A stretch of 30,423 bases of DNA from a virus: positions 1-30,423 of the IMG/VR virus record IMGVR_UViG_3300037117_000176; one strand, 5' to 3'. Shown here one piece after another: positions 1 to 30,423 of the stretch; position 1 is the stretch's first letter, and every line of letters begins with the position of its first letter. The notes below the pieces were generated by a model that was given only the letters and a program-made list of their open reading frames with translations, was not told the origin of the DNA and searched no databases. The translations under genes and the position numbers were made by a program.

Positions 1-1639
1 AGGGCCATGCAATCCCGCCGCCCAGCTGCCCTGTAACCGGTGCAGCGACCAGATTGCCGGAATCGACCGCATCGTACAGATACGGCAGCGACTGATAGAG
101 GCTGGCTGCGACCGGCGCGACCGGATTCCGCCAGTAATCCTCGTCGGGCTTGGCGTTGACCAGCCTGCCGGCGGGAACCTCTTCAGGGTCGGTGAATACT
201 GTGGAGCGATAGAGACTAGCCTGGACCGGCGCAACCGGGTTGACCCAGAAATCCTCGTCGTACTGCCCGAATTCATCGCCGGCATTAAGCTCTTCCGGAT
301 CCCCGAGCGCCGCATATGGCAGCCGCTGATAGAGAGTAGCCGCAACCGGCGCGACGCGGTTTTGCCAGTAGTCTTCGTCCGGTTTGGCGTTGACGAGTTT
401 GTTAGCAGGGACTTCCTCGGGATCGCTGAAGACCGACGAACGATAAAGAGTCGCTGGGACAGGCGCGACCGGATTCTGCCAGAAATCCTCGTCCTGAATC
501 GGTAGGATGGCCGGCGTGAAGTCGACCGAGTCAAACAGATACGGAAGGGTCTGATAGAGCGTTGCCGCGACCGGCCGTGTCGGATTACTCCAGAAATCTT
601 CGTCGGGCTGGCCCTTGAGCAGCGAGTCGGCCGGAATCTCTTCCTGATCTCCCAGCAACGGGGAGCGATAGAGGCTCGCTGGAACGGGCGCGACTGGGTT
701 GCTCCAGAAATCTTCGTCGGGCTGGCCGAAGAGTGAGCCCGCGGGCTCTTGTACGTCGAAGCTGAACGGCTGCGGCCAGAGGTTGCTGGCGACGACCGGC
801 GCGACTGGGTTGCGCCAGAAATCTTCATCGGGCTGACCGAATAGCTTGCCCGCAGGGATTTCTTCTGGGTCGCCAAGCGGCAAGCGCTGGTAAATGGAAG
901 CTGCGACCGGCGCGACCGGGTTCTGCCAGAAGTCCTCATCGGCCTGGCCGAAGAGCGATCCAGCAGGAATTTCCTCGGGATCGCCCAGCGGCAAGCGCTG
1001 GTACAGACTTGCCGGAACCGGTGCGACTGGATTTTGCCAGAAGTCCTCGTCGGGCTGGCCGTAGAGCGCGCCTGCAGGAATCTCTTCGCGGTCGCCCAGC
1101 TGTAGGAGTTGCCAGAGACTTGCCGGCAGCGGCGCGACCGCATTCTCCCAGAAGTCTTCGTCTGGGACGAAGGTAGCGGGAGGCAGAACGAAGTCAGAAT
1201 CGGCTGGATCGGGAACGTAAGGTAGTCGCTGGAAGAGCGAGGCAGCGACCGGCTGCGGCAGATCATCTTGCAGCCAGTAATCTTCGTCGGGCTGCCCATG
1301 GAGCGCACCCGCAGGAACGTCGCTTTGGTCGCCTTGCTCTTCCTGCTCTGCAAGCTCGGTGCTGAGAGCGGTGATGAACTGAACTGAGGATGCGTGAATC
1401 TGGGAGAAGCACTTCTGCGCTCCTGCCCACCACGCCGTAGCGCTGTCGTCGTCAACCTTGAGATTGACCAGCGTGTGCGCCGGGATATCGCTCTGGTCAC
1501 CGATAACCGCAACGCTGGCGGCAACATCCGTCGTGAGCGCAGCGGTCGCCAGGACCGCAGCTAGGGCAACCGCAACAAAGCACTTCTGTGCTCCGCCCCA
1601 CCAAGCCGTAGCGCTGTCGTCGTCAATCGGGACGGACAT
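1..1639 (-). CDS. N-terminal part of a long tandem-repeat protein, partial at the left edge
   Basis: An open frame starts at ATG 1639 and runs off the left edge after 546 codons. The protein is built of about 40-residue units. The core is P-DEDFW-x-NPVAPV-x-ASLYQ, followed by a spacer and a GD-PEE-IPAG segment. I count 11 DEDF/YW cores here. The N-terminus carries two degenerate units with DDDSATAWW-x-GAQKCF, so the whole chain seems to have grown by unit duplication. A hydrophobic alanine-rich stretch follows the first of these. The gene starts 6 bp after the preceding virion-type gene, so it is probably a late structural or appendage protein. The family is not recognised. Its likely C-terminal half is at 29512-30423. 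Confidence 0.85.
   Translation of the reverse strand, partial: MSVPIDDDSATAWWGGAQKCFVAVALAAVLATAALTTDVAASVAVIGDQSDIPAHTLVNLKVDDDSATAWWAGAQKCFSQIHASSVQFITALSTELAEQEEQGDQSDVPAGALHGQPDEDYWLQDDLPQPVAASLFQRLPYVPDPADSDFVLPPATFVPDEDFWENAVAPLPASLWQLLQLGDREEIPAGALYGQPDEDFWQNPVAPVPASLYQRLPLGDPEEIPAGSLFGQADEDFWQNPVAPVAASIYQRLPLGDPEEIPAGKLFGQPDEDFWRNPVAPVVASNLWPQPFSFDVQEPAGSLFGQPDEDFWSNPVAPVPASLYRSPLLGDQEEIPADSLLKGQPDEDFWSNPTRPVAATLYQTLPYLFDSVDFTPAILPIQDEDFWQNPVAPVPATLYRSSVFSDPEEVPANKLVNAKPDEDYWQNRVAPVAATLYQRLPYAALGDPEELNAGDEFGQYDEDFWVNPVAPVQASLYRSTVFTDPEEVPAGRLVNAKPDEDYWRNPVAPVAASLYQSLPYLYDAVDSGNLVAAPVTGQLGGGIAWP
100..1290. repeat. Tandem degenerate coding repeats, about 110-130 bp per unit
   Basis: The plus strand repeatedly shows CCAGAAATCCTCGTCGGGCTGG-like blocks (held to the key part CCAGAA..TC.TCGTC) next to GCGACCGG.GCGAC blocks. 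On the minus strand these encode the DEDFW and NPVAPV cores. The copies differ mainly at wobble positions, which indicates selection on the protein. Their similarity could break short-read assembly, and both ends of this sequence lie within such units. Confidence 0.85.
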
Positions 1640-1645
1640 TATTAC

Positions 1646-2017
1646 TTAGACCCCCGCAGACTGCGTTCCAGCCACTTCAGCGATACTGATCAGCCCTTGC
1701 TCTATGTTGTTCTGCAGCCCCGTAATCCAGCCCTGAACAGCCGTCAGATTCGCCCCAGACAGGGACACCGTCGCATTGAAGTTCAAGTTGGGAATCTGCA
1801 GGGTGCACACCGGTGTTGCACCTGTGGCGACAATAATCAGCGTTCCATAAATAAACGGCTGCGCGGGGATGCTCGAAACCATCAACTGCGCCTGGGCGTT
1901 GATCGTCATCGAGAAGGGATCTGCGGTGATCGACACGATGCGGAGTTTGTTGTAGCCCACAGTCGCGGAAGACCCCAGAGTGGTTGGAATCTGAATTGGT
2001 GTTGTGAGAGTGATCAC
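1646..2017 (-). CDS. Virion-type beta-rich protein of unknown role
   Basis: The 123-residue product has the composition of a phage surface protein: alternating hydrophobic and small polar residues, many Thr, Ser, Ala and Ile, and almost no charge. It begins MITLTTPIQIPTTLG and has no obvious catalytic or metal-binding motif. It lies in the leftward structural operon, directly before the long repeat protein (6 bp gap) and after an intergenic stretch with two hairpins. I infer a small head-decoration or tail-appendage component. The family cannot be named with certainty. Confidence 0.75.
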   Translation of the reverse strand: MITLTTPIQIPTTLGSSATVGYNKLRIVSITADPFSMTINAQAQLMVSSIPAQPFIYGTLIIVATGATPVCTLQIPNLNFNATVSLSGANLTAVQGWITGLQNNIEQGLISIAEVAGTQSAGV

Positions 2018-2039
2018 GTGTTTAGCCTTTCCTTAAAGC

Positions 2040-2077
2040 GCACGTAGGGCAGGCGAAGCGTTGCCTGCCCTACGTGC
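2040..2077 (-). terminator. Perfect 15-bp stem-loop between structural genes
   Basis: GCACGTAGGGCAGGC at 2040-2054 is perfectly complementary to 2063-2077, leaving an 8-base loop. Read leftward the stem is followed only by CTTTAAGG, so the T tract is weak. It could be an attenuating terminator, an RNA-processing site or a stabiliser for the downstream virion and repeat-protein message. Confidence 0.6.
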
Positions 2078-2101
2078 AGCATTACCATGTCTCTCCTTTA
2101 C

Positions 2102-2131
2102 GGTATCAGTATGATGTAAACTAGTGATACC
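2102..2131. repeat. Inverted repeat just after the 2142 gene
   Basis: GGTATCA at 2102-2108 pairs with TGATACC at 2125-2131; one mismatch further in, two more base pairs can form. It lies between the stop at 2142 and the large hairpin at 2040-2077. It may form a double hairpin with that element or be a protein-binding palindrome. Confidence 0.45.
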
Positions 2132-2141
2132 AAAGGACTTA

Positions 2142-2636
2142 CTACTCGGTGTGCTCTACCGAAAATTCGTAGTTCAGTGAAGCCGTTCCCGATGCCGCCA
2201 ACAAATCCACCGATGGCGCGGTGGTCGCCGGAGCCAGCGAGATCGTGGAGTCTGGGTTTGGAGCTACCCAGCCGCCCGGGCCAGCTGCGCCACATCCAAA
2301 GACTACGTGGTTAGTTCGGCCAGTCGAGCTGGGCGTGGTCGGGCCGGTGGTCGCGGTCGTTACCGCAGCCGGACCGGTCGTGTCCTTCGGCCTCGGAGTG
2401 GTCAAGGTTCCGCCGGTGGTCGCCGTGGCCGTCGTTGCCCGCATGATGCGGAAGACGATGCCGCTGATGGCAGTGAGGCCGGCGCCTTTGCCGATCACGT
2501 AAGCTGCCTGCACCTGCGCAGTGCGCCACGGGCTAGCTGCAGCCGCGACGAAGGAAATAGCGTCAGTTTCGTTGCCGGGTGTACCGCTGCAGGAACTGTT
2601 GCCCGCAGTAGCAAGACTTGAGGTGTAAACAAACAT
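2142..2636 (-). CDS. Virion-associated jelly-roll-like protein
   Basis: The product has 164 residues from ATG 2636, which has an AGGAG box about 7 bases upstream; the longer frame to 2696 lacks this. The chain is rich in Ala, Thr and Gly. It has the pattern of small phage surface proteins that begin with a short strand, carry an IVFRIMRATTATATTGG-like centre and end in hydrophobic strands. The Thr/Pro-rich middle (about residues 75-110) looks like a loop or linker. The role as a decoration or appendage protein is inferred from composition and from its place among structural genes. Confidence 0.7.
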   Translation of the reverse strand: MFVYTSSLATAGNSSCSGTPGNETDAISFVAAAASPWRTAQVQAAYVIGKGAGLTAISGIVFRIMRATTATATTGGTLTTPRPKDTTGPAAVTTATTGPTTPSSTGRTNHVVFGCGAAGPGGWVAPNPDSTISLAPATTAPSVDLLAASGTASLNYEFSVEHTE

Positions 2637-2656
2637 GGAAATGCTCCTTTTTGGTT

Positions 2657-3034
2657 TTAAGTTTGAATCGTGGAACCGTCGTACCGATCCTTGCAAAGCT
2701 TGGTGAGGATGTGAGTGTCATCCTTCATGGCTTCAATCAATTCGGCTTCACTCAACTCACGGCCGAAATTCTCCAGCTGCGCGTCGTGAACTTTATGCCA
2801 AAACACTTCATCGGGCGCCATCGCCACATCGACCATCGGCGCCCATTTGGCCGCGCAAGGGTCGCAGAGATAGAAGGCAAAATTCTTCACGCGGGCCCAG
2901 TCGGTCTCCATGACCTGGCCGCCTTCTTTGCTGCAGTTGGCGCAAAAGATCGGCAGCCACTTCATTCCATTGGCCCACACGATCGAGCGTTCATTCCGTT
3001 GCGCAATGCAATTAGGGAGAGTTTCTGTTGCCAT
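2657..3034 (-). CDS. Small zinc-binding protein of unknown function
   Basis: The 125-residue product has a CANC pair near residue 31 and a CDPC pair near residue 57, a typical four-cysteine zinc ribbon, followed by a helical acidic C-terminal half. The start at 3034 is supported by a strong AGGAGG box. It lies between the glycosyltransferase-like gene and a virion-type gene, so it is expressed late if the operon is continuous. No specific family is recognised. Confidence 0.75.
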   Translation of the reverse strand: MATETLPNCIAQRNERSIVWANGMKWLPIFCANCSKEGGQVMETDWARVKNFAFYLCDPCAAKWAPMVDVAMAPDEVFWHKVHDAQLENFGRELSEAELIEAMKDDTHILTKLCKDRYDGSTIQT

Positions 3035-3063
3035 TTTGGTTCCTCCTAGGCGACTATTCCGTT

Positions 3064-3228
3064 ATGGTGATTGAGCGCATGTCCGAAGAGCGATGGGGAT
3101 GGCGAGTGCTTTTCTGGAAGATCGAACAGCTCAACACTCTGTCGTGGAAGAAGCACTGGTACAAGTTCGCCGTTCGGATTTATCGGGACACTTACGGAAT
3201 TCAGGTGTCTCTGACAATCGCTCCCTAA
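3064..3228 (+). CDS. Possible small rightward gene antisense to the late operon
   Basis: A 54-residue frame fills a gap that holds no credible leftward gene. Its product is aromatic and basic (SWKKHWYKFAVRIYRDTYG) with a plausible beta-rich ending, and looks more like protein than a random shadow. There is no good ribosome binding site, and the start could be ATG 3064 or ATG 3079. It may be an independently transcribed moron gene. Confidence 0.35.
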   Translation: MVIERMSEERWGWRVLFWKIEQLNTLSWKKHWYKFAVRIYRDTYGIQVSLTIAP

Positions 3229-3237
3229 GCATCTGAT

Positions 3238-4017
3238 TCATGCGGTCAGCAAGGTGTAGGGGCGCTGGTGGTCGCTGAAATGTTTCAGCACCGTCGCCAT
3301 GTCGCCCACGTAGGTATGCAGGCCTTCGTGGAGCACGATCATCCACGGGCACAGCCAAATTGAGCCGCCGATTTCTCGGAAGCGACGGCAGAATGCGTAG
3401 TCTTCCGTTTCCCAACGCTCGTTGTGAACGCCAGACGACCAGAAATCCGTGATCTTGCGGGACTCGTCGATATAGAACTGCGGACGACTCGAAGCGAGAC
3501 GATCAAACACGCCGCGGTGGATGAGTGAAAAGCCAGAGGCCACCGAGTCGACCGATAACGGTTCCCCAAGTTTGATTTCCTTGCAGTCCGGACTCATGGC
3601 CGACATCCAGGTCGCTCCCATAAGCTCCAGCTTGTCCGGCATGATGGATGGATCTAAAAGAACAGCCTCGCGGATAGCATCCCAGTCCGTCTGCTTGCGC
3701 GGGCAGTTGGCCCCGATCACATCTTTGTCGAAATGCAGCATGCCCAGAATGTCCATCGCATCAAACCCGACATCGTTGTCCACTTGCAGCAAGTCCGTGC
3801 AGTCAGAGCGCAAGAAAGTGTCGGTCAACTTATTCCGCGCCAACGAAATATCCGACTCGCCGCTCAGCAGCTCGACCGCATAGGAAATCCCGTAACGGAC
3901 AAACATTTCCTGCAACGCCAGCACGGAACGGAGATAGGCCGGCGTCGTGCCGAAGAGCAGGGTCGCGAGCATGACCTTCCGCTTGCGCAGCTTTTCTAAC
4001 TCCAAGTGAATATTCAT
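3238..4017 (-). CDS. Glycosyltransferase-like (GT-A fold) protein
   Basis: The 259-residue product starts with a basic segment and a hydrophobic strand (VMLATLLFGT). It then shows SDISLARNKLTDTF and LLQVDNDVGF, whose D-x-D matches the metal/nucleotide-sugar motif of GT-A enzymes. Near the C-terminus WETEDYAFCRRFREIG resembles the acceptor/catalytic ED segment of these families. It may glycosylate a virion or host surface component, or may be an inactive relative. The ribosome site at 4017 is weak and an internal Met at 3972 is an alternative start. Confidence 0.65.
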   Translation of the reverse strand: MNIHLELEKLRKRKVMLATLLFGTTPAYLRSVLALQEMFVRYGISYAVELLSGESDISLARNKLTDTFLRSDCTDLLQVDNDVGFDAMDILGMLHFDKDVIGANCPRKQTDWDAIREAVLLDPSIMPDKLELMGATWMSAMSPDCKEIKLGEPLSVDSVASGFSLIHRGVFDRLASSRPQFYIDESRKITDFWSSGVHNERWETEDYAFCRRFREIGGSIWLCPWMIVLHEGLHTYVGDMATVLKHFSDHQRPYTLLTA

Positions 4018-4062
4018 TTACGTTTTTTGCAATCGTGAGGAGAATGCGAGTAGTGTTGCGGA

Positions 4063-4302
4063 ATGAATTCGACCGAGCGCAAGCCGCAGCTTGGCTTCTG
4101 GTGGTGCTTTTGTTGCGAATGCGATCTCTACGAAATCACCTCAGACGACGACATCCTCGAGATTGAATCCGCGCGCTCATATAAGGCCACCCACGTCTGG
4201 GAGACCAAAGAAGACGCCATTGCCGAACTGAGCCGAGATCCATATTTCCGTAGAGAGGACATCGCGACGCCTTTTAGGCGGGGACCCGCGCGATGGCGAT
4301 GA
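4063..4302 (+). CDS. Small Cys-rich acidic protein, antisense insertion in the late operon
   Basis: The 79-residue frame lies between two leftward genes and overlaps the 3' end of the one ending at 4274 by about 29 bp. The product has a WWCFCCECDLYE cluster, then an acidic stretch and WETKEDAIAELSRDPYFRRED, a natural helical composition. A GAGGAG box lies about 23 bases upstream, which is too far, so the start is uncertain. It is probably a moron-type gene on the strand opposite to the structural operon. Confidence 0.5.
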   Translation: MNSTERKPQLGFWWCFCCECDLYEITSDDDILEIESARSYKATHVWETKEDAIAELSRDPYFRREDIATPFRRGPARWR

Positions 4303-4711
4303 TGGAAGTCGCACCAGGCGCAGGCAGTTCGATGGTGATCGGTCCATTGCTCGCAGTGGTGGTGCCAAAGCCCAGAACAGCCAAAGCCTTATTAGAGCGG
4401 CTGGCGTTGTAGATCACCGCCGCATCTGCGGAAAAGGTTGCATTCTTCCACGCTGGGTCCGTGGACCAATCGATATAGGCGCCTCCGCCTGGCAGGGCTC
4501 CGACGGTGAAGCCGCTCAGCGCGATTCCGCCTTGCTTGTAATTGCCCACAGTCGGAAGTTCGCCCGTGGTGTTGTAGGTTGTGAGCGCGGCGTTCTTGTC
4601 CGTGGCCGCGGCCTGCGTGTACAGCGCGATCTTATAGGTGTCGAGCGGCTGGTGCACGCCGTTCAAGATGTCCTGAAAGAATTGGTCGGTGAGGCAGGCT
4701 TGAAATGGCAT
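4274..4711 (-). CDS. Conserved phage structural protein following the portal
   Basis: The 145-residue product starts one base after the portal stop, with GAGGAATAAC before ATG 4711. The order of motifs is an N-terminal helix with FFQDILNGVH, KIALYTQAA, TTGELPTVGNYKQGG, a glycine-rich strand region, ATFSADAAVIYN and a C-terminal strand. This matches a widespread small phage virion protein family that carries DTFKIALYT and AYTTSGEV-like segments. The exact position in the particle is unknown to me. Confidence 0.75.
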   Translation of the reverse strand: MPFQACLTDQFFQDILNGVHQPLDTYKIALYTQAAATDKNAALTTYNTTGELPTVGNYKQGGIALSGFTVGALPGGGAYIDWSTDPAWKNATFSADAAVIYNASRSNKALAVLGFGTTTASNGPITIELPAPGATSIIAIARVPA

Positions 4712-4712
4712 G

Positions 4713-6608
4713 TTATTCCTCGAGGATGTCGGCGCCGTCCATGGTTCCATCTGGGCGCTTGTTCAATTTCACTCTGCGCTTACGGTTCCACTGCTCCAGA
4801 ATTTCCGCTCCCGCCGTGCTTCCGTCCGCATTCTTGATGAGATTGACGCGGCGCGTCTTGACCTGCCGGGGCTTGCTTCGGTCATCATCCTCTTCGCCGT
4901 CCGGCGCTTCCTCAACCGTGACACTCAGTGGCTGGCAGGCTTCGCGCAGTGTGGTCAGCGTCTTGCGCAGCTCTTCCGTTGCGAGCTCGTCGAGATCGCC
5001 CTTCATGGTGACGCGCCGGGAGAAATTCGCGATGTAATCGCGCAGGAAGTGTTGAATCGGTTCTGAGAGCGTGAAATCTTCCGGCGTCACATCCTCGCGC
5101 AGACTGAATGCCGATGCGATCTGAATAAAGACTGGTCCAAAGGCCTTCTGAAAGTCGGCCTCATTGACCTTCTTTCGTGTCGAAATGCGCCCGAAAGCGT
5201 CCCGGAAGGTGGGATAAAAGAGCCGGAAGTAGTGCTCAATCTCCCGCTTCCCGCCCTGCCCGGTCGCCTTTGGCGCTTTGCCCGAACCATCTCCGCCATC
5301 CTGATCGTTGCCGCCCTGGCCCTTGCCATCCTTACCCGCGCCGTTTCCGCTACTGTCAGAAGTACCAGTTACATCCATCGAGACATAGGCCATATTGACC
5401 GGCATCCAGAGCTTATCGGCCGGGTCCGTGGATTCCGCCTGCACTTTGGTATAGGGTTGCTCGCCCAGAAGCTTCCGGCCTTCGTTGACCGTATAGATTC
5501 CGGCGTAGCGGCCCATCTGTACGCCCTTCAAGAGGTCAGAATAGACGGCGCGTTCGAACATGGTTGTATCCATGCGCGCGAAATAGCGACCCGCGTGTCG
5601 CCCCAGCTTGGGAAACATCCGCGTGTTGACGACCTGCTCGATTTTGGCGATGTAGGGCTTGACGGTGTAGGTCAGAAATTCCAGGCCGCGCTGCTCCATG
5701 TTGGCGCGCGACGACTCCGAGTCTCCCAGGAAGTGCACCGGCACGCCGAAGATGGCTGCGATCTGTTGGCGATTGAATTGCCGAGTCTGAAGGAATTGCG
5801 CCTCGTCAGGATTTACACCGACCGCCGCCCACTCCAGCCCACCGTCGAGCATGGCCATGGAATGAGAATTGCCGCGGCTGTGCGCGGCGATCCAGGACTC
5901 AACGGCCGCCTTCTTTTTGTCCGGAGCGATAAAGTTCGCTGCTTTCAGGTAGCCGCCCGGGCGGGAATCATTGGCAAAGAATTTTGCCGAGTAGGACTGC
6001 GCTGCCAGATCGTTTCCTAAGACTTCGCGCGCGTAGTATTTCACCGGCGAGAGTCCGACCAGCCCGTCCATGCCCATGCCGCGGAACTGGCACATATCCG
6101 CTGCATCAATCCAGCGCTCGTACTGCCCGGGTGTGTCATTGGTTTTGTAGGCTAGCGAGCCATCCGGTCGACGGTACGGAATCGTCCGAAATGGACTGCG
6201 CAGATAGAGTCCTGCAGGCTGTCCTGCATTGTTGTAGGCAATCTCTGCGTAGGCATTCCCCGTGAGCAGTTTGTGCACGATCACGGTCTGCCAAAAATCC
6301 GCTGCCGTAGTTTCTGGATTCGGCTGATTGTTGAGCACGTTGTCCAGAATGTGATCGCTAGCAATGGTCTCGCTGCCATCGTCCAGCGTTGTCCACACTC
6401 GGAAAGGAAGAGTTGCAATGGCTCCGGAGATCACGCGCACGCAGCCCACGAAGGCCGCGATCTGCATCGCCGTCAGCTCATTGACTTCGACGCCGCTCTC
6501 CGACGGTGCTACGCCGAACCATCCCGCAAAATAATCCGCGGGGAAGCTTACAGTGCTGCCCATGTAATCGCGGAATTCCTTGGCGAGGTCGCGCCAGAAT
6601 TTTGTCAT
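4713..6608 (-). CDS. Phage portal protein, HK97 type, with long C-terminal extension
   Basis: Portals form the dodecameric DNA channel at the capsid vertex. The 631-residue chain starts at ATG 6608, which overlaps the upstream stop (ATGA) and has a GAGGAAG box. The portal core covers about residues 30-420, with VNELTAMQIAAFVGCVRVISGAIATLPF, GNAYAEIAYN, and RQFNRQQIAAIFGVP given here only in parts. A Gly/Asp/Lys-rich linker follows near residue 430-470, then a helical domain of about 120 residues. It ends in two copies of a short RV-x-L-x-K-x-x-DG motif. Typical portals have 400-500 residues, so the extension is unusual. Confidence 0.93.
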   Translation of the reverse strand: MTKFWRDLAKEFRDYMGSTVSFPADYFAGWFGVAPSESGVEVNELTAMQIAAFVGCVRVISGAIATLPFRVWTTLDDGSETIASDHILDNVLNNQPNPETTAADFWQTVIVHKLLTGNAYAEIAYNNAGQPAGLYLRSPFRTIPYRRPDGSLAYKTNDTPGQYERWIDAADMCQFRGMGMDGLVGLSPVKYYAREVLGNDLAAQSYSAKFFANDSRPGGYLKAANFIAPDKKKAAVESWIAAHSRGNSHSMAMLDGGLEWAAVGVNPDEAQFLQTRQFNRQQIAAIFGVPVHFLGDSESSRANMEQRGLEFLTYTVKPYIAKIEQVVNTRMFPKLGRHAGRYFARMDTTMFERAVYSDLLKGVQMGRYAGIYTVNEGRKLLGEQPYTKVQAESTDPADKLWMPVNMAYVSMDVTGTSDSSGNGAGKDGKGQGGNDQDGGDGSGKAPKATGQGGKREIEHYFRLFYPTFRDAFGRISTRKKVNEADFQKAFGPVFIQIASAFSLREDVTPEDFTLSEPIQHFLRDYIANFSRRVTMKGDLDELATEELRKTLTTLREACQPLSVTVEEAPDGEEDDDRSKPRQVKTRRVNLIKNADGSTAGAEILEQWNRKRRVKLNKRPDGTMDGADILEE

Positions 6609-6748
6609 TTCTTCCTCATCGACATAAATGCAGAGAGAAGTAATAGAGCGCCGGCGGAGATCGGCCCCAGCGGTCGATAAATCCAAGCCGCGCCAGCGAC
6701 GATCAGCCCAGCCCCGAGAAGCAGGGAAAGAATCGTGAAGCGATTCAT
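6605..6748 (-). CDS. Small two-helix membrane protein
   Basis: The 47-residue product has two hydrophobic segments (ILSLLLGAGLIVAGAAW and ISAGALLLLSAFM) around a short YRPLGP turn and a basic MRKK end. ATG 6748 overlaps the preceding stop, and the TGA at 6605 overlaps the portal start, so it is tightly coupled. The function is unknown. Such mini membrane proteins next to portal genes could be holin-like or act in entry, but there is no direct support. Confidence 0.7.
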   Translation of the reverse strand: MNRFTILSLLLGAGLIVAGAAWIYRPLGPISAGALLLLSAFMSMRKK

Positions 6749-6999
6749 GCGCCGGAAACCTCTGCGTGTATGTGCATCATTTGCGGCGAGAGAAGGGGGA
6801 TGTCGTCACCTTCGCGCACAGTCTCAAATGTTTCGCTTTCGAGCAGAACTTCCAGTGTTGTCGGCCATCCCAGCCGCACGTTCCGAATGGTGGCATCGTC
6901 CGGGATCGCCTGCTCAGTCACCAGATAGCCGCGGTGCGCTCCCTGAGTGAATAGATGGCAGAACAGATCGCAGGAAATGATGAGGCGCTTGACTCTCAT
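6745..6999 (-). CDS. Hypothetical protein between terminase and portal
   Basis: The 84-residue product starts at ATG 6999 immediately after the stop of the preceding gene and overlaps the next start by 4 bp. It contains CDLFCHLF near the start, then an alternating strand pattern (DDATIRNVRLGW, TTLEVLLESETFETV) and an acidic end. No known family is recognised. The gene order and coupling support a real late gene. Confidence 0.7.
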   Translation of the reverse strand: MRVKRLIISCDLFCHLFTQGAHRGYLVTEQAIPDDATIRNVRLGWPTTLEVLLESETFETVREGDDIPLLSPQMMHIHAEVSGA

Positions 7000-7224
7000 T
7001 TAACCCTTGTCCGCCGGCTCCAATTCGAAGATGCGCGGTACGAAATCCACGACGCCAACGAGTTTGAGGCCGTGCGCTTCCATCGCCGCCTGGAGTCCGC
7101 GGCTGAGATTCCTTCGCCTCTCTCCTGCCATTGGCTCGCCCAAACAGATCAGATACTTGCCGTCTGTTTTCAGTTCATACACTTCGAGCTTCGGCTCAAG
7201 TGCTAACAGCTCATCGACTCTCAT
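7000..7224 (-). CDS. Hypothetical small protein downstream of terL
   Basis: The 74-residue product starts at ATG 7224, overlapping the large-terminase stop by 4 bp. It has an alpha/beta look: KLEVYELKTDGKYLICLGE, a helix with RRNLSRGLQAAMEAHG, then LKLVGVVDF. It is present as a compact alpha/beta domain, but no family can be named. Translational coupling to terL suggests a packaging-associated or head role. Confidence 0.7.
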   Translation of the reverse strand: MRVDELLALEPKLEVYELKTDGKYLICLGEPMAGERRRNLSRGLQAAMEAHGLKLVGVVDFVPRIFELEPADKG

Positions 7225-9011
7225 GCCCGCCCACCGTGCTTCCCGCAATCGAAGATCATCTTGCCGTTGACCATCTGGCCTTCGGTCAGAGAGTTGCACT
7301 TCGCGCACTTATTGAAGACAGACACGCCGCCGCCAGATCCTTCGCCCGCATCGATGTCCATCAAGCGCCGCATGGCCGTGAGCAGTGCCGTAACCGGATC
7401 AATTTTGTTTTCGTAGTTTTCTTTATTGGGGAAGAGGTTGTCATTTTTGTCGATGTGGCAGACGACATTCGAGACTGCCCAGGTGAGGATCGGGTCGCCG
7501 TCGAAGTGGAATCGTCCGTCGTAGACTGCGGCTTCCAGTTCTTTCATGGGCTCGGAGAGCATCTTTGCTGTTTGCGGAACTTCAGAAAGCTTGATACCCT
7601 CTGGCTGAAGATGATTTACGAATTGTTGAGCTTGGTAAGGATCATGGGCAACTTCTAAGACTTCAAACTGTCGGCAGTCGGCGCGGATCGCGTCTTCGAC
7701 TGCATCGTAATCGTTCGTCTCGCCCGGACAGGTGTGCAGCCGGCCGTCGATGACCCAGCCTTTGTATTGCGAGTTCTGGGTCTGATCGAGCCGCGCTTCC
7801 GGTGTCCAGTAATCTCCGAAGACGTAGTAATGCCGCTTCTCTTCCATGTCCTTCCAGAAGAGTTTTATCTTGGCCAGCAGATCGAGCTTCGAAGCCAGAT
7901 CGAGGCCGACCATGCAGCGCTCGCCGCCGAAGTTCTCAAGAGTCATAGTTGGGTCCGCGCATTTTGCCCAGCGCTGCATGTCCATCCAGGCGTGATCGGC
8001 GTTGACCCAGACGCATTCATGTTTGGTTTGGAAGGATGGCTGCTTGGACGCAATCTGCAGAGCCTGGTGAAGCTCAGAGCTGAGCGCGTCCGGAAAGACT
8101 GACACGCCCCAGTTTGGATTGGCTTTCTTGACCGATTCAATCGTTGCCCAATCGTCGGAATCGTCTATCGAGAAAATTATGCCGAATACGCGGTCGTCTT
8201 CGCAGACGCCTTCAAGAATCTTCGTGACGTAGCTGCGGACCTCATAGCAGACGCCGGCCCGGTCGCTGCCTGCCGTCGTGATCTCCCAGAGCAACGGCTG
8301 CTCCCGTTTGCCGCATGCGGTCTTGAGCACGTCATAGAGATCGCGGGATCGATGCGCGTGAAATTCGTCGATGATGGCGCAATGGATGTTGAGGCCATCG
8401 AGGGAATTCGCGTCAGACGATAAGGCGCGGAACCAAGAGGCTGTACTTTCCTGATTGATCGAGTGCGAAGAGGCCTGCACGCTGAACCGATGCCGGAATT
8501 GCTCCATCCCGCGGACCATAGCCTGCGCCACGCCGAAGACGATGCGAGCTTGGTCTCGGGTTGTGGCTGCGCTGTAGACTTCGGCGCCGCCTTCCCCGTC
8601 CATCGCGAGCATGAAGAGGCCAATCGGGGAACTGATGGCGGATTTCCCATTGCCGCGGGGGACTTCGGTGTAAGCCTCGCGGAATCTCCGCTTTCCGATA
8701 GTAGAAACCCAGCCAAAAACAGTCGTGAGGATGAAAACCTGCCACGGCTCCAGCCGGATAAGCTGGCCCCGGAGCGGACCCTTGATGTGCGGGCAAAGTT
8801 CGACGAAAAGACAGATGCGCTCGGCCGTAGAAACGTCAAACAGCCAAGGAAACTTGACGGTATTCTGCCGCTTGAGGTCATTCTGCTGCCGCTGGCAGGC
8901 CAAGCGGACCCACTTGCAGGCTGGAACCTTCCCGCTGAGGACATCCTGTGCATATCGTTGGGCAATTTCGACATGGCTTACTGAAGCTTCGGCGACTGCA
9001 CCCGATCCCAC
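7221..9011 (-). CDS. terL: Terminase large subunit (ATPase-nuclease)
   Basis: The motor protein cuts and pumps phage DNA into the prohead. The Walker-A-like motif is PRGNGKSA, the Walker B IIDEFHAH, and the coupling motif EITTAG. The RNase-H-like nuclease shows GLDLASKLDLLA, VAHDPY and KIDPVTALLTAMRR. At the C-terminus CAKC and C-x-x-H form a small zinc ribbon. No ATG is well placed; GTG 9011 gives 596 residues and overlaps the small-subunit gene by 34 bp. The frame stays open to 9155, so the start is uncertain. It belongs to the HK97-like Terminase_1 group by motif. Confidence 0.95.
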   Translation of the reverse strand: MGSGAVAEASVSHVEIAQRYAQDVLSGKVPACKWVRLACQRQQNDLKRQNTVKFPWLFDVSTAERICLFVELCPHIKGPLRGQLIRLEPWQVFILTTVFGWVSTIGKRRFREAYTEVPRGNGKSAISSPIGLFMLAMDGEGGAEVYSAATTRDQARIVFGVAQAMVRGMEQFRHRFSVQASSHSINQESTASWFRALSSDANSLDGLNIHCAIIDEFHAHRSRDLYDVLKTACGKREQPLLWEITTAGSDRAGVCYEVRSYVTKILEGVCEDDRVFGIIFSIDDSDDWATIESVKKANPNWGVSVFPDALSSELHQALQIASKQPSFQTKHECVWVNADHAWMDMQRWAKCADPTMTLENFGGERCMVGLDLASKLDLLAKIKLFWKDMEEKRHYYVFGDYWTPEARLDQTQNSQYKGWVIDGRLHTCPGETNDYDAVEDAIRADCRQFEVLEVAHDPYQAQQFVNHLQPEGIKLSEVPQTAKMLSEPMKELEAAVYDGRFHFDGDPILTWAVSNVVCHIDKNDNLFPNKENYENKIDPVTALLTAMRRLMDIDAGEGSGGGVSVFNKCAKCNSLTEGQMVNGKMIFDCGKHGGRA

Positions 9012-9382
9012 GGGTCGTTCTTCGGCTTTTCGGGCTGGCTGGCGGACACGCGGCTGCTGTCGGCGGGCGTCATGCCGAAGTCGCGCAGATACCCGCGTAG
9101 TAGATTTCTTTCGGCGGATGTCGCTCTTCTTTTTCGGCAACTCACGAGCAGGCAAGCGATCTCTTCCATGGCGATGCGGTCACGATTCTTGGCAACTCCG
9201 GGCGGCAGCAGGCTGGCCACGTAGATCCAGGCAGCCTTTTCGTCGCGATCCAGATGTTTCGGCGGATCACCGAGTTCGCCAGTTGGCTGCGGTTCATTCT
9301 TTCGTGCTCGTTTGCGTTCGGGATGTTTGAGATAGGCGCCGCGAGCTTCAAGTTTCGCGGTCGGAACTCTAGGCTGTGGCAT
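8978..9382 (-). CDS. terS: Terminase small subunit, P27-like
   Basis: The 134-residue product matches the P27 family of small terminases. It has a basic N-terminus, PPKHLDRDEKAAWIYVASLLP, a helix around KNRDRIAMEEIACLLVSC and the hallmark LLRGYLRDFGMTPADSSRV end. The subunit recognises the packaging site and recruits the large subunit. It lies between an HNH nuclease and terL, a common arrangement in cos phages. The first ATG at 9382 is accepted. Confidence 0.9.
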   Translation of the reverse strand: MPQPRVPTAKLEARGAYLKHPERKRARKNEPQPTGELGDPPKHLDRDEKAAWIYVASLLPPGVAKNRDRIAMEEIACLLVSCRKRRATSAERNLLRGYLRDFGMTPADSSRVSASQPEKPKNDPWDRVQSPKLQ

Positions 9383-9533
9383 TTTGGTCGGTTAAAAACT
9401 GGCGTTCTCCACTTCGGCGCAAAAAATGGCTGAACGGGAGACACGCGCGGTGGCCCGGCAGGCGGTCTCAGCCGGCGCGATTCGGGAAATAGGACCCCCA
9501 TATCCCTTCGACCTTTGAAAAAAAGGATGGCTC
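9383..9533. other. Gap between HNH nuclease and terS, possible packaging site
   Basis: No convincing gene is seen in these 151 bp. They hold GACCCCCATATCC and an A-tract near 9518-9526. In many phages that carry HNH next to small terminase, the packaging cut site lies in this neighbourhood. The assignment is inferred from position only; no known cos consensus was found. Confidence 0.25.
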
Positions 9534-9860
9534 TTAAACAAAGCCACACTCTCTCGCCGTCTTGCCATCGTGGCAAGGCTGGCAGACTCCTTGCAAGTTG
9601 TTCTCATCAAAGAAGTAACTGAGTTCGCCGCCATGCTTGGCGACGTGGGCGCGGGCAGCGATGATGTGGTCGCAGACGTTGCTGTCCGCCTTGTTGCAGA
9701 CCTTGCAGACCGGATCCCGGAAGAGAACGACCAGCCGTGTCGCTCGCCAGGTCTTGGTCTTGTAGAGCTTGCGGATGGGATCGTCGGCACGTTCGAGATC
9801 GATCTTGGCGCGGCGAACGATCGGATCGGAAGCATAAGGTCGAAAGGCTCGAGCAGGCAT
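9534..9860 (-). CDS. HNH endonuclease associated with packaging
   Basis: The 108-residue product has VCKVCN, then CDHIIAARAHVAKHGG, ENNLQGVCQPCHDGKT, matching the H-N-H core with two CxxC zinc knuckles. In phages, HNH proteins beside terminase stimulate or direct cos cleavage by terL. It is followed leftward by terS after 151 bp. A start at 9860 is reasonable. The role in packaging is inferred from family and position. Confidence 0.9.
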   Translation of the reverse strand: MPARAFRPYASDPIVRRAKIDLERADDPIRKLYKTKTWRATRLVVLFRDPVCKVCNKADSNVCDHIIAARAHVAKHGGELSYFFDENNLQGVCQPCHDGKTARECGFV

Positions 9861-9870
9861 GGCTTCGACT

Positions 9871-10029
9871 TTAGTTGCTCAGCAACCCTTGGCACTCTCC
9901 ACAGAGGTGAACCTCCGTGTGCTTGGTTGCTCCTTTGCCCACACCGTAGGACAGCTTCGTACCGCACGGAAGTTTAGAACCGCTCACTACTTTGCCGTTG
10001 TTGTCGAGCTTGCCGCAGCCTTGGCTCAT
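9871..10029 (-). CDS. Small zinc-binding protein
   Basis: The 52-residue product starts at ATG 10029, overlapping the upstream stop by 4 bp. It carries Cys near residues 5 and 22 and HLCGEC near residue 41-46, together with a His at 37, so a single zinc site is likely. Such mini ribbons are abundant in this genome. The function is unknown. Confidence 0.65.
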   Translation of the reverse strand: MSQGCGKLDNNGKVVSGSKLPCGTKLSYGVGKGATKHTEVHLCGECQGLLSN

Positions 10030-10172
10030 ATCTTCTTATCGACTCGCTTCATAAACCGCGCTGGCATAACTGACGCAAGCGCCTTCCAGCACGCGTTGCA
10101 GTACTCTCCGCGAGTCAGGCCGCGACAGCCTTTCGTCTTGCAAGGATGAGCGGCGGTGATCAGCTGGGCCAT
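10026..10172 (-). CDS. Small Cys-rich zinc protein
   Basis: The 48-residue product has HPCKTKGCRGLTRGEYCNACWKAL, in which two Cys pairs (C-x4-C and C-x-x-C) give a plausible zinc ribbon followed by a basic helix. ATG 10172 lies inside the end of the preceding membrane-protein gene and the stop overlaps the next start. The function is unknown. It may be a small transcription or host-takeover factor. Confidence 0.65.
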   Translation of the reverse strand: MAQLITAAHPCKTKGCRGLTRGEYCNACWKALASVMPARFMKRVDKKI

Positions 10173-10309
10173 GTGTTTTTGTCCACTCGCTTCAGATAGG
10201 CGCGTTCGCGCTGCAAGTCTTCCAGTTTGCGACGGCGATTGAGAATGAAGAGTCCGATGCATACCAGCGCGATGAACGGACCGAAGATGAACTCGAGGAA
10301 GCCGTTCAT
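10160..10309 (-). CDS. Small membrane protein with basic coiled tail
   Basis: The 49-residue product has one N-terminal transmembrane helix (FIFGPFIALVCIGLFIL) and then a charged helix starting RRRKLEDLQRERAYLKR. This is the layout of a signal-anchor protein with a cytoplasmic coiled coil. The start overlaps the preceding stop (ATGA) and the end overlaps the next gene by 13 bp. The function is unknown. Confidence 0.65.
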   Translation of the reverse strand: MNGFLEFIFGPFIALVCIGLFILNRRRKLEDLQRERAYLKRVDKNTWPS

Positions 10310-10470
10310 GCTTTGCCCGCCTGAATGGTCGCGGCCGCCTTGTCGATCGCCGCGGTCAGATCATCGCCCGTAAACTTGCCTTGGTCTTTCAGGATTTGTA
10401 TGGTGAGGATCATGACTGAAAGTTGCACATCGACCAACTCGCGATCAAACTGCACTGCTGTCATGGTCAT
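10306..10470 (-). CDS. Hypothetical small helical protein
   Basis: The 54-residue product starts at ATG 10470 on the stop of the recombinase gene and ends on the start of the next. It is mostly helical with DRELVDVQLSVMILTIQIL and an Ala-rich C-terminal helix. No motif is recognised. The two-sided ATGA coupling is the main support. Confidence 0.6.
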   Translation of the reverse strand: MTMTAVQFDRELVDVQLSVMILTIQILKDQGKFTGDDLTAAIDKAAATIQAGKA

Positions 10471-10976
10471 GCTCTTGACCTGCGCCAGATCGTCGAACGC
10501 GATGGACCACTTTTGCCCACTTTCGGACCCGGCTTCTTAGCGCCTTGCTTTGCCATTCCGTTCTTGATTCGTTCGGCGATCAGGCTGCGTTCGAGTTCAG
10601 CAACCGCGCCCAGAATGGTGAAAACCAGCTTTCCATAAGGCGTGCTCGTGTCGACGCTTTCAGTGAGAGAAACGAAGGCGACTCCGAGAGATTGGAAGGT
10701 CTCAAGGGCACGGAGAAGATGCTTCGTTGAGCGCGCAAACCGATCAAACTTCCAGCAAACGACCGCCTCAATGTTCCTGTATCCACGTTCCACGTCGGCC
10801 ATGAGCTCGTCGAGCCCAGGTCTTGATTCTTTTGCGCCGGAAAATCCTGAATCGATGTACTCATGGATTATCTTCCAACCTTTGAGGAGGCACAGCGCGC
10901 GGAGCGGCTGCAGCTGAGCTTCTGGATCTTGGTGCGTGTGAGCTTTGCTGACTCTTGCATAAAGGGCGACATTCAC
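10467..10976 (-). CDS. Short serine recombinase (resolvase/invertase catalytic domain)
   Basis: GTG 10976 overlaps the preceding stop (GTGA) and gives 169 residues beginning VNVALYARVSK, where the Ser of YARVS is the expected nucleophile. Further family marks are DSGFSG, RPGLDELM, KFDRFARS and the E-helix region with FTILGAVAELERSLIAERI. The chain ends about 20 residues after this helix, in a basic GPSRSTIW tail. Complete invertases and resolvases carry a helix-turn-helix of about 45 residues there, so DNA binding is probably truncated. It could act in site-specific inversion or genome resolution, or be decaying. Confidence 0.85.
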   Translation of the reverse strand: MNVALYARVSKAHTHQDPEAQLQPLRALCLLKGWKIIHEYIDSGFSGAKESRPGLDELMADVERGYRNIEAVVCWKFDRFARSTKHLLRALETFQSLGVAFVSLTESVDTSTPYGKLVFTILGAVAELERSLIAERIKNGMAKQGAKKPGPKVGKSGPSRSTIWRRSRA

Positions 10977-11203
10977 CGCGCAAAATACATCGCGATCATT
11001 CCAGTAAAAACGGTCACAGCGATGACGGTCCAGCCAAAGCGCAGAGGCCAAGGCATCTGGGGAGTTTGAATGAGATACGAGTACTCGGTGATCCGGGTCG
11101 CCCGTGCTCCGTGCGCCCAAGTCTTCCCCATATCGTTAAGAACGCCCCTGGGGTAGCTTTCCAATTTGCGGCGAAATGTTTCGGACAGTGTGTCGACGCG
11201 CAT
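10973..11203 (-). CDS. Small membrane protein
   Basis: The 76-residue product has a polar N-terminal half and a C-terminal transmembrane helix (FGWTVIAVTVFTGMIAMYF) ending in AR. ATG 11203 follows an AAAGGA box by about 8 bases. Its stop overlaps the recombinase GTG start. The function is unknown; it is a tail-anchored type topology. Confidence 0.65.
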   Translation of the reverse strand: MRVDTLSETFRRKLESYPRGVLNDMGKTWAHGARATRITEYSYLIQTPQMPWPLRFGWTVIAVTVFTGMIAMYFAR

Positions 11204-11230
11204 AAAGCATGTCCTTTGGTTACTTACTAC

Positions 11231-11398
11231 TCAGTAACTTCCGCCCGCAATTCGATGATTTCTCATTTCAGGTGAATTGAAACAAACCACGCTGTTTTCC
11301 TCCGGCGCCACGGCGTCATTTCCGGTCGAATACAGGCTCAACAGCGGATCCGCGAACCCTTCCGGAACCCCCCGGTATCGTTTTGAGGATGCAGCCAT
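11231..11398 (-). CDS. Hypothetical small protein
   Basis: The frame gives 55 residues from ATG 11398, which places it 13 bp after the preceding stop; a longer frame to 11470 would overlap that gene. The product contains YRGVPEGFADPLLSLYSTG and no recognised motif. The support is gene spacing only. Confidence 0.4.
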   Translation of the reverse strand: MAASSKRYRGVPEGFADPLLSLYSTGNDAVAPEENSVVCFNSPEMRNHRIAGGSY

Positions 11399-11411
11399 GT
11401 TTTCAGCCTGC

Positions 11412-11633
11412 CTATTCAAGGCACGATAAACAGGGACAATTCCGCGAAGTGCACCGGTCTTTGTGACCATAAAGGCAGGGTGTACACATCCGCGGACGCA
11501 TCGCCGGAGCAGCGCGCCTATGCTTCGGCGTGGTCGTCGCCAATCGTGGTCTGTAACTGCGAAACTTGCCGATCGGCAAGCCGGATAGATATCGGTCCGG
11601 ATTGACGATTACTTCCTGAGTTTGTGTGTTCAC
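11412..11633 (-). CDS. Cys-rich zinc protein
   Basis: The 73-residue product starts at GTG 11633 behind an AAGGAA box. The C-terminal third carries MCTPCLYGHKDRCTSRNC and then PCLSC, a compact Cys/His cluster typical of small phage zinc proteins that read C-x-x-C-x(3-4)-H. It overlaps the end of the 11518-11823 frame by 116 bp, which is unusually long for this genome, so one of the two may be wrong. Confidence 0.5.
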   Translation of the reverse strand: MNTQTQEVIVNPDRYLSGLPIGKFRSYRPRLATTTPKHRRAAPAMRPRMCTPCLYGHKDRCTSRNCPCLSCLE

Positions 11634-11823
11634 GGAATTTCCTTAGATCGTCGCGGGTAACGCGCGCCAGGTTCAGTTGCTCGGTCACTTGCCCGCGGTT
11701 TAGAACTCCAGATTTGTAAAGCAGAGACAAGGCAGCGATGAAGCCGAACGTTTCCCCAGACTCGGCTCGTTCACTGAGCCGGGCCCATGCTTTCTTCGCC
11801 GTGATTTGTTTCCGCAGCGTCAT
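11518..11823 (-). CDS. Hypothetical protein
   Basis: The 101-residue product is helical in its first 60 residues (ITAKKAWARLSERAESGE, FIAALSLLYKSGVLNRGQVTE) and has the look of a small helix-turn-helix-like domain, but no family is recognised. There is no clear ribosome site before ATG 11823. The C-terminal 40 residues overlap another frame at 11412-11633. Confidence 0.45.
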   Translation of the reverse strand: MTLRKQITAKKAWARLSERAESGETFGFIAALSLLYKSGVLNRGQVTEQLNLARVTRDDLRKFREHTNSGSNRQSGPISIRLADRQVSQLQTTIGDDHAEA

Positions 11824-11892
11824 ACCCGAAAACTCTTATGATTGCCATGATTCCGCGCCTAAGTCTTGAGTATGCACTATCTTGGATGCATT

Positions 11893-12243
11893 TCAACGTA
11901 AGATGATGAGCCGCATGACCAAGCCCCAGAGCGCGGTGACCGCCGCTCCTTGAATCCAGAGCATCAGTTTTTGACGGTCGATCGTCTTGTCGAGCTTCGC
12001 AATATGCTTCTCCTGGCGATCGCGCGTGCCGAGCAGTGATTTGACCTTGCTCTGCGCCTCGTTGAATTCACTGACGACCGAGCGGATCCTGTCATTTGTG
12101 CGGATGAGATCGGTGACAATCTCATCGTGGGTGCGCTTCGAGTAATCCTGGAAAACCATAGGTTTGAACTTGGTCCCGAGCTTCGCCCGGGCAAAAGCAC
12201 GATCAACCGCGGCCATGGCAAAAGGGATGAAGCCGAAAGACAA
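11893..12243 (-). CDS. Coiled-coil protein with C-terminal membrane anchor
   Basis: The product has about 107-116 residues, depending on start (TTG 12243 or ATG 12216). The middle is a long charged helix (RTNDRIRSVVSEFNEAQS, then KVKSLLGTRDRQEKHIAKLD), and the C-terminus is one hydrophobic helix (MLWIQGAAVTALWGLVMRLIILR in part). The architecture resembles spanin-like or XhlA-like proteins, but there is no lysis gene next to it. The start is unsure. Confidence 0.55.
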   Translation of the reverse strand: MSFGFIPFAMAAVDRAFARAKLGTKFKPMVFQDYSKRTHDEIVTDLIRTNDRIRSVVSEFNEAQSKVKSLLGTRDRQEKHIAKLDKTIDRQKLMLWIQGAAVTALWGLVMRLIILR

Positions 12244-12247
12244 CGTT

Positions 12248-12631
12248 CTACGCCGAAACCAACCAGTCGCATCGCGCGCCTGGCGCCAGCCTATCGAAAA
12301 TAAACGGGTACAGTTTTATCTTGGCTTGCGCACGTCGCACCGTTTCGCGCGGATTGCGGACGCTCTCATCAACATCGCCAACGTTGGCGCGCATCTCGGC
12401 AACCGTAATGGTCGCGGCCGATTCGATCGAGCCGAGAACTCTCCGCGGATCCGTGATTTCAACTTCTGGCGCGCGCTCCAGCAGTCGGAACGCTTTCCCA
12501 TGATCAATAAACCAGCCGTCCCCCCGGCGCTTCATAATTCGCGCCTCAGATCTGGGGACAAAATGGGAAGGGGCGTCAACTTGGCAATCGCTGTCCAGAT
12601 GGAACACGGGAACTTCCGCATGTGTTTTCAT
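12248..12631 (-). CDS. Hypothetical protein, first gene of the leftward operon
   Basis: The 127-residue product has SEARIMKRRGDGWFIDHGKAFRLLE in short pieces, then an alpha-helical segment with ITVAEMRANVGDVDESV. The composition is balanced and protein-like, unlike the Arg-rich frames opposite. No Shine-Dalgarno box is seen at ATG 12631. It faces the rightward operon across a divergent control region. No family is recognised. Confidence 0.55.
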   Translation of the reverse strand: MKTHAEVPVFHLDSDCQVDAPSHFVPRSEARIMKRRGDGWFIDHGKAFRLLERAPEVEITDPRRVLGSIESAATITVAEMRANVGDVDESVRNPRETVRRAQAKIKLYPFIFDRLAPGARCDWLVSA

Positions 12632-12826
12632 AGGTTTGGGGTAGAAAAAGGCAAGACGGACGAGTACGCACCGCCGGGGTGCGCTTTGATTGCCAGGCGT
12701 CCACTGGCAGAGAAAGACTTTTAGGGGCGACTCAAACGGGAGTTCAGGCAGTCACCGGGCTAGCGCATCAATTCTGCACCGTTTCTTAGGCTGTGACATA
12801 GTTACTAAAGTGAGGGAACCATCATC
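12632..12826. promoter_or_regulatory. Divergent intergenic region with two hairpins
   Basis: This 195-bp stretch separates the leftward and rightward gene blocks and holds no credible gene. Two adjacent inverted repeats are seen. One has CGCACC and GGTGCG arms around a 5-base loop near 12668-12684, and the other TGCCAG and CTGGCA arms around 7 bases near 12691-12710. A GTGAGGGA box ends about 9 bases before the TTG start at 12827. No convincing pair of promoter hexamers could be fixed. Confidence 0.45.
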
Positions 12827-13180
12827 TTGACCAGAATCGGTTCGATAGAAGCTGCCTCGCGGATCGCCGACGCGGCCGCGATCTTGGCTGATGTGAACCT
12901 GGAGAAGGCTCACAACGGCGTGCGCGCGGCGTTGGCGAGCGACAAGGCCGCACGTGATTCAGCCGATTCTGCTCATGCCTGCAGCGACGCCGCGAGTGCA
13001 GCCCTCGTGACGAATGGAGATGCAACCCGCGACGCGCGGTCAGACGACAATGCCGCCTTCGAAGCCCGCAAAGACCCCACCGGCCATACCGCCCAGGCAG
13101 TGAAGCGCAATCCCCCCCGGACCTGGATCGAGCGCACTACAGATATCGTGGATGCCGCGACCGCGAAGAAAACTCCCTAG
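12827..13180 (+). CDS. Alanine-rich helical protein, first rightward gene
   Basis: The 117-residue product is very rich in Ala, Asp and Ser and is predicted to be long helix (RIADAAAILADVNLEKAH, DSADSAHACSDAASAAL). TTG 12827 follows a GTGAGGGA box. The last 30 residues are basic and Pro-containing. It may be a coiled-coil or DNA-mimic-like early protein, but no motif identifies it. Being first in the operon suggests early expression. Confidence 0.55.
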   Translation: MTRIGSIEAASRIADAAAILADVNLEKAHNGVRAALASDKAARDSADSAHACSDAASAALVTNGDATRDARSDDNAAFEARKDPTGHTAQAVKRNPPRTWIERTTDIVDAATAKKTP

Positions 13181-13186
13181 TCGAAA

Positions 13187-13222
13187 AGGCTGTGAATCCA
13201 GCTGAGGCTGTGAATCCAGCTG
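13187..13222. repeat. Perfect 18-bp tandem duplication
   Basis: AGGCTGTGAATCCAGCTG occurs at 13187-13204 and again immediately at 13205-13222 with no mismatch. It lies just after a stop codon and before the palindrome-flanked promoter candidate. It may be a recent slippage duplication or part of a regulatory site. Confidence 0.85.
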
Positions 13223-13250
13223 TGCAAAACCCCGCCCAAGCCGCGTCCAC

Positions 13251-13294
13251 TAAGGGCTTACGATTTCTCTTGACAGATTATAAGTAAGGGCTTA
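13251..13294 (+). promoter_or_regulatory. Promoter candidate flanked by two TAAGGGCTTA boxes
   Basis: TAAGGGCTTA, a palindrome in its TAAG/CTTA arms, occurs at 13251-13260 and 13285-13294, 34 bp apart (about three helical turns). Between them lies TTGACA at 13270-13275, a perfect -35 hexamer; the matching -10 at 17 bp would be a poor TAGTGT inside the second box. This is the layout of a repressible promoter for the coupled operon that begins at 13306. Confidence 0.5.
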
Positions 13295-13305
13295 GTGTTG
13301 CCCTC

Positions 13306-13467
13306 GTGAAATATCCCAAGAGAAAATGCGCATCGACAGACTGCCCGAAAAAGGACAAGGACTTCACGCCCATCCGTAAGGACCAGAGATTCTGCTCTCA
13401 GCGCTGCAGTAATCGGGAATCGCAGCGCGTGTATCGCGAGACGCAGAAGGAAGCGGCCACCGCATGA
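13306..13467 (+). CDS. Mini zinc-finger protein
   Basis: The 53-residue product begins at GTG 13306 and has C-x4-C-PKKDKDFTPIRKDQRFC and SQRC: four cysteines in a C-x4-C / C-x3-C layout. This is the pattern of single-domain phage or transposon-linked zinc proteins in which FCSxxC precedes a basic helix. Its TGA overlaps the next ATG by 4 bp. The function is unknown; nucleic-acid binding is plausible from the basic tail. Confidence 0.65.
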   Translation: MKYPKRKCASTDCPKKDKDFTPIRKDQRFCSQRCSNRESQRVYRETQKEAATA

Positions 13468-13667
13468 AATCCATCTTCGGTGCGAAGCAGGCGAGTGCGC
13501 AGATCGATGTCAAGTTGGATGGAGTTTCGCACACAACGTCGATGGCGCTGGATTCGTTTGAGATCGAGGCGATCTTCGAGGATGCACCCAACGGAAGTCG
13601 ATTTAACATCGCACCGGCGATCGATCGATACCGAATCGTTCTCACCGGGAAGCTGACCACCGCTTAA
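13464..13667 (+). CDS. Hypothetical beta-rich protein
   Basis: The 67-residue product, coupled by an ATGA overlap to the preceding gene, has KQASAQIDVKLDGVSHTTSM, an acidic helix FEIEAIFEDA and a C-terminal strand RYRIVLTGKL. No family is recognised. Gene coupling and composition support it. Confidence 0.6.
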   Translation: MKSIFGAKQASAQIDVKLDGVSHTTSMALDSFEIEAIFEDAPNGSRFNIAPAIDRYRIVLTGKLTTA

Positions 13668-13693
13668 TCCCAGAAAAAGGCCCGTGTCCGATA

Positions 13694-14530
13694 ATGATTA
13701 CACTGCAACATAACCCGCCTAGAATCAATCAGTTAATAGGTATTATGTTAACTCGTGCGGAGAACACCTTTGTTCTCAGCACGCCTCGATGTCCGAGTAA
13801 AAATGGTTATGTAAAATGGCTCGGCTGTCTGCTGGCCTTCCTCTTATTCCCCATTCCGGCTTCCGTAACACCCTCAACTCTTGACCAAGTTGATCTTCAA
13901 TACCAAATAGAGTCCGACTCAGACTCCCCCCACGCCTCCCCCCGTCCCCCAGAAGTGACTGCGCGCCGTTTGGTCGAGCGAATCCTGTTCCACCTGGCCT
14001 ACACCGAAGCGCACGAAGCCAATCCCCACTTTCGCGCAGATATTCGGATTGCATGGATCGCGGTCAAGTGGGCCAGCGACGGCATTCCAGAATTGTCACC
14101 CTACAGGCTACTTCCTCCGCACGTCGCGGCTACCTTCGCAGTGCTTAATTGTCATCCTGATGAAGTTTGGCCGCGCATCCTCCAAACTCGGCAGGAGAAG
14201 CTGGGCGCTGAATATTCCGAGTGGTATGACGCCAGCGGAATGAGCAAGCCGGACATTCCCAAGAAAAAATCTGAGTCTGTCAGTGGGCAGGCTCCAACAC
14301 GAATTAGAAAAGTTTCTTCTGCTGGCTCCGACCGTCCGGCCGCAATGCGAACGCGTACCCGCAATGTTGGCGAGGCTGGGATGGGCGAATGTGTTCTAGA
14401 CTCCGCACTTCGCTCAGGGGAAGCCGCGCGCGACTCCGGGTCAGCAGAAGAATTTAAGCCTGAGTCCCCCGTTACCACGGCTCCGCAACCGCAAGCAGTT
14501 CCCTTCCCCAAGGAAAGAAGGCGCGTGTGA
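13694..14530 (+). CDS. Hypothetical protein with hydrophobic N-terminal segment
   Basis: The frame has 278 residues from ATG 13694; ATG 13745 (261 residues) has an AGG 4 bases before it and is an alternative. A hydrophobic segment WLGCLLAFLLFPIPASV lies near residue 43-59 and could be a signal anchor. A helical domain follows with ARRLVERILFHLAYTEAHEA and RADIRIAWIAVKWASDG. The last 90 residues are polar and Pro/Ser/Arg-rich, probably disordered. No family is recognised. Its stop overlaps the next GTG start. Confidence 0.6.
   Translation: MITLQHNPPRINQLIGIMLTRAENTFVLSTPRCPSKNGYVKWLGCLLAFLLFPIPASVTPSTLDQVDLQYQIESDSDSPHASPRPPEVTARRLVERILFHLAYTEAHEANPHFRADIRIAWIAVKWASDGIPELSPYRLLPPHVAATFAVLNCHPDEVWPRILQTRQEKLGAEYSEWYDASGMSKPDIPKKKSESVSGQAPTRIRKVSSAGSDRPAAMRTRTRNVGEAGMGECVLDSALRSGEAARDSGSAEEFKPESPVTTAPQPQAVPFPKERRRV
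13731..13753. promoter_or_regulatory. AGTTAA-N11-TTAACT palindrome
   Basis: AGTTAA at 13731-13736 and TTAACT at 13748-13753 form a perfect interrupted palindrome in an unusually AT-rich stretch. It overlaps the alternative start ATG 13745, where a bound protein could block transcription or translation. It is a candidate operator; no partner regulator is identified. Confidence 0.35.
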
Positions 14531-14904
14531 ATCCACTTCATCCAGTTTTCGCAGAAATACTAAAGCCCTTCGAGCCAAAGGAAGGCCAGCACACCGGCCT
14601 GGTCGTGAAGGACTTATACGCGCAAGTCGACAACACTCTCGAACTTGCCGCCGAAGCCTTGCGCATCAGGAACGCCCCGATATGCCGCAACTGCCGTCAC
14701 GCCAAAGGGGAGCACTCGCACGAACGCGCGGAGTGTCCTGCGCAGTTTTTCCCCGGAGACCTATTCCGGCCGACGACGTTCCAGTCCCTGGGGTGCCAAG
14801 CCGTCGACGCACGAGGATCTTGGGATATCGGCTGCGAATGTGGGCGAGAAGTTGTGGCTGGTACTGAATTCTGCGAGGAGCACAGCCATCATGGCAACGA
14901 TTAA
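14527..14904 (+). CDS. Zinc-binding protein of unknown function
   Basis: The 125-residue product starts at GTG 14527 on the preceding stop. The first half is helical (DLYAQVDNTLELAAEALRIR). The second has ICRNCRHAKGEHSHERAEC and then CECG and FCEEH, so two zinc sites are likely. The C-R-x-C-x3-K-G-x-H pattern is common in small phage proteins. It overlaps the next gene by 14 bp. Confidence 0.65.
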   Translation: MNPLHPVFAEILKPFEPKEGQHTGLVVKDLYAQVDNTLELAAEALRIRNAPICRNCRHAKGEHSHERAECPAQFFPGDLFRPTTFQSLGCQAVDARGSWDIGCECGREVVAGTEFCEEHSHHGND

Positions 14905-15208
14905 CTTCGACGACGAAATGACCGATCGAGAACGCTGGGCGGAAGATCACGGCTATTGGCATGGGACTTGCCCTCGGCATGGGAGTTTCTGGACGGATAC
15001 AGGCTCAGGGTGCGAAATCTGCGCAGAAAACGCAGCAGAGCGGCTGGGAGTGGAGTGGCTGGAGCCTGAAGCGGGTGAGTTTCGCTGCGACAACTGCGGC
15101 GAGATATTTCCAGACGGCGAGAAAGCCAAGTCCGAAGAGTTTGAATACTGCCCAACGTGTTCGCTGGAGTTTAACTGCGGTAACCGTGGAGAGGAGCACA
15201 GCCAATGA
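14891..15208 (+). CDS. Zinc-ribbon protein
   Basis: The 105-residue product starts at ATG 14891 inside the end of the preceding gene. It has TCPRHGSFW and GCEICAENAAERLG, then FRCDNCGEIFPDGEK and YCPTCSLEF, so two zinc ribbons are likely. The acidic composition argues against direct DNA binding. The stop overlaps the next ATG. A longer upstream frame in the same phase is ignored because it lies in the preceding gene. Confidence 0.65.
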   Translation: MATINFDDEMTDRERWAEDHGYWHGTCPRHGSFWTDTGSGCEICAENAAERLGVEWLEPEAGEFRCDNCGEIFPDGEKAKSEEFEYCPTCSLEFNCGNRGEEHSQ

Positions 15209-15420
15209 CAACCCGCTGTTTTACGTTTGGATTCGCCCACGCTCATCCATCCGGCTTTGTGCGAATCACAGCCGCCGACGCAAGTGCATGCCGCGACGAA
15301 ATGATCCGACGCTACAGCAACAAGTGGGCATTCGAGTACAGCGAGGAACAGATCGCCGACCAAATGAAGCGCTTCCCGCAGATGTACGAAGTGAAGGAAG
15401 AAATGGAGGCAGCCCAATGA
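15205..15420 (+). CDS. Hypothetical small protein
   Basis: The 71-residue product is coupled at both ends by ATGA. It starts with strands (RCFTFGFAHAH, FVRITAADASACRDEM) and continues in a charged helix (EEQIADQMKRFPQMYEVKEE). No motif is recognised. It reads as a compact alpha/beta domain. Confidence 0.6.
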   Translation: MTTRCFTFGFAHAHPSGFVRITAADASACRDEMIRRYSNKWAFEYSEEQIADQMKRFPQMYEVKEEMEAAQ

Positions 15421-15575
15421 TGGAATTCGAGCACTTCCTGCGACACGAACGACAATTCGAGAAGACTGAGCGCGAGATCCGGACGCGAGCCTTCCGCGCG
15501 ATGTTGGCGGCCATGGTCAAGACCGCGCTCTGGTTTAGCCCCGTATGGCTGCCGCTGTTGTGGTGGATGCGATGA
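15417..15575 (+). CDS. Tail-anchored mini membrane protein
   Basis: The 52-residue product has a charged N-terminal helix (EHFLRHERQFEKTEREIRTR) and one C-terminal transmembrane segment with ALWFSPVWLPLLWW. It overlaps both neighbours by ATGA. It may anchor a phage complex or affect the host membrane; there is no specific evidence. Confidence 0.6.
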   Translation: MMEFEHFLRHERQFEKTEREIRTRAFRAMLAAMVKTALWFSPVWLPLLWWMR

Positions 15576-15760
15576 CGGCTGATCCGGCGAAGGTGGAAGC
15601 ACTTTTAGTCTGGTACTCGGTCTTCTGCACGCTCGTAGATTCCCACACCGCGGGCGAGTTAGAGACTGACCCTTTAATGGAAAAGCTATTGAGGTTGCGC
15701 CATAGACTCGCGGAAGAAATACCAGAAGTCGAGGCAGAAATGGCTCGGTACAAACAATGA
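15572..15760 (+). CDS. Hypothetical helical protein
   Basis: ATG 15572 overlaps the preceding stop, so the 62-residue form is preferred over the frame from 15545. The product is acidic and helical (KVEALLVWYSVFCTLVDSH, LLRLRHRLAEEIPEVEAEM). No motif is recognised. The stop overlaps the next start. Confidence 0.55.
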   Translation: MTADPAKVEALLVWYSVFCTLVDSHTAGELETDPLMEKLLRLRHRLAEEIPEVEAEMARYKQ

Positions 15761-15930
15761 AGGACATCAACCAAGTTATCGTCCGCAAGTTGGAGGAGAT
15801 GCGGCTCTGCAAGGTGCAGATCTACTGCTTGAAGGTCGTAATTCCCTTGCTGGCGGTCGCTGAGCCGGGTTGCTCGGAGTGTGTCCCTACGACTCAGCCA
15901 GGGAATTCGCATCAAGGCGGCACGCCATAG
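15757..15930 (+). CDS. Small protein with leucine-rich VIPLL motif
   Basis: The 57-residue product starts at ATG 15757 on the preceding stop. The helix RKLEEMRLCKVQIYCLKVVIPLL resembles a short coiled-coil motif of the KEVEALR-VVIPLL type that I recall from many small bacterial proteins. The C-terminal 20 residues are polar with two Cys. The function is unknown. This resemblance is from memory and unverified. Confidence 0.5.
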   Translation: MKDINQVIVRKLEEMRLCKVQIYCLKVVIPLLAVAEPGCSECVPTTQPGNSHQGGTP

Positions 15931-16002
15931 TTTTCCACATTTTGCACACGAACAATCACCACGAAACATCCACGCAGGGGCGAAAGGCGAACGGATAAAG
16001 CG

Positions 16003-16425
16003 ATGGCGGACGAGAAAATTCCCGATTTGAAAAGAACGCGCACAAGTTCTGCACAGTGGATCAAAAGGTTTTTAGACCACGGCCCATTCTGCCACTACTG
16101 CGAAATTCGCCTCACCTTGGATACTGCGGTGCGAGAACATTTGACGCCGCTTTGCCGCGGAGGCGCGGATTCTACCGATAACCTCGTGCCGTCCTGCGAT
16201 CAGTGTAATCAGATGAAGGCATGGCGAACCGATGACGAGTTTTTCCGCGACCGACCCATGCTCTTAGCGCGACGCACATCCCGCCGCACGATAGCGCTGC
16301 CTACGCCAAGTGGTCTGTCGTTGGAAGAAGCGAACGAGCCGGGCCTGTTGAAAAGGTTGAGTAATGAGCGGGAACGTGTATCCCGTTGGTGGCGTAGCAC
16401 TTCAGCTTACCGGAGGACAGCATGA
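16003..16425 (+). CDS. HNH endonuclease
   Basis: The 140-residue product has CHYCEIRLTLDTAVREHLTP, then LCRGGADSTDNLVPSC and CDQCNQMKAW: two CxxC zinc knuckles around the H, N and second-site residues of the HNH core. The C-terminal 50 residues are basic. It may be a free-standing homing-type or recombination nuclease. The preceding 72 bp hold no gene. Its stop overlaps the next ATG. Confidence 0.85.
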   Translation: MADEKIPDLKRTRTSSAQWIKRFLDHGPFCHYCEIRLTLDTAVREHLTPLCRGGADSTDNLVPSCDQCNQMKAWRTDDEFFRDRPMLLARRTSRRTIALPTPSGLSLEEANEPGLLKRLSNERERVSRWWRSTSAYRRTA

Positions 16426-16655
16426 GCATCCTGCAGCCCCATCACTACACCTGTCGCGAGTGCGGCGAAACCAAAATCCTCTTCCTTCGCCTGCAAGATT
16501 TACAGCGCTGGAAGTCGGGCGAGGTTATCCAACGCGTCTTTCCTGATCTCTCCCAAAGCGACCGCGAGCTGATGATGTCCGGAATTTGCGGAGAGTGCTT
16601 CGATGACTTTTTCGAGCAGGAAAAAGAATCCGGAAGCTGGCGGAGGAAGGCATGA
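16422..16655 (+). CDS. Conserved phage zinc protein
   Basis: The 77-residue product has HYTCRECGETKILFLRLQDL, then GEVIQRVFPDLSQSDRELMM, SGICGECFDDFF. CxxC pairs at both ends enclose a segment in which residues fP.LS..dRE.l.SGiC are kept in a family of small phage and plasmid proteins. The function is not known. It is coupled by ATGA on both sides. Confidence 0.75.
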   Translation: MSILQPHHYTCRECGETKILFLRLQDLQRWKSGEVIQRVFPDLSQSDRELMMSGICGECFDDFFEQEKESGSWRRKA

Positions 16656-16903
16656 CCCCCTACGAAGCCAACCTGGATCTGATCGCCGAATGCGACAAGG
16701 CCGCCGCCCAAGGCTTCCTCAAGTGTCAGTGGTGCGAAGGCCACGGGCATCATTGGCGCGAGTGTCCGGAGTACGAAGCTTTTGTCAGACGTGTCGGCCG
16801 CGAGGGGCGAATCGTGATGAAGATCCGGGCGAACTTCTGGCTTGTGTTTAATTTGCTCGGTGTTGGCTTCGCGGCCGGAATGTGCTTCAAGGCGCTGCTA
16901 TGA
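16652..16903 (+). CDS. Zinc-knuckle membrane protein
   Basis: The 83-residue product carries CQWCEGHGHHWREC, an exact C-x2-C-x4-H-x4-C zinc knuckle of the retroviral nucleocapsid type, near residue 25-38. A C-terminal transmembrane helix (FWLVFNLLGVGFAAGMCF) follows. A membrane-tethered nucleic-acid-binding knuckle is unusual. It is coupled to both neighbours by ATGA. Confidence 0.7.
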   Translation: MTPYEANLDLIAECDKAAAQGFLKCQWCEGHGHHWRECPEYEAFVRRVGREGRIVMKIRANFWLVFNLLGVGFAAGMCFKALL

Positions 16904-17550
16904 GCGAACGTAAAGCTTATCCGCTGTCATGGCCGGACGGATGGAGGCGCACGAAATCGCGCAGCCATGCCGCTTTCAATAAGACGAAAGAGCCGCGCTA
17001 CACCGCGGAGAATCAACCGATCTATCAGGGAAAAAGTCGTCTGTCTGTGGCCGATGCGGTGCACCGCGTGCTTATTGAGCTGGACAGGATGAGCATTAAA
17101 GACGACGACATCATCATCTCGACGAATGTTCCGCTCCGGCTGGATGGTCTGCCGCGCAGCGATCAGGAACCGAGCGATCCCGGCGTCGCTGTCTACTGGC
17201 AAAAGAAGGGCCAGCCTGCGATGCGCTGCATGGCCATAGATCGTTATTACCGGGTTGCGGACAACATCGCAGCCGTGGCCGCAACGCTGGATGCGATGCG
17301 CGCGATCGAGCGACACGGAGGAGCGGAAATTCTCAACCGCGCATTCCTCGGATTCGCAGCTCTGCCGGAGAAAGCCTCGCAGCCATGGCGCGAAGTGCTT
17401 GGCATCGAAACCAATCCAACGCTGGATTTAATCGAGACTCGATTCCGCTCGCTTGTCAAAGTGCACCATCCCGACACTGGCGGAGATCGACAGAAATTCG
17501 AGGAAATAATGCAGGCTCGCGAAGCTGCACTGATGGAGCTATCGGCATGA
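16900..17550 (+). CDS. J-domain protein (phage type)
   Basis: The 216-residue product starts at ATG 16900 on the preceding stop. The N-terminal 150 residues (YPLSWPDGWRRT, IISTNVPLRLDGLP, DPGVAVYWQKKG, AIDRYYRVADNIAAVAATLD) match a phage/plasmid family that ends in a J domain. The last 50 residues form helix II, the HPD loop (KVHHPDTGGD) and helix III, which stimulate Hsp70 ATPase in true J proteins. The HPD is intact. It may recruit host DnaK. The next gene encodes a DnaJ-like zinc finger. Confidence 0.9.
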   Translation: MSERKAYPLSWPDGWRRTKSRSHAAFNKTKEPRYTAENQPIYQGKSRLSVADAVHRVLIELDRMSIKDDDIIISTNVPLRLDGLPRSDQEPSDPGVAVYWQKKGQPAMRCMAIDRYYRVADNIAAVAATLDAMRAIERHGGAEILNRAFLGFAALPEKASQPWREVLGIETNPTLDLIETRFRSLVKVHHPDTGGDRQKFEEIMQAREAALMELSA

Positions 17551-17753
17551 GCCTCGACTCCTGGATTACCGGTGAAGGGCGTTGCACTTATTGCGGCCAG
17601 CGGGATTGTCAGTGTCTGGATGATGAGTGTCTGGATGATGACGACGAAATAGAAGAGTGCTACGTGGACTGCCCAAAGTGCGACGGAACAGGGCTAGCGC
17701 CTGAAGGTTTTGACTGCGACTACTGCGATGGCGACGGTGAAATCGAGATATGA
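17547..17753 (+). CDS. DnaJ-type zinc-finger mini protein
   Basis: The 68-residue product starts at ATG 17547 on the stop of the J-domain gene. It contains RCTYCGQRDCQC and an acidic DDECLDDDDEIEEC stretch. Then follow CPKCDGTG and CDYCDGDG, two C-x-x-C-x-G-x-G repeats as in the central zinc region of DnaJ. In DnaJ these bind unfolded protein and assist DnaK. A partnership with the upstream J domain is inferred. The ORF extended upstream in frame lies inside the J gene. Confidence 0.8.
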   Translation: MSLDSWITGEGRCTYCGQRDCQCLDDECLDDDDEIEECYVDCPKCDGTGLAPEGFDCDYCDGDGEIEI

Positions 17754-17869
17754 CCCGGGGAATGAAAGCCGTGAAGCTGCTGACGAAAATTCGGAAGGAA
17801 GCGCCCGCACTCTGGGAGCAGATCGTGAAGCAGTTTGGGAAGCGTAAGAGCGAAAGAAGGGCCGCATGA
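17750..17869 (+). CDS. Mini basic helical protein
   Basis: The 39-residue product starts at ATG 17750 on the preceding stop and ends on the next ATG. It is basic and helical (KAVKLLTKIRKEAPALWEQI) with a KRKSERR tail. It could bind nucleic acid. The only support is tight coupling on both sides and a normal composition. Confidence 0.5.
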   Translation: MTRGMKAVKLLTKIRKEAPALWEQIVKQFGKRKSERRAA

Positions 17870-18063
17870 AACGATTTGCGCGTGCGACGAATTTGGAACC
17901 ATTCGAACAGGTAACGCTGCTCCTGTATCTGATGAAAAATGGTCTCCCGGCGTGGGCGAAGAATGAAGTAGAAGCCTTCGCCAAGCTGATGAACGTTCCC
18001 CAGAGAAGCGCCAAGGCCGCCTTCGAGGGAGCGGTGCGGGCCGGATATCTAGGTAGGCGATGA
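17866..18063 (+). CDS. Small helix-turn-helix-like protein
   Basis: The 65-residue product is all-helical: EPFEQVTLLLYLMKNGLPAW, NEVEAFAKLMNVPQRSAKAA, EGAVRAGYLGRR. The spacing of the last two helices resembles a winged-helix domain that ends in a gly-leu turn. It may be a small transcriptional regulator. No family is certain. ATGA couplings flank it. Confidence 0.6.
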   Translation: MKRFARATNLEPFEQVTLLLYLMKNGLPAWAKNEVEAFAKLMNVPQRSAKAAFEGAVRAGYLGRR

Positions 18064-18230
18064 ATCTACCCGAGAAACTTCGCGACTGGCCGCCAGAGTG
18101 GCTTGAGCTCTGGAGTGAGCGCGCCGGAATAATCGAGTACATGGCGAACGTCTCAAGATTCACAGCTGAGTTTCGGGCTGAAGAAGATATTCGCAACGTG
18201 GCCCGAGCTGAGCAGAAAGTAGGCCGTTGA
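18060..18230 (+). CDS. Conserved small phage protein, WPPEWLELW type
   Basis: The 56-residue product has DWPPEWLELWSERAGIIEYM and a helix with FRAEEDIRNVARAEQ. The WPPEWLELWxERAxIxEY block is a pattern I recall from small phage and integrative-element genes; the function is unknown. It starts on the preceding stop and ends 1 bp before the next start. Confidence 0.65.
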   Translation: MNLPEKLRDWPPEWLELWSERAGIIEYMANVSRFTAEFRAEEDIRNVARAEQKVGR

Positions 18231-18231
18231 A

Positions 18232-18375
18232 ATGTACGATCAGAAACTCACGATTGAGCAATCCGCGGCGCTCTTGCATGCCATCTTTCCGGCCTATCCC
18301 ACACTGCTGCCCTGCAACCCAATTCCGCCGCGGGAGGGCTGGGAACTGCTATGGCTCACGGAGATAAGCGCATGA
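18232..18375 (+). CDS. Hypothetical mini protein
   Basis: The 47-residue product has a helix LTIEQSAALLHAIFPAY followed by a Pro-rich loop (LLPCNPIPPREGW) and ends in ELLWLTEISA. It starts 1 bp after the preceding stop and overlaps the next gene by ATGA. The function is unknown. Confidence 0.5.
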   Translation: MYDQKLTIEQSAALLHAIFPAYPTLLPCNPIPPREGWELLWLTEISA

Positions 18376-18803
18376 AGACCTTTCACATCAGCGACGTTTT
18401 GAGTATCACAACCGGCAGGTTGGTTTCCTCGCGGCACATGGTTGGCATCTACGACATTCTCAACTTTCTAACCGGAGACAGCCTTTTCACTCATCAATTG
18501 CCGCGCGCGATGCGGGAATGTGAACCGTGGCTCCGTATTCTCTTCCCCGCCTTAATGGAGGACAGCCCCCTTATTGTTCGGTTACTTCCAACCTTGGACG
18601 CAGAGATCGCGAAGGCTGACAAGCAGAAGCCTGCCATCGAAGCAGCGTGCACGGCATGGGTTGAATCAGTGCGTGTGGCTGCAGGCTTGCCAGACATCCT
18701 GCCCGTCTACGAGATGGGAGCCGAGATGCACACGCACATTGATCCCATCGAAGAGGCGCGAGCGATGGTCGGAGATAAGCGCGTGATTGTATTGGACAGC
18801 TAG
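18372..18803 (+). CDS. Conserved phage/plasmid protein, DUF7736-like
   Basis: ATG 18372 overlaps the preceding stop, giving 143 residues. The N-terminus FHISDVLSITTGRLVSSRHM, then VGIYDILNFLTGDSLFTHQL and PRAMRECEPWL, matches a conserved domain of unknown function I recall as DUF7736. The C-terminal half (about 70 residues) contains helix and an IDPIEEARAM end. The biochemical role is unknown. A hairpin follows its stop. Confidence 0.75.
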   Translation: MKTFHISDVLSITTGRLVSSRHMVGIYDILNFLTGDSLFTHQLPRAMRECEPWLRILFPALMEDSPLIVRLLPTLDAEIAKADKQKPAIEAACTAWVESVRVAAGLPDILPVYEMGAEMHTHIDPIEEARAMVGDKRVIVLDS

Positions 18804-18818
18804 ATCAGAAACTAGAAA

Positions 18819-18850
18819 GCCGCGTCTGCCCTCAAGTGACCCGACGCGGC
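18819..18850 (+). terminator. Stem-loop before the ERF gene
   Basis: GCCGCGTC at 18819-18826 pairs perfectly with GACGCGGC at 18843-18850 around a 16-base loop. No T tract follows, and the AAAGGAG box of the next gene begins about 10 bases later. It is more likely an attenuator or RNA-stability element than a full terminator. Confidence 0.45.
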
Positions 18851-18875
18851 CTCGACTCGCAAAGGAGCGAATCAC

Positions 18876-19700
18876 ATGGCTACAGCATATCAAAGACTTG
18901 TCCGCCGTTTCTTTCCGAAATCCCTGGCCGCAAATCTGGCCGACGCCTGCGCCAGCGTGTCCGGCGTACTCAAGAAGGGCGACAACGGCACCTTTACCTA
19001 CCTGAGAATTCTCGACGTGGCGAACGCGCTGCGAGACGAACTGTTCTCCCGCGGCATCGTCATAATTCCCTCTGACGTGGAATGCAATCTGGAGATGTTC
19101 GAGTCGGACGTCGCCGGCCGCCGCATCACCGAGGTCCGCGTCAAAACAGAATTCACGCTCACTGATGGACGAAGCGAGAAAGTCTACGCGGCCTATGGAG
19201 TCGGGCGAGACATGGACGGGAAGGCGCTTTTCGCAGCGCAGACCGGTGCACTCAAGTCATGGCTGAAGCGGCTGGGGCTGATCTTCGGTGACCGCGACGA
19301 TCCAGAAATTGAGCAAAGAGCCACGCCGGAGCTGCAGGACGAGCTGCCCCGCCAGAAGCTGGCGCAAGCGCGCTATCAGGCCCGCGCCTGGTCCGCCGCG
19401 CTCGCAACATGCGGACGGACCGAACCGGAGATCGAGGCCATCCTCAGTGAGGCCATGGGACGCGAAGTCACGTCCGGTCTGATCATCGCGCTGCCCCGCG
19501 AAGGCTTCGATGTCGCCATGAAAATCCTGACCCAGCATAGCGATCTGACGAAAGTGTTGGAGGATTCGAAGCGCGCGGCGAAGCGGAGGAAAACTGCAGA
19601 GCGTGTTGCTGATACTGACGCCATGGGGCGGAAGAAAGCACGCGGGCCACAGCCCATCGTGGAAGCGCTAGACCAGCCAAGCGAGTTGACGGGGGATTGA
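18876..19700 (+). CDS. erf: ERF-family single-strand annealing protein
   Basis: These proteins bind single-stranded DNA and anneal homologous strands during phage recombination and genome circularisation. The 274-residue product has the ERF core in about residues 35-150: FTYLRILDVANALRDELFSR, IVIIPSDVE, VRVKTEFTLTDGRS, then YGVGRDMDGKALFAAQTGAL and KSWLKRLGLIFGDRDDPE. The D-x-GKA-x-A-x-TGA-x-K block is diagnostic. The C-terminal third is helical and ends in a basic, disordered tail. A CAAAGGAGCG box precedes ATG 18876. It is 6 bp from the next gene. Confidence 0.85.
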   Translation: MATAYQRLVRRFFPKSLAANLADACASVSGVLKKGDNGTFTYLRILDVANALRDELFSRGIVIIPSDVECNLEMFESDVAGRRITEVRVKTEFTLTDGRSEKVYAAYGVGRDMDGKALFAAQTGALKSWLKRLGLIFGDRDDPEIEQRATPELQDELPRQKLAQARYQARAWSAALATCGRTEPEIEAILSEAMGREVTSGLIIALPREGFDVAMKILTQHSDLTKVLEDSKRAAKRRKTAERVADTDAMGRKKARGPQPIVEALDQPSELTGD

Positions 19701-19706
19701 GAGCAA

Positions 19707-20444
19707 ATGGGAGAAACGACAACTATTTCGTGGACGGATCACACCTTTAACCCGTGGTGGGGCTGCACGCGCGTTTCGCCGGGCTGCGTCAACTGCTACG
19801 CGGAAACCTTCGACAAGCGTATCGGCGGCGACCACTGGGGCCCGGGAAAGCCGCGGCGCACGTTTGGCGAGAAGCACTGGAGTGAGCCGCTGCAATGGGA
19901 CGCGAAGGCGAAGCGCGACGGCGTTATGCGGAAGGTATTCTGTGCCTCTATGGCTGACATCTTCGACGCCGAGGCGCCCTCCGGAGAACGCGAACGGTTG
20001 TGGGACGTGATTCGCGGCACCGAAAACCTGATATGGCAGCTGTTGACGAAGCGGGTCGAAGGCTATAAAGACATGCCCATCGATCTGATGTCCTCTCGCA
20101 GCGTATGGAAGGGATTCACCGCCGAGGACCAAGAGCGCTATGACGAGCGCTGGCAGAGTATGAAGCGCTGGCCGGGCGTGACTTGGTGCAGCTATGAGCC
20201 TGCCATCGGCCCTCTAACGACATTTAAGGTGTGGCACAAGCCGAGCTGGATTGTATTCGGCGGCGAAAGTGGGAACGCTCGGCGTCCGTGCGAACAGCAA
20301 TGGGCGGAACATCTACTGACGGAATGCCGCGAGTGGGGCATCGCATTTTTTATGAAGCAGATGTCCGCGCGCACACCGACGCAGGGGAAAGGGCTAATCC
20401 CGGCGCACTTGATGATCCGAGAATTTCCGGATAGCCGTGCATAA
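19707..20444 (+). CDS. DUF5131 / phage Gp37-Gp68 family protein
   Basis: The 245-residue product begins with ISWTDHTFNPWWGCTRVSPG and CVNCYAE, the hallmark of DUF5131. Its Cys in C-x6-C-x-x-C are thought to bind an iron-sulfur cluster, as in radical SAM-like proteins. Other marks are VFCASMADIFDAE, WQLLTKRVEGY, WCSYEPAIGPL and IVFGGESGNARRP. The family is frequent in phages and prophages, but its substrate is not established. ATG 19707 has a GAGAG box. Confidence 0.9.
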   Translation: MGETTTISWTDHTFNPWWGCTRVSPGCVNCYAETFDKRIGGDHWGPGKPRRTFGEKHWSEPLQWDAKAKRDGVMRKVFCASMADIFDAEAPSGERERLWDVIRGTENLIWQLLTKRVEGYKDMPIDLMSSRSVWKGFTAEDQERYDERWQSMKRWPGVTWCSYEPAIGPLTTFKVWHKPSWIVFGGESGNARRPCEQQWAEHLLTECREWGIAFFMKQMSARTPTQGKGLIPAHLMIREFPDSRA

Positions 20445-20476
20445 GTTTCGCAGCCTTCCCCGAGCCAGAGGGCCGC

Positions 20477-20615
20477 GAGAAACCAGAGGGGAAGCGCAGT
20501 TAGCTCGCCAAGCAACAAGCGCTTCCCTCTGAAATGAGTTTCCAGGGGCGGGAGTTAGCCCGGAAAGACGAAGCTGACAGGATTAGCACTAGGGCAACAA
20601 TCCCGCCCCGGAAAG
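20477..20615 (+). ncRNA. Tandem structured RNA elements with a shared internal loop
   Basis: The leader between the DUF5131 gene and the helicase-methyltransferase gene folds into two like units. Unit 1 has arms 20484-20497 and 20519-20531 (13 bp, one bulged G). They enclose AGTTA, a short GCU/AGC hairpin (20503-20513) and AACAA. Unit 2 has arms GGGGCGGG 20545-20552 and CCCGCCCC 20602-20609, enclosing AGTTA, GCCC/GGGC (558-561 with 592-595) and AACAA. Inside unit 2 a GCUGA/UUAGC hairpin can form. The 3' arm of unit 2 abuts GGAAAG, the ribosome box of ATG 20622. It looks like a cis-regulatory RNA; I do not know its class. Confidence 0.65.
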
Positions 20616-20621
20616 TTTTAT

Positions 20622-22814
20622 ATGAGTGTTTATCAGGAATTTTTAAACTCGAAAGTCGTCACCCACGTAGCCTCTGGAAAAGCTGTGCATGTCAGCGAGA
20701 AACTATTCGACTTCCAGCGGGACATCGTGAAGTGGTCCGCGCGCACGGGACGCTCGGCGATCTTCGCAGATTGCGGGCTCGGGAAAACTCCGATGCAGTT
20801 GCAATGGGCCGACGCCATCCAAGCCAAGACGCTGATTCTAGCTCCGCTCGCCGTAGCGCCGCAGACCGTGCGTGAGGGCGATAAGTTCGACGTGGAAGTC
20901 TGCTACCAACGCAAACCGGAACGAGATGCCGCCATCACCATTACAAATTACGAGATGCTGGAGCACTTCGACGCGGACAAGTACGAAGCCATCGTCCTTG
21001 ACGAGTCGAGCATCATCAAGCATTTTGAAGGGAAAATTCGCAATCTGATCATCGATCGCTTTCGGGATACGCCCTACAAGCTGGCCTGCACCGCGACCCC
21101 AGCGCCCAATGACTTCATGGAGCTGGGAAACCATTCTGAATTTCTAGGCAATCTGACGCGCACCGAAATGCTCTCCACGTTCTTCGTGCACGATGGCGGT
21201 GACACGCAAAAGTGGCGATTAAAGGGCCACGCCGAAACTGAATTCTGGAAGTGGGTGTGCTCGTGGGCTGTGATGCTCCGAAAACCATCCGACCTTGGCT
21301 ATAACGATGCCGCCTTTAAGTTGCCCGCGCTGCGCATCCATGAGCGCCAAGTAGAAGCCGAAACCTGCACCGAGGGAATGTTGTTTCAGATGCCAGCCGT
21401 GACCCTGCAGGAACGGCAGCGAGCCCGCGCCGGGAGCACCGAAGAAAGAGCGGACGAGGTAGCCGCCATCGCTGCGGGCAAACCGTCTGAGCAATGGCTG
21501 ATCTGGTGCAACCTCAACAATGAAAGCCAAGCCGCGACCGCGCGCATTCCCGGAGCAGTGGAAGTTTGCGGCTCAGACTCGCCAGAGTTTAAAGAGAAGA
21601 GCATGGCTGACTTCGCGGCCGGTGAGATTCGAGTCTTGGTGAGCAAGCCGTCAATTTGTGGCTTTGGCCTGAATTTCCAGTCCTGTCACAACGTTGTCTT
21701 TCTTGGCTTGTCCGACAGTTACGAGCAGTTTTATCAGGCCATCCGGCGCTGTTGGCGGTTTGGGCAGAAATCGGAAGTGGATTGCTACATCGTGACCAGT
21801 TCGGCCGAGGGTGAAGTTGTGAAAAACATAAAACGGAAAGAGGCCGACGCCCAGCGCATGGCCGAGGAGATGGTCAACAATATGCATGAACTGAATCAGG
21901 CAGAAATTCACGGCAACGTGCGCACGTCCACAGCCTACGAGCACAAGATCGAAACGGGCGAATCTTGGACGATGCACCTGGGGGACTGCGTAGAAGTCCT
22001 ATCGACGTTCCCGGCCAATTCCCTGCACTACTCCATTTTTTCGCCGCCGTTCGCTTCGCTGTATACCTACTCGGCATCAGAGCGTGACTTCGGAAACTCG
22101 CGAGATCACGCGGAATTCTTTCAGCACATGGATTTTCTCGCACCCGAGCTTATGCGTGTCCTCTTGCCCGGTCGCTTACTAAGTTTTCACTGCATGGACT
22201 TGCCGACCAGCAAGGAACGGGATGGCGTGATCGGCATCTCGGATTTTCGTGGAAAACTCATTCAACTCTTCGAGCGGGCCGGATTCATCCTGCACTCGCA
22301 GGTCACGATCTGGAAAGACCCAGTAACCGCCATGCAGCGCACCAAAGCACTCGGGCTCCTGCACAAGCAATTGAAAAAAGATTCATGCATGAGCCGCCAG
22401 GGCATCCCGGACTATCTCGTAACCATGCGCAAGCCTGGAGAGAATCCTCAGCGCGTAACCCACACGCCAGAAGAATTCCCGGTACAGCTATGGCAGCGTT
22501 TCGCCTCTCCGGTATGGATGGATATCAACCCGAGCAACACGCTGCAGCGCCAATCGGCCCGCGAAGAGAAGGACGAGCGCCACATCTGCCCCTTGCAATT
22601 GGAGGTCATCGCCCGCGCGCTGAAACTGTGGACGAATCTCGCAGATACCGTGCTCTCGCCATTCGCCGGGATCGGAAGTGAAGGTTACGAAGCAGTGAAA
22701 GCAGGCCGCAACTTCGTCGGAATCGAGCTGAAGCGATCCTACTGGGAGCAAGCCTGCGGCAACCTAAAGGCCGCCGAGCAATTGAGCGAAAGTTTATTCA
22801 CGAAAGCAGTATGA
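20622..22814 (+). CDS. SNF2-like helicase fused to a DNA methyltransferase
   Basis: The 730-residue chain has two enzymatic parts. Residues about 30-420 are a DEAD/SNF2-type translocase. They show DCGLGKT (motif I), VLDESS (motif II), CTATPAPND (motif III), FGLNFQ and QAIRRCWRFGQ (motif VI). Residues about 450-725 are an N4-cytosine/N6-adenine methylase of the permuted beta order, with SPPF near 473 and then DTVLSPFAGIGSEGYEA near 676-692 plus GIELKRSYW. It may protect phage DNA, alone or during replication; no restriction nuclease is adjacent. The start has GGAAAG 6 bases upstream. Confidence 0.92.
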   Translation: MSVYQEFLNSKVVTHVASGKAVHVSEKLFDFQRDIVKWSARTGRSAIFADCGLGKTPMQLQWADAIQAKTLILAPLAVAPQTVREGDKFDVEVCYQRKPERDAAITITNYEMLEHFDADKYEAIVLDESSIIKHFEGKIRNLIIDRFRDTPYKLACTATPAPNDFMELGNHSEFLGNLTRTEMLSTFFVHDGGDTQKWRLKGHAETEFWKWVCSWAVMLRKPSDLGYNDAAFKLPALRIHERQVEAETCTEGMLFQMPAVTLQERQRARAGSTEERADEVAAIAAGKPSEQWLIWCNLNNESQAATARIPGAVEVCGSDSPEFKEKSMADFAAGEIRVLVSKPSICGFGLNFQSCHNVVFLGLSDSYEQFYQAIRRCWRFGQKSEVDCYIVTSSAEGEVVKNIKRKEADAQRMAEEMVNNMHELNQAEIHGNVRTSTAYEHKIETGESWTMHLGDCVEVLSTFPANSLHYSIFSPPFASLYTYSASERDFGNSRDHAEFFQHMDFLAPELMRVLLPGRLLSFHCMDLPTSKERDGVIGISDFRGKLIQLFERAGFILHSQVTIWKDPVTAMQRTKALGLLHKQLKKDSCMSRQGIPDYLVTMRKPGENPQRVTHTPEEFPVQLWQRFASPVWMDINPSNTLQRQSAREEKDERHICPLQLEVIARALKLWTNLADTVLSPFAGIGSEGYEAVKAGRNFVGIELKRSYWEQACGNLKAAEQLSESLFTKAV

Positions 22815-23164
22815 CACTCCAATTTGAACTCGACTGGAACGCGAAGCTGTCGCCCTCGGCACAAATCGGAATGCGACAGGCCGACGAGAACGCCGACGTG
22901 CGTTGGAAAAGATGGGTTGACGGTTGTATCCAGCAGGTCGCGCGGACTCATCAGGAATTCACCGTCGATGATGTTCTGAGCGAACTGGAAAAACTGCCGA
23001 ATCCGCCCGACACCCACAACCTCGCAGCCCTGGGCCCGCGCATGAAAGAAGTAGCGAAGACATTGGGCTACATGGTCGCCACGGAGAGAGTGAGCCGGTC
23101 GAAGCGGCCGGAAAAGAACGGAAATTTGCACCGAATCTGGAGGAGCAAACTATATGCGAGCTGA
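22811..23164 (+). CDS. Winged-helix-like phage protein
   Basis: The 117-residue product is coupled to the helicase gene by ATGA. It has a helical block DGCIQQVARTHQEFTVDDVL, then PNPPDTHNLAALGPRMKEVA and KTLGYMVATERV, followed by a basic C-terminus. The order resembles a small winged-helix DNA-binding domain found in many phage replication regions. The exact family is not certain. Confidence 0.65.
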   Translation: MTLQFELDWNAKLSPSAQIGMRQADENADVRWKRWVDGCIQQVARTHQEFTVDDVLSELEKLPNPPDTHNLAALGPRMKEVAKTLGYMVATERVSRSKRPEKNGNLHRIWRSKLYAS

Positions 23165-23711
23165 CACCATTACCCTAGCCATTTTCGAGAAGTATGAGCC
23201 TACCGAGAAAACCGAGATCGCCGACAAGTTGGCGCAGGCGCAGGCCGACATGGAGACGGTCGAGCTGGAAAAGAAAGTCTCCGACTCCGCCTTCAATGAC
23301 CGCATCAAGAAGCTGTCCGCCGATGTGTCAACACTGGCGAAGCAGTACAACAAAGGCGGAGAGACGGCACAGATCGGATGCGATATCCATTACGACCATC
23401 CTGGGCCAGGACAGAAGAGCTATTTCCGCATGGATCGCGCCGAGCTGGTCGAGACGCATGACATGAGTTGGGACGAGAAGCAGGAGACGCTTCAATTCCC
23501 TCTCGCCGCGTCGCCCGACTCGCCGACAATCGCCCAGCCAACCGATGAACAAGTAAACGACACACTCGCCGGGCTGGATCCGGGAAGCGACGAGGAAGTG
23601 ACGCAACTATGCCCGTTTCCCGGCTGCAATCTGTTCGCGCAGCATGACGGCGATCACTCCATCGACAAGCCGGACGAGGAAGGCTTGGAAGATCAGGAAG
23701 GTGCCGCATGA
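23154..23711 (+). CDS. Coiled-coil protein with C-terminal zinc motif
   Basis: The 185-residue product overlaps the preceding gene by 11 bp. Residues about 20-65 form a coiled coil (DKLAQAQADMETVELEKKV). A beta part with IHYDHPGPGQKSYFRMDRAE follows, and it ends in a disordered acidic tail with CPFPGCNLFAQHDGDHS. A coiled coil followed by a strand segment with a D/RxxTGE-type turn is common in phage early proteins of unknown function. The next start is on its stop. Confidence 0.7.
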   Translation: MRADTITLAIFEKYEPTEKTEIADKLAQAQADMETVELEKKVSDSAFNDRIKKLSADVSTLAKQYNKGGETAQIGCDIHYDHPGPGQKSYFRMDRAELVETHDMSWDEKQETLQFPLAASPDSPTIAQPTDEQVNDTLAGLDPGSDEEVTQLCPFPGCNLFAQHDGDHSIDKPDEEGLEDQEGAA

Positions 23712-23974
23712 GACTCCAACCCCACTTCTGCGACTCCGACGAGCCCCTGAAGGAGGGCTCCGACATCATCGCCAACTGTGGCGCCCTCGTTCCGAATGCG
23801 GAATTCGTCTTCCTCTGGAATAACGACGAGTTCCCAGAATTTCTCAGCGTGTCGATGACGCGCATCTGTCGCACCTGCGCCCAGCTAGAACTGGAGAAGC
23901 GCTACGTCTACGGAATCATTGCCGCGCAGGAAATTCTCGATGCGACGTGCGACGAATTGGAGGCGGTCGCATGA
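23708..23974 (+). CDS. Small zinc-binding protein
   Basis: The 88-residue product has PHFCDSDEPLKEGSDIIANC near the start and RICRTCAQLELEKRYVYG near residue 52, giving four cysteines suited to one zinc site. The composition is acidic. It is coupled by ATGA on both sides. No known family is recognised. Confidence 0.65.
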   Translation: MRLQPHFCDSDEPLKEGSDIIANCGALVPNAEFVFLWNNDEFPEFLSVSMTRICRTCAQLELEKRYVYGIIAAQEILDATCDELEAVA

Positions 23975-24330
23975 ATTCCTATAATCCCATCCGTCGTTCG
24001 CCGCTTAAGCCGAAAGCCCGACAGCACAAGGAATCAATGCCCTGGCGTCGACCAAAGATCCGCCTCAACGGTCCCGAGATGCTGGATTTACGGCAGGATG
24101 CCTTCGCGCGATCTGGCGAGCGCTGCGAGAACTCCGTCACAGAGGATGGCACGCGCTGCCCGGTCCGCATCAACTGGATGAGCTTCCATCTGGCGCACCT
24201 GGTGAGCCGAGGTCGGGGAGGATCCGACGAACTTTCGAACGTTTTGGCCGCGTGCATGCGATGCCATGATGCCGACACGCATAACCGGAAGAAACTTCAG
24301 CCGCACAAGGACTGGATCGCGAAGGCCTAA
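23971..24330 (+). CDS. HNH endonuclease
   Basis: ATG 23971 overlaps the preceding stop, giving 119 residues. A basic N-terminus is followed by GERCENSVTEDGTRC, HLAHLVSRGRGGSDELSNVL and CMRCHDADTHNRKKLQP. The H, N and H residues and the Cys pairs match the HNH fold. It may be a recombination or homing nuclease. It is the third HNH protein in the window. Confidence 0.85.
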   Translation: MNSYNPIRRSPLKPKARQHKESMPWRRPKIRLNGPEMLDLRQDAFARSGERCENSVTEDGTRCPVRINWMSFHLAHLVSRGRGGSDELSNVLAACMRCHDADTHNRKKLQPHKDWIAKA

Positions 24331-24342
24331 AGGGGAGTTGAC

Positions 24343-24537
24343 ATGCCAAACGTTGTAGTCCATTGGCCGGGTAAGAGTGTAGTAGCGTGCCCAGATCATC
24401 TGATGAAGTTGGTCGGACTCGCCGCGATTATGGGATTCCAAGTGAGTTGGACGCCAGCGCCGGCTGGAGAGAATTGCTCCAACTGTGAGACTGAAGCGCA
24501 AAGGCAGAGGAAAGGGGTAGCCGATGAACCAGAGTGA
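24343..24537 (+). CDS. Small Cys-containing protein
   Basis: The 64-residue product has VVACPDHLMKLVGLAAIMGF in the first half and ENCSNCETEAQRQRK near residue 44. The Cys/His pattern (C-x-x-H and C-x-x-C) suggests one zinc site. A GGGGAG box lies before ATG 24343. It overlaps the next gene by 14 bp. The function is unknown. Confidence 0.6.
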   Translation: MPNVVVHWPGKSVVACPDHLMKLVGLAAIMGFQVSWTPAPAGENCSNCETEAQRQRKGVADEPE

Positions 24538-24802
24538 GGGAGCATCCCCAATGAAGCACGAATACGTTACTAACGGAGCTTCGCGTGATCCTTGCTGTGA
24601 TGTTTGCGGGGAGGAGTGGGGCGACCCAATTCATACGCACAACAGAGGCCGTAAAGCTAAGGAACTGCCCACACGCCAGGCCGATTGGGAAGCAGGAAGA
24701 GATGCAGCCAAAGAGGTAGCAAACGGCGTGGGCGACTTCCATTTCCTGCACGGCGCACGACAACGATCCATGCTGCCATGTGCGAACTGGACGAGAGATT
24801 GA
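24524..24802 (+). CDS. Small zinc-binding protein
   Basis: The 92-residue product starts at ATG 24524 after AGGAAAGGGG; ATG 24551 is an alternative. It contains PCCDVCGEEWGDPIHTHNRG, a C-x-x-C plus H-x-H zinc motif, then a helix with DWEAGRDAAKEVANGVG. The end overlaps the next gene by 25 bp. The function is unknown. Confidence 0.6.
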   Translation: MNQSEGASPMKHEYVTNGASRDPCCDVCGEEWGDPIHTHNRGRKAKELPTRQADWEAGRDAAKEVANGVGDFHFLHGARQRSMLPCANWTRD

Positions 24803-25665
24803 AGGCAGAATCGCTGCCATCCCCTATCCCGGCCCATCAGGAGCCTAAGATGCCAAAGGAAGTGCGGGACTTCGAGGACATATTGGTTAACAACTTATCA
24901 GCAAACTGGCCGCGAAATCTTACGAAACTTCGCCGCATAATCAAGGATGCGTTTAGAGCCGGATTTCATCGCGGAGTGGGAGCCCAAGATGCTCCCATAA
25001 AGAATTGTGAGCATGAACGAGTGGACGAGGATGGATATTGCAGAAAGTGCGGAAGCGACACGCGAGGTGGATTTTGTTTAGCCCAAGACGCTCCCACGCT
25101 TGATAACCGCAAAGCGATGCCATGGAAAGATTTCAAGAAAGAACTGGAGGCCCGAGACGCTCCCCAACCTCGCTGTGCGTTTTGCAACATGCCAATCGAG
25201 TTTCCGCGCCAAGTCTGCCCTAATATTTCCAACACAGGGTGGTGCTGCGAGTCCAAATCAGACGCTCCCCAACCTCAGAGCGACGAGAGGCGGAACGCTT
25301 TGGAATCGCTTTTGCCGGGACGAGCCGTAAACGCTGCTCAGACAGATTGGGGAAAAGGATACATCGAAGGTTGGATTGGCCCTGATGAACTTCGCACGTT
25401 CCTACGTCATCGTTATTCATGTTCCCTCCTTTTGACCAGTGGTCTTAACCCTGTGTCACATCTTCCTTGGTTCGCCCGCGCTTACCACCGCAGACTAGGT
25501 TCATGGAATTTGGAATCTGGTTGTCGCAACTGGCAAAAATTAACCCCTGAAGAAAAGGCTGGATGGCCCCTGAGCGGCCTCGGGCCAGCCAAAGCGGAAG
25601 CATGGAAAAACACGCCGGGATTTGATGGTGACTTACCACCAGCGCGGATCATAGATAGTGACTGA
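24778..25665 (+). CDS. Modular zinc-module protein with repeated linkers
   Basis: The 295-residue product from ATG 24778 joins small modules separated by QDAP, QDAP, RDAP and SDAP linkers, which are encoded by a repeated GACGCTCCC element. One module has CEHERVDEDGYCRKCGSD, a zinc ribbon, and one has RCAFCNMPIEFPRQVC followed by GWCC. The C-terminal 90 residues look like a different domain (KLTPEEKAGWPLSG) and include DNA similar to the hairpin leader at 25433. The gene may be a recent mosaic. No function can be named. Confidence 0.55.
   Translation: MCELDERLKAESLPSPIPAHQEPKMPKEVRDFEDILVNNLSANWPRNLTKLRRIIKDAFRAGFHRGVGAQDAPIKNCEHERVDEDGYCRKCGSDTRGGFCLAQDAPTLDNRKAMPWKDFKKELEARDAPQPRCAFCNMPIEFPRQVCPNISNTGWCCESKSDAPQPQSDERRNALESLLPGRAVNAAQTDWGKGYIEGWIGPDELRTFLRHRYSCSLLLTSGLNPVSHLPWFARAYHRRLGSWNLESGCRNWQKLTPEEKAGWPLSGLGPAKAEAWKNTPGFDGDLPPARIIDSD
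24982..25278 (+). repeat. Four short copies of a GACGCTCCC linker element
   Basis: GCCCAAGATGCTCCCA (24982), GCCCAAGACGCTCCCA (25081), GAGACGCTCCCCAACCTC (25154) and CAGACGCTCCCCAACCTC (25259) recur in one frame and encode (Q/R/S)DAP linkers. They are spaced by about 70-110 bp of unrelated sequence. Confidence 0.7.
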
Positions 25666-25686
25666 CCAGTGGTTAACGAGACCACG
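25663..25686 (+). repeat. Hairpin leader copy 1
   Basis: TGACCAGTGGTTAACGAGACC continues to position 25686. It begins with the stop codon of the preceding gene and holds TGGT and ACCA arms around a short loop. It precedes the AGGAG box of the gene at 25708. A degenerate partner, TGACCAGTGGT, lies at 25433-25443. Confidence 0.65.
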
Positions 25687-25707
25687 TGTCAAAACAGGAG
25701 AAAGAAA

Positions 25708-26040
25708 ATGTACTACTCAAGAAACATCCAAGAAGCCGCAGAACAAGCGTCACGCAAATCAGCCACCATCAAGGTGTTCTCAATGAACGACTGTGACTGG
25801 ATGGCGGGCGAGACGCTGGAAGCCTGCAAGGCTGAGTATATCAAGAACTATGGTGGAGATGCTTGGGAGGACGAGAACGAGGACCAATTCGCGGATGCTC
25901 GCGAGCTTACGCCGTGGGATATGCAGCACTACAAATTCACCGATGACAACGGCGGCGAGCGGACATTTCAAGAACAACTCGAAAAAATGATTAGTGATGG
26001 CGACGAGTTCCCCGCGTTCTTTGCAAGTACCGAATGCTGA
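25708..26040 (+). CDS. Hypothetical acidic protein
   Basis: The 110-residue product starts at ATG 25708, which has AGGAGAAAG before it; a longer frame begins at 25669 inside the repeat. It contains IKVFSMNDCDWMAGETLEAC and an acidic stretch DAWEDENEDQFADA, then LTPWDMQHYKFTDDNGGERT. The pattern resembles small phage proteins that respond to nothing known. It is flanked by hairpin leader copies on both sides. Confidence 0.65.
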   Translation: MYYSRNIQEAAEQASRKSATIKVFSMNDCDWMAGETLEACKAEYIKNYGGDAWEDENEDQFADARELTPWDMQHYKFTDDNGGERTFQEQLEKMISDGDEFPAFFASTEC

Positions 26041-26064
26041 CCAGTGGTTCACGACACCACCATA
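26038..26064 (+). repeat. Hairpin leader copy 2
   Basis: TGACCAGTGGTTCACGACAC, then CACCATA, starts on the stop codon of the preceding gene. GTGGT and ACCAC arms enclose TCACGAC. It is followed by AGCCAAGGA, the ribosome box of the gene at 26078. Confidence 0.7.
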
Positions 26065-26077
26065 GCCAAGGACTTCG

Positions 26078-26257
26078 ATGATGACAACTCTTTTTGATCC
26101 GTCGCAAGAATCGGGCGATGAAGATATTTGGTTCAACGTGGCGCTGAACATTGCTCGCCGCATCTGCAAGCACGAAAACAGAGCCGGGGGGAATGATTAC
26201 GTTCTGTGTCTTGATTGCGGCTTTTCGTGGGACTATCGCAGAGAGCACTGGTACTGA
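26078..26257 (+). CDS. Small zinc-ribbon protein
   Basis: The 59-residue product begins MMTTLFDPSQ (ATG 26078 or 26081) behind AAGGA. It has NIARRICKHENRAGGNDYVL and CLDCGFSWDYRREHWY, a C-x-x-H / C-x-x-C zinc ribbon. It is the last clear gene of the rightward operon, followed by a third hairpin leader copy. Confidence 0.6.
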   Translation: MMTTLFDPSQESGDEDIWFNVALNIARRICKHENRAGGNDYVLCLDCGFSWDYRREHWY

Positions 26258-26303
26258 CGCATGGTTCACGACACCACCAGTCGGGAGAGCCAAGGAAGGA
26301 GAA
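26255..26303 (+). repeat. Hairpin leader copy 3 with orphan ribosome box
   Basis: TGACGCATGGTTCACGACAC, then CACCAG, again starts on a stop codon and is followed by GAGAGCCAAGGAAGGAGAA, a very strong ribosome box at 26292-26303. No ATG, GTG or TTG lies at proper distance downstream, and the sequence runs into a leftward gene ending at 26307. A gene seems to be missing here. Confidence 0.6.
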
Positions 26304-26306
26304 TAG

Positions 26307-26738
26307 CTACGGTAGTTCGACGTTGACCCGATAGCTGTAGGTAGTCTGGGTTTCGATCTGCACCTGCGCCGTGCGAGCCTCGCCAGCCACAGCCGTGAAC
26401 AAAGCCTTCCAAGCCGGATATCGGCCCTCGTTGTACTTCTCAAACGTGAACATGGGCGCGCCACGCTGCACCGTCCAGAGATGCTTATTGAGCCGGAGAA
26501 GGAAGAGCCGCTGCGTGTCCTCGGGTCCGAGATGCTTCAGTTCGTCGAGCGTAAGTCCGAGCACTTTTTCGGCGAGCGCCAGTCTCCGAGCATTGACGTT
26601 TCGTTCTGCCTCTGAAGCTGCTTTCTTCGCTTCCGAGTTTTTCTTTTCCCAGTCGCCGAGTTCAAGCAGTTCGGCCTTGGTAACGACTTCGGCAACGATC
26701 ACTGGTTTTGCTGAGGCGCTCATTTTTGGGATTCCCAT
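26307..26738 (-). CDS. Hypothetical coiled-coil protein
   Basis: The 143-residue product starts at ATG 26738 with GGAGG about 10 bases upstream. A long charged helix (DWEKKNSEAKKAASEAERNV, RRLALAEKVLGLTLDELKH) is followed by an alpha/beta segment with FTFEKYNEGRYPAWKALFTA and a final strand TTYSYRVNVELP. It converges with the rightward operon. No family is recognised. Confidence 0.65.
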   Translation of the reverse strand: MGIPKMSASAKPVIVAEVVTKAELLELGDWEKKNSEAKKAASEAERNVNARRLALAEKVLGLTLDELKHLGPEDTQRLFLLRLNKHLWTVQRGAPMFTFEKYNEGRYPAWKALFTAVAGEARTAQVQIETQTTYSYRVNVELP

Positions 26739-26786
26739 GTTATAGTTGCCTCCAAGCAAAAGGGTTTGAAAACTCGGAACTCTAAG

Positions 26787-26820
26787 AGGGGCTCGGCATT
26801 CCCGCTGAGCCCCTAGTTTT
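26787..26820 (+). terminator. Rho-independent terminator
   Basis: AGGGGCTCGGC at 26787-26797 pairs with GCTGAGCCCCT at 26804-26814 (11 bp, one G-U pair) around a 6-base loop, followed by AGTTTTAT. The T tract faces rightward, so it stops rightward transcripts that have read past the operon end. It may also work weakly leftward after the gene ending at 26825. Confidence 0.7.
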
Positions 26821-26824
26821 ATGC

Positions 26825-27115
26825 TCAGGCGGCTATCGCGGCTTGCGCCTTCCCGATGTTCTGCGAGATGTAGCCCATCATCTCTAGTGTGGGCGGCAAT
26901 GGCGCGTCCGGATCGAGCCGCGTCGCCAGCGAGACGAAGCCTCCATACCAGGTGCAGAAGTCCGTCTCGATTGCTCTCGTTACGAGCTGGGGAGCTACGC
27001 CGTGGAGCGTGAGGTGATTCTTGTTGCGGGTTGCGACGTTGGCGAGCGATTGAAAATAGATGCCGCCGATTTCGTCTTTGGTGAGTTCGGCGACATTAAG
27101 GGTTTTGGGTGTCAT
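26825..27115 (-). CDS. Hypothetical protein
   Basis: The 96-residue product starts at ATG 27115 with GGAGGA about 12 bases upstream. It is helical (ELTKDEIGGIYFQSLANVAT, APQLVTRAIETDFCTWYGGF, TLEMMGYISQNIGKAQAA). No known family is recognised. It lies downstream of lysis-type genes, so it may be late. Confidence 0.65.
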   Translation of the reverse strand: MTPKTLNVAELTKDEIGGIYFQSLANVATRNKNHLTLHGVAPQLVTRAIETDFCTWYGGFVSLATRLDPDAPLPPTLEMMGYISQNIGKAQAAIAA

Positions 27116-27197
27116 AGGGGTTTACTTCCTCCACAGTTCTGGATTGGGTACTGCTTCCCCCATCCTACCCGTGGAGTAGATAGACGCCTATGGATAT

Positions 27198-27392
27198 TTA
27201 GAGCTTGGAACCAGCGACGTTTATCACTTGCCGGGTTTTGTCCACCAGGCCAGTCAGCTCGGCGCGCAAGGCTGCAACCTCCACGCTAACGTGTGATTTG
27301 ATGGAGTTGGCCTCTGACACGGCGTACTTGTGGAACAGGACGCCACAGGCGAAGGAAACGAGAGCGACAACCGCGAACATTACGAGATCCAT
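27198..27392 (-). CDS. Membrane-anchored coiled-coil protein, spanin-like
   Basis: The 64-residue product starts at ATG 27392 with CAGGAG upstream. An N-terminal transmembrane helix (LVMFAVVALVSFACGVLFH) leads into a short helix with VEVAALRAELTGLVDKTRQV. The layout is that of an inner-membrane spanin or a holin accessory. It directly follows the holin, which supports a lysis role, but the periplasmic part is short. Confidence 0.6.
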   Translation of the reverse strand: MDLVMFAVVALVSFACGVLFHKYAVSEANSIKSHVSVEVAALRAELTGLVDKTRQVINVAGSKL

Positions 27393-27407
27393 TGTGATTT
27401 CTCCTGG

Positions 27408-27884
27408 TTAGCTTTTATTTCCGAGTTTGATGCCAAGTACTGAGACCTGCGAATCGCCGGGCATGCCCATGACCTGCTTCACCATCTCGACGCCTGCCGG
27501 GATGCCGACGAAGCCCAGTATGATCACCGTGAACATGCCGAAAATGGTCGCCGGTATCTCCAGTGTAGGCTGATGGAAAAACCGGCAAATCGCATAGTTC
27601 CAGGCGATGAGAGAGATGATCACGTAGCAGAACGTCGCGCGAACCTGTCCCATGTAGTGATCGGACTGAAGGTTAGCGCTGGTCGCGGCGATGATCTTGT
27701 TTTGCTGGTCAATCTGCGCCGTCTGCAGCTGAGCCTGTACGTCGAGCAGATGGGCTGAAGCCTGAGCCTTGGCGGCCGGATCGGGAACGAACTTGTCGAT
27801 CAGGTCTTTTCCCAGCCCGACGATTGCGCTAATGGGATTGGCGCTTGCAGCCGCGCCTAGGAGGTTCGTCAAATTGTCAGCCAT
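27408..27884 (-). CDS. Holin, three-helix GTA-type
   Basis: Holins form inner-membrane lesions that release the lytic enzyme. The 158-residue product has a soluble N-terminal helix pair (DLIDKFVPDPAAKAQASAHL) and two to three hydrophobic helices (FCYVIISLIAWNYAICRFF, IFGMFTVIILGFVGIPAGVE). This resembles the 3-TM holin family linked to gene-transfer-agent release. AAGGGA precedes ATG 27884. It lies between the DUF5675 gene and the spanin-like gene. Confidence 0.8.
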   Translation of the reverse strand: MADNLTNLLGAAASANPISAIVGLGKDLIDKFVPDPAAKAQASAHLLDVQAQLQTAQIDQQNKIIAATSANLQSDHYMGQVRATFCYVIISLIAWNYAICRFFHQPTLEIPATIFGMFTVIILGFVGIPAGVEMVKQVMGMPGDSQVSVLGIKLGNKS

Positions 27885-27954
27885 CTGAGTCCCTTTGATT
27901 CGGAATTCCCACCACAGGAGCCGGGAAAGGGGTCTAGTTTCGATCTGTAGTGCG

Positions 27955-28377
27955 CTAGTCGCCGTGCTGCGCTATGTCGTGGTATTCCGCCGAGATCTCT
28001 TCGCCGCGCCCCTCGGCCGCCTCGCAGAGCGCCATCAAGCGATCGAATGCCTCGTGGCTATCGCTGATCCAATCGGCTGCTGGCCCGTGACTTTCGCCGA
28101 CGAGCGTGCAGCCTTCGGAGTCTTCGGGTTTATTTCCCTTGTGCATCCGGATCGCCGAGCGACCGGGCACGTCGAGCAACTCTGGCGTGACGTAGTCGAA
28201 ATGTGGGCTCATGGTGAGCTTCACCTGAAACACTCCGCACGGGATGCAGGGATGGCCGGCATGTACGGGGTTGAAGCGCGAGGGCTCGAGGTCGAAGCAG
28301 AATTGCTGGCCGTCCACAGTCAGCCGGCCGATGATGGAACGGTCAGTCTCGATGAGCCGATAGATATCGAGTTTCAT
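27955..28377 (-). CDS. DUF5675 protein, candidate lysis enzyme
   Basis: The 140-residue product shows RSIIGRLTVDGQQFCFDLEP, PCIPCGVFQVKLTMSPHFDY, LLDVPGRSAIRMHKGNKPED and SEGCTLVGES. The strand order and the H-x-GN...GC motif match DUF5675, whose fold resembles L,D-transpeptidase-like or peptidoglycan-active domains. Next to a holin it is the best candidate for the cell-wall-active enzyme; no classic endolysin is seen. ATG 28377 overlaps the upstream stop. Confidence 0.8.
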   Translation of the reverse strand: MKLDIYRLIETDRSIIGRLTVDGQQFCFDLEPSRFNPVHAGHPCIPCGVFQVKLTMSPHFDYVTPELLDVPGRSAIRMHKGNKPEDSEGCTLVGESHGPAADWISDSHEAFDRLMALCEAAEGRGEEISAEYHDIAQHGD

Positions 28378-28574
28378 TTGATCCCCCAGGCATCGAGTGA
28401 GCCTCGGCTCTTGGGATGAGCTTCAGCAATATGCGTATTCATTTCAGCCGCTCCCAGAGTTCGCTTCGACGGGATAAGTGCTGTTCCGAACTTCGCCAGC
28501 TCAACCCGGAAGTCGCATTGGTCGCAGATGAAAACAATTCCGCTAGCTCGTCGGATTGCGCGGTAGTCTTTCAT
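28374..28574 (-). CDS. Small C2H2-like zinc-finger protein
   Basis: The 66-residue product starts at ATG 28574, 13 bp after the upstream stop. It has IVFICDQCDFRVELAKFGTA and EMNTHIAEAHPKS, a C-x-x-C ... H-x4-H pair typical of C2H2-like fingers. Its stop overlaps the DUF5675 start. Possible function in regulation of late genes is only an idea. Confidence 0.6.
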   Translation of the reverse strand: MKDYRAIRRASGIVFICDQCDFRVELAKFGTALIPSKRTLGAAEMNTHIAEAHPKSRGSLDAWGIK

Positions 28575-28587
28575 TAGTTTGTGCCTG

Positions 28588-29502
28588 TCAGCAGATGATG
28601 CATACGTTGGGCTGGGGACCGCCCACAGGAGGAGGCGGCGGAGGAGGAGGAGGCCCATACCCGCTTGGCCCAAAGACCACGCCGCAACTCGTAAAATCTG
28701 TTAGACCGTCTTCACTGGAGAAATCAAACAAAGGTTGCTGCACGTCTTTTGAATCGATGATGTATGCGTTGACTCGTCCCCAGTCAGAAGACGGGTCCCG
28801 TAATGTTTCTAACGTCCAAGGCGGGTAAACGACTTGAGCGGAGGTAGGTCCAATTTCAGCGACCTCCATCATACAAAAGTAAGCATTGTTTGGTGCGATT
28901 CCGTTCAATGATGGACCAAGACAAGGCGGCGTCTGTGGGTATAGTCCCCAAGCAAGTTCGCAGTCAATCACCGCCCAACTGGATAGTCCGGTTAGCTCGT
29001 AAACCCAAAATTCTGGATTGCGGATGGCGGGAAAACCGCCAGAAGCGAGAGCCCAGCTTATCGTCGTTGCCCCTCCATTTGTCACCGTGTACCAAGCATC
29101 AAACTCAGCACCGTAGGGCTCGGTAGGGAAGTCGGGGTCAAGGCCGACGAATGCCGTCTGATACCCTGCACTTGAACCTGAACCCGGAAGGCTATACCAC
29201 GGAACTTGCGTAAAAACATCAGCAGCATCGTCGCTCAATGAAGCCGAAACTAAGTTGTATACTGGGCTGCCACCCCACGACGCCTCATTAGTTAAAAAAA
29301 TCACCAACAAATTCCCTGCCACGGTCGTCGGGATTGTGAAACTCCCAGAGACGGACTCGTCCGGGTATGGATAGAGTTGATAGGCACGATTCACTAGAGT
29401 TATAGGACCGTCGCCCGAGGGAAGATCAAACGACGAATCGGAGTTGGCTGGGTCCCCAGATGGCAACCCCAAACTCCCCGGAAGTCCTGGTAATGATGAC
29501 AT
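28588..29502 (-). CDS. Virion-type protein with polyproline tail and terminal cysteines
   Basis: The 304-residue product begins with a low-complexity segment (SSLPGLPGSLGLPSGDP). A beta-rich domain follows, about residues 35-270 (SVSGSFTIPTTVAGNLLVIF, FDAWYTVTNGGATTISWAL, FWVYELTGLSSWAVIDCEL). It ends in nine consecutive prolines, then VGGPQPNVCIIC. The beta domain resembles carbohydrate-binding or tail-fibre modules found in phage structural genes. It starts 9 bp after the repeat protein. The polyproline and CxxC ending is unusual. Confidence 0.75.
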   Translation of the reverse strand: MSSLPGLPGSLGLPSGDPANSDSSFDLPSGDGPITLVNRAYQLYPYPDESVSGSFTIPTTVAGNLLVIFLTNEASWGGSPVYNLVSASLSDDAADVFTQVPWYSLPGSGSSAGYQTAFVGLDPDFPTEPYGAEFDAWYTVTNGGATTISWALASGGFPAIRNPEFWVYELTGLSSWAVIDCELAWGLYPQTPPCLGPSLNGIAPNNAYFCMMEVAEIGPTSAQVVYPPWTLETLRDPSSDWGRVNAYIIDSKDVQQPLFDFSSEDGLTDFTSCGVVFGPSGYGPPPPPPPPPVGGPQPNVCIIC

Positions 29503-29511
29503 GCGTTTAGA

Positions 29512-30423
29512 TCACCGCAAGAAAGCATACTTAGTGCTGATGACAGGCGGACTGACGTTCATGACAGACGGGGCGAATGTGAGCGCGAAGTTCAAGGCTC
29601 CGGACGCGGATGGGCTGACGGCACTGGCGTCGACCTGAATAGCACCACCGCTGCCAAACACGACAGCGAGGCCGTCCATTGCAAAACTTCCTGTACAAAC
29701 CACCAGTGAAGCACCAGGCGTGAGATCGACTGCCTGAAAGATGATCTCGCCCTTCAATCGCCATGGGATTGGAGTTGTGCTTGCCGGATACGCCTGCGAG
29801 ACGGAGTGTCCCATATTCACGCCGTCCGCCGTCGCGCCATACAGCGGCGTGATGGTCATCTGACCGCCAACCGTTCCCGGGATGATCGTTCCGCCCATCG
29901 TGAAAGAGAAAACCTTCCCGGCGATGGGTTGGTTTCTGGCGCCGAGCGGCATGGAAAAAGCTCGCTGCGCTCCTGCCTGCGTCAGCAGAGTGGTGAAGCT
30001 GGCACTTCGCTTGCCCGGCTGTGTCGGAGGAGCGGTATAGAAATCGAGAGGCTTGCGAAGCGGGTGAAGTTGGATCGATGGTTTGTCGGCAGCAGATTTC
30101 GGAGGCGGAACCCAAGTCCAGACCGCCTCGTCGAATAAATAGGGAAGCGTCTGGTAGAGAGAGGCCGCGACTGGCTTTGTCGGATTCCTCCAGAAGTCCT
30201 CGTCGGGCTGGCCGAGAGCAAGCCTGGCGGCCGGGATCTCTTCCGGATCGCCGAGCGGCAGGCGCTGAAACAGACTTGCCGGGACCGGAGCAACCGGGTT
30301 CCGCCAGAAGTCCTCGTCTGGATGGGGAATGAGCGGGACGAGCGAACCCGCCGGTATCTCTTCTGGATCGCCGAGTGGCAGGCGTTGCCACAGGCTTGCC
30401 GGGACGGGAGCAACCGGATTCCG
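29512..30423 (-). CDS. C-terminal part of the tandem-repeat protein, partial at the right edge
   Basis: The frame is open from the right edge to TGA 29514-29512: 303 codons. The first 100 residues hold three more repeat units (NPVAPVPASLWQ; DEDFW-RNPVAPVPASLFQ; DEDFW-RNPTKPVAASLYQ). A Pro-rich linker follows, then a globular C-terminal domain of about 150 residues that is beta-rich and ends VISTKYAFLR. If the molecule is circular this is the end of the protein that starts at 1639, giving at least 850 residues and 14 units. The directly joined ends are out of frame by two bases. Confidence 0.85.
   Translation of the reverse strand, partial: RNPVAPVPASLWQRLPLGDPEEIPAGSLVPLIPHPDEDFWRNPVAPVPASLFQRLPLGDPEEIPAARLALGQPDEDFWRNPTKPVAASLYQTLPYLFDEAVWTWVPPPKSAADKPSIQLHPLRKPLDFYTAPPTQPGKRSASFTTLLTQAGAQRAFSMPLGARNQPIAGKVFSFTMGGTIIPGTVGGQMTITPLYGATADGVNMGHSVSQAYPASTTPIPWRLKGEIIFQAVDLTPGASLVVCTGSFAMDGLAVVFGSGGAIQVDASAVSPSASGALNFALTFAPSVMNVSPPVISTKYAFLR

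Follow-up and report, generated by a model that had tools for sequence, protein, structure and literature searches.

A conserved RNA hairpin tied to the translation starts of unrelated phage genes

We describe an RNA hairpin element whose structure is conserved by compensatory change, which is tied to translation starts and behind which the genes are unrelated to each other. The element occurs in phages and not in host chromosomes. Two copies stand in tandem in the window (the whole 30,423-nt stretch analysed, a 30.4-kb IMG/VR phage record), in front of a helicase-methyltransferase gene. Judged by Rfam and by a limited search of the literature, this is a new phage RNA family, the function of which we infer from its structure and context. 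The reading that we favour, a start-associated, gene-independent and cis-acting RNA hairpin that sets up expression of the gene behind it, has in our estimate about an even chance of being correct.

Two tandem hairpins in the window

The original prediction, made from the letters of the window, placed two tandem structured units with a common core before the helicase-methyltransferase start, and both could be identified (Table 1). Unit 1, unit 2 and the whole region (z = -4.73) all fold better than 200 dinucleotide shuffles, none of which is as good, and the chance expectation of the core pattern in the window is 0.01. Both units have one anatomy, namely 5 bp, a bulged purine (G in unit 1, A in unit 2), 8 bp (9 in unit 2 if an A-U pair is counted), A, GUU:AAC, a bulged A, GC:GC and AA. 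The predicted stem of 13 bp is therefore right for unit 1, while the 8 bp given for unit 2 gain 5 more pairs below the bulged A. The AGUUA/AACAA internal loop is identical in both units as had been proposed, but the common core is longer (AGUUAGC...GCAACAA) and, since GUU pairs with AAC, partly a helix rather than a loop. In unit 1, GUU 20499-20501 pairs with AAC 20514-20516, A20502 is bulged and the inner GC:GC pairs are formed.

Comparison of the two outer stems reveals that 10 of the 13 pairs differ, all 10 of them in a compensatory manner. When the units are aligned, 100% of the cells pair, as compared to 44-50% with the partner slid by 1-3 columns. The extra GCUGA/UUAGC hairpin reported for unit 2 is real. 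Unit 2 had also been described as abutting the ribosome box of ATG 20622, which lies 21 nt past its AACAA; the candidate box is itself the 3' strand of the lower stem. Within the family described below, unit 2 is typical and unit 1 is short and diverged. Promoter and terminator scans around the element gave nothing above chance, and blastn of the region against phages and plasmids returned nothing meaningful.

Table 1. Position of the two hairpin units and of the neighbouring features in the window.
Feature	Position	Strand	Evidence and remarks
Unit 1, complete hairpin element, short form, 7-nt inner loop	20484..20531	+	Fold z = -4.65; R3 covariance model 45.0 bits, E = 1.4e-9 with filters off
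Unit 1 core, AGTTAGC-TCGCCAA-GCAACAA	20498..20518	+	Pattern match, structure
Unit 2, complete hairpin, family-typical form TTTCC-A-GGGGCGGG ... CCCGCCCC-GGAAA	20539..20614	+	Fold z = -5.16; R3 59.5 bits, E = 2.9e-13
Unit 2 core, AGTTAGCC ... GGCAACAA, enclosing the inner region	20553..20600	+	
Unit 2 inner hairpin, GCUGA-CAGGA-UUAGC	20573..20587	+	Minimum-energy fold; inner fold z about -2.1
GGAAA, 3' strand of unit 2 lower stem and only purine-rich ribosome-site candidate for ATG 20622	20610..20614	+	Sequence, fold
Helicase-methyltransferase gene (SNF2-type helicase fused to N6/N4 DNA methyltransferase, 730 aa), behind the element	20622..22814	+	Pfam PF01555, PF00271; PHROG 16/62/67
DUF5131 gene, before the element	19707..20444	+	PHROG 2045
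Erf/DUF5131 junction, no element in the window	19701..19706	+	One element exactly between Erf and DUF5131 in the L445 and L456 phages

Other repeats are present elsewhere in the window. Degenerate long direct repeats (spacing of 111, 225 and 234 nt) occupy both ends of the record (63-1147 and 30122-30423), as though the genome were circular or permuted and the two ends of the record fell within a single repetitive gene. A near-perfect GC-rich palindrome at 2037-2081 (GTAGGGCAGGC...GCCTGCCCTAC), a weak by-match of the RNA model on both strands, is probably a terminator between gene blocks. A 26-nt repeat, CTGACCAGTGGTTCACGACACCACCA, is found in three copies (25662-25687, 26037-26062 and 26254-26279), the first two of which span gene ends.

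Searches that defined the family

A first covariance model (R2), made from two sequences, found the window only and missed all other members; R2 negatives are not used as evidence and the tests done with this model were repeated with the final model, R3. In pattern scans the closing pairs CC/GG and GG/TCC gave no members, while the core closed by GC/GC yielded the family: 118 stretches were obtained from viral contigs, 10 of them with long outer stems that the pattern did not demand. A loose 14-base core pattern has chance matches among those listed. Further members came from two more pattern scans and one GTDB genome scan, bringing the family to 37 copies (31 distinct) at 35 loci, which are 33 IMG/VR contigs, one Acidobacteriaceae MAG (in a prophage) and the window. 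Three loci (L400, L373 and L449) score weakly (E about 1e-3) and are not counted as members. In a covariance search of the kind that had been suggested as a check, R3 recovered the element in every carrier record, with one copy per record except for the window and L450 (two each). The original reading that this is not a known class also stands, as the Rfam scan at gathering score, SAM/SAH riboswitches included, gave no match in the window or in 15 member loci; at a relaxed threshold there was one chance match (E = 9.8).

Structure and covariation of the element

The consensus reads GTTTCC-g-GGGGCGGGC AGTTAGCC (inner hairpin) GGCAACAA GCCCGCCCC-GGAAA. The stem is GC-rich, 14 bp long and interrupted by a bulged purine, and an invariant core (A / GUU:AAC / bulged A / GC(C):(G)GC / AA) closes it. 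Inside the core there is a variable inner hairpin, which folds in most of the longer members; in the long form the inner region measures 25-61 nt. Invariance of the core is partly by construction and only the stems are independent structural evidence, because the core letters served as search keys. The GUUUCC/GGAAA lower stem was absent from all search patterns. With a pattern that did not require the inner GC:GC pairs, 20 of the 21 matches have exactly those pairs and L458 keeps one of them by G-U.

In an alignment of 28 distinct members, 14 of the 20 pairs change on both sides and 92% of the cells pair, as compared to 35-51% with slid partners, values which none of 500 shuffles reaches. The same structure was found unprompted by RNAalifold. 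This covariation bears out the earlier suggestion of a conserved RNA fold and supports the proposal, offered at the time as one option, of an independent phage RNA. Compensatory evolution is visible even at one locus, behind homologous upstream genes (L425 as compared to L453). Inner lengths are mostly 1 mod 3 (24 of 31 elements; 9 of the 14 distinct lengths), which suggests a coding-like constraint as well.

The sequence AGUUAGCC, present in the core of all members, is the exact reverse complement of what we take to be a conserved 16S rRNA stretch, GGCUAACU, before the 530 loop; this complementarity has possibly arisen by chance. Other long palindromes lacking the AGTTAGC/GCAACAA core are seen just upstream of the element in L326 (an insert of about 100 nt, in which no tRNA was found) and in L445, and unit 1 has a like position in the window. 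The element may thus attract or accumulate palindromes.

Occurrence in phages

Among 398 host-family genomes R3 detected a single carrier, and among 396 genomes of the phylum again a single one, which is the same genome; there the element is located in a prophage (about 49.4-109.4 kb of a 119-kb Acidobacteriaceae contig). The element is therefore phage-borne and at least one host is an acidobacterium. Among the ten element phages that were compared no protein family is present in all, and the carriers are therefore different phages sharing a short signal. A small serine recombinase of the resolvase type (...VKAFLYARVSTG...) is encoded in the window (10467-11120, minus strand), in L445 and in 5 of the 10 carrier phages compared. 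An isolate collection contained no phage relatives of three neighbouring proteins, and a search of 396 host-family genomes for the upstream membrane-protein family, run without a positive control, found nothing.

Association with start codons, strand and reading frames

In all elements but unit 1, a start codon follows 21-34 nt after AACAA, most often at +28. A start preceded by a Shine-Dalgarno sequence lies 18-36 nt past AACAA in 26 of 31 elements, as compared to 4.4% of random positions in the same contigs. The last pair of the element is about 14 nt ahead of the start codon, and in most copies the hairpin ends just short of the ribosome site. The element is always oriented with the genes. 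Of 32 elements, 24 fold better as the plus strand, and G-U pairs outnumber A-C mismatches by 11 to 6, which is a weak bias.

In many copies the upstream reading frame passes through the element to an ATGA overlap, and ribosomes would therefore unfold it there. These read-through frames, together with the inner lengths of mostly 1 mod 3, indicate that the element is also translated in many phages. Upstream genes read it in two different frames; the element is therefore not peptide-driven and the peptide is not conserved. A conserved C-terminal peptide (GGGQLA...ATSPPRK) had been considered and was rejected, as members of the L413 type are read in another frame.

Genes around the element and their turnover

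Genes behind the element are unrelated and include those for helicase-methyltransferase, DUF5131, J-domain, ASCH, YkgJ-like and Zn-ribbon proteins, among others. The J-domain family (PHROG 9210; 16882-17550 in the window) recurs in these phages, often directly behind the element (L446, L450 and L326). Searching with R3 near 80 helicase-methyltransferase relatives and 80 DUF5131 relatives in viral contigs, no element was found near either gene. At a helicase locus of 75% identity (L199), DUF5131-like sequence runs upstream close to the helicase start and no hairpin is present.

Gene content changes immediately on both sides of the conserved element in two unrelated phage lineages. One lineage has the order membrane-protein gene, element, zero to three cargo genes and Zn-ribbon gene; the other has Erf, in some cases cargo, the element, cargo and then conserved genes. 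The window fits the Erf lineage, with Erf, DUF5131, two elements and helicase; the genes after the helicase have counterparts in L440 that come directly after the element. The elements of L445/L456 and of L451/L452 are 96% identical over 112-117 nt, ending at the palindrome ends, and their adjacent genes differ. A host-family genome fragment (L521, from G291) has the membrane gene and, downstream, a gene of the family found there in L437, but lacks the element, which is therefore dispensable at this locus.

Proposed role and alternative explanations

That the downstream gene has a cis-acting RNA in its leader is suggested by the gene-independent association with starts, the compensatory evolution, the orientation and, weakly, the wobble bias. 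Since no phage protein is common to all carriers, a trans factor, if there is one, is more likely to come from the host than from the phage. In the model that we propose, phages of Acidobacteriota (one host shown) would set a variable block of genes behind one element (in rare cases two), with about 14 nt between the element and the first start codon of the block. A host endonuclease or RNA-binding factor would recognise the transcribed hairpin via the invariant core. The simplest candidate is RNase III, which would cut the stem so that the message begins at a defined 5' end just before an open ribosome site; alternatively, another RNA-binding protein might recognise the core and clear or protect the ribosome site. 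Expression of any gene behind the element would then depend little on translation upstream. The window would have a duplicated or additional unit ahead of the usual one.

The idea in the original prediction that the hairpins act as a ligand-sensing riboswitch or protein-bound control specific to the helicase-methyltransferase has fared worst. It would fit the position directly before ATG 20622 and the pairing of GGAAA in the lower stem of unit 2; however, the element is absent at the 80 relatives of this gene, its other copies precede genes that are unrelated to methylation and do not form one pathway, and Rfam gave no match. Ligand-switched sequestration of the Shine-Dalgarno sequence is not the general mode either, because this sequence lies outside the hairpin in most copies. 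We consider this explanation very improbable and largely refuted by the gene-independence of the family. A selfish, mobile palindrome of the MITE, REP or RPE kind, inserting at gene junctions with frames kept open, is unlikely. The observations in its favour are the near-identity of the L445/L456 and L451/L452 elements over the palindrome only, with sharp ends in different contexts, the Erf/DUF5131 junction that is empty in the window and filled in L445/L456, L521 as an element-free relative of a filled junction, the inner lengths, and the extra palindromes just upstream in L326 and L445. Against it, there is usually a single copy per phage genome and none in host chromosomes, the orientation is always the same with a fixed distance to the start, compensatory evolution has taken place at one and the same locus (L425 and L453), and several of the apparent moves are equally explained by exchange of cargo around a fixed element.

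That the element acts as DNA, being a recombination landmark (or an origin) for cargo exchange which forms its hairpin from single-stranded DNA, seems rather improbable to us. The switch in gene content right beside the element, on both sides and in two unrelated lineages, would be expected of such a site, and a gene for a serine resolvase or for an annealing protein like Erf is present in many carriers. However, the start-codon spacing and orientation bias speak against it, the wobble pairs weakly favour the transcribed strand, the core (GTT 5', AAC 3') has the reverse polarity of integron attC, and no recombinase is common to all carriers. Transcription antitermination or anti-pausing, with the RNA acting in cis on RNA polymerase as HK022 put does and allowing read-through of a block of foreign genes, is to be doubted to a similar degree. 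The position of the element at the upstream border of the variable block, its independence of the downstream gene, its usually single copy, its invariant irregular core within a long stem and the absence of a phage protein common to all carriers are consistent with this possibility, which leaves the tight distance to the start codon unexplained; moreover, the element is one stem-loop in mid-operon, and putRNA, with a length of about 70 nt, has two stem-loops next to each other that follow early promoters (PMC9378689). A further and equally doubtful proposal is that the element is a docking point for cargo genes, the hairpin marking, and perhaps mediating by short-homology or single-strand recombination, the exchange of adjacent genes while its RNA form supplies expression. 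If true, the arrangement would resemble an integron that has no integron integrase.

On the reading as a start-associated cis-acting RNA, the element is ordinary in kind, being a cis-acting phage hairpin; it is unusual in being start-tied, gene-independent and single copy across unrelated phages. The family is supported by covariation, uncatalogued and common to otherwise unrelated phages of Acidobacteriota, bacteria that are abundant in soil and whose phages have hardly been studied. Its tie to the starts of unrelated, fast-exchanging genes suggests a general expression signal for accepting new genes. Cultivated Acidobacteriota hosts and phages exist (PMC11924767).

Comparison with known systems

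The core sites of integron attC have the order RYYYAAC...GTTRRRY. Like attC, the element is an imperfect hairpin with AAC/GTT and unpaired bases at the borders of cargo genes; in contrast to attC, its order is GTT...AAC on both strands, no integron integrase is common to the carriers and the cargo is mostly not located between two copies. The RNase III hairpins in early mRNAs of the T7 type are present at several sites per genome and have no invariant 14-nt core. The element resembles them in its long irregular stem with an internal loop or bulges, at a gene junction and ahead of a ribosome site, and it has the geometry of an RNase III site (a stem of at least about 11 bp, irregular, upstream of the ribosome site) with its 13-14 bp, bulge and internal loop. 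It differs from the T7 sites in being usually present once per genome and in its invariant 14-nt core, and is a candidate cleavage site. Rickettsia palindromic elements and MITEs are palindromes of about 100 nt at or in gene ends that keep frames open, and are multi-copy and variously placed. The element shares with them the palindrome of about 100 nt at gene ends and the open frames, but is usually single, oriented and start-spaced. These palindromic elements have been reviewed (PMC10969869).

HK022 put RNA, likewise from a phage, acts in cis, requires no phage protein and is not specific to one gene (PMC9378689), and the element would resemble it in these three respects. In contrast to the two stem-loops of put, nearly all members are a single stem-loop, placed in mid-operon and tied to a start codon. 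The nearest published counterpart is the ESAS/SAS system of Cluster K mycobacteriophages. Its inverted repeats are specific to phages, have a variable spacer and stand right before the ribosome sites of unrelated early genes (PMC3203893). ESAS repeats are 17 bp long with a spacer of 4-13 bp, are accompanied by a 13-bp SAS and occur in many copies per genome, nearly all in gene direction, and they have no known function (PMC3203893). The element is likewise located tens of nucleotides upstream of the starts of unrelated genes and in gene orientation. However, it has a 14-bp bulged stem, an invariant core, an inner region of 25-61 nt in the long form and usually one copy, and no 13-bp SAS of the GGGATAGGAGCCC type is found in the spacers. 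According to the authors, the changes in ESAS repeats do not support RNA pairing (PMC3203893), whereas those in the element do (14 of 20 pairs). The element therefore poses, with real evidence for RNA pairing, the question left by the mycobacteriophage ESAS repeats.
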